Below, piece by piece: positions 1 to 64,000 of a stretch of 64,000 nucleotides of DNA. The stretch lies in the NCBI GenBank assembly GCA_024279915.1, contig JAJRRB010000025.1, positions 1-64,000 on the forward strand, written 5' to 3'. The notes beneath the pieces were generated by a model that did not search any database, had not been told where the DNA came from, and saw only the letters and a program-made list of their open reading frames with translations. Position numbers and translations under genes: made by a program. Source of the stretch: Deltaproteobacteria bacterium (GTDB lineage: Bacteria; Desulfobacterota; Desulfuromonadia; Desulfuromonadales; BM103). Every line of letters starts with the position of its first letter. Within the stretch, counting starts at the first letter, position 1.

Positions 1-569
1 CGTAACTCTTTACGATAGAGGTTGTAAACACCCTTGAACCGTTTGCCCATGCCGATCGGCCATGACATTGGCGCACATTCGATTTGCAACTTATCTTCAA
101 CGTCTGCAAGCAGGTCAAGAGGATACTGCCCTTCACGATCCATTTTATTGATAAAGGTCAGCACCGGGGTGTTGCGCATCCGGCAGACTGCCATCAACTT
201 CTCTGTCTGTGTTTCAACGCCCTTGGCACTGTCAATCACCATCAGGGCACTATCTACCGCCGTCAGAACCCGGTAGGTATCCTCGGAGAAGTCCTGGTGG
301 CCCGGAGTATCGAGCAGGTTGATCTCACAGTCACGGTGAGCGAACTTCATAACCGAGGTGGTCACGGAGATACCACGTTCCTGCTCAACCTTCATCCAGT
401 CACTGGTGGCGTGACGCCCAGCCTTACGTGCCTTGATGGCTCCAGCCATCTGGATAGCACCACCGAACAGCAGTAATTTTTCAGTCAGGGTAGTTTTACC
501 GGCATCAGGATGGCTGATAATACCGAAGGTTCTGCGCTTTGCTATTTCTTCTAAAAGTTGGCTACTCAA
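1..569 (-). CDS. prfC: Peptide chain release factor 3, N-terminal part (cut by window edge)
   Basis: RF3 is a cytosolic translational GTPase that removes RF1/RF2 from the ribosome after peptide release. The minus-strand reading frame, open to the window edge, shows the GTPase signature in order: P-loop [10 protein letters not shown] (about residues 19-28), switch I region [10 protein letters not shown], the G3 stretch [13 protein letters not shown] and the G4 motif NKMDREG. The stretch [20 protein letters not shown] is RF3-like rather than EF-G- or TypA-like. The reading frame has no ATG near its beginning. The chosen start is TTG at 569-567, preceded about 5 nt upstream by GAGG, which gives the expected RF3 N-terminus ([20 protein letters not shown]). 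The C-terminal roughly two thirds lies outside the window. Confidence 0.93.
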
Positions 570-608
570 GCGGTCCTCTTCATTCTGTTTTGTCGCAGTT
601 ATTGACAG

Positions 609-632
609 AAAAAACGGGCAAAAAGCCCGTTT
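609..632 (-). terminator. Rho-independent-type hairpin upstream of prfC
   Basis: Read on the minus strand, an 8-bp stem (AAACGGGC / GCCCGTTT, arms 625-632 and 612-619) with a 5-nt loop is followed by a run of six T (609-614 complement). It sits about 40 bp upstream of the prfC start. No intact minus-strand gene ends just before it, so it may be a relic of a lost gene or a leader attenuator. Confidence 0.6.
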
Positions 633-1220
633 CTACATCAATAAATACAGACATTTACAATGGAATACTGGTCAATAACGGACTACAACTAATTATAGCT
701 ATTCCCGCCCAAACAATGGAATTGAGGACGAGCAGATTGCAAAAGCGATATCAATATATATCACAAACCGACACTCGTGCCAATATAGCCCTCCCTTAAA
801 AACGCCTCAGACCCAACCTAATGCATCAAATCTAGCGAAACAACGAGCAACGAGAAAAAGACCACAGGACAAGCCTGATGGCCTTACGGAGTACAATTGG
901 GATACTTCTTGTTACTAACCTTGCTGCCTAGCCGATTACTAGCAGATTAACGGATAAAAATTGACGACAAGAGGATGTTCGAGTCCAGTACGGGTCCCCG
1001 AGTCGGACGTAGCTGGGCACTGAAATGAAGGCTTTGAAATCTAATGGTGGCGGGAATCGAACAAAATTCATCGAGTGGATGAGGCCGAAAAACCCAGAAT
1101 CGTTAAAAAACGACACTGAATCGCCCCTAGTTTCCTAGACACTCCTGAGTTATAACAATTCTAACTTCAAGAGGTCACAATGAGCAGCAATAATCAAAGA
1201 GTCCGTTTCCCACAGACCAG
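633..1220. other. Non-coding gap between prfC and the AbiE module
   Basis: About 590 bp with no convincing gene. The only open frame of any length (928-1116, minus) has atypical composition and no domain. Two short stretches resemble tRNA T-arm sequence (977-986 plus; 1045-1062 minus), but no cloverleaf can be completed around either. The stretch may be a junction of a mobile islet carrying the toxin-antitoxin pair. Confidence 0.5.
1045..1062 (-). other. tRNA 3'-end-like fragment (possible att remnant)
   Basis: The minus strand reads GTTCGATTCCCGCCACCA, which has the form of a tRNA or tmRNA T-loop, 3' stem and CCA tail. The matching 5' half of the T stem and the rest of the tRNA are absent upstream. 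Integrated elements often leave such 3'-end copies as attachment sites. Calling this an att site is inference. Confidence 0.3.
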
Positions 1221-2243
1221 CTAATTCGCCGCGTTAATCTTAGCCTCCATCTTTTGAAGCTCAGACAATAGTTCCTCAAACGGAGGGGGCGTGTCAGGAA
1301 ACATATCCCCCATAGAAATGTAATCTTTCTTAAAAACATCCAGAACCGGCCCCGTAGGAACTAACTTAAAACTACCAGGTTTAGCTTCTTCATATTGGGC
1401 TTGAGGTTCACGATAATAGACCTTTTTATGATCAACTACTTGCTGAAGCAAATCCAAATCATCTTTTGCTCCACCAGTAACATCATCTCGATTTAACATT
1501 ACAAGATCGTATATATGCCTCGACAACCGATCCTTTACTCTCGTTGGATCATTTCGAGAATTAATTGCATGCAAGATAGTGGCTTTTTCCCAGAAAGTCC
1601 TTTCAGCCGCCAACGTATGGACCTCGAAACTGCACACCTCGCCAAGCGCTTCGGGGACTACTTCTCCAACAAAACTGGTAATTGTCCTTCCTCCCGCGGG
1701 AGAGTACGCTGCCCTTATACCAGTCTCAACCTTGACTACGGGCTTAACATAGCTGTCTATTTGATAAAAACCACCATCCAAAACCCTAGGATAGCTGAAG
1801 AGAAGGCTCCCGCCATCATTTTCATCAATCTCCAAACTCCACCCATCCACATCTAAACGAGAGGACAACTCCCTATAAACTGAAGGAAGCAAGACATCTT
1901 GAACGTATTCAAGATGCCCGACCGCAAGCGCTTTGTATATTTTGCCGATTTTCGACCCGGAAGTACCTGGAGGAATTTCTAGTTCAAAGCCGAGATCCGG
2001 GCGATAAAGAGAAAGGTCAATATCCTCGGAAAACCTCTGTATTATTCCATACCCCTTAGATAGGCTTGTCCCACCCTTAAAAAGCAATTCAGAATCTAAT
2101 TTCATTTCATTGAAAAGAATATTCAAGAGCCAGCAGACCCAGAAATCCTTCTCTACAACAACCGGCGGGAGGCTAACCCCGTCGGCCGCATAAAGAAAAG
2201 CATCACTGATGTCCACCTTGTTTTTTTTTATAAATACATTCAA
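1221..2243 (-). CDS. abiEii: AbiEii/AbiGii-family nucleotidyltransferase toxin
   Basis: 340 aa, the usual size for AbiEii (DUF1814) proteins, which are cytosolic nucleotidyltransferase toxins of type IV toxin-antitoxin systems and cause growth arrest or phage abortive infection. The nucleotidyltransferase signature is visible as LLFKGGTSLSKGYG followed by FSEDIDLSL (about residues 54-79): the GGTSL loop and the DxD-type metal-binding acidic pair. A later E-x-T-F-W-EK stretch (AAERTFWEKATILH, about 213-226) is the third conserved block. The gene overlaps the upstream partner by 41 bp, so translation is probably coupled. Family assignment is strong from motifs and gene pairing. The molecular target of the toxin cannot be told from sequence. 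Confidence 0.88.
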   Translation of the reverse strand: MNVFIKKNKVDISDAFLYAADGVSLPPVVVEKDFWVCWLLNILFNEMKLDSELLFKGGTSLSKGYGIIQRFSEDIDLSLYRPDLGFELEIPPGTSGSKIGKIYKALAVGHLEYVQDVLLPSVYRELSSRLDVDGWSLEIDENDGGSLLFSYPRVLDGGFYQIDSYVKPVVKVETGIRAAYSPAGGRTITSFVGEVVPEALGEVCSFEVHTLAAERTFWEKATILHAINSRNDPTRVKDRLSRHIYDLVMLNRDDVTGGAKDDLDLLQQVVDHKKVYYREPQAQYEEAKPGSFKLVPTGPVLDVFKKDYISMGDMFPDTPPPFEELLSELQKMEAKINAAN

Positions 2244-2856
2244 TTGTTTTTCCCTTGCTCTTATTCACTATTTTCATCACAACTTCCTGCATCCACTGAG
2301 GACGCACCCTTACCTCTTTCTTCAACCGCCTAGCCTCTTTTTCGCCAAGGAGCTTAGCTATCTGAGTTACTACTCCCTCAGATCTAGACTCAGTTTTACC
2401 CAAATATTCGAGGGCAGAAAAAATAGTCCCGGACAAATGACCGGCGCCTGAAAGCTTACTGCTTGAAACGTGTTTAAACACAATTTCGACACCACATGCG
2501 GATTCTTTCCGAGAGGACATGTCGGTAAGGTAAACCATCTTCATCGGCACCTGCATTGAGAGACCGAGCTGGTTTGCCGCCATGGGTCCGGAGGGAAGAA
2601 TCTGAGCACCCTTTGCTCGGGCAATAGCCTCCACAACTTTAATCGGAGATGGAGGAACCTCAAAATTCCATGTTGCGTTAACCTTGGGATAATAATAAAC
2701 ACCCTGACGAACACGCCGGACTTCGCCAGAAGACTCAAGTCTAGAAAGGGCTTTGTCCACCGTAGTCCTAGGTATTTCCCCATTCAAGAAGTCTGAAGGA
2801 GTAAAAACCCACCCCCTGCCGTGGCACCTTATCTTTTTAAGTATTTGTTTTTGCAT
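2203..2856 (-). CDS. abiEi: AbiEi-type antitoxin / transcriptional repressor (DUF6088-like)
   Basis: 217 aa. AbiEi-type antitoxins have an N-terminal winged helix that represses their own promoter and a C-terminal domain needed to neutralise the toxin. Here residues about 15-60 form the wHTH (FTPSDFLNGEIPRTTVDKAL, then SGEVRRVRQGVYYYPK, a typical recognition helix plus wing). The rest is a mixed domain with a basic C-terminal tail (KEVRVRPQWMQEVVMKIVNK). It is the first gene of the pair and overlaps the toxin gene. The start ATG at 2856 follows a weak GGGTG. Repeated half-sites just upstream (2883-2949) fit autoregulation. Confidence 0.82.
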   Translation of the reverse strand: MQKQILKKIRCHGRGWVFTPSDFLNGEIPRTTVDKALSRLESSGEVRRVRQGVYYYPKVNATWNFEVPPSPIKVVEAIARAKGAQILPSGPMAANQLGLSMQVPMKMVYLTDMSSRKESACGVEIVFKHVSSSKLSGAGHLSGTIFSALEYLGKTESRSEGVVTQIAKLLGEKEARRLKKEVRVRPQWMQEVVMKIVNKSKGKTIECIYKKKQGGHQ

Positions 2857-2882
2857 AACAACACCCCGACTAGTCCTTTTCT

Positions 2883-2949
2883 TATGTCAGAGTTTCTCAC
2901 AGTTCAAGACCTACGTCAAGTCAGATAAACTACAAGTTTTTCTGACATA
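2883..2949. promoter_or_regulatory. Putative AbiEi operator: inverted TATGTCAGA half-sites
   Basis: The 9-mer TATGTCAGA at 2883-2891 recurs inverted as TCTGACATA at 2941-2949, and a third GTCAGA copy lies at 2920-2925. A minus-strand TTGACG lies between them as a possible -35 element. Position directly upstream of the antitoxin gene fits negative autoregulation known for AbiE systems. Function is inferred. Confidence 0.55.
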
Positions 2950-3564
2950 GACATCCAATTTCATCCAGCGCTGACATCTTTTAAGGGACGCTATCAGCCT
3001 AAAAGGTCTCCGATTAAATCATGCGCTAAGACACCTCAAGGGCCAACAATCCCCCAACCAAAATCTTGTAACGTTACAGAGCATATTCAATTTCGTAATC
3101 GGCCAAGCCAACAAGCATCCTATCCACACACGAGTCCACTGTCCCGTATAATTTTTATAAAAATCACCTGAAGCCGATAGCGCCTCTCGGCGCGCCTGCT
3201 CAGCAACTCATATTTCCCGAAGTGGCTGAGGCGTTATTTCCCCCTTGCTGATTTTTCTCTTCATCCGCCTGTCTCGTCTTAAAGATGAAGGCACTGTTTA
3301 CTTACCTCAACACCTTGTCCCTGACGTGATCAAGCAACATGGCAACGCTGTACATCCGTTTTTCTTACCGCAAGACCAGAAAAACCGTCTTTCGTTGCTT
3401 GCATCATGGCTTCGAGTTAACCAGATCCCCTTGACATCTTCTTAAAGACAGAAAGATATTCTTCACATCCTTTACGGCTAGATTACGCGTAGAAATCTGT
3501 TACAGTTAGAAGGTTACAGGGCAAACACTTTGCTGTTCTTAATAAGTCACTCCCAAGGTAGAAC
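2950..3564. other. Intergenic gap upstream of the two-component genes
   Basis: About 615 bp without a supportable gene. A 66-codon open frame (3245-3445, plus) has no recognisable domain and no good ribosome-binding site. A TTGACA at 3432 and repeated GTTACAG words (about 3499-3520) upstream of the kinase start could belong to its promoter, but no clean -10 was found. Confidence 0.4.
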
Positions 3565-4614
3565 ATGTCTGAGAATATGAATGTTGAAGCCAATCGGAAC
3601 AGTAAAGACGATAGCAACCATCAGAGCTATGAAAGCCTGGCTGAACCATCTAAATCATTTAGCCCCCACAGCCCAGAAGTGGCTTTCCCAACCCCATACC
3701 GCGCCCTGATCTTTCTGGTCATTACTGTAGTGGTGGTTGAATGTTTCATTGAACTCGTCCTCGGGCCGTATTTTCCGATCAACCTCAGGGATCATATCCT
3801 GCTGGACTCATCGCTGATGGTTGTTCTGTTATCACCATTTTTTTATCATTTCCTCTACCTCCCCTACAAAAGGCACCATGAGTATCACAATAGAGTCCAG
3901 GGCCAGATTCATTATCTTTCAAGACAGCTGATCAATACTTCTGAAAATGAGCGTAAACTTTTGTCTCATAACCTGCATGATGGCTTTGGCCAGGTTCTTA
4001 CGTCCATGCAGTTCGGAGTGGAGGCGATGAAGAGCACCTGTATGGAGAGTGGTGTCAACAGGGCGTCTTGCCTGGCACAAACTGAAAAGCTCTCCCGGCA
4101 GATTTCTGACCTTGGGGACTTTGTTCGTGATGTGTCGACAGGTTTGCACCCACACATGCTTGATGAATTAGGGCTCATGACGACCCTGAAGTACCACCTG
4201 GACGAGTTTGAAAGACAATATGAAGGCATAAAGATTGATTCTGTTTTTTCGGTTATTGAGACCAGAATGCCCCCCGAGATTGAGCTCGTCATTTTTCGGG
4301 TTTGCCAGGAGTCTTTGAATAATATTGTCAAACATGCGAAGGCGAGCAACGTGGTTTTGAACCTGCTCCTGGAGGATAGCATCCTGAGCCTCTGTATTGA
4401 AGATGATGGGAAAGGATTCGACCTGGAGGAACTGAAGTCCATGGGCGCCAAAAGGAGCGGCATTGGCCTTCTAGGGATGCGGGAACGTGTGGCGGCTCTC
4501 GGCGGCCGGTTGTTTCTCAACTCCGCACCGGGAAAGGGAACGTCAATTCAGGCAAAAATACCGATGGAGGTAAGGAGACGTAAGCATGAAGCCTATACGG
4601 GTCTTGATCGCTGA
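3565..4614 (+). CDS. Membrane sensor histidine kinase, NarX/LiaS-like (HisKA_3)
   Basis: 349 aa. Inner-membrane kinase that autophosphorylates and passes phosphate to a response regulator. The N-terminus (1-45) is polar and Ser-rich. Two hydrophobic helices (about 47-67 and 80-99) are separated by only a short loop, so there is no extracytoplasmic sensor domain; the signal may be sensed in the membrane or through a partner. A short coiled linker leads to the H-box (LLSHNLHDGFGQ, acceptor His138). The HATPase domain shows the N-box QESLNNIVKHA, then DDGKGFD and GIGLLGMRERV. The gene overlaps the next by 29 bp, marking a cognate pair. The secreted multicopper oxidase operon downstream is a plausible target (inference). 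Confidence 0.9.
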   Translation: MSENMNVEANRNSKDDSNHQSYESLAEPSKSFSPHSPEVAFPTPYRALIFLVITVVVVECFIELVLGPYFPINLRDHILLDSSLMVVLLSPFFYHFLYLPYKRHHEYHNRVQGQIHYLSRQLINTSENERKLLSHNLHDGFGQVLTSMQFGVEAMKSTCMESGVNRASCLAQTEKLSRQISDLGDFVRDVSTGLHPHMLDELGLMTTLKYHLDEFERQYEGIKIDSVFSVIETRMPPEIELVIFRVCQESLNNIVKHAKASNVVLNLLLEDSILSLCIEDDGKGFDLEELKSMGAKRSGIGLLGMRERVAALGGRLFLNSAPGKGTSIQAKIPMEVRRRKHEAYTGLDR

Positions 4615-5257
4615 CGATCACGCCATGATCCGTGAAGGATTACGGCAATTACTGGAAGTGCAGGCAGATATTGAAGTTGTCGGCGAGGCCACAGATGGCG
4701 TCGAGGCTTTGGAAAGGTGCCGTGCATTGCGCCCTGATGTTGCCCTGTTGGATATTGCCATGCCGCGGATGACAGGTGTCGAATCAATCTCACTTATCAA
4801 ACAGGCGTCACCCAATACCGAGGTGGTTATCCTCTCCATGTACGAGAAGGAAGCCTATGTTCATCAGGCACTAAAAGCCGGTGCCCGTGGTTACGTATTG
4901 AAGGCCGCATCGAGCACCTACCTGCTCGCTGCCATCCGTAGAGCAAGCAGCGGCGAGTTTTATCTCTCTCCGAAAGTCCGCAACGACGTTATGGAGTCAT
5001 ATCTGAAAGGTCAACGGGAGGAACCCCAGCCCAAGGGCGGCTATGAGCTCCTCTCCGATCGCGAACGCCAGGTCTTCCTGTTACTGGTCGAAGGGAACAC
5101 AACCAACCAGATCAGCGAAATTCTCTGCGTCAGCCCAAAAACTGCCGAGAAGCACCGAGCCAACATCATCAAGAAAATCGGTATCAATCAACCAGTCAAA
5201 ATGGTGCAGTATGCCATCCGGATAGGAGTTGTCGATCCGGAATCCTGGCGAACCTGA
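4586..5257 (+). CDS. NarL/FixJ-family response regulator
   Basis: 223 aa with both expected domains. The receiver (1-120) has the acidic pair D10/D11, phospho-acceptor D56 (LLDIAMP), Ser/Thr switch (ILSM) and K106 (YVLK). The LuxR/GerE helix-turn-helix (about 150-212) shows LSDRERQVFLLLVEGNTTNQ and SPKTAEKHRANIIKKIG, the standard recognition-helix signature. Translation starts inside the end of the kinase gene. It should be phosphorylated by that kinase and act as a DNA-binding transcription factor. Its regulon cannot be read from sequence, but the adjacent single-domain regulator and large secreted operon are candidates. Confidence 0.92.
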   Translation: MKPIRVLIADDHAMIREGLRQLLEVQADIEVVGEATDGVEALERCRALRPDVALLDIAMPRMTGVESISLIKQASPNTEVVILSMYEKEAYVHQALKAGARGYVLKAASSTYLLAAIRRASSGEFYLSPKVRNDVMESYLKGQREEPQPKGGYELLSDRERQVFLLLVEGNTTNQISEILCVSPKTAEKHRANIIKKIGINQPVKMVQYAIRIGVVDPESWRT

Positions 5258-5465
5258 AACGCTCCTAAAGTAGTATTGAACTGCCTCTCTCTTCCTATCT
5301 CCGAAAGAACCAGGCGACAAGTAGGCTTTCCCTCCCCCCCAATAGGGCTCTCTCCCCATAGACTTTCCCTGGCGACAAAGTAAATATTAACTACCATGCA
5401 GATTTTTGATCAAACTTGATGTGGGGCAATATCAGGCATGCCCCCCAAAGGCCTCGGGACAGTCT

Positions 5466-5939
5466 ATGATCCCCATTAGGACTCTTCTAGCCGACGACCA
5501 ACCGATGGTGTTGGCACAGATGCGAGTGCTCCTCGAAGCTCAGGACGATATCGTTGTGGTCGGTGAGGCGCACAATGGGACCCAGGCTATCGCCATGGCC
5601 AGTGAATTACGTCCGGACGTTTTGCTGCTTGATATCGCCATGCCTGTCATGACCGGCATTGAGGCCTTGCCGCTGATAAGAGAAGCTGCTCCCGACACAT
5701 CGATCGTCATCCTTTCGATGCATAGTCAGGAAGCCTACATCCTTGAAGCGCTGCATACCGGGGCCGTCGGTTACATATTGAAAACGACCCCTGCGTCACA
5801 TTTATTGAAAGCGATCCGCCAGACTGCTGCAGGCGAGTATTACCTGAGCCCCGAGATCATAAGCGCTACGGTCGCATCTTTTTTGCAGAACACTACGACA
5901 AGCTTGTCAAAGGAGTTCCCGGCCCAACCGGGTTACTGA
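5466..5939 (+). CDS. Receiver-only response regulator (NarL-type lacking its HTH)
   Basis: 157 aa from ATG at 5466, chosen because the product then aligns residue for residue with the regulator encoded at 4586 (MIPIRTLLADDQ versus MKPIRVLIADDH). D10/D11, D56 and K106 are all present, so it should still be phosphorylated. After about residue 140 it ends in a short unrelated tail and has no LuxR HTH, and no HTH remnant follows the stop. It is a probable tandem duplicate that lost its output domain. It could act as a phosphate sink or competitor for the kinase, or simply be decaying. No strong ribosome-binding site precedes the ATG. Confidence 0.75.
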   Translation: MIPIRTLLADDQPMVLAQMRVLLEAQDDIVVVGEAHNGTQAIAMASELRPDVLLLDIAMPVMTGIEALPLIREAAPDTSIVILSMHSQEAYILEALHTGAVGYILKTTPASHLLKAIRQTAAGEYYLSPEIISATVASFLQNTTTSLSKEFPAQPGY

Positions 5940-6120
5940 GCAGACAGCCCATGGCTGATCGCAGAAAAAGGAAAATCCTACCCCGGAATAAGTGGTACTC
6001 CCCATGGACTGATGGCGGGGAGTGGATATAACTTTCAGGTAACAGGTATGGTAAGCATTAAAATTATAGTCGGCAGCTTGAGTTGACAGGTAAACGGAAA
6101 CTTCGTGAGGAGACATCATT

Positions 6121-9100
6121 ATGAGGCAGACAATCTTAAACGGTGGCTTACGCAGCGCAGCAAAATTGTGGCTGTTTTTACTGGTGATGTTTTCCTGCAC
6201 ACTCATCGTGCCGCAGGCGAATGCTTTTATTATCAATGTCGTTGAGAAGAACCCGGACGGGACTGTCTCACCGATCAACAGTGGTTTTCGTTGGCTGGTT
6301 GAGGAAGACAACACCCACCTGACGGTTCCTGGAGCACGGGTATCGGACAGTATCAGCGTCAACATCCATAACAGCCATGCCCCCGTGGTTGCTGAAGGGT
6401 CTTCCACCTCTTCTTCGGATTCGGCTGATGTCCCCACCAGCGGGCGCTACTTCGTCTCGGTTCTTCCAGATCCAGATTCTGGCTATTCCAACGGCGGTAC
6501 TACGGTCGCTACCGGGGCTAATTTTGCCTTGGTTGTCGTCAACGCACTACCCTTCCCGACAGCCCAGATTTCTGTCTTAACCCATCTTGCCCAAAACCCG
6601 ATCAACAACATTTGGGATGAGGCTGATGGCGGGCCTGGTGGCCAGCGTAATGGTGGCTTTGGTGGCGTTGGCGTCATGATTGCCGACGCCGCAGGCATGG
6701 TTTCCCAGGACGCCTTCGGCAATCCTCTGGGAACCGCCTATCTGAGAGTCGACCCTCAGGATATAAACAGCGACTATGTGCTCGATGGCGAAGGTAACCC
6801 GGTGGTTGACGTCTTAGGTACAGGTACCCTTGAAACCTTGACCCTGGATGATTTCAATGCTGGCAACAACCCTTACGGAATCAACGTGGGTGAATTGCTG
6901 ATCAAAAACCTGGTCCCCGGCAAATACGGGGTCACCGTGACCGCGCCTCATTTCGACGATTCCGGCAACCCGGTAACATTTATCCAGACCACCACCATCG
7001 AGGGCACACCCACTATCGATGCCTGGGTCCAGGCCGACGAAGCGAAGGTTTTTGTCGAAGGATTTGGCACCGGGTTTAATCATGTCGTTTTCGGTTTTGT
7101 CAAGGTCAGCCCGACAGAATCTTCAATAATCAAGGGCCAGGCAATCAACGTTCCCCCCTGGAATATCACTGATATCACTGATCCGAACTACGTTGACCGT
7201 GTCGGATTGCTGGGTGGGGTTGTTTTCACCGGTTCGATCACAGGCACCCTGAGACTTAACCATTTCTCCCGTCCGCCAGCCTTGCAGGGCTATTTCCCCG
7301 GCCCCGTTGTTGAGGATTGCTGGGTGGGGTTGAATGATCCCAATGTCTGGGTGGGGTTGAATGATCCCAATGTCCAGCCAGCAGTTACCCCGTCGGGCCT
7401 TTATGTTGCGCCTTGTGACCCTGTTACCGGTAAATTCACGATCAATAATGTCCCACCAGGGACTTATCAGCTGGTGAACTGGGAAACCCCTCTTGACTAT
7501 CTCTTCGGCACCCAGACTGTGCTGGTCCCCGATATCACCAATCCTGGTACCGGTGATGTCGTAGATCTAGGCACTCAACTGGTGTTTCGTTGGTTCGGTA
7601 ACCTGGAGGGGACTGTTTTCCTCGACGAAAATCAAAACGGTTTTCGGGAGAATAACGAGCCAGGTCTGCCCAATCAGGACCTGGCCTTGCGCTTCCGCGA
7701 CGGGACCATCTATCAGGCGACGGCAACCGATCTGGACGGTGAATACTCCTTCGCTGAAGTCTTCCCCTTCTTCAAATGGCTGGTTGTTGAAGTTGCCCCT
7801 TCCGCACTTAATGACACCGGCTATACCAACGCGGTCGATTATGGTGGATTAGTCCCAGATAACGATGGCTGGACTGTTCCTTCCCGGGGGAAACTCACTC
7901 CGCAGCCCCAGGTGGAAGACAATCCCAACACCCTCAACAACCTCTCGCGCACCGAAGGTATCGGAGATGGCAGCATCGGAGAACCGGGCGCGCACCTGCT
8001 GCAGGCCATGCATCTGTTCCTGGGACAAACCAACGTTATTGACTGGGGTAAAAATGTCTATACGGATGGCAACAATGGTGGTGTCTCAGGTGTTGTCTTC
8101 TACGCAGTGACGCGCGCCGAGAACGACCCGCGCTTCGCCGCCGGCGAGGAATGGGAACCTGGGATCCCGCGGGTGCAGGTCAACCTCTATCTCGATCATA
8201 ATGCCGACGGCGTCATCGACGGCGGCGTTCTGGCTGACATCGACAACTACCCCCTCGGCTGGAATGACGGGACCGCTCTACAGGGGTCCGAAGATATTGA
8301 TCGCAACGGCAATGGCACCTTTGACTGGGGCTCCGCCCTCAATGTTGCCTGGACCGATAGCTGGGACGACAACAAGCCGTCCGGGTGTATCCAGGAGCTG
8401 CCTATTATCCACGGCAAGCCCATCCCCGAATGTGCGGATGGCTTCGGTACCTGGAACCAGCTACGCCCTGGAGTCTTTGATGGCGGTTACGCCATTACCT
8501 CGATCTTCCCAGATGGCCCTGACGTGCCTGAAACAGAAACGGCACCGATCCCTTCGGACACCTATATCGTTGAAACGGCGGCTCCCAATGGCTATCTGTT
8601 AATGAAAGAAGAGGACAAGAACGTTGATTTCGGTGATACCTACACCCCGAGCACGCTGAACGTGGCCGCTGAATGTGTTGGTGATCTCCACGTGGTTCCT
8701 CCGTTTCTCACTCTTGACGGGGCCACACCGGCCCCCTTCGCTGGCACGTCCCGGCCTTTATGTGACCGCAAGCAGGTTGCAATCATCGGCGGGCAAAATA
8801 CCCCGGCCGATTTCTGGTACTTCACCCAGGTACCCAAGGCGGCCCGTGCCGTTGGCTTTGTCAATAACGACCTGGCTGCAGAATTCAGCCAGGCCAGCCC
8901 CAACTTCGGTGAGAAGTCGACCCCGTCCTGGATTCCCGTTTCCTTCCAGGACTTCAAAGGGAATGAGCTGGTCAGGGTCTATGCTGACGAATTTGGCGGT
9001 TACAATGCTTTATTGCCTTCGACTTACACGGTTAACGTCCCGTCGCCAACCGGTGTCTCTCCCCACATGATACCCCTGGTTTTGAATGACCCGACGTTCG

Positions 9101-12066
9101 CCGACGGCACCCCTGACCCCAAGTACGACCCGTCCTTCGCAGTCGTCCCCTGGAGCTTCCAATATATGCCGGGGGCGGTCAGTTATCTCGATACTCCGAT
9201 TGTGCCGCTGACGGCTTTTGCCGCATCGGATATCAAGCTCGACTCTGAACCGATCACCCTGGCGCCCAAAATCGACACGGTAAACAGCCCTGCTGAGATA
9301 AGGGGCGGCCCACAAGTTTGCTCTGATACCGAGTGGGATCAAGTAACCCTCACCTCAGAAGGGTTGTCGACGGTCATCAATCCCGATTACAACCCTGCCA
9401 TCCCGGGAAGCCCTCTCTATGTCTCCAGAAATTACGGTTTTGGCACGCTTGAAGGGGCGGTGACTCTTAACGGGATGCCCCTGCTCATCGACACTTGGAG
9501 CGATAATTCAATCACAGTCACGGTTCCTCTCGACGCCGATACCGGCACCTTGCTGGTGACTCGCGGCGATAATGGCCTGACCACCGAGACCGGGGTCACC
9601 CTGACCGTTATTGACTGCGGCGCTACAGCCGCTTCGACCATATATGTTCGCAAGGACGGTACCGGTGATTATAGCACCATTCAGGCGGCTATCGATGCTG
9701 CCCTGCCGGGCGATCTGATTATGGTCGGACCTGGCACCTACAGTGAAAATGTCATCATGAACAAGCCGGTCAAACTGCAGGGGGCTGGAGTTGGCGCAAC
9801 CCGCATTACGGCCAACCCCATTCCTACAAACCGACTGCAGACCTGGCATAGGCGAATGGATGCTCTGGGAGCTCGTGAATTATCGGACTTCCTGCTCAGA
9901 GATGCAGTTGCCGCCAATGAAGCCCCTGGTATCATCGTGTTTGGTGAAACTGCTTATACTGGTGGCAATATCCTGAACCCTGATCCGACTGTAACCAGAA
10001 TATTCAATCCGGGATATCCCTTCACCGGCCATAATTGTCAAGCGATGATTGATGGTTTCACCATTTCGGGCGCTACTGGTGGCGGCGGTATCTTTGCCCT
10101 TATCAGCGCTCGCAACCTGGTGATCAGCAATAACGAGATCACTGGCAACCAGGGATCCTTTGCCGGCGGCATCACCATCGGCGTACCGGACAATGGTTTC
10201 GAGTTTGGCTCAAGTGACAACGTCACCATCAGGAATAACAAGATCCATAGAAATAGTGGAACGCTGGGCGCAGGTGGCATCGCCTTGAATGAATTTTCCA
10301 ACGGCTACCTGATTGAAGAAAATCAGATTACAGGCAACTTCTCACGATTCAACGGTGGTGGAATCGCCCACCAGGGCTTGAGCCTTGGCGACAACATCAT
10401 TCGCAACCACGACATCACCTTCAACGAAGACTTCTTCGGCGCCATACTGAACAGGGCTGGTCATGGCGGTGGAATCTATATCGGTGACTCCGTAGCCGGT
10501 GGTAGTGGAACCGGCAACGTGACGATCGATGGTAACCTGATCCAGGGCAACCTGACCGGATCAGGCCACGGTGGTGGAATCCGGGCCTTTGCCGTCAACG
10601 GCGGGGCAGATGTGCGCCAGTTCCCGGGCGACCCAAGCCAGTGGTTCGAGTTGAAGATAGTCAACAATATTATCGCTAACAATGTGGCGGCTCTGACCGG
10701 CGGCGGGATCTCTCTGCAGGATGTTGCCAGGCCGACCATTGTCAACAATACCATCATGAACAACGACACCACCGCCACGGGCGCCCTGGCTTATAATCCC
10801 TCTCCGGGAGCCAACCTTTCAATTGCGCAACCCGCAGGTATCGCTTCGGGAGCCCACACACCGGCCCTGCTGGCCATGTCAGCAGATACTGCTCTTGGCG
10901 ACTTCTCCGATCCGATCCTGGAAAACAACATCATCTGGCATAACATGTCCTACGTCAATAACTCCGCCATTCTCGGCGGGGCAGGTGGCCTGGAGACCAA
11001 TGGCTACTGGGATCTTGGCGTGTTCGGTAGCGGTGGTGCTGCTCAGATGAGTCCGGAATTCAACGACCTTACCAGCCTGGCAGACCCTGCTCTTGGGCCG
11101 GACTATTCTGGCACCAATCTAACCATTGGCCCGAGCGTTGTTTCTGAATATAGCAATGCGCTGGAATCTGCCACCGTCATCGACGAAGGCGGCAACAATA
11201 TCAACGTGCGCTATACACCACTCTCTCTTGGTATCAGCGACTATCATATTACGAAAAATAACTCACCTATGCGCGATGCCGGGACTGTCGTTATTCCGGG
11301 CTTTGCAGCCCAGGCTTACGATTATGACGGCGAAGACAGGACCACTGGAACCGATATTGGGGCCGATGAATTTGGCCGACCTATTTTCATAAGCGATCCC
11401 AGTGGTGGTGAAACCTTGGTCTCTGGCACGACCTATACTGTCCACTGGAAGGCCCCACGCAATCGTGTGAGTTTCGCCTTGAGCTATAATGGCATTTCTA
11501 TCACCACTGTTTATGATACGAGAACTTATCAATGGACGGTGCCGGAAGTGAGTGGCGACCTTACCACCACTCTGGTGATTACAAGCTATAACGCCTCCGG
11601 TGCCACCCTTGACGCCACCATTACGTCGGGTTCCTTTACCATCGTACCGGCGCCACTGGAAGTCGTTTCTCCCAATGGTGGCGAAGCGCTGACCTACTAT
11701 TGTAATGAGGACACGCTCCCCATCTGTAACAAAGTTACGGTCTCCTGGACCGCTCCTCTGGACGCTACCAGTTTCGACCTGCGCTATGATAACGGCGGTG
11801 ATCCTGTCACAGTTGCCACGGATGTCCCAGGGCGATCCTATCAATTGCTGGTTCCCGAACCGGCAGGCTTCTCGGAAACTGGAACTTTCACCGTGGTAGC
11901 TAATAATGGCGGTGGTGGCAGCAACACCCCGGATGCGGCCTTCACGGTTAGCCTGCCGGTGCAGGTGATTACTCCCAACGGTGACGAACTCCTCGATCCC
12001 GGCAGCATCTATACCATTGCCTGGGACGCCTCCGGCGAAGCTGATCATTTCCAGCTCTCGTATTAG
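6121..12066 (+). CDS. Giant secreted SdrD-like / beta-helix surface protein, ended by an in-frame TAG
   Basis: 1981 codons to a TAG at 12064. There is a strong ribosome-binding site (GAGGAG) and a signal peptide (LWLFLLVMFSCTLIVPQANA, cleavage near 36). The N-terminal third is beta-rich. An SdrD/CNA-B-like domain begins GNLEGTVFLDENQNGFREN (about 493), and a second similar unit begins GGVSGVVFYAV (about 655) with LDHNADGVIDG. A TIG-like unit (about 1105-1170) precedes a right-handed beta-helix domain starting IYVRKDGTGDYSTIQAAID (about 1177) and ending near GTDIGADEFG (about 1755). Immunoglobulin-like SPNGGE repeats follow. The same frame stays open after the TAG to 13392, and the repeat pattern continues unbroken, so the ancestral protein was probably about 2420 residues. 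It is probably cell-surface or extracellular. The downstream multicopper-oxidase proteins share its C-terminal repeats. Confidence 0.8.
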   Translation: MRQTILNGGLRSAAKLWLFLLVMFSCTLIVPQANAFIINVVEKNPDGTVSPINSGFRWLVEEDNTHLTVPGARVSDSISVNIHNSHAPVVAEGSSTSSSDSADVPTSGRYFVSVLPDPDSGYSNGGTTVATGANFALVVVNALPFPTAQISVLTHLAQNPINNIWDEADGGPGGQRNGGFGGVGVMIADAAGMVSQDAFGNPLGTAYLRVDPQDINSDYVLDGEGNPVVDVLGTGTLETLTLDDFNAGNNPYGINVGELLIKNLVPGKYGVTVTAPHFDDSGNPVTFIQTTTIEGTPTIDAWVQADEAKVFVEGFGTGFNHVVFGFVKVSPTESSIIKGQAINVPPWNITDITDPNYVDRVGLLGGVVFTGSITGTLRLNHFSRPPALQGYFPGPVVEDCWVGLNDPNVWVGLNDPNVQPAVTPSGLYVAPCDPVTGKFTINNVPPGTYQLVNWETPLDYLFGTQTVLVPDITNPGTGDVVDLGTQLVFRWFGNLEGTVFLDENQNGFRENNEPGLPNQDLALRFRDGTIYQATATDLDGEYSFAEVFPFFKWLVVEVAPSALNDTGYTNAVDYGGLVPDNDGWTVPSRGKLTPQPQVEDNPNTLNNLSRTEGIGDGSIGEPGAHLLQAMHLFLGQTNVIDWGKNVYTDGNNGGVSGVVFYAVTRAENDPRFAAGEEWEPGIPRVQVNLYLDHNADGVIDGGVLADIDNYPLGWNDGTALQGSEDIDRNGNGTFDWGSALNVAWTDSWDDNKPSGCIQELPIIHGKPIPECADGFGTWNQLRPGVFDGGYAITSIFPDGPDVPETETAPIPSDTYIVETAAPNGYLLMKEEDKNVDFGDTYTPSTLNVAAECVGDLHVVPPFLTLDGATPAPFAGTSRPLCDRKQVAIIGGQNTPADFWYFTQVPKAARAVGFVNNDLAAEFSQASPNFGEKSTPSWIPVSFQDFKGNELVRVYADEFGGYNALLPSTYTVNVPSPTGVSPHMIPLVLNDPTFADGTPDPKYDPSFAVVPWSFQYMPGAVSYLDTPIVPLTAFAASDIKLDSEPITLAPKIDTVNSPAEIRGGPQVCSDTEWDQVTLTSEGLSTVINPDYNPAIPGSPLYVSRNYGFGTLEGAVTLNGMPLLIDTWSDNSITVTVPLDADTGTLLVTRGDNGLTTETGVTLTVIDCGATAASTIYVRKDGTGDYSTIQAAIDAALPGDLIMVGPGTYSENVIMNKPVKLQGAGVGATRITANPIPTNRLQTWHRRMDALGARELSDFLLRDAVAANEAPGIIVFGETAYTGGNILNPDPTVTRIFNPGYPFTGHNCQAMIDGFTISGATGGGGIFALISARNLVISNNEITGNQGSFAGGITIGVPDNGFEFGSSDNVTIRNNKIHRNSGTLGAGGIALNEFSNGYLIEENQITGNFSRFNGGGIAHQGLSLGDNIIRNHDITFNEDFFGAILNRAGHGGGIYIGDSVAGGSGTGNVTIDGNLIQGNLTGSGHGGGIRAFAVNGGADVRQFPGDPSQWFELKIVNNIIANNVAALTGGGISLQDVARPTIVNNTIMNNDTTATGALAYNPSPGANLSIAQPAGIASGAHTPALLAMSADTALGDFSDPILENNIIWHNMSYVNNSAILGGAGGLETNGYWDLGVFGSGGAAQMSPEFNDLTSLADPALGPDYSGTNLTIGPSVVSEYSNALESATVIDEGGNNINVRYTPLSLGISDYHITKNNSPMRDAGTVVIPGFAAQAYDYDGEDRTTGTDIGADEFGRPIFISDPSGGETLVSGTTYTVHWKAPRNRVSFALSYNGISITTVYDTRTYQWTVPEVSGDLTTTLVITSYNASGATLDATITSGSFTIVPAPLEVVSPNGGEALTYYCNEDTLPICNKVTVSWTAPLDATSFDLRYDNGGDPVTVATDVPGRSYQLLVPEPAGFSETGTFTVVANNGGGGSNTPDAAFTVSLPVQVITPNGDELLDPGSIYTIAWDASGEADHFQLSY
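7321..7374 (+). repeat. Perfect 27-bp tandem duplication in the giant surface gene
   Basis: Units 7321-7347 and 7348-7374 are identical and encode WVGLNDPNV twice. It is an in-frame, recent-looking duplication without other copies in the gene. Confidence 0.95.
12064..12066 (+). other. In-frame amber codon inside a conserved repeat
   Basis: The codon falls in the repeat motif that elsewhere reads R-Y-S-T-D-G-G: here LSY-stop-TDAITWNFID. It replaces the Ser position, so a single C-to-A change in TCG would create it. The reading frame continues for 442 codons to 13392. Confidence 0.9.
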
Positions 12067-12174
12067 ACCGATGCGATAACGTGGAACTTCATTGACAACG
12101 TCTATATTGGACAAACCAGCTATGATTGGCTGGTCCCCAACGTCCTCTCAAGCCAGCCCCTGGTCCAGGTACGT

Positions 12175-13392
12175 GTGACGGCCTTCAACGCCTGTGGCGT
12201 GAACCTGGGGATGGATGTGACTGATGCCCCTCTCACCATCGTCGGACCGGTCAATGTGACCTCTCCCAACGGGGGGGAAGTCCTGTTTGCCGGGTCAATA
12301 GAGACTGTAACCTGGACTGCATACCCCAACGCCGCCACCTACTTCCTGCGCTACTCTATCGACGGTGGCAGTACCTGGACCCTGATCGATACAGTAGTGG
12401 AGGAGACCTCCTACAACTGGACCGTTCCTGATGAGCACTCCACAACCAGCCTGTTCCGGGTGACCGCCCGTGATGCCGACAACGTTTGGCTCGCCCGGGA
12501 TGAATCGGACACCGTCTTTACCATACAAAATGTGCAAGTGGTTACCCCTAACAGCGGTGAGAACTGGAATGCTGGTGATCAGGTCGCCCTGCAGTGGGAC
12601 GCTCCACCCAACGCGGTGAACTTCTTCGTGCGCCTCTCCACCGACGGTGGCGACACTTGGACCCTGATCGATACGGTTTCGAATGCCACCCAAATGCCCT
12701 GGACGGTACCCAATGTCGACTCCGGCAATTGCCTGATCCGCGTGTCTGCCCGTGATGCTGGCAACGCTTGGATTGGCAAAGATGAGTCGGACGCCGCCTT
12801 CACCATCAAACCACTGCCTCTGGCCGTAACCTCCCCAAGCGGCGGTGATACCCTTGCTGCTGGCAGAACACAAACTGTGACATGGACCGCTCCGCCCAAT
12901 GCGGTGAACTTCTTCCTGCGCTATTCTACGGACGGCGGCGACACCTGGACCTTGATCGATACGGTTGTTGGGGTAAACAGCTATAATTGGGCTGTTCCTA
13001 ATGTGACCTCTACAAGCAGTATGTTCCGAGTAAACGCCCGAGACGCTGGCAACGCATGGATCGGCCAAGATGATTCAGGCATCTTCACCATTACGCCTCT
13101 TCCTTTGGCCGTGGTCTCGCCAGACGGGGGTGAAACCCTGAATGTCGGCACAACGCACACCGTATCGTGGACCGCTCCGCCCACTGCGGCGACCTTCTTC
13201 CTGCGCTACTCTACGGACGACGGCGACACTTGGACTCTGATCGACACGATTACGACGAACACCGATGAGTACAACTGGACGGTACCTGATACGGGTTCAG
13301 CCATCAGCCGGTTCCGAGTGACCGCCCGTGACGCCGGCAACGTATGGCTCAGCAAGGATCAATCGGATGCTACTTTCACCATCGCACCCTAA
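12175..13392 (+). CDS. C-terminal repeat part of the giant surface protein (downstream of the amber codon)
   Basis: This 405-codon frame begins at a GTG without a ribosome-binding site and is in phase with the gene at 6121, so it is best read as the severed C-terminus rather than an independent gene. The open frame itself starts at 12067. It encodes four repeats of about 95 residues with the pattern V-x-SPNGGE...AG...T-V-TWTAPPNA-x-F-F-L-RYSTDGGDTWTLID, resembling extracellular immunoglobulin-like (Kre9/KNH-type) beta sandwiches. The last two and a half repeats are nearly identical in DNA to the 3' end of the gene at 16189. A GC-rich hairpin follows the stop. If the TAG is not read through, this segment is probably untranslated. 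Confidence 0.6.
   Translation: MTAFNACGVNLGMDVTDAPLTIVGPVNVTSPNGGEVLFAGSIETVTWTAYPNAATYFLRYSIDGGSTWTLIDTVVEETSYNWTVPDEHSTTSLFRVTARDADNVWLARDESDTVFTIQNVQVVTPNSGENWNAGDQVALQWDAPPNAVNFFVRLSTDGGDTWTLIDTVSNATQMPWTVPNVDSGNCLIRVSARDAGNAWIGKDESDAAFTIKPLPLAVTSPSGGDTLAAGRTQTVTWTAPPNAVNFFLRYSTDGGDTWTLIDTVVGVNSYNWAVPNVTSTSSMFRVNARDAGNAWIGQDDSGIFTITPLPLAVVSPDGGETLNVGTTHTVSWTAPPTAATFFLRYSTDDGDTWTLIDTITTNTDEYNWTVPDTGSAISRFRVTARDAGNVWLSKDQSDATFTIAP
12541..13380 (+). repeat. Direct repeat, copy A (pairs with 17533-18372)
   Basis: This stretch aligns with 17533-18372 at a constant offset of 4992 bp, with no insertions or deletions found by eye. It includes exact runs of about 60-70 bp. It encodes the extracellular beta-sandwich repeats shared by the two proteins. 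Confidence 0.85.
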
Positions 13393-13400
13393 ACGCAATT

Positions 13401-13427
13401 CCCCCGCCAAGCTTGGCTTGGCGGGGG
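13401..13427 (+). terminator. GC-rich hairpin after the giant surface gene
   Basis: An 11-bp stem CCCCCGCCAAG / CTTGGCGGGGG with a 5-nt loop, between the stop at 13392 and the next gene's ribosome-binding site. It lacks a T tract, so it may be an mRNA-stabilising or partial-attenuation structure rather than a full terminator. Confidence 0.6.
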
Positions 13428-13451
13428 GGAAGTCTTCGAAAGGAGTGAATC

Positions 13452-14747
13452 ATGAGTCACTATAAAAACTACAGCTGGTTACCGCTGGTCGCTCTGCTGC
13501 TCCTGTTGGGTGCCGCGCCAGCCATGGCCCATTTCAACGAGCAGTGCCCACCTGATACAGACGGCGTTGATACCGACGGCGACGGCATTGATGACAATGA
13601 CCACCTCTGTATCCAGCTCGGTTCAGGTGATGGCTTTTCGGTGATGGCCGATGGCAAGGTCCAGTACATGTTCGGCTTCTCCGACTACGGTGGACTCAAG
13701 AATGCCGGGGGTGATCCGAACATCCAGGGGGCTACGCCGGCCGAGCGCCCTGACGAAGACGATCCGGAATTAATGGGCAACATGTGGAACGACAGCACCA
13801 ATCCTGGAAATATGCTGGGGGCCAACTTTCCTTCGCCAAAGATTGAAATGCGTGAAGGTCAGATGCTCTATCTGACTCTGAGTAACATCGGCATGATGAT
13901 GCGGCCCGACCTGTTTGATCCGCATACCGTTCACGGTCACGGTTTTTCCGAGGCATCCTCGACCTTTGATGGCGTGCCCGGTGCCAGTCTTTCCGTTAAC
14001 ATGGGATCTAGTTTTACGTATTTCTATAATCTCTTTGAGCCGGGGACCCTCGCCTACCACTGTCATGTGGAAGCGACCGAGCATATGCAGATGGGGATGC
14101 TGGGCCAGTTTTACGTCAAACCGAAACAGGATCAGCTTGTTCTACGCGGGTTGATTTCTTCCGAGTCCGTCCAAGGGTTTACCAAGTTTGTCTACAACGA
14201 CGGCGACGGAGCCACCGGTTACGATGTCGCTTACCCATTGCAACTGCATTCCTTCGACCCCGATTTCCACGACGCCAGCCTGGAGGTCCAGCCGCTCCCC
14301 TTTGCCATGATGGACGACCGCTACCCGATGATCAACGGCCGCGGTTACCCTGATACAGCGAACCCCGCCGACCTGATCAATCAGGAGGGCTTTGCGGCGC
14401 AGAATGAGAATGCCCTGATTACTGCAACTAAGGGACAACGGGTCCTGCTGCGATTGACCAGTATGTCGACCACCGATACCTTTACTTTGACCATACCCGG
14501 TATCCCAATGACGGTCGTCGGTCTCGGTTCGCGGATCCTGCGCACCGACGGTGATCCCGCCGGTGCCAGGGAGCTCATCTACACGACCAACTCGGTCAGC
14601 GTCAGTGGCGGCCAGGGAGTGGATGTCATTCTCGATACCGCAGACATTGAGCCGGGCACCTACTTCCTCCATACCACCAACCTCAACCACCTGAGTAACC
14701 ACAATGAGGACTATGGGGGGATGATGACCCAGATCGTCATTCAGTAG
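13452..14747 (+). CDS. Multicopper-oxidase-fold protein 1: carries HxH motif I and the type 1 HCH motif only
   Basis: 431 aa, exported (LLLLLGAAPAMA signal peptide), with ribosome-binding site AAGGAG. A short Ca-binding-like stretch (DGVDTDGDGIDDND) follows the signal peptide. Two-domain multicopper oxidases need four HxH motifs for the trinuclear site plus Cys/His/Met for the type 1 copper. This protein has H158-T-V-H161-G-H163-G in the first cupredoxin domain. It also has YHCHVEATEHMQMGM (H203-C204-H205, H211, M216), a complete type 1 copper set. The HPxHLHG and final HxH motifs are missing; the C-terminal domain has only scattered His (LHTTNLNHLSNHNED). The missing half is in the next gene. 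The substrate is unknown; metal oxidation or an electron-transfer role are options. Confidence 0.85.
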   Translation: MSHYKNYSWLPLVALLLLLGAAPAMAHFNEQCPPDTDGVDTDGDGIDDNDHLCIQLGSGDGFSVMADGKVQYMFGFSDYGGLKNAGGDPNIQGATPAERPDEDDPELMGNMWNDSTNPGNMLGANFPSPKIEMREGQMLYLTLSNIGMMMRPDLFDPHTVHGHGFSEASSTFDGVPGASLSVNMGSSFTYFYNLFEPGTLAYHCHVEATEHMQMGMLGQFYVKPKQDQLVLRGLISSESVQGFTKFVYNDGDGATGYDVAYPLQLHSFDPDFHDASLEVQPLPFAMMDDRYPMINGRGYPDTANPADLINQEGFAAQNENALITATKGQRVLLRLTSMSTTDTFTLTIPGIPMTVVGLGSRILRTDGDPAGARELIYTTNSVSVSGGQGVDVILDTADIEPGTYFLHTTNLNHLSNHNEDYGGMMTQIVIQ

Positions 14748-14812
14748 AGTATGGATTTGAGAAAATTTACGTTAAACGAAGATGCGATATAACACAGAAT
14801 CGGAGGCACGTT

Positions 14813-16180
14813 ATGATGATCAAAACCAAGAAGGGTCAAGGCAGTATCCTGCTGATTTCCGTACTGCTCCTGATACTGTGGGTCATCCCCGCTCAGGCAG
14901 TGATCGAAGGGCTGACCGACACCACTGCGAACCCAATCTTCAATCTGACGGCTAAAGCCGACCATATCACCACCGGCGAAGGCAGTAGTGTCCTGATCTG
15001 GGGTTATGCCAATGGCACCGCCAGAGCCCAGTATCCGGGGCCAACGATGATTGTCAACCAGGGTGCTACGGTGACGATTAATCTGACCAATGCCTTGACT
15101 GAACACCCTGTTTCGATGGTTTTCCCAGGCCATGATGTGGTGGCTGAAGGGGGAACAGCCAGGCTGCTCACTCAGGAAGCCTTACCGGGCAGTACACCGG
15201 ATAACGGTGAGGTCACCTATACTTTTACTGCCACTGAACCGGGGACCTACACCTACTACAGCGGCACCAATATGGACCTGCAGGTCGAGATGGGTTTACT
15301 CGGGGCAATTATTGTTCGGCCCACCGACTTTGCAATTGGCACCCCAAGCACTTTCCAGGCCTATAATGATGAGGTCGTCGACCCCAACATCAACATTCGC
15401 CCCGATTCAGCCTACGATCATGAGTACCTCTACCTGATCACGGAGATGGACCCCAGAATTCACAATCTGGTTGAGTTTGGACGGATGGATGAAATTGACA
15501 CGACCACTTTTTATCCCGTCTACTGGTTCATTAATGGACGCAATTTCCCCGATACGGTAACAGCGGCTTATGCACCTCAGTTGCCTGTCCAGCCTTACAA
15601 TGCCTTTTTTATGATGCACCCTGGCCAACGGATGCTGATACGCTGGGTCGGTGCCGGCCGCGATGGCCATCCGATCCATCTGCATGGCAATAACTTCTCG
15701 GTGATCGCCAAGGACGGCCGTCTGCTCTCCACGGATGTAGCAACTGCAGGCGCTGATCTTGCTTACTCTCGCTACACCCAGAATGTCATGCCCGGAGAAA
15801 CGGTCGATGCCATCTTCACATGGTCCGGCTACAAGCTCGGCTGGGATATGTACGGGCATCCCCCAGGCTCTCCTCCGGGAGATATGGAGCCATTTGAATA
15901 TGCTCTCGACCACGGCAAACCCTTGCCGGTTACGATGCCCGCAGTGGGCACATTTACCGCTGGCGCTCTGTTCAGCGGCAGCCCGTTCCTGGGCGGCAGC
16001 GGCTTCCTGCCTCCGGGGGAGGGAGCATTGAACAACTTCGGTGGCTACTTCTACGTTTGGCACTCTCATCACGAAAAAGAGATAGTTAATAACGATATTT
16101 TCATCGGCGGCATGATAGGCCTTATGGTTGTCGCACCACGCAACGTTGGTGTGGATATACCGACCATGCCTACACTGTAA
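14813..16180 (+). CDS. Multicopper-oxidase-fold protein 2: carries HPxHLHG and HSH motifs only
   Basis: 455 aa, exported (signal peptide ending near IPAQA), ribosome-binding site GGAGG. The N-terminal cupredoxin domain keeps the fold landmarks (YPGPTMIVNQGATVTINLTN) but has lost the HxH and HCH ligands (YYSGTNMDLQVEMGLLG at the position of the type 1 motif). The C-terminal domain has GHPIHLHGNNF (H286, H289, H291) and YVWHSHHEKEIVNNDIFIGGM (H417, H419). This is exactly the half set absent from protein 1. Together they supply eight trinuclear-site histidines and one type 1 site. Encoded 65 bp downstream of protein 1, it is probably co-transcribed. A heteromeric oxidase is inferred, not shown. 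Confidence 0.85.
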   Translation: MMIKTKKGQGSILLISVLLLILWVIPAQAVIEGLTDTTANPIFNLTAKADHITTGEGSSVLIWGYANGTARAQYPGPTMIVNQGATVTINLTNALTEHPVSMVFPGHDVVAEGGTARLLTQEALPGSTPDNGEVTYTFTATEPGTYTYYSGTNMDLQVEMGLLGAIIVRPTDFAIGTPSTFQAYNDEVVDPNINIRPDSAYDHEYLYLITEMDPRIHNLVEFGRMDEIDTTTFYPVYWFINGRNFPDTVTAAYAPQLPVQPYNAFFMMHPGQRMLIRWVGAGRDGHPIHLHGNNFSVIAKDGRLLSTDVATAGADLAYSRYTQNVMPGETVDAIFTWSGYKLGWDMYGHPPGSPPGDMEPFEYALDHGKPLPVTMPAVGTFTAGALFSGSPFLGGSGFLPPGEGALNNFGGYFYVWHSHHEKEIVNNDIFIGGMIGLMVVAPRNVGVDIPTMPTL

Positions 16181-16188
16181 AGGGGGTT

Positions 16189-18393
16189 ATGATGATGACC
16201 TGGATAATAAGACGATTTCGAGTGTTGGTGTTGTGTTTGCTGGCCTTGGGCGGGATGATCATTGTTCCGACTTATGCGGTTGCTATCACCGTCGACCTGG
16301 TGGCGGAAAAAGTCAGCGCGACCATGCCGGATAACACGGTTGTCCCTATGTGGGGGTTCCGCGAGAGCGCCGATGCAACCAATCCCGGTGCTTGGCGGAT
16401 TCCCACTATCTCCGCTGTCGCCGGGGATAGCCTGACCATAAACCTGGCTAATAATCTGAATGGGGCGCCTGGACTGGTTGAACCTGTCTCCATTCTAGTC
16501 CCAGGGCAGAAGGCAACGGAGTCTGGGGCCATGACCCCGCAATTCTTCGTCGACGGCCAGGGACGGCAGCGAGTGAGAGCCTTTACCCACGAGGCGGCTG
16601 CCGGAAATACCGACAGCTACCAGTGGGCCAATCTCAAAGCTGGAACCTATCTCATTCAAAGTGCGACCCATACCGCTGTGCAGATGCAGATGGGCCTCTA
16701 TGCCATCCTCAAGGTCGATGCGGTCGCTGGTAGCAGGGCCTATGGCGATGATTCAACCACCATTTATGACTACCGCACTGATGTGACTCTCCTCTTCAGC
16801 GAGATTGACCCCATTCTGCATGAAGCTGTGGCCACCGGAGTTTATGGAACCGGGAACCCGGTCCCGAGCACTGGCCTGCCGATGACCAGCACTATGGACT
16901 ACAACCCAACGTACTTTCTGGTCAATGGGCAACCATATAGTGCCGGTACTGAAGCGATATTCGCTGGCGCACCGGGATTCGATATCTTGCTTCGACTCTT
17001 GAATGCCGGCCTGAAGAGTCGGATGCCGCTTCTGCAGGGAAGCTATATGACGGTGTTGGCAGAGGATGGCAATCCGCTTCCATTCACCCATGAACAGTAT
17101 TCCATTGACCTGGCGCCAGGCAAAACGATGGACGCAATGATCAAAGATCCTCAGGAAGGGTTGCTGCCTCTATATGATCGCCGTTTAGCGCTATCTAATG
17201 CCGGTGCTGCGTCTGGCGGCATGTTAACTTTTCTGCATATTGGAGGCGTTGTAGTGACAGCTCCTATTGGCGGGGAGATCTTTAATGCCGGGACAACAGA
17301 GACTGTGACCTGGACTGCTCCACCTCACGCAGCCACTTTCTACCTGCGCTACTCCACCGATGGTGGCCCCTGGACACTGTTAGACACGGTAGTGGGGGCA
17401 ACCAGTTACGACTGGGCCGTTCCTAATGTGACTTCAACAAACAGCCGGTTTCGAGTGAACGCCCGCGACGCAAGCGGCGCTTGGGTCAGCCAAGATGATT
17501 CAGGCATCTTCACCATACAGGGTATTCAAGTAGTCTCCCCAAACAGCGGTGAGAACTGGAATGCAGGTGACCAGGTCACCCTGCAATGGAATGCTCCAAC
17601 CAACGCGGTGAACTACTTCGTGCGCCTCTCCACCGACGGTGGCGACACTTGGACCCTGATCGATACGGTTTCGAATGCCACCCAACTTCCCTGGACGGTA
17701 CCCAATGTCGACTCCGGCAATTGCCTGATCCGCGTGTCTGCCCGTGATGTTGGCAACGCTTGGGTTGGCAACGATGAGTCGGACGCCTTCTTCACCATCA
17801 ATCCACTGCCTCTGGCCGTAACCTCCCCAAGCGGCGGTGACACCCTTGCTGCTGGCAGAACACAAACGGTGACATGGACCGCTCCGCCCAATGCGGTGAA
17901 CTTCTTCCTGCGCTATTCTACGGACGATGGCAATACCTGGACCCTGATCGATACGGTTGTTGGGGTAAACAGCTATAATTGGGCTGTTCCTAATGTGACC
18001 TCTACCAGCACTATGTTCCGAGTGAACGCCCGTGACGCTAGCAACGCATGGATCGGCCAAGATGATTCGGGCAACTTCACCATTACGCCTCTTCCTTTGG
18101 CCGTGGTCTCGCCAGACGTGGGTGAAACCCTGAATGCTGGCACAACGCACACCGTATCGTGGACCGCTCCGCCCAATGCGGCGACCTTCTTCCTGCGCTA
18201 CTCTACGGACGACGGCAACACTTGGACTCTGATCGACACGATTACGACGAACACCGATGAGTACAACTGGACGGTACCTGATACGGGTTCAGCCATCAGT
18301 CGGTTCCGAGTGACCGCCCGTGACGCCAGCAACGTATGGCTCGGCATGGATGAATCGGGTGGTACTTTCACCATCCAATCTATCTTCCCCTAA
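16189..18393 (+). CDS. Ligand-less multicopper-oxidase-like protein with C-terminal beta-sandwich repeats
   Basis: 734 aa, exported (signal peptide ending near IIVPTYAVA). It starts 8 bp after the previous stop, behind a GGGGG ribosome-binding site. Residues about 25-350 align in pattern with protein 2 (MWGFRESAD, AGDSLTINLANN, KAGTYLIQSATHTAVQMQMGLYA, then SEIDPILHEAV and NPTYFLVNGQPYS). No HxH or HCH copper motif remains, so it is probably structural or a regulatory subunit. Residues about 350-734 are four immunoglobulin-like repeats (SPNSGENW, TVTWTAPPNA, LRYSTDDGNTWTLIDT), nearly identical to those ending the giant surface protein. The repeats could anchor both proteins to the same surface structure (inference). 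The gene is followed by a strong hairpin. Confidence 0.8.
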   Translation: MMMTWIIRRFRVLVLCLLALGGMIIVPTYAVAITVDLVAEKVSATMPDNTVVPMWGFRESADATNPGAWRIPTISAVAGDSLTINLANNLNGAPGLVEPVSILVPGQKATESGAMTPQFFVDGQGRQRVRAFTHEAAAGNTDSYQWANLKAGTYLIQSATHTAVQMQMGLYAILKVDAVAGSRAYGDDSTTIYDYRTDVTLLFSEIDPILHEAVATGVYGTGNPVPSTGLPMTSTMDYNPTYFLVNGQPYSAGTEAIFAGAPGFDILLRLLNAGLKSRMPLLQGSYMTVLAEDGNPLPFTHEQYSIDLAPGKTMDAMIKDPQEGLLPLYDRRLALSNAGAASGGMLTFLHIGGVVVTAPIGGEIFNAGTTETVTWTAPPHAATFYLRYSTDGGPWTLLDTVVGATSYDWAVPNVTSTNSRFRVNARDASGAWVSQDDSGIFTIQGIQVVSPNSGENWNAGDQVTLQWNAPTNAVNYFVRLSTDGGDTWTLIDTVSNATQLPWTVPNVDSGNCLIRVSARDVGNAWVGNDESDAFFTINPLPLAVTSPSGGDTLAAGRTQTVTWTAPPNAVNFFLRYSTDDGNTWTLIDTVVGVNSYNWAVPNVTSTSTMFRVNARDASNAWIGQDDSGNFTITPLPLAVVSPDVGETLNAGTTHTVSWTAPPNAATFFLRYSTDDGNTWTLIDTITTNTDEYNWTVPDTGSAISRFRVTARDASNVWLGMDESGGTFTIQSIFP
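17533..18372 (+). repeat. Direct repeat, copy B (pairs with 12541-13380)
   Basis: Second copy of the 840-bp segment described at 12541. Recombination between the two would delete both copper-ligand-bearing oxidase genes. The similarity suggests recent duplication or gene conversion. Confidence 0.85.
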
Positions 18394-18403
18394 AGAGTGC
18401 TAA

Positions 18404-18430
18404 CCGCCGCCGGGTAGCACCCGGCGGCGG
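18404..18430 (+). terminator. Strong hairpin ending the multicopper-oxidase operon
   Basis: A perfect 12-bp GC-rich stem (CCGCCGCCGGGT / ACCCGGCGGCGG) with a 3-nt loop, 11 bp after the stop codon. There is no T tract, but position and strength fit the end of the transcript. Confidence 0.7.
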
Positions 18431-18597
18431 ACTACTCACCCCAGGCCAGGAGATCGCCGGTTTTATGCTCTGGCACTTTTGCTGGCCATCTTGCTCTCTT
18501 CTTTTTGGTTTTTTGCGGTTACTATTGACACCTCTGGTTCCAGTCCAATATTCTGACCGCATACCAATATTTATCGTCTTTAGCCTGGGTGATTCAG

Positions 18598-19464
18598 ATG
18601 ACTGATTCAGAACTTGTAAAAGAAAAGCTCGCCCCTGTCGCCGTAGGTGGGGTCGGCGGTAGCGGTACCCGTTTGATCGCACTGTTTTTGAAAAGATTAG
18701 ATTTCCATATCGGCGACGATTTAAACTCTGCTTTGGACAACCTTTGGTTCACGCTTTTATTTAAAAGAGAAGAAATCCTGTCGTCTAATAAAGCTGAATT
18801 CGAGACATTAGTTAATATATTTGTTAAAAAGATGACCCTAGGTGACGCCTACAGTCAAACCGAAATTGGTTTGGTTAAGAGACTTGCTTCACATGATAGG
18901 AGCCAACATCCCATCTCATGGTTGCAGGAAAGAGAGAGGTCTTTATTGTCTAGAAAACCTCTCTTGAACCAAGGCAGGGCTTGGGGTTGGAAAGAGCCAA
19001 ACAGCCATATAGTGATGGAAAGATTTCAAAAAAAAATTCCAGACATGAAATACATCCATGTGGTTCGCAACGGGCTAGATATGGCCTATAGTGATAACCA
19101 GAATCAGCTAAAGCTTTGGGGTCGACATTTTCTTGGTGATAATCATCAAATATCCCCCAGGTTTTCACTAAAATATTGGCATATTGTACATAGGCGCGTA
19201 CTTGAAATATGTGAACCTATGGGCTCACGATTTCTTTTTTTAAACTACGATGAATTATGTTTGAGCCCAAGTAAGAGCATAAAAAAACTGATGAACTTTT
19301 TGGGAGTTGAGAATTCAGAGGTGACAGTTGAAGAACTTACAGGACTAGTTAAAGTCCCGAAATCATTTGGAAGATTTAAAGACTTTGGACTCGAAGAGTT
19401 TGACCCTGTTGACGTCGATTTTGTGAAGCAGCTAGGCTTTGACACTAGCCTTAGCCAAGATTAG
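18598..19464 (+). CDS. Sulfotransferase-family protein
   Basis: 288 aa from ATG at 18598; an in-frame GTG at 18589 is an alternative, and neither has a clear ribosome-binding site. The N-terminal P-loop-like PAPS-binding loop is VGGVGGSGTRLIALFLKRL (about 14-32). The 3'-phosphate-binding stretch is YIHVVRNGLDMAYSDN (about 156-171), the Arg-x-x-x-Asp pattern of sulfotransferases. Sulfotransferases move sulfate from PAPS to hydroxyls or amines of glycans or other small acceptors in the cytosol. The acceptor here is unknown. The gene is clearly more AT-rich than the oxidase operon before it. Its 3' end overlaps the convergent neighbour by 14 bp. Confidence 0.75.
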   Translation: MTDSELVKEKLAPVAVGGVGGSGTRLIALFLKRLDFHIGDDLNSALDNLWFTLLFKREEILSSNKAEFETLVNIFVKKMTLGDAYSQTEIGLVKRLASHDRSQHPISWLQERERSLLSRKPLLNQGRAWGWKEPNSHIVMERFQKKIPDMKYIHVVRNGLDMAYSDNQNQLKLWGRHFLGDNHQISPRFSLKYWHIVHRRVLEICEPMGSRFLFLNYDELCLSPSKSIKKLMNFLGVENSEVTVEELTGLVKVPKSFGRFKDFGLEEFDPVDVDFVKQLGFDTSLSQD

Positions 19465-20254
19465 GTATAGCATATCCAAGGCTATTAAATTCAGAAGACA
19501 GACGGTTCACTGCTTCTTCCACTTGAGCTTTACTTAAGTCTGCCCTCCAACGGTTAACACTTTCTGAATGAACCTTGGTGGTCAACCTTACTTTTGGATC
19601 TTCAATCCCGGCTCGCCGCGCAGGCTTATAGAAATCTTCCAGCATACCACTTTCGAACTGCTCATCAATATCACTAAGTAGGCCACAAAGAGTTTCCTTG
19701 GGATTATTAACTAAGTCTTCGTATTTAACCAAACTGCACTGACCGGGGTTCTCTTCAATGAATTTTAGCCCGGCTTCGATGAACCTCCCATAGGTCTCTA
19801 CTTTCCCAGAAAACTCCTTGGGCACAGTCTTTTCAAAACCTACTTCACACAATGAAGCTAAGACGTCAAGAGGGTGACGGACTACAAAAACAAAATGGAA
19901 CTGTCCTTTCAACACGGTCCGCCATTGCTGAAGGTACAATACGTTTTCTGGGTTTTTATCTGCCCAGCGTCGTTTTCCGGCTTTCTTGGCTGCAAGCTCC
20001 AAACAGTGAACGTAACTATTCCCGAAGACACTCAGGAGTTCATCTTCATGTAGTGCCAATGATCGGACCGTTGAAAAAAAACGTACATGCGCTAACTCAT
20101 CATGCAGGTAGTCACCCAAAAAATCTTTAAAAAACTTTATCTCTGGGCCACAGAAAATCGAACTGTGGGAATCAAGCAATCGACGTAAAAGAGTCGTTCC
20201 TGATCGATAAAACCCACCAATAATAATTGGTTGACTTCCGCCACTAAGTTTCAT
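19451..20254 (-). CDS. Sulfotransferase
   Basis: 267 aa from ATG at 20254, which overlaps the stop of the upstream sulfotransferase gene by 11 bp and places the PAPS loop at the N-terminus, as is usual; a longer form from 20314 is possible. The 5'-phosphosulfate loop is IIIGGFYRSGTTLLRRLLDSH. The 3'-phosphate motif is FVFVVRHPLDVLASLCEVG. A conserved YEDLVNNPKETL block lies in the C-terminal half and a late VNRWRADLS is typical of this family. It probably sulfates a sugar of the polysaccharide made by this locus (inference from neighbours). Confidence 0.85.
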   Translation of the reverse strand: MKLSGGSQPIIIGGFYRSGTTLLRRLLDSHSSIFCGPEIKFFKDFLGDYLHDELAHVRFFSTVRSLALHEDELLSVFGNSYVHCLELAAKKAGKRRWADKNPENVLYLQQWRTVLKGQFHFVFVVRHPLDVLASLCEVGFEKTVPKEFSGKVETYGRFIEAGLKFIEENPGQCSLVKYEDLVNNPKETLCGLLSDIDEQFESGMLEDFYKPARRAGIEDPKVRLTTKVHSESVNRWRADLSKAQVEEAVNRLSSEFNSLGYAIPNLG

Positions 20255-21143
20255 ATCCGAAGTCACGCAAGAGGTCCCCAGCAATCGCATTAAACAGCGC
20301 TTGATCTTCATCACTCATTCCTTCCCGCCAGCGTCCCATACGGGTATTATCCGGCTGGCTGGACGTATTCGCATGAATTGACAGAAGACTCTCCTTAGAA
20401 ACCCTAGTACTTCCATCAGAATTTTTACGTGCACTGATTTCATCCATGCGCGCAGAAGCATTTTTATAATAGTCTTCCATTTGACAATTAAAAGGCAGTT
20501 CAATAAATTCACAAATGTTTTTTAATGTATTTGTAGTGTCAGTAACCAGGTCCTCGTAGCGTATTTCCAAATAATGTGAAAGATATTGGGATTGTTGACG
20601 AGCTTCACGAATTCGCGATAGCCAGTTAATAGCCTGTTTTTCTATATTATCACCGGGTCCAAACCATAAGTCCTTTCCAGACACGGCCACATCTCTACCA
20701 TCACGGACAATATGAATGAAACGAGCATTGGGCAGGCACTCCTGGATGTCTTTCATATGCAAATTATATAAAGGGGTTTTATCTCCCCATCTTTTTTTAT
20801 TGAATCGTTTTGCATACAGACCATAGAAACATCGCAGACCACTAGCCACACTGAAAGACTCCAAGTTTTGGAGGGCTTCGAGAAATTCATCTTTATTGAT
20901 GTGGAAATCTGGCCAAGTTTGAGACTCAGTTACTTTACAATAAAACTCTTCTCTCAACTGTCCACCGACAGATGAAAGTGCTAGCAGACGTGGGATAAAA
21001 TGTGTCTCGGGGGGTATAGCAAGTTCCGGGTGAGAATCGAGCATTAAACGTAGCAAAGTAGTGCCAGAACGCCCAACTCCTACAATGACAGGTATTGGAT
21101 GAGCTTGATCGATGAAGTCTTCTCTACAATTATTTTGAAACAA
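20244..21143 (-). CDS. Sulfotransferase
   Basis: 299 aa. The PAPS loop is VIVGVGRSGTTLLRLMLDSHP (about 18-38). The second cofactor motif is FIHIVRDGRDVAVSGKDLW, and the family block IRYEDLVTDTTNTL follows. A late MGRWREGMS matches the Arg-Trp-Arg motif seen in many bacterial sulfotransferases. It is similar in layout to the overlapping downstream gene but not a close copy. It is probably translated as a coupled pair with it. Acceptor unknown. Confidence 0.87.
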   Translation of the reverse strand: MFQNNCREDFIDQAHPIPVIVGVGRSGTTLLRLMLDSHPELAIPPETHFIPRLLALSSVGGQLREEFYCKVTESQTWPDFHINKDEFLEALQNLESFSVASGLRCFYGLYAKRFNKKRWGDKTPLYNLHMKDIQECLPNARFIHIVRDGRDVAVSGKDLWFGPGDNIEKQAINWLSRIREARQQSQYLSHYLEIRYEDLVTDTTNTLKNICEFIELPFNCQMEDYYKNASARMDEISARKNSDGSTRVSKESLLSIHANTSSQPDNTRMGRWREGMSDEDQALFNAIAGDLLRDFGYET

Positions 21144-21284
21144 AGACTGATTCCTTCACTTAAAAATAAATAATCTCATAGACTCGGGTCAAGCTTCTTA
21201 GGTTCCTAAATACTCATGTCTTTTCCAAGGGGAAGACTTGTCAAAGTCATCTTTTGTATTTATTCTTTTACGCGCCTGTTTCTC

Positions 21285-22007
21285 TTACAGAACAAGCTTT
21301 TCCGGTGAAAAAGAAGCCCGTTTGCGGTGCCATCCTAGTTTGTCTACCTCTTCAGGCGAATATGGTCGACTTACATATTTATCAATGAGATGTTTCTTGC
21401 TGAGACCAATATAATGCCTCAAAATGAATGGAAATGGGAAAATCTTCAGTTCCTCAAACTCAACCCTGTGACCGCCGCTGCTATGAAGATCGACCTTAAA
21501 GTCACCACTTTTCCAAGCATTCAGGCGATGTAATGGCTTAGGCTCAAAAAAGTAATAATATTGCATCTCTTTGACGTAATCTGTAGCCTCATAAGATTCA
21601 TAGTCATCTGTGGGAAGAAATACAAATTCGTCAAAATTAATGGCGTTGTAACCTTGTCTATCCGCTTCCTGGATTCCTTCTAGCAACGTCTTGTAGGGTT
21701 TTGGTGCCTCCCTTATTTCGTCTGCATCATAGTGAATAAACCAATCAGCGGTGATCTCTTGGGCCAATTTTTCTTTCTTTTTGAGAATTCCTGACCAATC
21801 GAAATGACCCGGATAAGGAAAACGTTCAACCCGAATTACGCCTTTTCCTAAAAAACTCTCAGCAATTGCTTTTGTATTATCTGTTGAATCATTATCGATA
21901 ATACAAACATATACGCCTTGACTGACTAGGTGCCTGATACAGCGGTCCAGATATAACTCTTCGTTTCTGACAGTTATTAAGGCAACAACCGTAAATGTTT
22001 TTTTCAT
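21285..22007 (-). CDS. Family 2 glycosyltransferase-like protein
   Basis: 240 aa, a short single-domain GT-A enzyme. The N-terminal nucleotide-sugar-binding motif is VVALITVRNEELYLDRCIRHL, followed by IDNDSTDNT. The metal-binding region is the HYDADEIRE stretch (about 112-120), in the place of the DxD motif. No membrane helix is present, so it should be cytosolic or peripheral. It lies between sulfotransferases, in keeping with assembly of a sulfated glycan. Donor and acceptor are unknown. Confidence 0.8.
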   Translation of the reverse strand: MKKTFTVVALITVRNEELYLDRCIRHLVSQGVYVCIIDNDSTDNTKAIAESFLGKGVIRVERFPYPGHFDWSGILKKKEKLAQEITADWFIHYDADEIREAPKPYKTLLEGIQEADRQGYNAINFDEFVFLPTDDYESYEATDYVKEMQYYYFFEPKPLHRLNAWKSGDFKVDLHSSGGHRVEFEELKIFPFPFILRHYIGLSKKHLIDKYVSRPYSPEEVDKLGWHRKRASFSPEKLVL

Positions 22008-22083
22008 TGTTACAACCCTTGGTAATAATTAAAAAGGTGAATCAACTCTGGCTTATTTGACCTTCCAACAAGGTCGGAAGTGT

Positions 22084-23049
22084 CTAAATTACAGGGCTCA
22101 ATTCAGAGATAATATCAAATAATTGGTCAGTATCAACAACTTGACATTGAATGCGATCTTCTCTTCCCAACTTTGGCAATTTAAGATCAAAACCTAGATG
22201 ACCTTTTCTTGGGCAACCAAATCGATGCAAGTTTGCGCGATAATCCTTTGCCTCCAAGGTTTTATGCTCTTTTCCATTAACCATAAATCGTAAAGTGATT
22301 GGCAAATCGTTGTCACGCTGAAAAGCCCACCCATTCAAACGATTTGAATCACTTATCTGAAAATGAGCAAACGTATAGGGTTTATTCACCTTCATCATTT
22401 CGATTTGAACATCAAAATTCTGAACCGCACGACGATAAAGGAAGATATCCTGACGATTAAAGAGTTCCATCTGTTTTCTTTGTTCTTCGCTTATCTTGAC
22501 TTCATCAGCAACTCTGTCTGGATCGATGTTCTCCCTAACACTTGGCAATTCCAAGCCAAACCGATTTGCGAACAAAGCCAGACTGTCTTCATAGTGCTCA
22601 GCAATCCCCACCAAACCCAAGACCTGCCTGGGAACATTACCAAGCATTCTTGTTTGCATATTTTTATTACGGTCCCAACTGTAAAAATCCTCCAATGTCC
22701 CTTTATATGCATGATTCCTTTTGAAATGACTGAATTCAGACAAGACCCTCTTCACCGGGGCGCGCAGAAATGTCACCATTGATTGCGCTGGGAATAGATT
22801 TACATATTTCCCCGCACTGAAATGGCCAGCTAGAAGCCTGTACCCTGACTGGTTGAACGTTTCGTATAACCTGTAAACATCCCTGGACTTAAACCAATCC
22901 AAAACACAGGGACTTGTCCCTCCATATTCAACGCCATAGTCCATGCATATCTGATCGATTCCAAGCGTCCTCTCTAAAGACATGCGCAAGCTGGTGCCAG
23001 CTGTTTTGGGGATATGAACAACAACCAACGGATGTACATTTAAATTCAC
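22084..23049 (-). CDS. Sulfotransferase (heparan-type HIPKTAGTS family) with C-terminal beta domain
   Basis: 321 aa. VVVHIPKTAGTSLRMSLERT (about 8-28) is the PAPS-binding loop of the Sulfotransfer_2-type family. MVTFLRAPVKRVLSEFSHFKRNH is the second, Arg-x-x-x-x-Arg-x-x-Ser motif typical of heparan or chondroitin sulfotransferases. The last roughly 100 residues (RLNGWAFQRDNDLPITLRFMVNG to GHLGFDLKLP) form a small beta domain of the sort appended to bacterial glycan enzymes. Its start overlaps the end of the upstream glycosyltransferase by 4 bp, so the two are translationally coupled and probably act on the same product. Confidence 0.83.
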   Translation of the reverse strand: MNLNVHPLVVVHIPKTAGTSLRMSLERTLGIDQICMDYGVEYGGTSPCVLDWFKSRDVYRLYETFNQSGYRLLAGHFSAGKYVNLFPAQSMVTFLRAPVKRVLSEFSHFKRNHAYKGTLEDFYSWDRNKNMQTRMLGNVPRQVLGLVGIAEHYEDSLALFANRFGLELPSVRENIDPDRVADEVKISEEQRKQMELFNRQDIFLYRRAVQNFDVQIEMMKVNKPYTFAHFQISDSNRLNGWAFQRDNDLPITLRFMVNGKEHKTLEAKDYRANLHRFGCPRKGHLGFDLKLPKLGREDRIQCQVVDTDQLFDIISELSPVI

Positions 23050-24890
23050 GGCAACTCTCTTAAAGCAAAATCTTCCCTTTTAAGGGATAGGTTCGAATTA
23101 TAGGCAGGGTCTTTCCAGGTATCCGTATGCCAGACCCGCTTCAAATAGGCAACTTCCTTCTCATACCTGGTCTGTTTCTTTGGGGTCAAATCTTCACCAC
23201 GACTGATCGACTCATGGTGATACAGTTCCGCGTACGGTGTCCACAGGTTACGGTATCCCTTCGCTCGGACTTTCAGACAGAGGTCTGTATCATTAAAGTT
23301 GACGGCCAAATCCTCTTCATTCAAGCCGCCGACCTCCTCGAACACCGACTTGCGCATCACCAGACAAGCCGCGGTGACAGCCGAATAGTTCTGTACGACC
23401 TGCAGTCGATTCATATACCCCGGATCATCTCGCGGCAGATGCTTGTGCGCGTGTCCGGCGCCACCTCCATAGCCGACAATAACACCGCCATGCTGAATAC
23501 GATCATCGGGGTAGTAGAGCTTCGCCCCCACACAACCGATATCCTCACGCAGAGCATGAGAGACCATCTCACTCAACCAGTCTGGGCTGATCACTTCAAT
23601 ATCGTTATTGATCAGGCCAATAATTGAACCTTCAGCCTTTTTCACCGCAAAATTGTTGATCGCTGAGTAGTTAAATGAGCGATCGTAGCGCAGCACTGTA
23701 ATATTGGGCCAACTACCCAACTCACTGAAGTATTCCAGTGCACAGGGATCATCCGACTGGTTGTCAACCAACAGGATCTCATAGTTGGCATAGGTCGTTT
23801 TCTCAACAATCGACTCCACGCATTTCTGGACAAACTCTTTGCCATTACGTGTGGGAATAATCAGAGAAACCAGCGGCTGTTCATCGAGTATTGGCCAGCG
23901 CATCCTGTACGAACCTTCGATAAGACCCTCTTCGACAACGACTCCAGGCACCCCCCTGAAGTAATCGACCAGCGGATTATTTTCGGACGACAGTGTCACC
24001 GGCATAGGAAGGCTGTCTTCGTTATAGCGCCGGCGATTTCCCTGGGTACTATACAGCACATGATCAATGTGAATGATACGGGCATCTGCTTCATGACTCA
24101 TTCGCAACAACAGATCATACTCAGCCCAATCGCCATACTTCTCCCTGAAACAACCGGCATTCCGCACGGCGGAACACTTGTAAACAATCGGTTTACCAAC
24201 ATAGTTGCAGGAGTAGAAAAAATCAGGGTTCCAATCCGGCTTGAATCGAGCACTATGACGGATGTCCTTGTGATCAACCTCATCCTCATCGGCATAGAAA
24301 ACCGGAGACTCTGGATGCTCTGCAATAGTACAGGCAAAAAAGGCCAGGGCATGAGGTGCCAAAACCCCGTCCTGACCTATGATTGAGATGTAACCATCAG
24401 GATGTTGGGCAAATATCGAATTTGCCGCTTCAGCTACAGACAAGGGATTCTCAGTGGTTACAAGATTAAGGCGCGATTCTTTGGCGAATTTACACGAACT
24501 GCTTATGGACAACCATTCTTCAGAAGGACAGAATAGGTGCAACTGCCAATGGTCATAGCGCTGATCAAGAAGCGACCTGACGCATCGCTCCAGTTGCGCT
24601 GTTCCCAAACCATCAAAAAGCAGTATCAGATGAAAAACCGGAAAATCAGGCAGAAGTGAGGTGTTCAGATCTTCGTTTAGAGACGTCTCTTGCTTAATCG
24701 CATAGCGGTGATATCGCATGGGATCGAAACAGACCTTTCTGACCACGCACCGATAAGCAGTCAATAGCCAAGGCAAAGACTTTAGCAACAGCTTTACGCG
24801 GTTGGGCAGAAATGTCCCAAATCTTTGCGCCACCTTAATAAACGGTTGCCTTAACAACATACAATCCTTGAACTTGTAATTTTGTACCAA
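23046..24890 (-). CDS. Two-domain family 2 glycosyltransferase
   Basis: 614 aa. An N-terminal GT2-like region (about 85-300; FYADEDEVDHKD is the DxD-like site, followed by FKPDWNPDFF) precedes a full GT2 domain (about 335-600). The latter has VSLIIPTRNGKEFVQKCVESI, LVDNQSDD, LINNDIEVISPDWL and FNDTDLCLKVRAKGYRNLWTP, the layout of rhamnosyl- or galactofuranosyl-type polymer glycosyltransferases. Two active sites in one chain suggest it adds two sugars or polymerises. It is the first gene of the leftward set 24890-22084 and is preceded by about 800 bp of AT-rich non-coding DNA. Confidence 0.85.
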   Translation of the reverse strand: MVQNYKFKDCMLLRQPFIKVAQRFGTFLPNRVKLLLKSLPWLLTAYRCVVRKVCFDPMRYHRYAIKQETSLNEDLNTSLLPDFPVFHLILLFDGLGTAQLERCVRSLLDQRYDHWQLHLFCPSEEWLSISSSCKFAKESRLNLVTTENPLSVAEAANSIFAQHPDGYISIIGQDGVLAPHALAFFACTIAEHPESPVFYADEDEVDHKDIRHSARFKPDWNPDFFYSCNYVGKPIVYKCSAVRNAGCFREKYGDWAEYDLLLRMSHEADARIIHIDHVLYSTQGNRRRYNEDSLPMPVTLSSENNPLVDYFRGVPGVVVEEGLIEGSYRMRWPILDEQPLVSLIIPTRNGKEFVQKCVESIVEKTTYANYEILLVDNQSDDPCALEYFSELGSWPNITVLRYDRSFNYSAINNFAVKKAEGSIIGLINNDIEVISPDWLSEMVSHALREDIGCVGAKLYYPDDRIQHGGVIVGYGGGAGHAHKHLPRDDPGYMNRLQVVQNYSAVTAACLVMRKSVFEEVGGLNEEDLAVNFNDTDLCLKVRAKGYRNLWTPYAELYHHESISRGEDLTPKKQTRYEKEVAYLKRVWHTDTWKDPAYNSNLSLKREDFALRELP

Positions 24891-25687
24891 GATTTACGAA
24901 GCAATACGGTCGTCACCACTGCTGTCCCGCTGTTTGTTCAAAGAGCAGAAGTATTAAAACCCGTTGGCAATATAATGATTCCGTTCATTTAGGGCTGTGA
25001 GACAGCAATTTTCTCATGTCTAAATGGTAAATTATTTAATTAATGTTATTCTACATTTTTTTTCAATGATCACTAAGTATTTTATTGCTTGCTCATTTTG
25101 CGGATCAAGATCCAAAGTAGATTCAAACATTCTTTTCGATTCAGTGAACTACCATGGGCTTACGCTCGTGGCCTCTTATGGGCCAAGCTCTGCTTTCCCG
25201 CTGTCTTCCTTACATAGCATTTGGTCATAGTTGCGGATCGTACTTTCATGAATACCAACAGTAGACACAAAATAACCGGTCGACTATATGTAGTGGGTGT
25301 AATAGACCGCGTGCGCTTGCTTCAGATAATCCATGCGCCCATTCTATCGGAAACTTCCATCCACAGGCTCACACCTGTGGTGTTTCGACGGGACAACTAA
25401 AAAATGGCTCTGGTGATGATTTCGTAAGTCACTATAGATTCGACGAAATTATATGCTCGACTTAAGCATGGAAATTGTTCCTTGAGTAGATATCAAAATA
25501 ATTACATTTCGCGCATACCGATATATGATGCTCCAGCCAATTTGTATATGAATATCGATAGATAAGGGATAGGAAAACCAAAAAAAATTGACGTAGTCCG
25601 AGAAGATTGTGTAAATTTACACTCTTTTCCGTTCTACAATTTGAAGATAATCAACAATACATGCTGATGTTGAAAGGTGAAAATATA
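24891..25687. other. AT-rich intergenic region between divergent glycan genes
   Basis: About 800 bp with no supportable gene. It should hold the divergent promoters of the leftward glycosyltransferase/sulfotransferase set and the rightward sulfotransferase. No individual promoter, repeat or RNA structure could be assigned with confidence. Confidence 0.4.
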
Positions 25688-26437
25688 ATGGAATCTGAAA
25701 GCGCGTCGTTGAAATTCTTGTTCATTATCGGAGTCCCTCGTTCAGGCACTACTGCACTTCTAGAGTTACTCAATAAGGATGATAAAATCATACTCGGTAG
25801 AGAGCGTAACAAAAAGGTCAGTCCTGAGATTAGCCCTGCACATTTCGAAGAAGAACGGTTTTTCTCACGTGTTGACGATGAACTCAGTACCTTGGAGTAT
25901 GAAAACTTCTATGCCTCTCTGCATATTCGCTATAAGTCAGGGGCTTGTATTTATATAGGTGATAAGGAGCCTGGGCTTGCGAACCACATGGATTATTTAG
26001 TTGCAACGTTTAAAGGATGTAAAATTCTTTGTCTATACAGGGACTTATACTCTGTTGCTAGTTCCTTTAATGTTCGCGCTGGTCGTCTACGCGATGCATG
26101 GCCAGAAGAAAACGATTACCGTGCAGCTCTAAGATATTGGGAAAAGGGTAACAAAAATGTGCTTAAATTCGCCAAGAGCGAAATGGCAGACCAGTTGTTT
26201 GTGGTACGCTATGAACAGTTCTTTTCAGGTGATGAAAATTATCTGAACGCATTGTACCAATTTTTGCAATTACCCATAACAGAAACTGTCCGTGATGCCT
26301 TCGAGTCATCTGCAGCGGTGTGGCAGAAAATACAAGAGAAACCCCTACAGTTGACATCTGAAATGCGTGAATTTCTCGCGGCAAGCAGAGATCTGGCAAT
26401 TGTAGACGCATTTGACGAGCTTTTCCCCCGGCTCTAA
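25688..26437 (+). CDS. Sulfotransferase
   Basis: 249 aa from ATG at 25688, chosen because AAGGTG lies 8 nt upstream and the PAPS loop (FLFIIGVPRSGTTALLELLN) then sits at residues 11-30. A longer frame from 25607 has no ribosome-binding site. The second cofactor motif is KILCLYRDLYSVASSFNVRAG, and VVRYEQFFSGDENYLNALYQFL is the conserved C-terminal block. Fifth separate sulfotransferase gene of the locus, alone on the plus strand between two leftward groups. Acceptor unknown. Confidence 0.85.
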   Translation: MESESASLKFLFIIGVPRSGTTALLELLNKDDKIILGRERNKKVSPEISPAHFEEERFFSRVDDELSTLEYENFYASLHIRYKSGACIYIGDKEPGLANHMDYLVATFKGCKILCLYRDLYSVASSFNVRAGRLRDAWPEENDYRAALRYWEKGNKNVLKFAKSEMADQLFVVRYEQFFSGDENYLNALYQFLQLPITETVRDAFESSAAVWQKIQEKPLQLTSEMREFLAASRDLAIVDAFDELFPRL

Positions 26438-26711
26438 ATAAGGCTTGCTGATAAACACATAACTCACTGAAAACACTAGTCAAAGTACGTGTTTTTGTGC
26501 TAATATATTCAAGAAAAACAGGTGGTTATAATCAAACCCCTTGCACGTGGTGGTCAAGGATGTATCGAACAACACCCGATAATCATTTGGCCTTTTAAGC
26601 CTTTTATCTTTCTTTCGGCGGCAAGCAGCAGGATTCAGTTCCCGCTGACGTGCCTCAGTCCTGACCGACGAGATTTTATCAACTCACCCCTTTACGTCAA
26701 TAGGCAAGTTG

Positions 26712-28688
26712 CTATACGAAAGGCAGCGTCTCTATCAGCGGTACAGATGGAAGAACAACGCCCTCTCGAAGTCTGACAAAGCCCATCATCTCTTGAGGAA
26801 TACGGCGATCAAACACAACACCCTTCGGCTTGGGTGGGTGTAAGTCTATGTCGAATGCATGTTGGTTTATCGGGGATTGCAGCGAATGGATAGCCGGATC
26901 GTCGGTTGAAGTTATGTATCTGTGGAACATGAACTCATAGTCATTCTGTCCGTATTTCTTGAAAAGCTCAGACAAAACCTTCGATGACGGTTTGATCGGA
27001 TGGCCGCTCCAGTGCGAGTAGAATATGCGAACGCCGAGCGACTGGAGGTAATCTTCATTTTCGTAGCCCGGGCCTTTGATGAAAACAAAGTCTTTCGCAA
27101 CACGCAGGGAAGTAGCTATTACCTGGTCCAGGGTTTCCAGGTCAGGAAGGTGTTCCAGGAAATGCGAAAGCAAAACAAAACTTACCGAGTTGTCTGGTAG
27201 CTGAAGTTTTGTCGCATCGCCCTGGATGTACGCAAACCCCTTGTCTATGGTTTTTTGAACGTACTCCGGGCGAAGCTCTACGCCTAGGCCTTTCTTGCCA
27301 CCCAGGTTGCCGATAGCGTAGGACATTGAATTGCCATCTTTAGTGCCCATATCCAGGAAGTCATATTCACTGAGCATCTCCGGTGTCAGATCTTTGTCTC
27401 TCAGGACGCCGTTAGTTCGGGTTTTGTCTGCAGGCGGCGTGGCTTTAGCTTTGGCTGCTATGGGTGTGGTCTTGGCCTTGGTTGGTTGCAAGGTCGAAAC
27501 GGCTGTCGTTTCACCTGACGGGCTTGCGATGTAGTTCATTATCTGGTCAAAGGCTGTTTCCCAACTCAGATTGGATACGGTCTCGATTCCGCCTGCGATT
27601 ACTTTTCTGCGAAGATCGGCATCTTCAAGGGCTCCGATAATTCGTTCAGCCATTATGTTCGGTAGCGGCTCGGACAAGATAATATTTTCGCCGTCGCGGT
27701 AAAGCCAATTATTGAGTTCATTGATATTGGTCACAGCCGGGCATCCACTGGCCATATATTCAAGGGGTTGGTATGACGGGTGAGGCGTCGCCATGAGCGA
27801 TAACGCCAGATCGCTTGACCGGTACAGATTGGCAACTTCTTCCATGCTCGAAAGCAAGCCAAGGTGTTCCATTACGCCATGGAGCTCGTAACGCAGAATC
27901 GGGAAGGTCATCCCCACCGAAAGAATTCTTACATTATCGCCCATTTGTCGTTTGACCAGCCTCAGGGCCTCGCTGCCAAGCAGGAATGAGTTTCGGTCGT
28001 TATTAGGTCTGCCATAGAAAACGATCTGGTAAGGCCCGGAAGTTTTGGCCTCTTCGCCGGAGGGGTGAAATAATTCTGTATCGACTCCGGGAGTGAACGC
28101 CATGCCCCAGTCGGAGTATTGACGGAATTTCGACGCCACGCCTTCGGTGTTTGACAGAAAGAAAAACCCCAGCCTATAGGTCTGCTCAATCATAAGCGAG
28201 ATAGTTCCACCGGGATAGAACATCGGTTCGTAGTCCTGCATGATGTAGAACTTGGTGTGGCATTTGTTGTATCGCGCCAGTGTGTAAGCCGTCACCCAAA
28301 GCGAACAGAAACCAGCATCGGCTTGAGGCAGACTGGATACATCTCCTTCGCGATCTAGTACGACGAACTGAAAATTCATGTCCGGGAAGTGCTGACGAAT
28401 CTGGTCGGGGATTGAGTCCGGCACGGCCCTGCCGAAGAAATTGTCCAACACGATTGTGTTCTGCGTACCCCATTTTCGGCTGCATTCTTGGGCAAGACTT
28501 AAGGTTGTCCGCAGGCCGCCTTTAAGGGCATGTGTAAAGTGAGGCAGGAACCAGACGGCGGATTTTAAAGGTCCAGACCGTACCTGTTGGCGCATTTGCT
28601 GGACGATTTTTGCGTTGGCCTCAAGATCGCTTGCTTCAATGCGTGGAAGATGCATCTCGTTTGGCATGTATCGGTTGGAATCAGGCAT
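26712..28688 (-). CDS. WsaF-like glycosyltransferase fused to a SAM methyltransferase
   Basis: 658 aa from ATG at 28688, which overlaps the upstream stop by 8 bp (ATGCCTGA). An in-frame extension to 28964 lies wholly inside the upstream gene and is rejected. Residues about 45-380 resemble GT-B rhamnosyltransferases of the WsaF type (KFYIMQDYEPMFYPGG, then EQTYRLGFFFLSNTEG, IVFYGRPNNDRNSF, and HPSYQPLEYMASGCPAVTNI). A Thr/Ala/Lys-rich linker (about 410-440) joins a class I methyltransferase domain (YDFLDMGTKDGNS, GVELRPEY, YIQGDATKLQLPDNSVSFVL). It may add a sugar and then methylate it, for example as chain capping (inference). Confidence 0.8.
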   Translation of the reverse strand: MPDSNRYMPNEMHLPRIEASDLEANAKIVQQMRQQVRSGPLKSAVWFLPHFTHALKGGLRTTLSLAQECSRKWGTQNTIVLDNFFGRAVPDSIPDQIRQHFPDMNFQFVVLDREGDVSSLPQADAGFCSLWVTAYTLARYNKCHTKFYIMQDYEPMFYPGGTISLMIEQTYRLGFFFLSNTEGVASKFRQYSDWGMAFTPGVDTELFHPSGEEAKTSGPYQIVFYGRPNNDRNSFLLGSEALRLVKRQMGDNVRILSVGMTFPILRYELHGVMEHLGLLSSMEEVANLYRSSDLALSLMATPHPSYQPLEYMASGCPAVTNINELNNWLYRDGENIILSEPLPNIMAERIIGALEDADLRRKVIAGGIETVSNLSWETAFDQIMNYIASPSGETTAVSTLQPTKAKTTPIAAKAKATPPADKTRTNGVLRDKDLTPEMLSEYDFLDMGTKDGNSMSYAIGNLGGKKGLGVELRPEYVQKTIDKGFAYIQGDATKLQLPDNSVSFVLLSHFLEHLPDLETLDQVIATSLRVAKDFVFIKGPGYENEDYLQSLGVRIFYSHWSGHPIKPSSKVLSELFKKYGQNDYEFMFHRYITSTDDPAIHSLQSPINQHAFDIDLHPPKPKGVVFDRRIPQEMMGFVRLREGVVLPSVPLIETLPFV

Positions 28689-31600
28689 TTTCGAATGCCC
28701 CTTTGATTTCTTTGCGCAGTCGCTCGATAAGCGGATGCTTGCGTGTGGACTCGGTGGCACGGGTGATTCTGGGCAGCCCGTATGTCGAAACGAATGTTTT
28801 TCTGGATTCCTCGCACAACACGAGGCGTTTCTTGGGTGTATAGCTTTTGGATTTGGCGTGGAAAACATAAGTGTCCGTTGCAATCGCCAGATCGAAACCG
28901 GCATCTGATGCCCTGAAGCAGTAGTCGTTCTCTTCGCAATATCCCTTGGGATACGAAATTTCATCGAAGTAGCCGATCATATCGATCACGGACCGTTTGA
29001 TCAGGAAGCAGAATCCGTTGACCAGCGTTACTCTCGGATAGATGGCTAGTGAATGACTTTGGCAGAGACTATCGGCGTCTTCAATCGTCATACTCTCTGG
29101 CAGCGGATTGAGCGAATATGACCCGTCTTTATCTTTTATTTCGGGCACCGATTGCCAACTTACCGCGTTGGAAAGTGGCCCGACGATTCCGATCTCTGGT
29201 GCGCTCTGGGCACAATGTACAAGTTTGAGCGACCATAACGGAGGTACTACCGTATCGCTGTTGAGCAGGATTACATAGTCTGCCGAGGTTGATGCCTTCA
29301 TACCAGCGTTGGCGGCCTTGGTGTATCCTTTGGCCTGGTTGTGGCGAATTAGTTTTACATGCGATGGCCAGGCCGCTGCATAGTCTGTCAGATATTTTTG
29401 TGTGTCGGAGTCAGACCCGTCATCAACCAGTATGATCCGGTGTGTATCCAGCAGTGTTTTTTCGACTGATTGGAGACATTCTTTCACGTCATCCAGTGCA
29501 TTGTGGACGGGGATTACGATATCAACCGTGATGTCCCGCATAGGCCACAGTTCGGCGTCAGTTACGGCGTGTGGAGCTTTGCTGGACCACCATGATTCTG
29601 ATGGGGCATTGTAAACATCGTTTAGGAACGATGGTATTTTATAGGTCGTTGGATGCGACGGTGATGTCGCGTCCTGGTGATGGAATATCTCAAAGCGTTC
29701 CTCGTCGAAGCGTGCAATCTTTGAGGGATCCTTTACCAGTCTGGTGAAATCGACATTGTTGGAGTGCAGGGAATACATAATTGAAAGCTGATCCCTGCGC
29801 GATCCGTTATCGAGTTCCTTCCACCATGTCTTGAATACCACCTGTGCGCGGGGGTCGTTAGGGTTGCAGACGACCATGTTGGTTTCGGGGAGCCCTAGTT
29901 TTTTGGGCAGGCCTTTAGCGTTATACTGCTCGATCTGTGTCTCGATCAGGTCGGCGATATCCTTCGATACATTGATGCATTCTTCTGCTTCGGCGAAGGT
30001 GCAATTCCTGCGGTAATGCGGGAAGATGCCCAGGGGTTCCTGTCCGTCACGATAGGCGTCAATCAGGTATTCGATGTCTGCACGAATTAGAATGTTGGCA
30101 TCGACCCATACTACATGATCGTAATCCGACAGGAGGGTGTGTGGGTGAAGCTTGTAATATCTCGCAATCCGAGTGATGTCGTCATTGAAATATGTAACCG
30201 GTCGGAACTGCCAGACGGGCAGGTCTTTGATTTCGCGGTCAGAATAGTAGATGTAATCGTATTCTGGATTGAGAGTCTCGGGGATCATGATTTTGTCGTA
30301 TCCGCCAACGACGGCTGTGTAGACGGCTACACGTTTTTTGGCGGTCGACGATTTGTATTTTTTGATCCGTTGGATGAGGTCTTGTCCGTCAATAGGGTCG
30401 TAGGTGTCGCCCGACCTCATCAGGTCGTAGGTGTCGTCCGACCTCATCAGTACGGAAGAATTCACTTTCCGACCTTCGGCCTTGCCAAACAGAGCATAAT
30501 GGACGAAGGGGTGGATGCCGCTGCTCTCCACGTCATCGTAAATAGACAGGTAATGGGAGGCATTAAATGAAGGGCAGGGAATCCTCCCCTCGGCGAGGCC
30601 AAAATCAATATAGTGTATAAGTGGGGTGATTTTTGCCTCAGCAACATCGGGATTGTGCTCCAGGTACCAAGCAGGATCGAACACCCCCGACTTCATAATC
30701 CTGACCAGCACCTTTGCGTCAGAGCGCTTTTGCATAAAACGATAATACAGGTATTTAATTATCGGTATCTTTAATGTGTCAATTCTATTCACTAAGCGAG
30801 CTGTTTTTTTAGTTGCCAAAGTTTTTTCAACGGCGCGCAGGGGGACAATAAGCTTCCCAACCTGATCTGCCATATGGGCTTTAATGCTGTTTGCTCTGCC
30901 CGCAACGTATTCTTTGATTTTTTCGGTTTGTACCGCCAATATCTCGTTCTGACGCTTTGTAAAATCTCCACCGGCACGATCCATCGCCGTTAGTGCTGCT
31001 TCATCAAACTTGGCGAGAGCGTCAGCATTAGCCACAGAGGCTGCCTCATCAAACTTGGCGAGAGCGTCAGCATTAGCCACAGAGGCTGCCTCATCAAACT
31101 TGGCGAGAGCGTCAGCGGTAGCCAAAGAGCTTTCTTTAACTTTTTCGGCTAGACTTGCTTCCAATTTATTTAACTCGCTATAGCGTGCATCGAGCTGCTG
31201 CTTTGCACTCTCCAGTCGCTTGATCTCTGCATTCAAGCGTCTTGTTTCGCCCTCTCTGCGTCGGTCATAAACTTCGATTTTGCGCCCGACCGCAGCCTGA
31301 GCCTGCAATGTAATCATTGCGGCTTCATGTGACTGGGCGTCATTAAGACGCACCGCCGCCGACATCGAAAGTGGTTGGTTAAATGCTGGGGCATTAACAT
31401 CACCCAGCTTCAACGCGTTCAAAAGATCGAGCTGAAGCTCGGAAAGAAGGTCTGACGCATCGCATAGCGGTACATTACGGTGAAGAGTTGAGTCAACCAC
31501 ATCCAGAAGTATCTCCTGGTTAGGCATCTGCATCCCAGAAACACCTAACGTGGACAATTCGTCGAGCAACAGCAGCGATTCGCGTTGTGGCTCGTTGAGC

Positions 31601-32154
31601 AAATCATTGTACGAAACGATAATCGACGGCAGACCGCGTGCAGACTGAAACGCGCACCTGGTATATTTTTCCCACAATGCCACGCCGAAATCCAACGCAA
31701 ATCCATTGCGCCGACCAAGCGAAATAGCAACTTCAACCGGATCACGCCATACATGCACGACGACCGGAGCCGCGATCTGATCACGAAATGCTGGCAGCAC
31801 CAGACACAGCCTTGGCTCCTTAATGAACCAAGTACCAAGCGGGGCCAGTTCTGAAACAAGTTCAGAAAATTCCTGGCGAGCCTCGTTTAACGGGGCGGTC
31901 GGGATGCTGTCGACAGAGAACCCCTGGACGCTCCACCAATCATTACCACAACTTTGCAGAAGCTGGTTGCAGGCAAGACGCAACTTGGGATGCTCCCAGA
32001 ACCCTTTTGGGTTTTCTGCATTTGCCAAGGTGTCCTTCCCCTCACTGGAGAAGGCCCCCCCCATTGAATTGAGCAAACTACTAACGCAAGAGGTTCCAGA
32101 GCGGTGCATCCCCAAAACAATTATGCCCTTTGCCGTTTCTGCTTTTGCCATCAA
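28681..32154 (-). CDS. Giant fusion: sulfotransferase, coiled coil, DUF616-like and GT2 glycosyltransferase
   Basis: 1157 aa. Residues about 8-260 are a sulfotransferase-like domain (IIVLGMHRSGTSCVSSLLNS; VVVHVWRDPVEVAISLGRRN). Residues about 280-460 are a charged coiled coil that includes three tandem 15-residue repeats. At about 495-580 come the FDPAWYLEHNPDVAEAK and FASHYLSIYDD-type repeats common in rhamnan/glycan synthesis proteins. Residues about 625-860 match the DUF616/TOD1-like glycosyltransferase pattern (VAVYTAVVGGYDKIMIPE; YDYIYYSDRE; HVVWVDANILIRAD). Residues about 880-1130 are a GT2 domain (VDIVIPVHNALDDVKECLQS; LVDDGSDSDT; LLNSDTVVPPLW; CEENDYCFRASDAGFD). It probably acts on the same glycan as the coupled downstream gene. 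Confidence 0.83.
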   Translation of the reverse strand: MMAKAETAKGIIVLGMHRSGTSCVSSLLNSMGGAFSSEGKDTLANAENPKGFWEHPKLRLACNQLLQSCGNDWWSVQGFSVDSIPTAPLNEARQEFSELVSELAPLGTWFIKEPRLCLVLPAFRDQIAAPVVVHVWRDPVEVAISLGRRNGFALDFGVALWEKYTRCAFQSARGLPSIIVSYNDLLNEPQRESLLLLDELSTLGVSGMQMPNQEILLDVVDSTLHRNVPLCDASDLLSELQLDLLNALKLGDVNAPAFNQPLSMSAAVRLNDAQSHEAAMITLQAQAAVGRKIEVYDRRREGETRRLNAEIKRLESAKQQLDARYSELNKLEASLAEKVKESSLATADALAKFDEAASVANADALAKFDEAASVANADALAKFDEAALTAMDRAGGDFTKRQNEILAVQTEKIKEYVAGRANSIKAHMADQVGKLIVPLRAVEKTLATKKTARLVNRIDTLKIPIIKYLYYRFMQKRSDAKVLVRIMKSGVFDPAWYLEHNPDVAEAKITPLIHYIDFGLAEGRIPCPSFNASHYLSIYDDVESSGIHPFVHYALFGKAEGRKVNSSVLMRSDDTYDLMRSGDTYDPIDGQDLIQRIKKYKSSTAKKRVAVYTAVVGGYDKIMIPETLNPEYDYIYYSDREIKDLPVWQFRPVTYFNDDITRIARYYKLHPHTLLSDYDHVVWVDANILIRADIEYLIDAYRDGQEPLGIFPHYRRNCTFAEAEECINVSKDIADLIETQIEQYNAKGLPKKLGLPETNMVVCNPNDPRAQVVFKTWWKELDNGSRRDQLSIMYSLHSNNVDFTRLVKDPSKIARFDEERFEIFHHQDATSPSHPTTYKIPSFLNDVYNAPSESWWSSKAPHAVTDAELWPMRDITVDIVIPVHNALDDVKECLQSVEKTLLDTHRIILVDDGSDSDTQKYLTDYAAAWPSHVKLIRHNQAKGYTKAANAGMKASTSADYVILLNSDTVVPPLWSLKLVHCAQSAPEIGIVGPLSNAVSWQSVPEIKDKDGSYSLNPLPESMTIEDADSLCQSHSLAIYPRVTLVNGFCFLIKRSVIDMIGYFDEISYPKGYCEENDYCFRASDAGFDLAIATDTYVFHAKSKSYTPKKRLVLCEESRKTFVSTYGLPRITRATESTRKHPLIERLRKEIKGAFENA
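30396..30449 (-). repeat. 27-bp tandem repeat in the fusion gene
   Basis: Two 27-bp units (30396-30422, 30423-30449) differing at one base, encoding the repeated motif MRS-[DG]-DTYD in the linker before the DUF616-like domain. Confidence 0.9.
31001..31135 (-). repeat. 45-bp tandem repeats in the coiled-coil segment
   Basis: Units at 31001-31045 and 31046-31090 are identical, and a third at 31091-31135 matches for about 30 bp and then diverges. They encode repeats of ADALAKFDEAASVAN, a short heptad-like helical unit whose copy number may vary between strains. Confidence 0.92.
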
Positions 32155-32571
32155 CTTTTCTCCTGTAAATGCATATAATCATAGCTTTTAGACATCGGCC
32201 CACGTGAACCTCAAAATCTATGATTTTTTTACACGATTCATCCTCATCATGCCAGCCATAACATTGCACGACACTCTCAGGGTCACTCCTTCGCTCAGTG
32301 TGTCATCAAAAACCAACCCGGAATCCTGTCTTCAGCCGCACGTTTGGCGGATGGAATGTGCTCAGTCCAAGCGGAGACCTCCAGGTGGCTAGAACACCAG
32401 AACGCCAAAAGCTGAGCAATGTGAGAGGGTCTTTTGTTAGGGGCAATCCCACTCTCGCTATTGTATCTTTCACATCTGAGGTTTTGAAGATTTGGTTGCC
32501 ATTGACAGTCTCACTGGAGAGGTGATGCCTTATGACCCAATTAAACGGATCGCCTTTAAGCGTTCCATCTT
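32155..32571. other. Intergenic gap between the fusion gene and the exporter ATPase
   Basis: About 415 bp. Only short frames without domain similarity are present. It should hold the promoter of the fusion gene at its left end. Nothing else could be assigned. Confidence 0.4.
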
Positions 32572-33287
32572 TTATGTATCGATAGCCTGCATATATTCAC
32601 GATACTGGGTTGTGACCTCTTGGGTCTCCCCTTCGATTTTGATACTGCCTTTTTCCAACCACAACGCTCGGTCACACAATTCATTCACCTGTTTGATACT
32701 ATGAGAAACAAACACCACTGTCTGCTGACTGGTGATCCTCTCCAGCATCTCCTTTTCGGCTTTTTTTTAAAATTCACATCTCCGACACTAAGTACCTCAT
32801 CGATCAGTAGCACATCGACTTCGGTCTTTATCGCCGTGGCAAAGCCCAGACGGGCACGCATGCCCGCAGAATATGTTTTGACCGGCTGATCATAAAAAGC
32901 CCCAAGCTCTGAGAATTCATGAATCCCCTGCAGAGTTTCGAGCGCCTTCCCTTTGGTTGCCCCCTGCAACATGGCGCTTAATAAAGCATTATCACGACCC
33001 GAAAGATCCGGCCGAAAGCCTAGTCCCAGAGTCAACAGTGCACGTCTGGTCTGCATGTCACAGATGATTTTTCCTGAGGTCGGCTCGATAAGCCCAGCCA
33101 GAAGACGCAGCAGGGTGCTTTTGCCGCAGCCGTTACGACCCAGTATTCCCAGGATTTCACCTCGTTTGAGTTCAAAGGAAATACTAGCTAACGCGGTGTG
33201 TTCAAACCATTTCAGAAAACCAGAGCGTCTTCTGTAACACAGCCGGACATCCTGTGCTGCCAATATGGTTTCGGGTTGCTGGTTCAT
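32572..33287 (-). CDS. Polysaccharide ABC exporter ATPase (Wzt/KpsT-like), frameshifted at an A8 run
   Basis: The intact part shows Walker A GRNGCGKSTLLRLLAG, a signature region TYSAGMRARLGFA and Walker B VDVLLIDEVLSVGD. The annotated frame then ends at 32685 with an unrelated tail. One extra base in the A8 run (complement of 32761-32768) restores the family sequence: AEKEMLERI, the H-loop VVFVSHSIKQV, then CDRALWLEKGSI, to a TAA at 32574-32572 and a normal 238-residue length. It lacks the C-terminal O-antigen-binding domain, as in KpsT-type exporters. Causes could be a real mutation, transcriptional slippage on the A run, or a sequencing error. It pairs with the permease, with a 4-bp overlap. 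Confidence 0.85.
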
Positions 33288-34060
33288 GAATTCATAACTT
33301 TCGACGCGATGAGTTTACTGGCTTTATGCAGTACGCCATGCATGGCAAACAAGGCAACCAATACGACACCCCCAAGGGCTGCCAGGTGTTTCAGATCATA
33401 CAGAGAACGTTCCATCAAAACCTGCCGGTAAGCATCGATCAGAAAAGCGATGGGGTTGTAGGTGAGCATCAAGTCGCGCAACACTGGATTTGCTATCGCA
33501 TTAATGTCCCAGAAAATCCCCGAAGTGAACATCAGAAACATCATGCCCATGGCAATGATCATCCTGAAGTCGCCCACAAAGCTGACGCATAAAGCACCCA
33601 GCAGCGAACAGGCCAGGATCAGGCCATATTGCACAACCATCACAGGAATCAGCCATAACCAGTTCAGTTCAGGCCGGTAGCCGTAATACATAACCACGCT
33701 GAACAGAACCAGAAACACAGCCCATTGCTTATACAGGGCCTCTTGCACCGAGACATAGGGGAATAGGGCTTTAGGCATGTCGATCTGGTGTATCAGCCCT
33801 TTGTTCTGCACAATGCTATTGGAGGCCGATGTAACACTTTTCGAGAACCACAAATACGGTATCTTCCCGCAGGTCAGAAAAAGCAGGAAGTCAGCACGCC
33901 CATTATTGAGTAGGATGTCAAACACTAGGTAAAAGATGAGTACAAAGAGCAACGGCTCGATTACCCACCAGAGGTAACTGAGGATGAACCTTGAGGCTTC
34001 GGCCTTCAGGTTCATTTTGGCTTGCGTATTGACTAGTGAAAAAAAGCGAAACAGATGCAT
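33284..34060 (-). CDS. ABC-2-type polysaccharide export permease (Wzm/KpsM-like)
   Basis: 258 aa with about six hydrophobic segments (for example FILSYLWWVIEPLLFVLIFYLV, WAVFLVLFSVVMYYGY, IPVMVVQYGLILACSLLGAL, MMFLMFTSGIFWDI and GVVLVALFAMHGVL). SRFILSYLWWVIEPLL and YNPIAFLIDAYRQVLM are conserved landmarks of inner-membrane permeases that export O-antigen or capsule polymers. It precedes and overlaps the ATPase gene, forming the transporter. Together with the glycosyl- and sulfotransferases it implies that the locus makes an exported surface polysaccharide. Confidence 0.88.
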   Translation of the reverse strand: MHLFRFFSLVNTQAKMNLKAEASRFILSYLWWVIEPLLFVLIFYLVFDILLNNGRADFLLFLTCGKIPYLWFSKSVTSASNSIVQNKGLIHQIDMPKALFPYVSVQEALYKQWAVFLVLFSVVMYYGYRPELNWLWLIPVMVVQYGLILACSLLGALCVSFVGDFRMIIAMGMMFLMFTSGIFWDINAIANPVLRDLMLTYNPIAFLIDAYRQVLMERSLYDLKHLAALGGVVLVALFAMHGVLHKASKLIASKVMNS

Positions 34061-34470
34061 TTACGGTAAAATCCTACTTGTTGAACAGGGCAAAAAACTT
34101 TACTACTGGACAATAAAAATGGGTTCAGCAAGTCTAGACTCTTTGAAAGTCGGTAGTGTCTCTAGCTTTAAGGAAGGTTTAACTGTCCCCCCTCCATCGA
34201 GAGGGGATAGTAACGAAAATAGACTGATTTTGCTATCTATTTTTGTTTCATATACCCCAACAGAATTGATGGAAACCAGTAAGCGTAAGCTGTTGTTAAT
34301 GATTTGAACTTCAACTCGGGCCACAACTGGTCCCCGACATCCTACTAGACAAAAGCTTTAACCTCTTTTGAAAGCTGACGACATGATTTCTTTCTGTTAT
34401 CTTTAATGTATGATTAAGAAAAAATTGCTCATATAATTGATTATCGCTTGCAACTTAAGGAGAGGAGACC
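34061..34470. other. Intergenic region between the exporter and a lipoprotein gene
   Basis: About 410 bp with no gene. A TATAAT at about 34432 lies about 40 bp upstream of the lipoprotein start and is a plausible -10 element, but the matching -35 is weak. The left part should hold the exporter promoter. Confidence 0.45.
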
Positions 34471-34977
34471 ATGTTAATGGAAAAAGTAGTCGTGAATCTT
34501 AATCGCGTTAAGGGCTGGAGGTTATTGAAATTCAGCTCTGTTTTCTTGCTTGCAATCTTTCTACTCGCCACGTTGCTGCAATCCGGTTGTGTCAACACTC
34601 AACAAACCAGTAACGCGGTTTCTTCCCCACCATCTGAAATCAATGGTATTGAAAATCTCGGTATCGAAGTTATCTCCATGAGTCCGACGGCGGGCGGCTT
34701 CATGCTCGATTTTCGCTACCGGGTTCTCGATCCGGAAAAAGCTATGCCCCTGTTTCTAGAGGAAGTCACGCCGTACCTGATCGATCAGGATAGTGGGAGC
34801 ACGTTGCCGGTCACCGGTTCGACCAAAGTCGGGTCGTTTCGGCCTACTTCAGGCGACCCCAGAGAAGGGATTACCTATTTCATGTTCTTTGGTAACCCCG
34901 GCCAACTTGTCAAGGTAGGGACCAAGGTGACGGTGGTGGTGAATGAGCACCGAATTGAGAATATTATTGTCCAGTAG
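34471..34977 (+). CDS. Exported lipoprotein of unknown function
   Basis: 168 aa, ribosome-binding site GGAGAGGAG. A lipoprotein signal (FLLAIFLLATLLQSGC) puts the lipidated Cys at about residue 40, after a longer than usual N-terminal region; an internal start could be the true one. The mature part is a small mixed alpha/beta region (NLGIEVISMSPTAGGFMLDFRYRVLDPEKA, later KVGTKVTVVVNEHRIENIIVQ) with no motif I recognise. It lies 45 bp before the protease gene on the same strand, so the two may be co-transcribed. Confidence 0.7.
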   Translation: MLMEKVVVNLNRVKGWRLLKFSSVFLLAIFLLATLLQSGCVNTQQTSNAVSSPPSEINGIENLGIEVISMSPTAGGFMLDFRYRVLDPEKAMPLFLEEVTPYLIDQDSGSTLPVTGSTKVGSFRPTSGDPREGITYFMFFGNPGQLVKVGTKVTVVVNEHRIENIIVQ

Positions 34978-35022
34978 GTGATTGTTGCCGGAAGGGCCGG
35001 ATCTCAGTAGAACGATCTTCTT

Positions 35023-37668
35023 ATGCGCATTTTTTTTCCGATCATACTCGGTATTTTGCTCTTGGCAACCTCACTTGAGGCCCAGGTCATTTCCCCGCGC
35101 TTATTATCCACTCTCAATGCAGCGGCTCCGGACGAAGAGCTCTCCGTTATCGTGACCCTCGCCGACAAGGCGGATCTGCGCCCTTTTATCGCTAAGCGTC
35201 GTGCGATCAGGATGATGAGCGCGCTGGAAAGAGGGGAACACAGGGCAGGATTGATCAGGGCTCTTAAGACCAAGGCAAAGGGCTCTCAGCAGCGCCTGGT
35301 TAAAATGCTCAAGGATAAGGGAGTCCGCCAGATTAAACCCCTTTGGATCATCAACGGCATCGCCCTCAAGGCCAGCACTGAAGTCATTCAGCTGCTGGCT
35401 GAGATGCCGGAAGTTGCCGACATCAGGATTGACAGTGTCGTTCCTATGCCTGTGGTTGTTCCCGCCGCCACCGGGGGAGTAGAGGACAATCTTATCTCGA
35501 TCAAGGTTCCTGACCTCTGGGCACTGGGGTTTGCAGGGCAAGGGATGGTTGTCGCTCTTCTCGATTCCGGGGTCGACGCTTTGCATCCGGATTTGGCCAC
35601 CGATCTGATTGATGGCAGCGGTTGGCGGGGGGGAACCAACAGCTGGTTTAATCCCATCGCTGCCGACTGTTTATTGCCGGGGGCCAATTGTACCGGCTGC
35701 GATGCGAATGTCGATACCCCTTGCGACTTTCTCGATAATCAGAACATCGCTCACGGTACAGGAGTGGCGGGAATCATGACGGGAGCCGACGCTGGCGGCA
35801 CCTCGATCGGCGTGGCACCGGCGGCCCAGTGGATCGCCGCGAAAATATTCAAAAGTGATGAAACCGCCTCCTTCAGCGCAATCCACCAGGCTCTGCAGTG
35901 GGTACTCGATCCCGACGATGATCCTGCGACCGATGACGCTCCTGATGTGGTCAATAATTCATGGGGTTTGCCTCCCGATCCTCTGGATCCCGGCAACCGC
36001 TGCTCCACGGAATTTCTCCCTGACATTCAGGCGCTTAAAGCTGCAGGTATAGCCGTGGTGTTCTCAGCGGGGAATGAAGGGCCGGATTTAGCAACTGACG
36101 TCAGCCCCGGCAACAATCCTGAATCCTTTGCCGTCGGTTCAGTCGGGACATTTTCGTCGCCAACCGAAATCTCTAGTTTCAGCAGCCGGGGGCCCTCATC
36201 TTGTGACGGAACAGTCTACCCAGAAGTGGTGGCACCTGGGTTCCAGATCAGGTCGACTGGTTTGTCGTTCGGTGGCCTGGCACAATATCAAAATGGGCTT
36301 ACCGGCACATCCTTTGCCGCTCCCCATGTAACGGGCGTAATGACCCTGCTCCTCCAGGCTTTTCCCGGCGTTTCTCTCGCGGACCTGGAAGATGCGATAA
36401 AATTTTCAGCCGTTGATCCCGGAAATTTAGGGCCTGACAACGATTACGGTTTTGGGTTGATCGATGCATTGGGAGCATACGACTGGTTAATTCAGGCTCC
36501 CAATATTGCGGTAACCGATCCGGTGCCGCCTGAAAATGATCGTGCGACAACCTTTGGCCCGGTTGAACCTTCTGTGTCCAGCCAGCAGACACTTTTTATA
36601 AGTAATTCCGGTCGTGGTGAATTGACGATCGGAAGCCTGGTTCTTACCGGTGATCCGGCATTTTCTCTGCCGACCGACAATTGCTCCAATCGGGTTCTGA
36701 CAGCAGGACAAAATTGTGATCTGGATGTGGAGTTTTTTTCGTCCACAGTCGGCACTTTTTCTGGAAACATTGCCGTCCCCTCCAACGATTTTGATGAACC
36801 TACGGTCAATGTATCTCTAACAGGGTTTGCAGAGGAGGCGGCCACTCCGACCCCAAGACTGGTTGTCACCGACTCCGTACCGCCGCCTGGCGATCGGAAC
36901 ATCCCTTTCGGCCTAGTCGGCATAGGCAATTCTCGCTCCGAAAGTTTCCAGGTGACCAATGATGGTTTGGGCGATCTGGCTCTGGGAGCCCTGGATGTTT
37001 CCGCCCTGGATGCATCTTTCACCATTTCTGTTGATACTTGCTCAAACCAAACCCTCGCTTTTACCGAAAGCTGCTCCATCGGGGTTGATTTCGCACCCGA
37101 GAGTTCCGGAAGCTTCAACGGGACTCTGTTTCTTTCATCAAACGATCCCACCGCTGCCACTGTTCAGCTCATTATGTCCGGCGAGGGGAATGGGATACCT
37201 CCCTCACCCACCCTCGTCTCTCCTGCTGATGGCGCAAGCGATCTCTCTACCACAGTGAGTTTCTCCTGGCTGCAACCGCCTGATAGCGACGGGGATGCGG
37301 TGATTAATGCGCTGTTCGTTTCGATAGACCCGACCTTTGACGGAACGGTACCGATTCCGGTGGTTTTCCTGCCGGGGAGACAAGAAGTTTTGCTGGCAGG
37401 AGCGGGCAGCGGAATGGTTCTGTGCGGTTACCTGCTTGGCCTGAAAAGACGACGTTTCGTGCTGGCGGTGATTTTTGCGGCAGGAGCTCTGTTCTTTATT
37501 ACCTCTTGTGGAGGTAGCGGTAGCGGTTCAAGCGCTGCTGATCCCAACTTGCGCAGCCATACCCTCTCTGGACTATCTCCACAGACCACCTATTACTGGA
37601 AGGTCTCTGCAAACGATGGTCGCGGTGGCTCCAGTGAAAGTACGGTCTGGAGCTTTTCGACCATGTGA
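35023..37668 (+). CDS. Secreted subtilisin-like serine protease with Ig-like and FnIII-like domains
   Basis: 881 aa. The signal peptide (FFPIILGILLLATSLEA) is followed by an inhibitor-like prodomain (about 30-150). The S8 catalytic triad is visible: D181 in VVALLDSGVDALHPDL, H244 in NIAHGTGVAGIM and S430 in GLTGTSFAAPHVTG, with the oxyanion Asn region in VNNSWG. Two choice-of-anchor-D/ASH-like units follow (about 495-600 and 610-720; each has VTDxVPP, a T-Cys-SN-x-T-L pattern and a VSLTG-type end). The last domain is FnIII-like (SPADGASDLSTTVSFSW to YYWKVSANDGRG), but is interrupted by a basic-hydrophobic stretch (LGLKRRRFVLAVIFAAG to ITSCGGSGSG). Probably a surface or secreted processing protease. 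Confidence 0.9.
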   Translation: MRIFFPIILGILLLATSLEAQVISPRLLSTLNAAAPDEELSVIVTLADKADLRPFIAKRRAIRMMSALERGEHRAGLIRALKTKAKGSQQRLVKMLKDKGVRQIKPLWIINGIALKASTEVIQLLAEMPEVADIRIDSVVPMPVVVPAATGGVEDNLISIKVPDLWALGFAGQGMVVALLDSGVDALHPDLATDLIDGSGWRGGTNSWFNPIAADCLLPGANCTGCDANVDTPCDFLDNQNIAHGTGVAGIMTGADAGGTSIGVAPAAQWIAAKIFKSDETASFSAIHQALQWVLDPDDDPATDDAPDVVNNSWGLPPDPLDPGNRCSTEFLPDIQALKAAGIAVVFSAGNEGPDLATDVSPGNNPESFAVGSVGTFSSPTEISSFSSRGPSSCDGTVYPEVVAPGFQIRSTGLSFGGLAQYQNGLTGTSFAAPHVTGVMTLLLQAFPGVSLADLEDAIKFSAVDPGNLGPDNDYGFGLIDALGAYDWLIQAPNIAVTDPVPPENDRATTFGPVEPSVSSQQTLFISNSGRGELTIGSLVLTGDPAFSLPTDNCSNRVLTAGQNCDLDVEFFSSTVGTFSGNIAVPSNDFDEPTVNVSLTGFAEEAATPTPRLVVTDSVPPPGDRNIPFGLVGIGNSRSESFQVTNDGLGDLALGALDVSALDASFTISVDTCSNQTLAFTESCSIGVDFAPESSGSFNGTLFLSSNDPTAATVQLIMSGEGNGIPPSPTLVSPADGASDLSTTVSFSWLQPPDSDGDAVINALFVSIDPTFDGTVPIPVVFLPGRQEVLLAGAGSGMVLCGYLLGLKRRRFVLAVIFAAGALFFITSCGGSGSGSSAADPNLRSHTLSGLSPQTTYYWKVSANDGRGGSSESTVWSFSTM

Positions 37669-38061
37669 GGACAATTATCTGTTCTAGGAGGCTGTCGGAT
37701 GCGCCCATCAAGGACATTAGCAGCAAGGTGAAGATCACGCAGCTCACATGGCAATGATTAAAAACCAAGTTCCTACAAAACGGCCCCTTGGGCAACTTGG
37801 ATTGTACCTTGAACTGCAAGGTTTCGGTCCATACTTGCTGGATGCTGACACTTACTCTGCAGAGGAGACAACACCGGCTTTCTCAACAGCTTCAAATTCT
37901 GATTCGTCAGCCCCCCGACAAAGCCGGATCTGTTGCTTCTCGCCCTCTCCTCTTGAGGAGTTTGGCCTTTCGGGAGGTGTTTACACCTACACTTATTATC
38001 ACCACCGAAAAGGATGTTAATTCCCCACCTTAAATCTTGGCAGACTTACCAAGGAGCCACC
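37669..38061. other. Intergenic gap downstream of the protease gene
   Basis: About 390 bp. A 90-codon frame at 37748 has no domain and no ribosome-binding site and is not called. No repeat, RNA or terminator was recognised. Confidence 0.4.
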
Positions 38062-38544
38062 ATGAAGATATTGATCAGTTCAATACTGGCCGCCGGCCTG
38101 ATGTTCTCAACCTCGGCCCTGGCCGCACCACCTGACACCGCTGACCTCGAAAAGCGACTGCAGCAACAAGAGCGCCGTATAGATCGCCTTGAACGGGCGG
38201 TCGAGTCCCTGCAGAGCCGCCTATTGGACTCACAGTACGGCGAGCCGGCTGATGTCGGCAGTTCCCGGGGTCAGGATCGCAACGCCGTCGACCCCCTGGT
38301 CGGCACCTGGGAATGCACCAACAACGTGTTTAATTACGACATTTCCTTCTTTGCCGACGGGCGCCTCATTCAGGAGGAGCCTTTCTTCAGCAAAGCAAAG
38401 GGCAGTCGTTGGTCACGCCTGGATGAAGACCGGTTCGTCACCAAACAAGGGCAAACATTCAGTATGGACTTCCGATCGAATGATGAGCTCACGGTGACCA
38501 ACATGACCAACAAAGGGGTCTGGGAGTGCTCCCGCATACAATGA
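38062..38544 (+). CDS. Small exported coiled-coil protein of unknown function
   Basis: 160 aa from ATG at 38062 (AAGGAG 6 nt upstream); a longer frame from 38014 lacks a ribosome-binding site. A signal peptide (MKILISSILAAGLMFSTSALA) is followed by a short coiled coil (LEKRLQQQERRIDRLERAVE). A compact beta-rich domain (DPLVGTWECTNNVFNYDISF, later GVWECSRIQ) carries two Cys in WEC contexts that could form a disulfide. The fold recalls small lipocalin-like proteins, but I cannot assign it. Probably periplasmic. Confidence 0.7.
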   Translation: MKILISSILAAGLMFSTSALAAPPDTADLEKRLQQQERRIDRLERAVESLQSRLLDSQYGEPADVGSSRGQDRNAVDPLVGTWECTNNVFNYDISFFADGRLIQEEPFFSKAKGSRWSRLDEDRFVTKQGQTFSMDFRSNDELTVTNMTNKGVWECSRIQ

Positions 38545-38765
38545 GACGTGAAGGGCAAAAAACGCTCTTCAGCACACACTATACGACAATCCCTGTCACA
38601 CAGGTGGGATCCTCCCATTAGACCTTGGGGAGAGCCCCTGTCAATTTCAGCCGTCAGACAAATGACAAGAATATTTTAATATTGTTGAAAATTAAGGGGT
38701 AATTTGTTACATAAGCTACGAGGGAACCCTAAGACTCAAGACACACATGAGGACCACACCAACTG

Positions 38766-39038
38766 ATGTTGCCACCCAAACAACATAAAGCCTTCTGCGA
38801 TTTCTACGATGTCGTCCGCAACGAAGAGCACCTTGATGCCCGTACCACAGCAATGATCGGGTTGGCCACTGCGATAGCCCGGGAATGCCAGCCATGAATC
38901 GAGTACTACCTTGGCGTGGCCAAGGCACAAAACATCTCGAACGAAGAAATCGGCGCCATTCAGGGAATCGTTATGGCCGTTGCCGCTGGCAAGATCAATA
39001 CCTTGATGCGCGAACTTTCCTCTACTTCTCAAGACTGA
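38766..39038 (+). CDS. AhpD/CMD-family selenoprotein with a Cys-x-x-Sec motif (in-frame UGA)
   Basis: 90 aa if the TGA at 38895-38897 is read as selenocysteine (residue 44). Upstream the frame reads MLPPKQHKAFCDFYDVVRNE, then TTAMIGLATAIARECQP. After the UGA it continues IEYYLGVAKAQNISNEEIGA and IQGIVMAVAAGKI to a TGA at 39036. This is the carboxymuconolactone-decarboxylase/AhpD helix pattern, with the redox CxxC replaced by C41-x-x-U44. The usual His four residues after the second Cys is Tyr48. AhpD-like proteins are thiol oxidoreductases acting in peroxide reduction. A 7-bp hairpin follows the UGA at the right distance for a bacterial SECIS element. The gene ends 45 bp before selA, so the operon encodes the Sec machinery together with a Sec product. 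ATG 38766 has GAGGA 12 nt upstream. Confidence 0.85.
38909..38925 (+). promoter_or_regulatory. Putative SECIS hairpin of the CMD selenoprotein
   Basis: A perfect stem CCTTGGC / GCCAAGG with loop GTG starts 11 nt after the UGA; the loop lies about 19 nt from it. Bacterial SECIS elements sit just 3' of the UGA inside the reading frame and present G/U bases in the loop to SelB. Identification is from position and shape only. Confidence 0.65.
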
Positions 39039-39083
39039 ACCTCTCATCAAGACATCTTTACTTGAACAACCAGGAGGTGATCC

Positions 39084-40499
39084 ATGTCTGATCGCCGAGC
39101 ACTTCTGCGTACTCTGCCCGCCATTGATCTACTCTTATGCACGCCGCTGCTTGCTGAACTTGAGCAGACACAGCCTCACATCCTGATCCGTGAAGCCGCC
39201 CAGAAAACAGTTGACGACCTGCGCCAACAACTTCTGGACGAACAGGCTATGTTGCCTGATCTCGACCTTGGTGCCGTTGCCAGTCTGGTCGCTATAAGGG
39301 TTGCAGAACTGGCCAAACCATCATTGCGAAAAGTCATCAATGTAACCGGCACCCTGCTGCACACCAACCTTGGCCGAGCCCCGCTCTGCAGCGACGCGCT
39401 GCAAGCAATCACAGAGATCAGCCAAGGCTACTCCAATCTTGAATATGATCTCGATGAAGGACAGCGTGGCAAGCGTTTCACTCATGTTGAAGAGTTGATC
39501 TGCAAGCTGACCGGTGGCGAAGCAGCTACGGTGGTCAACAACAACGCCGGAGCAGTTATGCTCACTTTGGCGGCTTTGGCCGGTGGCAGCAGCGCCGTGG
39601 TCTCACGCGGCGAGCTGATTGAGATCGGTGGTTCTTTCCGGATTCCAGACATCATGGCCGCCAGCGGTGTCGGCCTGATCGAAGTCGGCACGACCAACAA
39701 GACACACCTCAAAGACTATGCAGAAGCACTCGGTAGCGAAACAGCCCTGATTCTCAAAGTTCATACCAGCAACTATCGCATTCTCGGTTTTACCGAAGCT
39801 GTGAGTGGCGAAGATTTGGCCGTACTGGCCCATCAACATGAGATTCCGGTCCTTGAAGATCTCGGCAGCGGCCTGCTGATGGATTTGACTCCTTACGGCC
39901 TGCCGCGTGAGCCAACCGTACGTGAAGCATTGAAAACCGGCATCGATCTGGTCACTTTCAGCGGTGACAAGTTGTTGGGTGGGCCACAGGCCGGGATCAT
40001 TGTCGGCAATCGAGATGTCATCGATAAGGTACGTAAACATCCCATGGCCCGTGCTCTACGTATCGACAAGCTGACTCTGGCTGCACTCGAAGCGACACTC
40101 AGACTTTATCTTGACCCGCAGAAGGCACTAGAGCAGGTCCCGACCCTGAAGATGCTCTCACTCCCTGTTGCGGAACTACAGCAACGCTGCGAAACCTTGC
40201 TACCTCGATTAATGGAAGTGATTGGCGAGGCCGCTGACTGTACAATTATTGAAGCAGCCGCCACTGTCGGTGGTGGTGCTCTGCCACTGACTGAGCTACC
40301 AGGACAAGTCATTGCCCTGAAACCAAAAGAGATGTCACTGAACGTCCTGACGACCCGACTGCGCAGCTGTGAGCCAGCGGTTGTCGGACGTATTCAGAAT
40401 GATCAGTTTCTGATTGATCCACGCACATTGAACAATGATGACAAGGAGCTTCTGTTGCTTGCCTTGAAACAGGCGTTTAACCCAGGACAAGACCATTAA
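39084..40499 (+). CDS. selA: L-seryl-tRNA(Sec) selenium transferase
   Basis: 471 aa, the usual SelA length, behind an AGGAGGTGAT ribosome-binding site. SelA is a cytosolic PLP enzyme that converts seryl-tRNA(Sec) to selenocysteinyl-tRNA(Sec) using selenophosphate from SelD. Landmarks are KVINVTGTLLHTNLGRAPL (about 84-102), the glycine-rich CKLTGGEAATVVNNNAGAV, and the PLP-lysine segment DLVTFSGDKLLGGPQAGII (about 290-308). The N-terminal tRNA-binding helical domain (about 1-75) is present. It is second in the operon after the CMD selenoprotein. A palindromic intergenic repeat begins at its stop codon. Confidence 0.97.
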   Translation: MSDRRALLRTLPAIDLLLCTPLLAELEQTQPHILIREAAQKTVDDLRQQLLDEQAMLPDLDLGAVASLVAIRVAELAKPSLRKVINVTGTLLHTNLGRAPLCSDALQAITEISQGYSNLEYDLDEGQRGKRFTHVEELICKLTGGEAATVVNNNAGAVMLTLAALAGGSSAVVSRGELIEIGGSFRIPDIMAASGVGLIEVGTTNKTHLKDYAEALGSETALILKVHTSNYRILGFTEAVSGEDLAVLAHQHEIPVLEDLGSGLLMDLTPYGLPREPTVREALKTGIDLVTFSGDKLLGGPQAGIIVGNRDVIDKVRKHPMARALRIDKLTLAALEATLRLYLDPQKALEQVPTLKMLSLPVAELQQRCETLLPRLMEVIGEAADCTIIEAAATVGGGALPLTELPGQVIALKPKEMSLNVLTTRLRSCEPAVVGRIQNDQFLIDPRTLNNDDKELLLLALKQAFNPGQDH

Positions 40500-40575
40500 C
40501 GCAAAGACGCGGAGACGCAGAGGGAAACTAAATACACCCTAAGGTTATTTGCGACTCTGCGCCTTTGCGTTAAAC
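40497..40575. repeat. Palindromic intergenic repeat (ACGCAAAG...CTTTGCGT type), copy 1
   Basis: The left arm TAACGCAAAGACGCGGAGAC (from 40497, overlapping the selA stop) pairs with the right arm CTCTGCGCCTTTGCGTTA (ending about 40572). It can fold into a long RNA hairpin between selA and selB. A related copy lies at 56777-56871. Such elements are scattered between genes in Geobacter-like and other genomes; their function is unknown. Confidence 0.85.
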
Positions 40576-40602
40576 ATTTTTTTATTTTGTAGGTTTTAAT
40601 TT

Positions 40603-42513
40603 ATGAGCACCTCAACCCGTTACCACATCATCGGTACAGCCGGACATGTTGACCACGGCAAAACCGTGCTGATCAACAAGCTCACCGGCATCAACACCGA
40701 CCGTCTCAAAGAAGAGCAGGAACGCGGCATTTCCATCGAACTCGGCTTCGCCCCCTTCAAACTGACCAATGGCAGTATGGTTGGCGTTGTTGATGTACCG
40801 GGCCATGAGAAGTTCATCCACAACATGCTCGCCGGTATCGGCGGCATCGACCTGGTCCTGCTGGTCATCGATGTGCACGAAGGCGTTATGCAGCAGACCC
40901 GTGAGCATCTGCAGATATTGCAACTGTTAGAGATCCCGCGCGGCATCCTGATTCTGACCAAGTGTGATCTGGCCGAAGCAGACTGGATTGATATCGTTGA
41001 AGAAGAGGTGCGCGAAACTTTCGCCGGGACCTTCCTTGAGAAGGCACCCTGCTGCAGAGTTTCGGCGATTCAGGGTGACGGCATCGAAGAGCTCAAGAAG
41101 ACCATCCAGAAGATCCTCGAAGAACTGCCGCCGCGCGACGAGGACGGCCCTACCCGCCTGCCAATTGACCGTCATTTTACAATCAGTGGCTTCGGCACGG
41201 TGGTCACCGGCACCTTGCTCTCCGGCCGCATCAAAGTTGGCGATACTGTTGAAGTTATGCCACCGGGAGAGACAGTTCGAGTCCGTGAAATCCAGGTTCA
41301 TGGAGAAAAAGCTGAAGTTGCCCGTGCCGGACAGCGGGTCGCCCTCAATCTGGCCGGGATGGAACGAAGCGATCTCGTCCGTGGCGCAGTCGTTGCCACA
41401 CCTGGTTTCTTCACCATGACCGAGCGTTTTGATGCCCGATTCAATCTATTGCCAGAAGCGCCACGTCCACTCAAATTCCGCGATCCGATTCACCTGCACA
41501 TGGGCACTGCCAAAGTCACTGCTCGGGTGGCCCTGCTTGATCGTGATGAACTGAAACCGGGAGAAAGCGTACTGGCGCAATTTCACCTCGATCAACCGCT
41601 GGTCGCCCATCGTCAGGACCGCTTCATCGTCCGTTCCTATTCACCAATGACAACCATCGGCGGCGGCCAGATTATCGATCCGGCCCCGGTCAAGCATAAG
41701 CGTTTTCGCAAAGAGGTTATGCAGGCGCTCAAAGAACTTGAATCGGGTGAAGGCTCGTTCATCGTGCAGAAGCTTGCAGAACTTGGCTGCGTTAAGCTCA
41801 AAGAATTGGAGCAAGCCTCAGGGCTGGGCCGTGACCGGGTCACGGCGTTACTGGAAGGACTTTCCATAGCTGGGCAAATCAAACGGATTGGTGACCAATG
41901 GGTTACGGTGGAAACAGCGCGTGCCTGGCAACGCATCATGGTGGAATCGGTTGCAAACTACCATCGTGACAATCCCCTGCAACCCGGCATTCCCCACGCC
42001 ACTCTCAAAGCGACTCTGCCTGCCAAGGTTGCACCGAAAGCCTTTGAACAACTCCTTGGCGATCTCATCACAGACGGACAACTGGCACAACGTGGTGAAT
42101 GGGTCGCCCAAACCGATTTTTCTCCGCAACCGACCGAGGAGCAGAAGCTGCTGCTGCAAAAACTGGAGGAGGTTTACCTTAATGCTGGTTTTGAGGCGAA
42201 AGGTCGGGTTGATATGCTGGGCCTGGCCAGAGTCCCTGATGCACAGGTCGAGTCCTTGCTCACCTTTCTCTTTTCTAAGGGCACTCTGATTCGACTCAAT
42301 GATGATTCACTGATTCACAAAAAGGCCTACCAGGAGGCTGTGGCATATCTCAAGACTCACTTTGCCAACAAAGAGACCCTGACGCTGGCCGAATTCCGCG
42401 ACCTGATCGGCAGCGCCCGCAAACAGACGCAAGCGATTCTGGAGCTCTTTGACCGACTCAAGTATACTATGCGTAAGGGCGATGAACGCGTTGCCTGGAA
42501 ACTACCTGAATAA
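40603..42513 (+). CDS. selB: Selenocysteine-specific elongation factor
   Basis: 636 aa. SelB is an EF-Tu-like GTPase that brings Sec-tRNA(Sec) to UGA codons by binding the SECIS hairpin. The G domain shows IIGTAGHVDHGKTVLINKLTG, the SelB-type EEQERGISIELGFA, DVPGHEKFIHNMLAGI and ILTKCDL. Domains II and III follow (FTISGFGTVVTGTLLSGRI; VRSYSPMTTIGGGQIID). The C-terminal winged-helix repeats (about 370-636; EFRDLIGSARKQTQAILELFDRLKYTMRKG at the end) bind the SECIS RNA. It lies between selA and selD. Confidence 0.97.
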   Translation: MSTSTRYHIIGTAGHVDHGKTVLINKLTGINTDRLKEEQERGISIELGFAPFKLTNGSMVGVVDVPGHEKFIHNMLAGIGGIDLVLLVIDVHEGVMQQTREHLQILQLLEIPRGILILTKCDLAEADWIDIVEEEVRETFAGTFLEKAPCCRVSAIQGDGIEELKKTIQKILEELPPRDEDGPTRLPIDRHFTISGFGTVVTGTLLSGRIKVGDTVEVMPPGETVRVREIQVHGEKAEVARAGQRVALNLAGMERSDLVRGAVVATPGFFTMTERFDARFNLLPEAPRPLKFRDPIHLHMGTAKVTARVALLDRDELKPGESVLAQFHLDQPLVAHRQDRFIVRSYSPMTTIGGGQIIDPAPVKHKRFRKEVMQALKELESGEGSFIVQKLAELGCVKLKELEQASGLGRDRVTALLEGLSIAGQIKRIGDQWVTVETARAWQRIMVESVANYHRDNPLQPGIPHATLKATLPAKVAPKAFEQLLGDLITDGQLAQRGEWVAQTDFSPQPTEEQKLLLQKLEEVYLNAGFEAKGRVDMLGLARVPDAQVESLLTFLFSKGTLIRLNDDSLIHKKAYQEAVAYLKTHFANKETLTLAEFRDLIGSARKQTQAILELFDRLKYTMRKGDERVAWKLPE

Positions 42514-42568
42514 CCTAACGCGGGACGAGAGACGCCGACCTTTCTTGTTGGTTATGGAGTGCAACGAC

Positions 42569-43594
42569 ATGAAACTGACTCACCTATCCAAAACCAGCGG
42601 TTGAGCCGCCAAGATGGCCCCGGGGCCATTGGCGCAGGTGCTGCGCCAGCTACCAACCGTTGAGGATAAGAACCTTTTAACCGCTGATATCCCATTTGCT
42701 GATGCCGGAGTCTACCAAATCGCAAAGGATTGCGCGCTGGTGCAATCAGTCGATTTCTTTACACCGATTGTCGATGATCCTGGCACTTTCGGCCGCATTG
42801 CCGCAGCCAACGCTCTCTCCGACATTTATGCTATGGGCGGGAAACCTCTGACGGTGATGAATCTGGTCGGGTTTCCTTCCTGCCTGGGACACGATGTTCT
42901 GGTTGAGATACTCAAAGGTGGCGCGGAAAAAGTCCATGAAGCCGGGGCACTGGTTGTTGGCGGACACACCGTTGAGGATGATGAACCAAAATACGGTCTG
43001 GCCGTGACCGGCCTGGTCGATCCGCAACAGTTGGTGACCACTGCGGGTGCACAGCCTGGCGATGTGCTGGTTTTGACCAAGCCCCTCGGCGTCGGCATCC
43101 TGGCGACCGCTTTAAAGGGTGAAGTCATTCAGGAAGACCAGATGGGCGAAGCCATTCGCGGTATGGAAAGCCTGAACCGCGCCGCATCGGAAGTCATGCT
43201 TAAAGTTGGCGTCAACGCCTGCACCGACATCACCGGTTTCGGCCTGCTCGGTCACACTCTGGAACTGGCTGAAGCCAGTCAGATCGGCATTGAGATAGAG
43301 GCCTCTGCCCTGCATATCTATCCGCAGGTGATGGATCTCGCCGCAATCGGCATGGTTCCGGCCGGCAGCTACCGCAACCGTGAGTATTATATGCCTAAAG
43401 TGGTCAATCGCGAGCGCGTAGCCCCCGAGATCGTCGATATTCTCGCCGATCCGCAAACCTCTGGCGGATTATTGATTTCGGTACCTGCGGAGAGTTTAAC
43501 GCAACTCAACTCTGAACTCGAATCAGCCGGTTGCAACGCATTTAACATCGGCCGGGTCGTTGCTGAATATCCTGGGCAGATGATGGTGAAATAA
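42569..43594 (+). CDS. selD: Selenophosphate synthetase, itself a selenoprotein (in-frame UGA)
   Basis: 341 aa from ATG at 42569 when the TGA at 42602-42604 is read as selenocysteine: MKLTHLSKTSG-U-AAKMAPGPLAQ. Residue 12 is the catalytic Cys/Sec of SelD and is followed by the conserved Ala-Ala-Lys. A start at the internal ATG 42614 would remove both the catalytic residue and the essential Lys. Further landmarks are VQSVDFFTPIVDDPGTFGRI, AANALSDIYAMGGKPLTVMN, VGGHTVEDDEPKYGLAVTG, CTDITGFGLLGHTLELAE and LADPQTSGGLLISV. The enzyme makes selenophosphate from selenide and ATP for SelA. Hairpins directly after the UGA are SECIS candidates. Last gene of the Sec operon. Confidence 0.95.
42608..42648 (+). 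promoter_or_regulatory. Putative SECIS structure of selD
   Basis: Two hairpins compete or stack after the UGA. 42608-42633 is a 10-bp stem with a 2-nt bulge and loop CCGG. 42630-42648 has stem TGGCGCA / TGCGCCA with loop GGTGC, resembling the GCAGGUCUGC apex of the E. coli fdhF SECIS. Which one binds SelB cannot be told from sequence. Confidence 0.6.
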
Positions 43595-43617
43595 GTTCGG
43601 AGAATGTAAATTGTATT

Positions 43618-44625
43618 TCAGAACCTGTGCGCAAGACTAAGATGAAATGTAACATCCGGTGAGGCGTTAACACTCAGGTCTTCGCCGACCCCGATATCAA
43701 GAAGAGTGTTCTCACCCAGGCCGAGCGTGCCACCCATCGTCATCATAACGGCCGGATCGCCTAGTTCTCTCAGATCACTGTCATACAGAGCGGTATGACT
43801 ATCGATCTGAACTTTGAGAGCCAGCCAATCGAGAGGACTCCAGCCAGCACCAAGCCAGCCATTAGCTACAAAGTCTTCAACATCCTCTTCGAGAACTTCA
43901 CCATCACCCAACCAGTTGACTCCGAACCCGCCCCAGAACGCCCCCTGCCCTTTACCCAGCGGAAAGTCATGTTGCGCAGAGAGAGCAAGTGAAAAATCCC
44001 AGGCTTCGCTGCCGGTGAGTTTGTCGGCATCTCCGGTCGGAGCCTTGACCTGGGTCTGCAGAGTGAATGCTGACTGCTCGGTAGTTTTGAACTGCCAGGC
44101 AAGTTGCAGACGCACATCGCCCAGACTATCAGCTTCATCCTGCAGGCGCAGACGCTCATCACCATCGTGAGAATAGAGGTAATCCAGCTGGTCGTTCTTC
44201 ATGACATCCCGATCCCCATTGGACATACTAAAGAAGTCATGCCAATCGCTGATAAAACCATCCATAAAGCCTTCTGAGTGCCAGACCCAGGGCAGATCGA
44301 TCCCAACCTGTAGTTGGTCACTAAGCCCGTAGCGCAGTCCCAGAGTCGCAATATAGGTCTCACCGTCAAGCTGGATCGATTCTCCGCTCCGTGTGTTCAA
44401 CGTGGCATTATTAGCCAGATCGAAGTGAGTCTGCAGAGCGGTTTTCCCAGCTGGCAGCAAGTTTGGTGTCTCGGCAATCGCCAGACCGTGGACCAGGGCC
44501 GTCGGCGATAGGTTACGCACCTGGAATGGGGACAGGTCGAGAGCCAGGGCAGGATTGGCAGTGCCCAAGAGAGGGAACAGGATAAGTGTACCGAGCAGGA
44601 AGAGTGTGCGAAGAGCCTTATTCAT
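43618..44625 (-). CDS. DUF3187-family outer-membrane-like protein
   Basis: 335 aa with a signal peptide (LFLLGTLILFPLLGTANPALA). The mature part is a chain of amphipathic beta strands (LQTHFDLANNATLN, YIATLGLRYGLSDQLQVGIDLPWVWHSEGF, FTLQTQVKAPTGDADKLTGS, WDFSLALSAQHDFPLG) ending in an aromatic strand, VTFHLSLAHRF. This is the pattern of DUF3187 proteins and of outer-membrane barrels. It lies 6 bp downstream of gspN, at the end of the type II secretion operon, so it may be co-expressed with it. Function unknown. Confidence 0.75.
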   Translation of the reverse strand: MNKALRTLFLLGTLILFPLLGTANPALALDLSPFQVRNLSPTALVHGLAIAETPNLLPAGKTALQTHFDLANNATLNTRSGESIQLDGETYIATLGLRYGLSDQLQVGIDLPWVWHSEGFMDGFISDWHDFFSMSNGDRDVMKNDQLDYLYSHDGDERLRLQDEADSLGDVRLQLAWQFKTTEQSAFTLQTQVKAPTGDADKLTGSEAWDFSLALSAQHDFPLGKGQGAFWGGFGVNWLGDGEVLEEDVEDFVANGWLGAGWSPLDWLALKVQIDSHTALYDSDLRELGDPAVMMTMGGTLGLGENTLLDIGVGEDLSVNASPDVTFHLSLAHRF

Positions 44626-44631
44626 AATGTT

Positions 44632-45522
44632 TTACCTGACGATGGGCTTGGCCAAGGTGCCCGTGAGACGGAGTTTTTGGCTACCATCAGCCTGCTTGGT
44701 TCCAACGAGCTCAAGGAGACTGACCAGAGTCGCGTCGGCTTGGCTACCAGCGCGGATTGTCAGATTGAGATTGATCCGACTAAACTGTGGATTAGCAACC
44801 GCCAGCATCAAGGTTCCTGTTCCTGTGACCAGTAGATCGCCACCGCTGGTTTGCAGATGTGTGATGGAGAAAGAGGTTCCTTGACCGCTCACCTGTAGTG
44901 AAATTTCGCCGAGTCGCAAACCAGCCGCGTTCGCAGTTAAAGCTTCGAGCCCCTGCACAACGACCTGAGCGAGATTTATATCGATACGACTCTCAGTCGC
45001 ACTTTGCAGAGGGACAGCAGTTGTCACCTGTCCGGATGTGAGAGTTCCGGTGATACGCATCTTTGGACTGGTCGCCAAAGAGATGTCGAGTGGCAAGGTG
45101 GTGCCGGTCATGGCCAGCGGTCCGTCCGGTTGCCAGGCGAAAGCAAGTTCACCTGAAGAAGGGTTGACTGTGCCCTTGAGCCCGACATCTCCAGTGAGCA
45201 GCTTGCCCCATTGGGGGCCAACCTGAAAAGTATCAATGTGCAAGAGAGTTTCAGTCTGACCAGACAAACGGACCGTCATCCCCTCACCACTCAGAGTCAG
45301 CAACGGTTGCAAAGCGGCTTCGACAAGATCGACCTGAACTGGCAGCCGGGCTTCGAGCTCGTAGACTAGCCGTTGTTTGAGAAGCGCATCAGGAAAAGTC
45401 AGGTAAAAGCTGCAAAGCAGGCCGACAATAAAAAGACCGACTCCGACAGTAAGGTAAAGATTCCCGGATTTCCTGGACTCGCCGGAGGACTGGCGTTGAA
45501 AAGGCTTCGTAAACCGCATCAA
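44632..45522 (-). CDS. gspN: Type II secretion system protein N
   Basis: 296 aa. An N-terminal cytoplasmic stretch, one transmembrane helix (LYLTVGVGLFIVGLLCSFYLTF, about 22-43) and a periplasmic beta-rich region (FPDALLKQRLVYELEARLPVQVDLVEAALQPLL, later NPQFSRINLNLTIRAGSQA) match GspN. Its role is accessory. The start overlaps the gspM stop by 4 bp, and its position at the end of the gsp operon supports the call. Confidence 0.85.
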   Translation of the reverse strand: MMRFTKPFQRQSSGESRKSGNLYLTVGVGLFIVGLLCSFYLTFPDALLKQRLVYELEARLPVQVDLVEAALQPLLTLSGEGMTVRLSGQTETLLHIDTFQVGPQWGKLLTGDVGLKGTVNPSSGELAFAWQPDGPLAMTGTTLPLDISLATSPKMRITGTLTSGQVTTAVPLQSATESRIDINLAQVVVQGLEALTANAAGLRLGEISLQVSGQGTSFSITHLQTSGGDLLVTGTGTLMLAVANPQFSRINLNLTIRAGSQADATLVSLLELVGTKQADGSQKLRLTGTLAKPIVR

Positions 45523-46043
45523 TTTCTCCGTGTGGAGTTGACCGTAACATTCATATCAAGCTGTGCTGCGTTGTCAAAACGTTGTTTAAGGTGTAGTCGA
45601 ACGACTCGCATCGGCGGTCGTGCCTGCTCAACTGCTTGTAAAATTCGCAACACCTGCTCCAGGCCAAGCCGTTCCAGCTTAAATTCCGTGGTCTCGATGC
45701 GCAACTGGCCTTGCGTGACTGCTGGCAGTGGCCGCATCAGGACAAGATTTTCGCGGCCACCAATCCGGCTGGCGGTCTCTTCGAGAAAGGTCAAGGGTGA
45801 AGTGGCCTCAGGTCGGGCCAGGTCGCGTTGCAACTGACCAGTCTGTTTCTTGAGAAGCAGGTAGTCGGCCTGTAACTGCCTGACCTCCTCCAGCTGTCCC
45901 TGACGGGAGATGATCGTTTTATCGAGGCGTTCCATGGCCGTTCCGTAGGGGATCACCACAGCAAAGATAATCAGTAAAAGGCCAAGGACCACTGCCCCAC
46001 CCGCCAGCACATAACGTTCTCGTTGATTCAGGGTTTTGATCAT
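45519..46043 (-). CDS. gspM: Type II secretion system protein M
   Basis: 174 aa bitopic inner-membrane protein. The cytoplasmic start (MIKTLNQRERYVLAGG) is the typical GspM NxRE/RE beginning. A transmembrane helix (VVLGLLLIIFAVVIP, about 19-33), a coiled coil (MERLDKTIISRQGQLEEVRQ) and a ferredoxin-like periplasmic domain (LVLMRPLPAVTQGQLRIETTE to PPMRVVRLHLKQRFDN) follow. GspM joins GspL to hold the GspE ATPase at the membrane. ATGA overlaps on both sides. Confidence 0.88.
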   Translation of the reverse strand: MIKTLNQRERYVLAGGAVVLGLLLIIFAVVIPYGTAMERLDKTIISRQGQLEEVRQLQADYLLLKKQTGQLQRDLARPEATSPLTFLEETASRIGGRENLVLMRPLPAVTQGQLRIETTEFKLERLGLEQVLRILQAVEQARPPMRVVRLHLKQRFDNAAQLDMNVTVNSTRRN

Positions 46044-47434
46044 AATGACGCACCCTTCCCACTCAAGGTCATGCGCATGCGGTAGCTGACCTGCTTGCCG
46101 GCCAGATCCATTTTCGATTCAGCTACCTCGACTTTTTCAAAATTGGCTGAGTTACGAAATATCTCGGCCATGCGGTTAACGGCTTCGAAAGTACTGGTAC
46201 GTCCGGAAATCCGCACTTCGTTACGTTCCATGGTGAATTCGTCGATATCGACAGTAAGCGACTCTGGTAAATCGGAGAGGGTGCGCAACAGATGCAAGGA
46301 TGAAGGTTGACCAGAAGCGATGATACCGACGTCCTCTTGCAACTGGCGGATTGCACTTTTCATCTGCAGAGGCACATCAACGATCGTGGTCGCTTGTGGA
46401 AAGGTCTCTTTGTAAAGTGTGACTATCTGTTGCTGCAAATTGTCAGCCTGCTGTTGTTTGTCGTAGTAATTCAGTCCCATGCTGGCAACAACAGTAATCA
46501 GGGTGAGTCCAGCCAGACAGGCTGCCAGCACCAGGGTTTTGCGCAAACCAACCCATTCGCCCTTGAGAGCGAAGGGCCCCTGGCGCAAGTTAAAAACCTG
46601 GCCCTTGCCGGTATCAGCGGCTCTTAAAGCAAGAGCTACAGCCGGCAGCAACGGTGCTTCAATGATCTGACCGTTAAGATCGATAGAGAGTAATTCTACA
46701 TTATCCCGCAGGGCGCAAAGTTCTTTGACCAGTTCGCGGGTGGCCAGAGACCCCATCAGTTGCAGGGTTATTCTATCAGACGACTGTGTTCGACCCAGGG
46801 CTGTCGCTTCCCGGTGGATGGCACGAGCCTGATCAGCAACCGACGTCTCCGAGCTAAAGGGCAACTGTCGATAATCAACAACCTCTCCTGAACTTATCAA
46901 GGCCAGGCTGGTTCCCTGCTCCATAGCACAGATCAGAAGACCATCAGCCAGAAAATCTTTGAGACCGGTCACATAGGCGTGCGGAGCCAGGTCAAGGACA
47001 TGTAAGGGAATTCCCAACTCGTCAAAGGGCGCCAAGGTTTCAGCTAGTTGAGTCGTTTTGACTGCGGCCGCAACGACAACGGCCCCCTCCGGGTTTTTGA
47101 CAGGCGACTGCATCGCTGTGGTGTAGTCATCAAGAGCGACCGGCAATTGGGATGCCAGTTCAAACGAAAGAGCGGCCATTATTTTTCTGCGCTCGTTGAA
47201 AGGGACAGTCAATCGCCGCACAAAGGCGGATCCACCCGGTAAGCAGGCGGCCAGACGGTCACCAAGATGAAAATCACCGCTCAGAGAATCCTTTAAGATG
47301 GCCACTTGGTCGACTGTCTCTTCATGAAGGCTTTCCGTAACCGAAGCGACCGAGATAACACCTTGCTCGCGGGTGAGGACAGCCAGTCGCAGACCTTTCT
47401 GGCCAAGATCAATGCCGATCAATCGTTTTGTCAT
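46040..47434 (-). CDS. gspL: Type II secretion system protein L (PilM/PilN-like)
   Basis: 464 aa. The N-terminal actin-like cytoplasmic domain (about 1-310) begins RLIGIDLGQKGLRLAVLTRE and includes FNERRKIMAALSFELASQLP. It resembles PilM as much as classical GspL. A membrane helix (TLVLAACLAGLTLITVVASMGL, about 317-338) and a PilN-like periplasmic domain (SLHLLRTLSDLPESLTVDID, EVRISGRTSTFEAVNRMAEI) follow. The cytoplasmic domain should bind the N-terminus of GspE. Located between gspK and gspM. Confidence 0.88.
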   Translation of the reverse strand: MTKRLIGIDLGQKGLRLAVLTREQGVISVASVTESLHEETVDQVAILKDSLSGDFHLGDRLAACLPGGSAFVRRLTVPFNERRKIMAALSFELASQLPVALDDYTTAMQSPVKNPEGAVVVAAAVKTTQLAETLAPFDELGIPLHVLDLAPHAYVTGLKDFLADGLLICAMEQGTSLALISSGEVVDYRQLPFSSETSVADQARAIHREATALGRTQSSDRITLQLMGSLATRELVKELCALRDNVELLSIDLNGQIIEAPLLPAVALALRAADTGKGQVFNLRQGPFALKGEWVGLRKTLVLAACLAGLTLITVVASMGLNYYDKQQQADNLQQQIVTLYKETFPQATTIVDVPLQMKSAIRQLQEDVGIIASGQPSSLHLLRTLSDLPESLTVDIDEFTMERNEVRISGRTSTFEAVNRMAEIFRNSANFEKVEVAESKMDLAGKQVSYRMRMTLSGKGASL

Positions 47435-47439
47435 AGCAG

Positions 47440-48420
47440 TCAGTTTACCTTGAAAAATAGTAATTGGTTGCCTTGTTTATCCACTTCGGCCAGAAGACGA
47501 CGCTGACCATCATTGACCATTGCATCGGCCTCGATCCGGTAACGGCTGCTTCGCACCCCCAGATGCTTCTGGTTGCCAAGGGATTTCAGGGCGCTGTAGG
47601 CTAACGTTGGAATCTCGTCTTCAAGTTGTTGCAAACGTTTTATGGGTGACTCCCGTCGATACTGGATCAGCTCTTCAGCCACTCCGGTGTCAATTTCCAG
47701 ATCAAGAGACATGAGCACCTCTGCACTGGCGGTATTGATATTCACCATGGTCTGATCATGCAAACCGACATGCGGCAGAACCCGACGCAGAACCTCCGGG
47801 GTAAACCCCTTGATCAGGGTCAGCTCTTCGAGGGTCTCCAGGCGACCATTCTTGACCGGATACGGTTGCGACAGTCCTTGGTAATAAGCGGTCTCAGCGC
47901 CAGCAACCGGGATGTCAGCACTGTCAGTAAGAACCCTCTGGTATGGGGTGTCGCCACTGTCAAGCCAGTCGATTAAGGCAGCGGTCAACTCAGCCGGGTC
48001 AGCGAAGTTTTCGAGATCCAGGGCAATGAACAGTCGGTAAAAGCGATCGACCATCAGAGTTGTCGGCGTGTTGCCATCAACCAAGGCATCGATCCCAAGC
48101 TTGCCGTCCTGATCGTAAATGCGCACAGTGACAGCACCATCACCGACCGGGTAATTAATGATCCCCTGGCTCCAGAATTCATCGAAACCGTCATAGCCGT
48201 TGTGATCATCCTGGATGATCATCCGCCCGGCATTGATCCCCCCTTTAGCCAGGTAGTAGGCCCGGGTAGTATCGCGAAAGGTTTCGGTCAAGCGCAAGTC
48301 AACCAGGGTTGAAAAAGCCAGCTCTGTCACCAGGGAGGTCAACAGGGCGATTACAACCAGCACCACCAACAGGGCCATGCCTCGATTGCTCCTGGAGCTT
48401 TTCACCGCGCGCTGATTCAT
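47440..48420 (-). CDS. gspK: Type II secretion minor pseudopilin K
   Basis: 326 aa, long for a pseudopilin as usual for GspK. The N-terminus has a basic leader and the hydrophobic segment RGMALLVVLVVIALLTSLVTELAF. The Glu at +5 found in other pseudopilins is missing, which is normal for GspK. The globular part (DYYLAKGGINAGR-like opening, VYDQDGKLGIDALVDG-like core, then two helical lobes with LIDWLDSGDTPY and ELTLIKGFTPEVLRRVLPHV) matches the family. It forms the tip of the pseudopilus with GspI and GspJ. Confidence 0.9.
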   Translation of the reverse strand: MNQRAVKSSRSNRGMALLVVLVVIALLTSLVTELAFSTLVDLRLTETFRDTTRAYYLAKGGINAGRMIIQDDHNGYDGFDEFWSQGIINYPVGDGAVTVRIYDQDGKLGIDALVDGNTPTTLMVDRFYRLFIALDLENFADPAELTAALIDWLDSGDTPYQRVLTDSADIPVAGAETAYYQGLSQPYPVKNGRLETLEELTLIKGFTPEVLRRVLPHVGLHDQTMVNINTASAEVLMSLDLEIDTGVAEELIQYRRESPIKRLQQLEDEIPTLAYSALKSLGNQKHLGVRSSRYRIEADAMVNDGQRRLLAEVDKQGNQLLFFKVN

Positions 48421-49067
48421 TGTATGCTGACGTCCGGAATGTCAAAAGCTGTCCTGAACGGGGTCTGCTGTTGTTCATCACGGCCAACGACCAGAGTAAC
48501 TTCTACCAGTTGCGGCAGTCCATCCTGCCGGGCATCCCACTCATCCTGCCAGTTACCTTCACTGTAGAAACGCAGAGACAGACTTGAGACACCTGGTGCC
48601 AATCGCATCATGCGATCATCAACAGCACGCGATGCTGACTGCCGGGGGTGCTCACCACGCAGCAGCACGTTACTGCCCTGATTCGATTCTTTATCTGCTA
48701 CCAGACGATAGCGTACCGCCGCAATCCCCGTGCCTGTAGCGCTTAAGGGGGTCACTGCCGTGGTCGTCAACTCCAGGAACGATTCGCCCTGAGCATTAAC
48801 TCCGCCGCGAAACAGTGTAGTCTGGTCGCCGCGCCGATAGTAGGCACCATGCAGCTCCCGGCCGAGGCGGTCAAAGACCACGCGTGCCAGGTGATACTCT
48901 GCACTATCACTATCGAGACGTATTTTGGTCGCATTGACACTACCAAAAATTCCATAGACCGAGGTCAGAACAATCGCCAACAAGCTGATGGCGACCAGTA
49001 TCTCAATCAAAGTGAAACCGCGCAGCCCGCGCCGCTTTCGTAGATTAGAAGCGGAAAGAGGTAACAT
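48417..49067 (-). CDS. gspJ: Type II secretion minor pseudopilin J
   Basis: 216 aa from ATG at 49067, chosen because GAGG lies 6 nt upstream and the leader (MLPLSASNLRKRRGLRG) is then short; longer in-frame starts reach 49148. The prepilin site is RG/FTLIEILVAISLLAIVLTSVYG with the Glu at +5. The globular region has FDRLGRELHGAYYRRGDQ, VRYRLVADKE, and LSLRFYSEGNWQDEW plus LPQLVEVTLVV, all typical of GspJ. It overlaps gspI by 23 bp and gspK by 4 bp. Confidence 0.9.
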   Translation of the reverse strand: MLPLSASNLRKRRGLRGFTLIEILVAISLLAIVLTSVYGIFGSVNATKIRLDSDSAEYHLARVVFDRLGRELHGAYYRRGDQTTLFRGGVNAQGESFLELTTTAVTPLSATGTGIAAVRYRLVADKESNQGSNVLLRGEHPRQSASRAVDDRMMRLAPGVSSLSLRFYSEGNWQDEWDARQDGLPQLVEVTLVVGRDEQQQTPFRTAFDIPDVSIQ

Positions 49068-49470
49068 CGCCTCCCTCATTGCGCTCTTCATCACCCCAGA
49101 GGACAGTGACCGTGACCATCTGTACCGCTGGTAGCGGAGTGTTGACAATATCGATACGCCATTGGTAATCGGTGAATGGCTCGCTAAAAGCTCCGGTACT
49201 GTTGGTCAATTGCGCCACACCGCCATGACGAGCTTCGAGTTCACTCTCCGCCATTTTCTGCTGTGCCAGCAAAGTCGCCCGGGTCAAATGTTGCAGACGG
49301 TCATGCACGCCGATGGAACGATTGCCAAGACTCAACAGAGCCACCATGGCAACACCAACAATGGCCAGCGCAACCATAATTTCGAGCAGCGTAAAGGCCC
49401 GTTGCCCAGAGATTTTGAGTTGACGAACAGTGATAAGTCGCCCGGGTGCTTTAATGGTTATATCCATCAT
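49045..49470 (-). CDS. gspI: Type II secretion minor pseudopilin I
   Basis: 141 aa. The leader peptide ends at QR, then AFTLLEIMVALAIVGVAMVALLS, where Ala takes the usual Gly -1 place. NRSIGVHDRLQHLTRATLLAQQKMAE and the end FTDYQWRIDIVNTPLPAVQMV with VTVLWGDE are the family landmarks of GspI. It sits at the pseudopilus tip with GspJ and GspK. Confidence 0.9.
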   Translation of the reverse strand: MMDITIKAPGRLITVRQLKISGQRAFTLLEIMVALAIVGVAMVALLSLGNRSIGVHDRLQHLTRATLLAQQKMAESELEARHGGVAQLTNSTGAFSEPFTDYQWRIDIVNTPLPAVQMVTVTVLWGDEERNEGGDVTSFRF

Positions 49471-50000
49471 AGCGTCTTGTAGCCCTCAAAAATTTCACTG
49501 GTTCCGGTCAGCGGCATAACACGCAGGGTTAAAACGTCGCCCGATTCACCTTCGAAATGGACGCCTGTTTCCTCGACCCAACCACTCGGATAAATCCGCA
49601 CTGTCACCTCACCGGAGGTAAAAGTGCCCCTTCCTGGCACTTGCACATCACGAAAACGGACATCACCGGCCAGTGAGGTCTCTTTACCGAACCCGGGAAG
49701 ATCGACGATCTCTCCGTCCGCTTCAACAATCCGGGCCCGGTAGGTGCCACGGTCCAGATTGTAAATCAGGCGATGCTCTCTGCCAGTCAGAGCAGACTCG
49801 TTAAACAGATACTTGATCGTACCACCCAGGCGCCGAGCAGAGTAACCGAGATCACTGGTCCCGGTTGCGCTAAAGAGTGGGATGGTAAAGATGGCAAATA
49901 GAGCCAGCAGTACGACCACCACCCGCAGCTCAATCAGGGTGAATCCGGCCTGTCCTGAGGACTTTCGAACCATTAATGGGTCCACTGCAAGTTCATCCAT
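49467..50000 (-). CDS. gspH: Type II secretion minor pseudopilin H
   Basis: 177 aa; an internal ATG at 49973 is a possible shorter start. The prepilin cleavage site and helix read AG/FTLIELRVVVVLLALFAIFTIP, with Glu at +5. The C-terminal beta domain (RRLGGTIKYLFNESALTGRE, LIYNLDRGTYRARIVE, GEVTVRIYPSGWVEETGVHF) matches GspH. It overlaps gspI by 4 bp and follows gspG by 19 bp. Confidence 0.88.
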   Translation of the reverse strand: MDELAVDPLMVRKSSGQAGFTLIELRVVVVLLALFAIFTIPLFSATGTSDLGYSARRLGGTIKYLFNESALTGREHRLIYNLDRGTYRARIVEADGEIVDLPGFGKETSLAGDVRFRDVQVPGRGTFTSGEVTVRIYPSGWVEETGVHFEGESGDVLTLRVMPLTGTSEIFEGYKTL

Positions 50001-50019
50001 GAGGCCTGGCTCTCAGTTC

Positions 50020-50463
50020 CTAGTCAAGCTCCCAGCTGTTAATATCAGTATCAAATTCTTCACCACCCGGTTCGCCGTCCGCACCATAACTGATCATGTC
50101 GAAATCACGGCTATGTACTCCTGGTGAGATATAGAGATACGGGTTATTCCACGGGTCAACCGGCACTTTTTTCAGGTAGCCGTCAACCGAATATTTGGCC
50201 GGAATGCGTCCGGTCTCCGGCTTGTTGACCAAAGCTTTGAGGCCTTGCTCCGTGGAAGGATAAAAGCCGTTGTCGAGTTTAAACAGTCCGAGCGACGCTT
50301 CAATGCTCTTCATGTCCACCCTGGCCTTGGTGACCTTGGCCTCATCAGGGCGGCTCAGCAAACGCGGCACAATGACTGCAGCCAGGATGCCGAGGATCAC
50401 CACGACCACCATAATTTCGATCAGGGTAAAACCGCGTTGAAGACGATTGTTAAGTGAGAACAT
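50020..50463 (-). CDS. gspG: Type II secretion major pseudopilin G
   Basis: 147 aa. A short leader (MFSLNNRLQRG) is cleaved before FTLIEIMVVVVILGILAAVI. RPDEAKVTKARVDMKSIEAS, LDNGFYPSTEQGLKALV and VDPWNNPYLYISPG, then a Ca-site loop (DGEPGGEEFDTDINSW), are diagnostic for GspG. It polymerises into the periplasmic pseudopilus that pushes folded substrates through GspD. Confidence 0.96.
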   Translation of the reverse strand: MFSLNNRLQRGFTLIEIMVVVVILGILAAVIVPRLLSRPDEAKVTKARVDMKSIEASLGLFKLDNGFYPSTEQGLKALVNKPETGRIPAKYSVDGYLKKVPVDPWNNPYLYISPGVHSRDFDMISYGADGEPGGEEFDTDINSWELD

Positions 50464-50508
50464 ATGTCAGACTCCTTAATTTTGAATCAACGTAAGCTGC
50501 CTTTTCTA

Positions 50509-51726
50509 TTATCCAAATCCCTGGCTCGCCTGGAAGATAGGCAACAAAATGGCCAGAACCGCAAAGCCGACCACGCCACCCATGAAGAGGATCATCAACG
50601 GTTCGAGCAGAGAGAGCATACCGGTGATGGACAGGTCAGACTGATGCTCGTAAGTGTCAGCAACCCGAAACAACATTTCTTCCAGCTTGCCGCTCTGTTC
50701 ACCAGCAGCTGTCACCTGGACCAGCATTGGCGGGAAGACCGCGCTTGCCCGTAAAGCAACAGCGAGACTACCGCCTTCCTGAACCTTCACAATGGCGCTC
50801 TCCACTGCTTGGCTCCATACGCGATTGGCGAGCAGGTTACGGGAGATGTCCAGGGCCTTGATCAGCGGTACACCACTCTGCAGTAGTGTTCCAAGGGTAC
50901 GTGAGAAACGGGACGTTGCAATCAACAGGAGCAGACGACCTAATAACGGTGCCTTCAAGAGCATCTGGTCGGTCCGCAAACGTCCGCGTTCAGAACGTCG
51001 ATAACGCAGCAGGAGTGTGACACCGGCCACCAGCCCAATCGCCAGCAACCACCACCAGGCAACCAGCAGGTCGACCAGATTGATTAGCAGCAGAGTCGGC
51101 CAGGGCAGAGCCATCTCCATCTCTTGCAACATACGGGTGATCTTCGGCACGACAAAGACAAAGAGAAAGGCAAGTACGCCGCTCCCTACCAGAGTCATCA
51201 GCACCGGATAGGCCAAGGCCGCCTGGATGCGCGCCCGAGTCCGGGCCTGGTTCTCGAGAAAATCAGCCAACCGTTGCAAAGCTTCGTCGAGCGTACCACT
51301 GTTTTCACCGACCTGAACCATATTGATAAAAAGATCGGTAAAGACCGCCCGATGCCTGGCCAGCGCCTGGTGCAACGGGTTTCCCTGGATGACCTCTTCG
51401 CGAACATCAGACAGGACCCGACCGATCATCGGTTGGTCGGTCTGTTCGGCAACAGTACCCAGGGCAACATCGAGGGACAGACCCGCGCCGAGCAGGGTAG
51501 AGAGCTGACGAGTTGCCGAGGCGAGCTCCGCTGTTGAACGCTGCAGACTGACCAGCAGGTTCGACCAGCGATGACGCACACGCGCGCTGGCACTTTCGTG
51601 GAGTTCGGTCGGAAAAATTCCCTGTTCGCGTAACTGTTGAGAGACCAGACTGCGCCCGGCTCCTTCAATCCGGCCGGAAACCTTGCGGCCCTGACCATCC
51701 AGTCCGGTGTATTCGAACAGCGGCAC
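50509..51726 (-). CDS. gspF: Type II secretion inner-membrane platform protein F
   Basis: 405 aa. The start is GTG at 51726, directly after the gspE stop and behind GGAGG. The N-terminal domain opens PLFEYTGLDGQGRKVSGRIE. Two T2SF domains (about 70-195 and 270-395) carry LSTLLGAGLSLDVALGTVAE and LGTLLQSGVPLIKALDISRN. Three transmembrane helices are visible (PVLMTLVGSGVLAFLFVFVV, WWWLLAIGLVAGVTLLLRY, LEPLMILFMGGVVGFAVLAI). It couples GspE to pseudopilus assembly. Confidence 0.95.
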   Translation of the reverse strand: MPLFEYTGLDGQGRKVSGRIEGAGRSLVSQQLREQGIFPTELHESASARVRHRWSNLLVSLQRSTAELASATRQLSTLLGAGLSLDVALGTVAEQTDQPMIGRVLSDVREEVIQGNPLHQALARHRAVFTDLFINMVQVGENSGTLDEALQRLADFLENQARTRARIQAALAYPVLMTLVGSGVLAFLFVFVVPKITRMLQEMEMALPWPTLLLINLVDLLVAWWWLLAIGLVAGVTLLLRYRRSERGRLRTDQMLLKAPLLGRLLLLIATSRFSRTLGTLLQSGVPLIKALDISRNLLANRVWSQAVESAIVKVQEGGSLAVALRASAVFPPMLVQVTAAGEQSGKLEEMLFRVADTYEHQSDLSITGMLSLLEPLMILFMGGVVGFAVLAILLPIFQASQGFG

Positions 51727-53427
51727 CTAGACCTCCTCCTGGGTGACACGCATCACCTCCTCAAGAGTTGTGATGCCCTGCAGCGCCTTGTCAAGACCAG
51801 CATTTCGTAAGGGGCGCATGCCCCCCTCTATAGCGGCTTTCTTGATCGAAGTGGCGTCCTTATCCTGCAACAGCAGCTCGCGCACCTTATCATCCACCTT
51901 CAATAATTCGTAAATACCGGTGCGCCCCCAATAGCCAATCTGCATACACTTGTCACAGCCTGCGCCACGATAGGAGGAGGCCCCGGCCGGTAGTGGGTTC
52001 TCACTGGCGATCTCATGCAGCAGTTCCCCTGGCGGCTGGTGCTGCTCCTTACAGTGTGGGCAGATCGATCGCACCAGGCGCTGGGCGAAGATACCGACGA
52101 TACTCGAAGCCGCCAAAAACGGTTCAATGCCCATTTCAACCAAACGGGTTAAAGCACCGGCCGCATCGTTGGTGTGCAGGGTCGAAAAGACCATGTGTCC
52201 AGTTAAGGCCGATTGTACGGCGATCTCGGCGGTTTCACGATCACGAATTTCGCCGACCATAATGATATCAGGATCCTGGCGCAAAATTGAGCGCAAGCCA
52301 TTGGCGAAGGTTAAGTCAATTTTCGGGTTAACCTGAATCTGACCGACACCCGGCAACTGATACTCAATTGGGTCCTCAACGGTAATAATGTTCTTCTCAC
52401 GGTTATTGAGGCGGGTCAGGGCAGCATACAGGGTGGTGGTTTTGCCGGACCCGGTCGGACCGGTGACCAGAAAAATCCCGTGGTTTTTGTTGATCATCGC
52501 CTCAAAAGGTTTCAGCAGGTCTCCCTCAAGTCCGATCTCTTCCAGACTGAGAACACTTGACGCCTTATCAAGCAGGCGCAAAACCACGCGTTCACCAAAA
52601 GCAGTGGGCAGGATTGAGACACGTATATCCATATCCCGGCCTCCCATACGCACGCGGAAGCGGCCATCCTGTGGCAGGCGTTTTTCGGCAATATCCAGCT
52701 GGGCAATGATCTTGATACGGGAGACAATCCCGGCGTGGGCTTTTAGTGGTGGCTTGTTGACTTCGTAGAGAAGTCCATCGATCCGGTAGCGGACAATGAG
52801 TTCCTGTTCGAAAGGCTCGATATGAATATCACTGGCCCGTTCCTTAAATCCCTGGGTGATCAGGCTATTGACGAAACGGATAATCGGCGCTTCATCAGAG
52901 CTGTCAAGCAGGTCACGAGGTTCAAAAGAGTCGGATAAGCCATCAACGCTGTCTCCTTCAATCTCTTCAATCACGTCACCGGTCCCCCCCGCCTGCTTTT
53001 CGTAGGCCCGGTTGATGGCCCGCAGGATTTCCTCTGGAGTGGCAAGGCAGGGTTCGATCAGAGCCCCGGTCAAGGTACTCAGATCGTTGATCGGACGGCT
53101 GTCGCCTGGATCACAGATTGTAACCTGTAGTCGATTGGCACTTCGAGAGAGCGGGAAGATACGATACTGCTTGGCGAATCCGATTGGAATCAAGGTGTGC
53201 AGATCGTCAACGGTCGTTTCGGCAGGAATGGAATCGATGAATTCCAGGTCGTGCTGGATCGCCAGAGCGCGAACCAGAAGAGTCGAGTCGATCGACTGGC
53301 TGGCTTGTAACAGCTCGCCGAGCCGTTTCGGCGTCTGCTGCTGTTCGGCCAGGGCTGCATCAACCTGCTCCCGTGCCAGATCAAAATCTTCAACGAGTAT
53401 GTCACCGATCAATCGCCAGCTATGCAT
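51727..53427 (-). CDS. gspE: Type II secretion ATPase E
   Basis: 566 aa. The N-terminal GspE-N/MshE-N domain (about 1-150) precedes the ATPase. RASDIHIEPFEQELIVRYRI, Walker A GIFLVTGPTGSGKTTTLYAA, the Asp box ITVEDPIEYQLPGVGQIQVN, Walker B RQDPDIIMVGEIRDRETA and the His box TGHMVFSTLHTNDAAGALTR are present. The zinc-binding CPHC and CDKC pairs identify GspE/PilB rather than PilT. It powers pseudopilus assembly from the cytoplasmic face, bound to GspL. Confidence 0.96.
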   Translation of the reverse strand: MHSWRLIGDILVEDFDLAREQVDAALAEQQQTPKRLGELLQASQSIDSTLLVRALAIQHDLEFIDSIPAETTVDDLHTLIPIGFAKQYRIFPLSRSANRLQVTICDPGDSRPINDLSTLTGALIEPCLATPEEILRAINRAYEKQAGGTGDVIEEIEGDSVDGLSDSFEPRDLLDSSDEAPIIRFVNSLITQGFKERASDIHIEPFEQELIVRYRIDGLLYEVNKPPLKAHAGIVSRIKIIAQLDIAEKRLPQDGRFRVRMGGRDMDIRVSILPTAFGERVVLRLLDKASSVLSLEEIGLEGDLLKPFEAMINKNHGIFLVTGPTGSGKTTTLYAALTRLNNREKNIITVEDPIEYQLPGVGQIQVNPKIDLTFANGLRSILRQDPDIIMVGEIRDRETAEIAVQSALTGHMVFSTLHTNDAAGALTRLVEMGIEPFLAASSIVGIFAQRLVRSICPHCKEQHQPPGELLHEIASENPLPAGASSYRGAGCDKCMQIGYWGRTGIYELLKVDDKVRELLLQDKDATSIKKAAIEGGMRPLRNAGLDKALQGITTLEEVMRVTQEEV

Positions 53428-53461
53428 CTTTGGACTGCCCCATCTATGTTATTGGCAAGAG

Positions 53462-55690
53462 TTATTGGTCGGAACTCCGCCGTGGAGTCGGTGTCACCCA
53501 TTGGTCACTACCTGCGGGACTATTCTCTTCACCTGGAGTCGTTGCTTCCTGATCGACGCCATAAGTCTCCAGTCCCGGCTCGACAGGTTCCTGGGGCTTC
53601 GGTGTGCCGCCCAATTCACCGAAAAAATTCTCCGGCAGAGACTCAACCATATCGTTGGTCAAAAAGCCGCTGGCAGCCTGACGGTTACGTCCAGTAATTC
53701 GAGCCAGGTCACCAGAGTCCTTAACAATAGTCGGATTGATAAAAATCAGCAGATTGGTTTTCTCCTCCGTTGAGGAGGTGCGGCGAAAGAGCCAGCCAAT
53801 GAAAGGCAGATCGCCTAGGAGCGGCACTTTGGTCACTGACTCTGTGATATTACTGTCTATCAATCCACCAAGCACCACAGTCTTACCGTTCTCCGCCAAT
53901 ACCGTGTTACGCAGTACACGCTTGGTAAAGGTCGGGCCGACCTCGTTTGGATCACCGACACTGGCACTTAAGGCCGGACTGGCAGGAACAATATCGGTCA
54001 GCTCTTGATAAATCGTCAGTCGGACCAGATCGCCCTCGGTCACTTGCGGAGTAAAGCGCAGGATCAAGGCAACATCCTGACGTTCTACAGAAACACTCTG
54101 AGCCAGGCCATTGCTGCCAGAGTCCGTCAAACGACCCGTGATGACCGGGACATTGGCACCGACGATGATTTCTGCTTCCTCGTTGTCAGAGGTCAGCAGT
54201 CGCGGAGCGGAAAGGATATTGACATCGCTATCGGTCTGGGAAAGGTCAATCAGCACCGAAAGACTTGGCACGGTAATTTTATTGCCATTCGGGCCATCAA
54301 TCGTGATCGGGTTGAAAAAACCGCCAGCCAACAGACCATCGACAGCCTGAGTCAACAACGATGGCACCCCACCGTCATCATTATCTATTGCATTTCTGAG
54401 ACCAACTGGTCCGGTGTTCTGGTTGCTGCCACCTAAAATCACACTATGACCGTTAATAGTAGCGGCACCTTGTAGAGAAACACCCAGGCGTTGCGTGGCA
54501 TCCATTGAGAGTTCCATGATGAGGACCTCGACGTAGACCTGCTTGCGCTTGATATCAAGCTGCTTAATGATTCCTTGCAAGGTTATGTAATCTTCATGGC
54601 CGGCATTGATAATCAGTGAATTGGTTGGTTTGTCGGCGGTAATAGTCACCGGCCCGGAGGAAAGCGGCCCTTTGTTGTCCCGCTTGTTACTGCCGGCCCG
54701 GGTCTGGGTCTTGATACCGGTCAGTATCTCGTTGAGGGTCGATGCCAGAGTGTCAGCATCGGCGTTTTCCAGATAGTAGAGGTTGATATTGGCGCGTTTG
54801 CTCTCTGATTCCTGATCCATGAGCAGGATCAAGCCCTTGATCAGCTCCATGTCATCTGCATTCGCCATGACAATCAACGAGTTGGTCCGTGTATAAGGGA
54901 TCACCTTGCTGATTTTCCCCTGTGCGGTTGGTGTACCCGCCTTGCGAACACGGCTTACACCAGGCTGAGTAATAATTTCAGTGCAGATTTTGGCAATCTC
55001 TTCGGCGTCAGAGTTTTGCAGTGGAAAAACCTCAAGAACATTGGCCGAACCAGGCAGATCAAGCTCACGAATAATCCTCATCAGGCGTTCGATGTTCGCT
55101 CCACTGTCAGTGATGATCAGGGTGTTGGTTGGCGGATAGGCGAGCAGGTGGCCGGTCGTTGCCACCAAAGGTGCCAACACGGTGGTAGCAATCGTTGCGG
55201 CATTGATGTGCTCCAATCGCACCAGACGGGTGACAAATTGTTCCGTATTATGCCGATAATTATCGACAATAGTCGGCAAACTTTCACTCCGAGCCCCCTT
55301 GATCGGCACGATTTTATTGACCTTGCCCGAAGGTACAATGGTGTAACCTTTGACATAGAGCACCGAGAGAAAGAGCTGGTACGCTTCTTCGAGAGTCATG
55401 CTTTCCGGGGAGACAATCGTGACCTTGCCTTTGACCTTATCGTCATAAAGGAAGTTCTTTCCGGTCAGCTCGCTGATGGTCTGAATCAGGTCGGTCAGTT
55501 CCACATTCCTGAAGTCGAGCGTGACCTGCCCTTCAGTCATGTCGCCCTGTCGCTGCTGGCTCTGGGCAAGCAACGAGGACGGCAGCACCAGGGCCAGAAG
55601 CAGCAAACCGACCAGACAGCGGACTCCCAGCAAACGGTACTTGGTCGCGGTTTTTACCAAGAGGACCTCCTCAGTTGATTTCATAAGCAT
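53462..55690 (-). CDS. gspD: Type II secretion outer-membrane secretin D
   Basis: 742 aa from ATG at 55690 (TGATG overlap with gspC). The best ribosome-binding site (GAGGAGG), however, lies 6 nt before a TTG at 55660, which gives a cleaner signal peptide (YRLLGVRCLVGLLLLALVLPSSLLA). N0 (VTLDFRNVELTDLIQTISEL) and repeated N1-N3 domains (PTNTLIITDSGANIERLMRI; TNSLIVMANADDMELIKGLI; TNSLIINAGHEDYITLQGII) lead to the secretin domain with VPVITGRLTDSG, TVVLGGLIDSNITESVTKVP and FIGWLFRRTSSTEEKTNLLI. A Pro/Glu/Thr-rich tail follows; no pilotin gene is seen. Confidence 0.96.
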   Translation of the reverse strand: MLMKSTEEVLLVKTATKYRLLGVRCLVGLLLLALVLPSSLLAQSQQRQGDMTEGQVTLDFRNVELTDLIQTISELTGKNFLYDDKVKGKVTIVSPESMTLEEAYQLFLSVLYVKGYTIVPSGKVNKIVPIKGARSESLPTIVDNYRHNTEQFVTRLVRLEHINAATIATTVLAPLVATTGHLLAYPPTNTLIITDSGANIERLMRIIRELDLPGSANVLEVFPLQNSDAEEIAKICTEIITQPGVSRVRKAGTPTAQGKISKVIPYTRTNSLIVMANADDMELIKGLILLMDQESESKRANINLYYLENADADTLASTLNEILTGIKTQTRAGSNKRDNKGPLSSGPVTITADKPTNSLIINAGHEDYITLQGIIKQLDIKRKQVYVEVLIMELSMDATQRLGVSLQGAATINGHSVILGGSNQNTGPVGLRNAIDNDDGGVPSLLTQAVDGLLAGGFFNPITIDGPNGNKITVPSLSVLIDLSQTDSDVNILSAPRLLTSDNEEAEIIVGANVPVITGRLTDSGSNGLAQSVSVERQDVALILRFTPQVTEGDLVRLTIYQELTDIVPASPALSASVGDPNEVGPTFTKRVLRNTVLAENGKTVVLGGLIDSNITESVTKVPLLGDLPFIGWLFRRTSSTEEKTNLLIFINPTIVKDSGDLARITGRNRQAASGFLTNDMVESLPENFFGELGGTPKPQEPVEPGLETYGVDQEATTPGEENSPAGSDQWVTPTPRRSSDQ

Positions 55691-56574
55691 CAGTTAATTT
55701 CATAGGAAAGCGTCATCGGTTTATCTTTACGCTCCAGGTCGACCGTCAATTGGCGGGCCTCCCGGAGCTGCTGCAAGATCTGCAGGGCTTTTTCGGGGCT
55801 ATCAATCGGCATATTGTTAACTTTCAAGATCACATCGCCACGGTGGATCCCCATTTTGGCAAGTATCGACCGTGGGTTAAGCTTACTGACCATGAAACCG
55901 TCAGTTCGACCGTTAATGATCCGAGGCTCCAGCTGCGCCAACCTCATCTGCTCAGCAATATTGGTACGGGCAGCATCGGCTACGGTCTGGGGAACCTGCC
56001 AGCGGTTGTTACCCGCGGATTGAATACCCGCACTGGACGACGAATTTTCATTACGCCGTAACTTGCCAGACTGATTTTCCAGCACGGTCAGCTCGGTGGT
56101 TGACTTATCCCGGTTGCGAATGATGACCCGGTTGCGTTGGATTTTCTCGACGTGCCCTCCTCCAGGAAGCGGGTCGTCCAGGTGAAACAGTTTGATCTCC
56201 TTACCAACTTTGACCAGAGCTGTGGAATTGGCTCCAGAGACCAGTGTGCCAACCAGGGCGAGATCTTTGCGGGTTGATGTTTTGGGGCTGGTGTCAGTTT
56301 GTGAGGGTTTAATCGTGACGGAACGATCACCGCGCGCGGTCGGGTCAAAAATATTCTGCTGCAGGATTCGGTTCAGGTCGCGATCGGTGATCTGGCTGTT
56401 AACGGCTCCGGTGGCAGGACTGCTGGTCAATTCGAAAGTAGCGTCCGGGCGCAGAATCATGCCGACAAGCGTCGCCGCCAGTTGGCCGCAGGCCAGACCA
56501 AGCAGCACCAGCAGCAGCAGGCAGAGCTCGCGGTGAAACTTCTGAAATAAGGCTAAGACCGCATTGGCATTCAA
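55690..56574 (-). CDS. gspC: Type II secretion protein C with PDZ domain
   Basis: 294 aa. The start is a TTG at 56574 with GGAGGG 7 nt upstream. A transmembrane helix (ELCLLLLVLLGLACGQLAATLVGMIL, about 16-41), an HR domain (KDLALVGTLVSGANSTALVK, with NRILQQNIFDPTARGD before it) and a C-terminal PDZ domain (DGFMVSKLNPRSILAKMGIHRGDVILKVN, about 226-255) match GspC. It links the inner-membrane platform to the secretin and helps select substrates. First gene of the twelve-gene gsp operon. Confidence 0.93.
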   Translation of the reverse strand: MNANAVLALFQKFHRELCLLLLVLLGLACGQLAATLVGMILRPDATFELTSSPATGAVNSQITDRDLNRILQQNIFDPTARGDRSVTIKPSQTDTSPKTSTRKDLALVGTLVSGANSTALVKVGKEIKLFHLDDPLPGGGHVEKIQRNRVIIRNRDKSTTELTVLENQSGKLRRNENSSSSAGIQSAGNNRWQVPQTVADAARTNIAEQMRLAQLEPRIINGRTDGFMVSKLNPRSILAKMGIHRGDVILKVNNMPIDSPEKALQILQQLREARQLTVDLERKDKPMTLSYEIN

Positions 56575-56776
56575 CCCGCTACCCTCCTGGCAATGACAAT
56601 TAACTGACAGACCATATCATATTATGCTACCGATGTTAAATTAAGGAAGGGGTACGACTTGTTTATCTGCTTGATTTCACAAAACTCTGGTTGGTTTTGT
56701 AACGTCTTGGGGAACGCATAACCACCTGACTCTATTCTGATACCTGAAAAAAACAACTCTACAACCCCAAAAAGGT

Positions 56777-56871
56777 TTAACGCAGGCGCTAAGAACGCAG
56801 AGGAAAAGCTCTTAAATCTCAAGGGTCTCATTCACAGTCATTTCTCTCTGCGTCTCCGCGTCTTTGCGTTA
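56777..56871. repeat. Palindromic intergenic repeat, copy 2
   Basis: The left arm from 56777 (TTAACGCAGGCGCTAAGAAC) is a degenerate partner of the right arm at about 56846-56871 (TCTGCGTCTCCGCGTCTTTG, then CGTTA). It is the same family as the repeat at 40497-40575. Confidence 0.8.
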
Positions 56872-56916
56872 GTAAATGCTTAAGCATGGTTTTGCCTTTG
56901 TTTGGATTATAAATCC

Positions 56917-56944
56917 AAAAAAATGGGGCGGCCTGAGCCGCCCC
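56917..56944 (-). terminator. Rho-independent terminator of the large cytochrome gene
   Basis: On the minus strand, stem GGGGCGGC / GCCGCCCC with a 4-nt loop is followed by A and seven T, about 22 bp after the stop codon. It is the best terminator in the window. Confidence 0.93.
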
Positions 56945-56965
56945 GCAAAGAAGGTTATTCTTTCA

Positions 56966-59395
56966 TCAATACCAGGACTTGCCACTGCTGCCATGATCCT
57001 TGCCATGGCAACTGTTGAAACAGGTTACGTTGCTTGCCGTCTGTGTGAAGGTCATGTCAGACGGCGTGGTGTTAGGAACCGGCCGCAGGTTTGCCTGGCC
57101 GAAATTCGGGTTACCGCCAACCGGAAAGGTGAAATGTTCAGCGGCAAGAACCGTTCCATCCGGCCCATCATTGGTATGGCAAACACTGCAGGTCAGCTTG
57201 TGGTCATTTTTGTCATGGCGGCCTGTGCGATTTGGCACCGCATTTCCAGATGGAGGGGTAGCATGACAAGAGGTACAGGTACCGACAGCATCCCCGGCCG
57301 GATCGGACACGTGACAGAAGAGACAATCGAAGCCGCCATTACCGATCGATCCGACTAAACCGGGATGACACAAGCCACAGGTCGCATCAATGGTAGCAGC
57401 ATCATTACCGGCGGCATTGTTGTGGGTTATAAATGAGTTGTCCACGGAATCGTACCAGTGGACAACCTCCGTCGCCCCCTTAGAAGAGGGATGAGCCGTA
57501 TCGGCATTGTGACACTTCATGCAGCCCGTAGCCGTGGGATCGCTCTCGTCCCCCTTGTTCTGAATGATGTCTACTGTGAACAGCGGGTTCGGGCCACCGC
57601 TGGCCGGGGTGGCATGACAACTCTGACAGTTGGCCAGGTTGACTTTGGCATCCGATCCATGGACAGTCCCCGGCCGGTAGGAACCGTCTGTCGGATGAGT
57701 TGCCCCGGAGCCGACGCCCCAGACGCGGGTTCCGCTATGACAACCGGCGACATCCGTACAAGTCGGATTGGCAGGGTCCGTAGTATTATCGTAATTCAGG
57801 CTCGCCAGCAAGGTCGCCACCGGGTCACCCTCGACCACAGCCGAATCGAGATTGTCGAAATGGCCGCTGGCGGGCAAGGTTGCAGCATCATGACAGGCTG
57901 AGCAGGTCGGATCGAACCCCAGGTTGTCGGCCCATCCACCGGTTTCAGCATGGCTGCTGTGACGACCTGAGCTGTAACTGTTGTACTGGTCCGAGACACT
58001 GGCCAGCTGGTGGCAGAAAGTGCAGTCGCTTGCTACAGTAATCATCCCTGCGGTCCAGTCCGGGGAGGTCTGACCACCGTGACAGGAGATATTGCCACAG
58101 GTCTGAGCAGCTTCGTCATAGCTGGTGGCACCACCGGTCTTGGCTTCGTAGAGCGGCAGGAAAACCACTTCAGCCGGGTAATTCGGAGTCGTCTGGTCCA
58201 CGCGGTCATAGTGGGTCAGGCTCCCCGTACCCCCGCCCTCATGGCAGGCGCTACAGTCTGTTGTGGTTGGGGTGAAGTCGACATGGCCCACATGTGTTCC
58301 AGCCAGGTTGGGCTGATTGGCCCCTTGAGGAACCAGGCTGTCCGGCGGAGTGTTATGACAGGAGGTACAGTTGAGAACAGTCAGCGGATCTCCAGCAGTG
58401 TGGCAATCCTCACAGGCTGGATCATCGCCACCGCCAGCCGCCGTCAGTGTATGGCAGTCGAAACAGGCGGGGTCGTTAGCAATCGCTGCAGCCACATGGC
58501 CGCTCGGCAGCAGCCAATCCTGGCCGACATCATGGAAAGCGCCGGGGCCGCCGGGATGGCAGCTCGACGTAATCCCGTTGGCATTGGTGAACTCAACGGT
58601 ATAACAACTGGGTGCCCCGGGGAAAGGCCCCGGGGTGTTGTTCCCCGGCGTCGTATCGATCGTCAGGTTATGGCAGATCACGCAGGTGGTCTCCAGGTTG
58701 CCGGAGGCCGCATGTGTCCGGTCACTCGAATTGGAGTTTTTCGTCCAGTTGTTCGGGTGGGCGTTGGCCGCATCATGAATCGAACCAAAGTGACAGTCCC
58801 GGCAGTTGCCGTTGTCGTTAATTTCCGGGCTGCCATCCGGGAAGAGATCGGCGACATAGCCACCGAGGAAATCATTCAGGAGACGACCGTGACAATTCTG
58901 GCAGTAGACCAGGTTGTCTTTTCCGGGAATACCATGAGCGGACGGACTGGTATAAGGCAGGGGATGTGAAGCTGGCGGATCACCATTGGTCGCGACATGG
59001 CACAGAGCGGAGTCGTTGAAGCAGCTGGGGCCGACATCCCCACCCTGCAACGTGGGGCCATGGCAGGCGCCCGCGGCACAACCGGTCCAGCTAAAGTCGA
59101 GCGGAAAACCCTGATGATCTTGACGGACATCAGTCCAGCCCGGAGGATGGGTTGCGAATGGCGGTCCTCCAAGATGACAGCTGTAGCAGCTGACGGCATC
59201 GCCACTGCCGTTAAAATCGAGGCCATGGCATCCCTGGCAGCTGCGCAAATCGTCATTGGCATCAGCTCCATGAGTGGTCAACCAGTTGGCGGGGTGGACC
59301 TCACCGACAGCCGGTGCATCCGAACTGCTGTCCGAACATCCGTAGGAAATAACAACCAGAAGAACCAGGCACAGCAGCATTACAATCCGTCTCAT
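56966..59395 (-). CDS. Large multiheme c-type cytochrome lipoprotein
   Basis: 809 aa from ATG at 59395, chosen because GGAGG lies 6 nt upstream and a lipoprotein signal follows at once (MRRIVMLLCLVLLVVISYGC); a frame from 59476 is longer. There are seventeen CX2CH heme motifs plus six with longer spacing: CAAGACH, CFNDSALCH, a C-X14-CH, CGNISCH, CTDVAGCH and CFNSCH. If all bind heme there are 23. The CGNISCH...CTFCH arrangement is the Geobacter CxxxxCH/CxxCH domain type. The Ser after the lipid Cys fits outer-membrane placement. It is encoded after a barrel and a small cytochrome, so it is probably the surface-exposed end of an electron conduit. Confidence 0.92.
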   Translation of the reverse strand: MRRIVMLLCLVLLVVISYGCSDSSSDAPAVGEVHPANWLTTHGADANDDLRSCQGCHGLDFNGSGDAVSCYSCHLGGPPFATHPPGWTDVRQDHQGFPLDFSWTGCAAGACHGPTLQGGDVGPSCFNDSALCHVATNGDPPASHPLPYTSPSAHGIPGKDNLVYCQNCHGRLLNDFLGGYVADLFPDGSPEINDNGNCRDCHFGSIHDAANAHPNNWTKNSNSSDRTHAASGNLETTCVICHNLTIDTTPGNNTPGPFPGAPSCYTVEFTNANGITSSCHPGGPGAFHDVGQDWLLPSGHVAAAIANDPACFDCHTLTAAGGGDDPACEDCHTAGDPLTVLNCTSCHNTPPDSLVPQGANQPNLAGTHVGHVDFTPTTTDCSACHEGGGTGSLTHYDRVDQTTPNYPAEVVFLPLYEAKTGGATSYDEAAQTCGNISCHGGQTSPDWTAGMITVASDCTFCHQLASVSDQYNSYSSGRHSSHAETGGWADNLGFDPTCSACHDAATLPASGHFDNLDSAVVEGDPVATLLASLNYDNTTDPANPTCTDVAGCHSGTRVWGVGSGATHPTDGSYRPGTVHGSDAKVNLANCQSCHATPASGGPNPLFTVDIIQNKGDESDPTATGCMKCHNADTAHPSSKGATEVVHWYDSVDNSFITHNNAAGNDAATIDATCGLCHPGLVGSIGNGGFDCLFCHVSDPAGDAVGTCTSCHATPPSGNAVPNRTGRHDKNDHKLTCSVCHTNDGPDGTVLAAEHFTFPVGGNPNFGQANLRPVPNTTPSDMTFTQTASNVTCFNSCHGKDHGSSGKSWY

Positions 59396-59429
59396 CTTTG
59401 CCTCCATATTTTTCTGGGAACCTGTCGGA

Positions 59430-59903
59430 CTAGCCGTGACAAGACGCACAGGTTTTTGCCGATTTAGGATTCCCATGACAGCGGAAACAGGAGGTCGGGT
59501 CGACCCGACCGTCTATCCGGTGACGACTCAGGTAATCTCCGCGATGGGGCATGCGGCGGGTATTGCCGGTCTGATCTTTGAGTGAGGGTTTCAACTCGAC
59601 GTTGATAGCATGACAGTCATTGCAGTAGCTGGTCTGGTGGCAGAGACCACAGACCCGCTCGCCCTGGTAGGCCGCCTGGCGATGGTTGTCCGCCCAGTAA
59701 GGTCCGTGGACAAATCTTTCATAGGGGATATTTTCGCCCTGTGGATCATGGCAGTTTGTGCAGTTCCGGGGCTGCTCTTCCAGATCGGCAGCAGAAGGAT
59801 GGCTGGCCGGCAGCTGGTAGCTGCTCTCCATGGTGGAACAAGCTCCAAGAATCCCAAGAGTAACAAGTACAACCGCAAGCGGCAGAAGCATTTCTTTCAA
59901 CAT
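59430..59903 (-). CDS. Five-heme c-type cytochrome lipoprotein
   Basis: 157 aa from ATG at 59903 (AGGAG 7 nt upstream); a longer frame starts at 59930. Lipoprotein signal MLLPLAVVLVTLGILGAC. Five CX2CH motifs (CTNCH, CGLCH, CNDCH, CFRCH, CASCH) and several free His that could serve as distal ligands are present (YERFVHGPYWADNHRQAAY, MPHRGDYLSRHRIDG). The sequence pattern DYLSRHRIDGRVDPTSC resembles the SDFQISHPIAARTDPQLC stretch of the 10-heme cytochrome at 62849, suggesting a shared module. It sits between the barrel and the large cytochrome genes. Confidence 0.9.
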   Translation of the reverse strand: MLKEMLLPLAVVLVTLGILGACSTMESSYQLPASHPSAADLEEQPRNCTNCHDPQGENIPYERFVHGPYWADNHRQAAYQGERVCGLCHQTSYCNDCHAINVELKPSLKDQTGNTRRMPHRGDYLSRHRIDGRVDPTSCFRCHGNPKSAKTCASCHG

Positions 59904-59938
59904 GGCAGAACTCCTAGGGGATATAGACATATACAGTC

Positions 59939-61237
59939 CTAATTGCTGTTATCAAATTTATAGGTCAGGTTCAGCATGCCGCGCAGATCATCGTCAAAAT
60001 AGGGATCCGCGCTGTAATCACCTGAGAATTTGATGTTCAGAGCGCCATCCATGAAGGTCTTGCCGACGCCAAGGGAGGAGAAGAAGGAATAATCCTGATT
60101 GTAGATATCTTCATCGTACGAGGCATAGACCATGTCGGCGGTGGCAAAATCAACCCAAAGGGCATCGCCCAGGCCATCCCAGTAGCCATAGAGACGCGTC
60201 AGCAGGTAGGTCTGTTTGGACAGGTCACCATCCATATAGCCCAGTTCACCACCGATCTCAGTCATCCCTTCACCATGCCAGGTCACCAGAGCCGAATAAT
60301 AATAGTTGGTATCGGCGATATCGTAGTCGTAGTACTTGAACTTGCCACCGAAGGTCCATGTTGCGGATTCCAGCCAGGTTATATCCAGACCGACAAGGTC
60401 GATTTCTTCACCGGTAGTCGCCATAGCTTTAAAGGGGTTAACGGAGTTGGCACCGGTAGCGAAATAGTCTTCGTACTTGAACATCGAATAGTAGGGGCGG
60501 AAGTTGAAGTCCCCCAGACTGAAGTCAAGCTCGTAGGAGTGCTCGGCCCAGCCCTCAGTCTCGACGTTACGAACCGATCTGCCATAGAGACTGACCCCCC
60601 CTGGGAGGAAAACAGAGATATCGACACCGGCCATCTCCTCGGCGGTGTCGCCATCATTTTCGGTCTTTTTGTAGGAGAAGCCAAGCTCTCCCAGCATGCC
60701 TTTGTGCAGGGCAATCCGGCCGCCATAGATGCTGTCGCTGCTGCGGCCATTGGTCGAATCGAGGCCCACCGGTTGCCCGGCGTAAAGGGAAGTCGTGATG
60801 TAATTGCCCAGGTCAGTGCTGAACCTCATACCATCAACCGCTTCGTTGGCCACGCCCTCAAAAATAGACTGGCGACCAAGCCGGACATTCAGGTTGCTCA
60901 CCGACTTCGTATACTCGAGATAACCGTAAAGAAGTTCGCCGGCCGATGAGTCATCGTAGAAATCATTGTCGGCGAAATCATGCCTGCCCCAGCCGTAAAG
61001 ATGGAAGGAGAGCCCCTCCTCTGTCAGGCTGCCTATGTCGAGCTGCAGGTATTCATAACCGGGTACGACTGCTTCATCCGAGCCGGAACTGGTGTCCCGC
61101 TCGAACACACGAATAATACTGTCAGACTGGATGTTCACTTCATTGGCAGGACTGGCAACAGGCAAGGCCAGCAGCATGATCAGGACAGCAGACAGCACCG
61201 ACCAGATCTCCGCAACAGCAAGATGACGCTCTTTCAT
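59939..61237 (-). CDS. Outer-membrane barrel protein of the leftward cytochrome module
   Basis: 432 aa, with a signal peptide ending near ALPVASPA and ribosome-binding site GAGGAGG. The mature protein is a series of alternating strands rich in Tyr, Asp and Gly (YEYLQLDIGSLTEEGLSFHLYG, LLYGYLEYTKSVSNLNVRLG, FNFRPYYSMFKYEDYF, TWTFGGKFKYYDYDIAD) and ends with a strand LRGMLNLTYKFDN. LNVRLGRQSIFEGVANEAVDGMRF is the counterpart of LDLKLGRQFIVTSAGASVMDGLYL in the barrel at 61597, so the two are homologues. It probably houses or contacts cytochromes in an outer-membrane conduit. Confidence 0.82.
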   Translation of the reverse strand: MKERHLAVAEIWSVLSAVLIMLLALPVASPANEVNIQSDSIIRVFERDTSSGSDEAVVPGYEYLQLDIGSLTEEGLSFHLYGWGRHDFADNDFYDDSSAGELLYGYLEYTKSVSNLNVRLGRQSIFEGVANEAVDGMRFSTDLGNYITTSLYAGQPVGLDSTNGRSSDSIYGGRIALHKGMLGELGFSYKKTENDGDTAEEMAGVDISVFLPGGVSLYGRSVRNVETEGWAEHSYELDFSLGDFNFRPYYSMFKYEDYFATGANSVNPFKAMATTGEEIDLVGLDITWLESATWTFGGKFKYYDYDIADTNYYYSALVTWHGEGMTEIGGELGYMDGDLSKQTYLLTRLYGYWDGLGDALWVDFATADMVYASYDEDIYNQDYSFFSSLGVGKTFMDGALNIKFSGDYSADPYFDDDLRGMLNLTYKFDNSN

Positions 61238-61596
61238 TGTGGAACCTCCTCACCCGCACGACAGGATGCCGACGGCACCTACGGTTGGAACAGAACAACC
61301 ACACCGGGTTCAAAAACTATCTAAAAAACGGCTGTCAAGACATGCCGAATATTTGCATTCTAAGTGTTTCACTTATAACAGGATTTTTTTAGAAGACAAG
61401 CTTGACAAAGCATATCTTACTGTTAACCTTTTCGGTGTGTATGTATTAATTTAATCTTCCTAGTGTGTACGTTTTAATGCCGTTATTGGTTTCTGGTTGA
61501 CAGTCGGTTTGATATCGATGGCTGTCGTTATGAGTATTGTCTCAGGCACAACGAGAACAAGAGGCAATACATAAGGGTTTCCGACAGGGAGGCGAT
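61238..61596. promoter_or_regulatory. Divergent promoter region of the two porin-cytochrome modules
   Basis: About 360 bp between divergent barrel genes. A rightward TTGACA at about 61403 with AT-rich DNA downstream is a possible -35. Two similar words, GTGTGTATGTATTAAT (about 61435) and GTGTGTACGTTTTAAT (about 61463), form an imperfect direct repeat that could bind a regulator. AAGTGTTTCACTT at about 61361 is a short palindrome. Confidence 0.5.
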
Positions 61597-62832
61597 ATGA
61601 ACATTTGTGCGAGAATTCTGACGTTACTGGCGGTCTGCCTGCTGGTAGGCGTCACCGTCCAGTCTGCGTCAGCGACGCGCGTCAGTGGACGCTTAACCAC
61701 AGAATTTGAATGGTATGACAATGCCGATGAGGATACGGCAACGCCTGTCTACCAGTATCTTCTGCTCAACATCCAAGACATTGCCGATACCGGATGGATC
61801 TTTCGCAGCTATGGCCGTCTTGCGGATGATCCCTCCAACGAAGTTGATATCGATTCCGAATTCTACTACGCATACTTCGAAAAACGGGATCTGCTGAAAA
61901 GTCTCGACCTGAAGCTCGGTCGACAGTTCATCGTCACCAGTGCCGGAGCCTCGGTTATGGATGGCCTCTATCTCAACTACGATAACCTCGGTCCGTTTGG
62001 CATCGCCATTTTCGGCGGCGGCGACGTCAAGTTCGACGACAATTACAGTAGCGGAGACTGGATTATCGGCGGCGAGATCTCATCGTACCGGTCGGTCAAA
62101 AATCTCTCGGCCAGCTTCTCTTACCTGCAGAAGTGGGAAGATGACGAACTCGGCTACGAGCTGCTGGGTCTTGACCTCGACTACAACCTGCCCAACCTGA
62201 TGCGCTTCTACAGTGAAACCCAGTACAGCTGGTTGACCGAAGAAGTCACTTACTTCATTCTCGGTAGCAAGTATTATCGAGATCCCAAGTGGTCGTTGCG
62301 CGCCGAGTACCTCTATTCCCTGCCGGTCTTCTCCTCGATGTCGATCTATTCGGTCTTTGTTGTCGATGAATATCAGGAGGCGCTGCTAGAGTTTAATTAC
62401 CTCATCCGCCCTGGCCTGAACGCCTTCGGCCGGTTCACCCATGAATTTTACCAGAATGTCGACGACGCGAATGTCTTAGAGGTCGGCATCGAGATGCTGC
62501 GCACCGAGAAGTTCTCCGGCTACCTGACAGGCACCTACCGTAAGGATGATGACGGTCAGGATCTCACGGGAGCCAAAGCCTACGTCGCCTATCTGTTCCA
62601 TCCCAAGCTTGAAGCCGGGGTCGGAGCCAATGTCGACGTACTCGAGCGGCAGGTCGGTTTCCTCGACGATCAGTACGACGACGGTGATGACACCACCAGC
62701 CAGCGCTACTGGGTTGACGCGACCGTCTTCCTGACGAAAAGCATCAATCTTCAGGGCAAGGTCGAAGCAGTCAAGAGCGACCTGTGGGACAAGTACTTTC
62801 GGGGCCGTTTGCGCCTGAATTATCTCTTTTGA
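61597..62832 (+). CDS. Outer-membrane barrel protein of the rightward cytochrome module
   Basis: 411 aa from ATG at 61597 (GGGAGG upstream; the frame opens earlier at 61537 without a ribosome-binding site). Signal peptide ILTLLAVCLLVGVTVQSASA. Beta strands with alternating aromatic and polar residues run through the protein (VYQYLLLNIQDIADTGWIFR, IYSVFVVDEYQEALLEFNYL, SGYLTGTYRKDDDGQD) and the last strand is FRGRLRLNYLF, with the C-terminal Phe of classical barrels. Homologous in layout to the protein at 59939. Followed 16 bp later by a 10-heme cytochrome. Confidence 0.83.
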   Translation: MNICARILTLLAVCLLVGVTVQSASATRVSGRLTTEFEWYDNADEDTATPVYQYLLLNIQDIADTGWIFRSYGRLADDPSNEVDIDSEFYYAYFEKRDLLKSLDLKLGRQFIVTSAGASVMDGLYLNYDNLGPFGIAIFGGGDVKFDDNYSSGDWIIGGEISSYRSVKNLSASFSYLQKWEDDELGYELLGLDLDYNLPNLMRFYSETQYSWLTEEVTYFILGSKYYRDPKWSLRAEYLYSLPVFSSMSIYSVFVVDEYQEALLEFNYLIRPGLNAFGRFTHEFYQNVDDANVLEVGIEMLRTEKFSGYLTGTYRKDDDGQDLTGAKAYVAYLFHPKLEAGVGANVDVLERQVGFLDDQYDDGDDTTSQRYWVDATVFLTKSINLQGKVEAVKSDLWDKYFRGRLRLNYLF

Positions 62833-62848
62833 GTAAAGGAGCAAGCAT

Positions 62849-63670
62849 ATGGTTCGCACCTTGTTGACACTTTGTATGATCCTGGCCACCAGTTCCTTGG
62901 CTCTGGCCATCACCTTCAATCATGCCGAACATGACGGCTACGTTAAGGATTCTCCTTGCGCCACCTGTCATGTGGAGGATGCACAGAGCATCGTACCCGA
63001 CAGAAAAGTTTGCCAGGAATGCCACGACGACGACTTTGCAGCAGACGTCGACTACCCGAGCCTGACCACTCATAGGCCGCTCTGGGCCTTCCAGCACCGG
63101 GCTGACGCCAAGGGGCAGGCGATCAACTGCTCGCAGTGCCACGACCAGAACTACTGCCTCGAATGTCACATTGACGGACGGGCCGACGAAATGAACGAAC
63201 TTGGCAACAATCTGGCCAACGTGCATCGCAGCGACTTCCAGATCAGCCATCCGATCGCCGCCCGCACTGATCCGCAGCTCTGCAGCAGCTGTCATGAAAA
63301 CCGCTTCTGTGTTGATTGCCATGACAACTTCAATCGCAACGACCTCGCTTTTGATTCACATCGACGCAGCTGGAGCGATCTGAAGATCAGCCCATCGGGG
63401 CCGGAGCACCGCTTTTACGACGACAGTCAATGCCAGACCTGCCATCCCAACTCGGTGCTTCCCTCGCACGACTGGAGCGGCAGCCATGCGCGTGAAGCAC
63501 GCAAAAACCTGGCGACCTGCCAGGCCTGTCATCCCAAGGGGGATGTCTGTTTGACCTGCCACAGTGCCCGTTCCGGACTGGGTGTTAATCCCCATCCCAA
63601 GGATTGGGGTGATTTCAAGGGACGTTTGGATCGTGCCAGCGACGGTAAGACCTGTCGTCGGTGTCATTAG
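62849..63670 (+). CDS. Ten-heme c-type cytochrome
   Basis: 273 aa with a cleavable signal peptide (MVRTLLTLCMILATSSLALA) and no lipobox, so probably periplasmic. Ten CX2CH motifs: CATCH, CQECH, CSQCH, CLECH, CSSCH, CVDCH, CQTCH, CQACH, CLTCH and CRRCH, the last at the C-terminus. Extra His residues (FNHAEHDGY, THRPLWAFQH, FQISHP, DSHRRSW) are likely second axial ligands. It is placed between the barrel and an outer-membrane-type lipoprotein, as expected for the periplasmic input side of a conduit. Confidence 0.93.
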   Translation: MVRTLLTLCMILATSSLALAITFNHAEHDGYVKDSPCATCHVEDAQSIVPDRKVCQECHDDDFAADVDYPSLTTHRPLWAFQHRADAKGQAINCSQCHDQNYCLECHIDGRADEMNELGNNLANVHRSDFQISHPIAARTDPQLCSSCHENRFCVDCHDNFNRNDLAFDSHRRSWSDLKISPSGPEHRFYDDSQCQTCHPNSVLPSHDWSGSHAREARKNLATCQACHPKGDVCLTCHSARSGLGVNPHPKDWGDFKGRLDRASDGKTCRRCH

Positions 63671-63707
63671 TCTAGTTTCTGCAATCTAACGGGTTCAGGA
63701 GGAACTT

Positions 63708-64000
63708 ATGTCAAAAAAACTGATCGCATACTTAGCGGTAACATTGATGGTCGCGCTCCTCTGGAGTTGCGGCAGCAACCGCGATTCCGGAGGCGACGGC
63801 AGCTCCGTGGAGACTCCCTCCGATGTCATCGCAGCAGCCTCATTTGTTGGTTCGACCAAGTGTCTTTCCTGTCACGGGGACAAGGCTAGCTGGGGCCACA
63901 CTCTGCACAAGGCGGTGCTCAGGGCGCCGGGTAAATTCTCCACGGCTCAAGCCAAGGCGGCACCATTCTACGCGCCGACGATCAATAACGGTTTGAACTT
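63708..64000 (+). CDS. c-type cytochrome lipoprotein, N-terminal part (cut by window end)
   Basis: 97 codons to the window edge; ribosome-binding site AGGAGG. The lipoprotein signal (LIAYLAVTLMVALLWSC) is followed by a Gly/Ser-rich linker. The first heme motif is FVGSTKCLSCHGDKASWGHTLHKAV, in which the following His residues may be axial ligands. It is probably the surface cytochrome of the rightward module. The total heme number is unknown because the gene runs out of the window. Confidence 0.85.
   Translation, partial: MSKKLIAYLAVTLMVALLWSCGSNRDSGGDGSSVETPSDVIAAASFVGSTKCLSCHGDKASWGHTLHKAVLRAPGKFSTAQAKAAPFYAPTINNGLN

Follow-up and report, generated by a model that had tools for sequence, protein, structure and literature searches.

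A CMD-domain CxxU protein encoded directly upstream of selA in a deltaproteobacterium and its relatives, very probably a selenoprotein

Reports of CMD/AhpD-like selenoproteins with a CxxU motif go back to the Sargasso Sea survey (PMC1088965); such proteins also appear in PMC9312934 and PMC13188914. They have the Pfam family (PF02627) and the CxxU motif in common with the protein described here, the comparison being one of descriptions and not of sequences, and the published passages mention no link to selA. The Sargasso Sea survey also describes how a bacterial SECIS is recognized, namely as a stem-loop just past the UGA with a G in a small apical loop (PMC1088965). The CMD fold and a CxxC or CxxU pair are likewise shared with AhpD of Mycobacterium tuberculosis, PA0269 and RclX (7y4r). 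In AhpD, the proton relay is formed by Glu118, Cys130, His132, Cys133 and His137 (PMC3141380). Pseudomonas aeruginosa needs RclX to withstand HOCl (PMC7950407).

The locus considered here lies in a stretch of 64,000 nucleotides of deltaproteobacterial DNA (the window). A preliminary description, made from the letters of the window, had proposed a hidden selenoprotein gene of the AhpD/CMD family, with Sec in the place of the second Cys of the redox pair, and had noted that Sec forms of this family were already known from bacterial selenoproteome surveys. Direct reading confirmed the frame of 90 codons, which runs from an ATG at 38766 to a UGA stop codon at 39036-39038 and contains a single in-frame TGA, codon 44, at 38895-38897 (Table 1); the translation around this codon is ...RECQP-U-IEYYLGVAKAQ... 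With Cys written for Sec, the score of the 90-aa protein against the Pfam CMD model exceeds the gathering cut-off of 23 bits, and the gene is the sole CMD-domain match of its own genome at E <= 0.01. The in-frame UGA hides the gene from ordinary gene finders, and the usual calling would shorten the members of this subfamily.

Table 1. Features of the locus, with their positions in the window and the evidence for each.
Feature	Position	Strand	Evidence
CDS of the probable CMD-domain selenoprotein	38766..39038	+	90 aa, stop codon included; PF02627 39.9 bits
Codon of Cys41, first residue of the CxxU pair	38886..38888	+	C in 44/44 aligned members
In-frame UGA, predicted Sec44	38895..38897	+	UGA in 59/71 distinct homologous stretches, TGC in 8
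Predicted SECIS stem-loop, 7 bp, loop GUG	38909..38925	+	Covariation; single-sequence folds
AGGAGG, probable ribosome-binding site of selA	39072..39077	+	By eye; similar sequence in relatives
selA	39084..40499	+	TIGR00474 605.1 bits
selB	40603..42513	+	TIGR00475 391.2 bits
selD with in-frame UGA at 42602-42604	42569..43594	+	TIGR00476 347.2 bits, part after UGA

No NCBIfam model reaches its own cut-off on this protein. The nearest matches are the AhpD domains of MduS (NF045649; 45.3 bits versus a cut-off of 380) and of ArsM_AhpD_UU (NF041537; 43.0 versus 510), two models that include a methyltransferase part and whose cut-offs are far from reached; as a stand-alone protein of 90 residues, the present one falls outside the ArsM/AhpD fusion family. 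A fused relative with the motif C-D-P-U was found (L064). The GSU3128 family (NF041047, 'distant AhpD homolog') likewise consists of small stand-alone CMD-fold CxxU proteins from related bacteria, but the score of our protein is 26.3 bits against a cut-off of 110. A separate CxxU protein, GSU3128-like by eye, is encoded at about 4895-5152 of locus L165, whose genome belongs to the window's family but is without the sel-linked gene.

Relatives were sought in 147 genomes, the window's own included, and 58 of these gave a match at E <= 1e-4, some of the weak matches being other CMD families. Sequences identical over the compared stretch were taken once, while related species remain, in this count as in those of neighbourhoods and in the tree given below. 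In the resulting 71 distinct stretches, the codon at the site is TGA in 59, TGC in 8, TTA (Leu) in one and CGA (Arg) in one; the two TGT stretches are broken, misaligned copies. The UGA or Cys codon at the site in the homologues favours the proposal that the UGA stands in the place of the second Cys of the family. Because the Leu form (L017) and the Arg form (L136) both keep the hairpin wholly, they are to be regarded as recent losses or changes, or as assembly errors. Broken copies or mere fragments are present at no fewer than six loci (L061, L062, L063, L070, L071 and L138).

An alignment of 44 full-length members (A1) was prepared by omitting L061, L062, L063, L070 and L071 (fragmentary or broken), the fusion L064 and duplicates. 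The start, L2, C41, P43 and Y48 are invariant in all 44, the start codon being GTG in L004 and L050. The Tyr at Sec+4, which the preliminary description had correctly read in place of the usual His, is therefore no local oddity. As to the frame beyond the UGA, dN in 16 sel-linked sequences is 0.13 after the UGA versus 0.14 before it, showing that protein change is equally restrained on either side. The dN/dS ratio is 0.14 before and 0.28 after, and dS falls from 1.01 to 0.45. The conserved hairpin is expected to cause this drop, but only in part, since dS after the UGA is still 0.60 when codons 45-54 are omitted.

The hairpin CCTTGGC-GTG-GCCAAGG, beginning 11 nt past the UGA, has seven perfect pairs, as the preliminary description had stated, and a 3-nt loop. 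Its stability as a single sequence is only modestly above chance (36 nt folded alone, z -1.68, 12/200 shuffles as good; 46 nt, z -2.31, 7/200), and it is conservation that lifts it above chance. All seven pairs are kept in 54 of the 59 UGA sequences and six of seven in the other five, with a GUN loop in 58/59. In the alignment of these 59 sequences (A2), 98.8% of the cells pair, whereas sliding the stem by 1-3 columns lowers pairing to 18.6-58.4%. Double-sided changes were counted in 16 cells, against a shuffled mean of 2.1 (0/500 shuffles as high), and affect four pairs (9/500 as high); further pair types did not go beyond the shuffles in the A2 covariation test (58/500). RNAalifold independently recovered six of the seven stem pairs. 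The compensations can be read at the codon level: Leu CTT becomes Phe TTT together with the Lys codon AAA (4 sequences), Gly GGC becomes Ser AGC in 7 sequences in which the codon that follows the loop ends in T instead of C (GCT in six, TCT in L131), and CTT becomes CTC with A to G in 4 more. In the eight Cys forms, only 1-5 of the 7 pairs are left, and Gly-Val, whose Val codon forms the hairpin loop, is replaced by Gly-Gln, Lys-Gln or Pro-Gln. It is conceivable, therefore, that the SECIS accounts for part of the protein conservation, Gly-Val being present in most UGA forms. With its 7 bp, its GUN loop and its covariation, the hairpin corresponds to the description of a bacterial SECIS in PMC1088965 and, as judged from the sequences, behaves as one. 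Rfam gave no match at gathering scores over the whole window, and a permissive search of 38700-39300 returned two matches, both far below gathering scores.

The Sec machinery is present in the genome. Besides selA, selB and selD (Table 1), a tRNA-Sec gene lies on another contig (70.9 bits; anticodon UCA by ARAGORN in L163). The extent given for selD follows from its own in-frame UGA, which all 20 aligned loci share, a number that takes in the window's copy as well as pairs of loci from one genome; ordinary ORF calling starts selD at 42614, which is too late. The CMD gene does lie directly upstream of selA, as first proposed, the start of selA being 45 nt past its stop codon. Within the window's family, counting the window itself, this gap is 45 nt in 14/15 loci and 48 in the remaining one (L014); it measures 30 nt in two loci of a second family. 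A selC gene was found immediately upstream in two of the six relatives scanned with ARAGORN (G017 and G051); Rfam, applied to seven loci, agreed with ARAGORN on selC and added none in G006 or G059, while the upstream flank of G037 is too short to judge. Since selA, selB and selD follow downstream in G017 and G051, the complete arrangement selC-[gene]-selA-selB-selD is realized there. The subfamily thus appears as a stable first gene of the selenocysteine operon in two related families, and spacing and synteny suggest that the gene may be co-transcribed with selA. A scan of 38500-39200 for sigma-70 promoters and terminators gave no hits. By eye, a promoter-like pattern TTGAAA-17-TACATA is seen 5' of the gene at 38685-38713, and TTGAAA-17-TACAYA in several relatives.

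It should be noted that co-occurrence with SelB says little, because selB is present in most relatives: SelB was over the cut-off in 126/147 genomes, and the gene is missing from several SelB-bearing members of the family (e.g. G011, G013, G016, G020 and G021). In favour of the selenoprotein reading, a genome of the same genus with 99% completeness (G007) gave no match to the gene at E <= 1e-4; its best match to the SelB model has E 2.4e-53, weaker than matches rated below the cut-off. Against it, a SelB match at E <= 1e-40 was absent in three fragmented assemblies that carry the gene, namely G059 (Leu form), G095 and G130 (UGA forms); the contig of G059 nonetheless shows the beginning of selB.

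The conservation of UGA or Cys at the site, the frame kept past the UGA, the covariation of the SECIS and the presence of tRNA-Sec, selA, selB and selD in the genome all support the selenoprotein reading. Very probably, 38766-39038 encodes a genuine CxxU selenoprotein, one of the CMD/AhpD-like kind already known, and a well-supported subfamily is thereby added. With high probability, the best explanation of the locus as a whole is a 90-residue CMD-fold selenoprotein whose UGA44 is decoded as Sec through the SECIS and the Sel machinery.

AlphaFold2, run on A1, gave a model of four helices with a pLDDT of 91.5. Its best Foldseek matches are structures of the CMD family (RclX 7y4r, E 1.6e-3; 3bey, E 2.8e-3), with E-values never better than 1.6e-3, and a profile search found 3bey at E 2.8e-8. 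Of the initial assignment to the AhpD/CMD family, the CMD fold therefore stands (PF02627), while membership of AhpD proper does not. When positions are assigned by their distance from the CxxC pair, the equivalents of AhpD Glu118, His132 and His137 are Ala/Val/Ile/Leu/Thr at position 29 (never Glu), Pro at 43 and Tyr at 48 in 44/44 aligned members, so that of the relay set out in PMC3141380 only the two chalcogen residues are left. With three of the five relay residues absent, the protein is not AhpD proper and a peroxidase activity is not to be assumed. The residue at Sec+3 is His in 36 and Tyr in 8 of the 44 members. The idea that the loss of the relay is tolerated thanks to Sec, whose selenol is already ionized, was considered and set aside, as the Cys forms likewise lack the His at +4.

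Motif and fold point to a thiol/selenol oxidoreductase, for which the following mechanism may be proposed. The UGA at codon 44 would be read as Sec with the aid of the SECIS 11 nt downstream, through SelA, SelB and SelD encoded directly downstream and the tRNA-Sec from another contig. In the all-helical CMD fold, helix 3 would begin at the C-x-P-U motif, in which Cys41 and Sec44 form a pair. The selenolate of Sec44 would most likely be the nucleophile that reduces an oxidized or soft-metal(loid) substrate; Cys41 would then resolve Sec44 by forming a selenenylsulfide, from which a dithiol donor of the cell would regenerate it.

The neighbourhood was compared in 72 distinct loci, with flanks whose length differs between loci. 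The next gene is selA in 18 (17 UGA, 1 Leu). In 23 loci, all with UGA, the gene lies between an ABC-type permease gene and hsp33, most of them with nuo-type genes beyond. Seven members come directly after hgcA-hgcB (3 UGA, 4 Cys), three after arsM (2 UGA, 1 Cys) and one after merA (UGA). In the remaining 20 (14 UGA, 1 Arg and 5 scored as Cys, two of these five being broken copies), none of these genes is present within the compared flanks, several of which are short. NCBIfam cut-offs were passed by HgcA and HgcB of L102, by ArsM of L111 and of L115, and by MerA of L129. The partial ArsM of L117 stays below the cut-off; the arsC-like product of L115 also scores below its cut-off, and ArsP was named by HMM in L114. 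The hgc, ars and mer names at the other loci come from tblastn with the HMM-named proteins, Hsp33 was named by tblastn to the copy found by PF01430, and the ABC and nuo names were given by eye.

The loci following hgcB are L102, L092, L096, L121, L130, L133 (match at 7001) and L036, the member being a Sec or a Cys form. A conserved small gene, MarR-like by eye, precedes hgcA in 6/7 of them and gave no NCBIfam match at E <= 1e-10. In the family of G145, the gene is present in 7/76 genomes and directly follows hgcB in six of these seven (two genomes are shared with the 72-locus count). An arsC-like gene is found downstream in two arsM loci (L115 and L117), and at another locus (L114) the gene is preceded by one for an ArsP-type permease. 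The members linked to arsM, merA or ArsP (L115, L117, L111, L129 and L114) belong to Terriglobia, Geobacter, Deferrisomatales and Neomarinimicrobiota. The window's own contig also carries hgcA, at a distance of about 80 kb (G000:C17:119745-120722). When the hsp33 region of this genome was inspected as a test of an origin of the gene at the hsp33/nuo site, neither the ABC pair nor the nuo queries gave a match there. The members after hgcB, at several mercury-methylation loci, and after arsM, at a few, offer a testable lead on a redox partner in those pathways. Our literature searches found nothing joining hgcAB with carboxymuconolactone and, by title or beginning of the abstract, nothing on a link between a selenoprotein and Hsp33, which is not to claim that either is absent from print.

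Other explanations of the UGA deserve consideration. Were it an ordinary stop codon, as UGA usually is, or were the gene decayed, as the broken copies in some relatives might suggest, the second half would be relic sequence; the conserved UGA or Cys, the conserved frame, the purifying selection and the covariation of the SECIS make this extremely improbable. The UGA could also be mainly a regulatory switch, the gene acting as a sensor: shortage of Sec would cause termination at codon 44 and alter the translation of selA-selB-selD. A UGA-SECIS unit would be a natural Sec sensor, and the gene indeed heads the sel cluster, with its nearly constant gap to selA in the window's family. However, the same protein, UGA and hairpin are found before hsp33, away from selA, in 23/72 loci, the second half is under selection at the protein level, the Leu form L017 still precedes selA without any UGA, and 17 intergenic sequences resemble each other, by eye, only in the ribosome-binding site. 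We therefore rank this possibility low, as quite improbable.

As to function, the CxxU pair might bind or reduce As, Hg or Se species, serving here the Se supply of SelD or the protection of the sel machinery. The members placed right after hgcA-hgcB (also in six of the seven positive genomes of G145's family), arsM and merA speak for this, as do the arsC-like and ArsP-type neighbours, the inclusion of arsenite-methyltransferase/AhpD and MduS fusions among the nearest NCBIfam models, and the hgcA on the window's contig. Yet the reading rests on the neighbours of cousins rather than on the window's own clade, which has none of these genes beside it; the 23 hsp33 and 20 other loci lack them in the compared flanks, the one ArsP case excepted; and only a small minority of G145's family carries the gene. 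The co-occurrence with hgcA, present in 19/21 genomes with the gene versus 22/37 without it (Fisher p 0.016), is uncorrected for relatedness. On balance, such a role seems rather unlikely. Its broadest form, in which the subfamily would serve as a selenol/thiol module for soft metal(loid)s in general (Hg after hgcAB, As after arsM and Se in the selC-[gene]-selA-selB-selD cluster), is improbable; in the sel cluster the protein would, for instance, reduce or carry Se species en route to SelD and, if this were true, the selenoprotein would belong to its own supply line.

The tree of the subfamily has little resolution, being based on few columns and leaving 31/63 inner branches open; in it, a branch with an SH-aLRT of 88 separates the 17 sel-linked rows from all others. 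By a fewest-changes count, the residue at the site changes three times, one of these changes resting on a broken copy, and because the broken L063 was included as a Cys row, the count overstates the changes by at most one. Finally, the window's genome contains an ArsM-like frame (G000:C78:5001-5678; 238.5 bits, below the cut-off) with one in-frame TGA.
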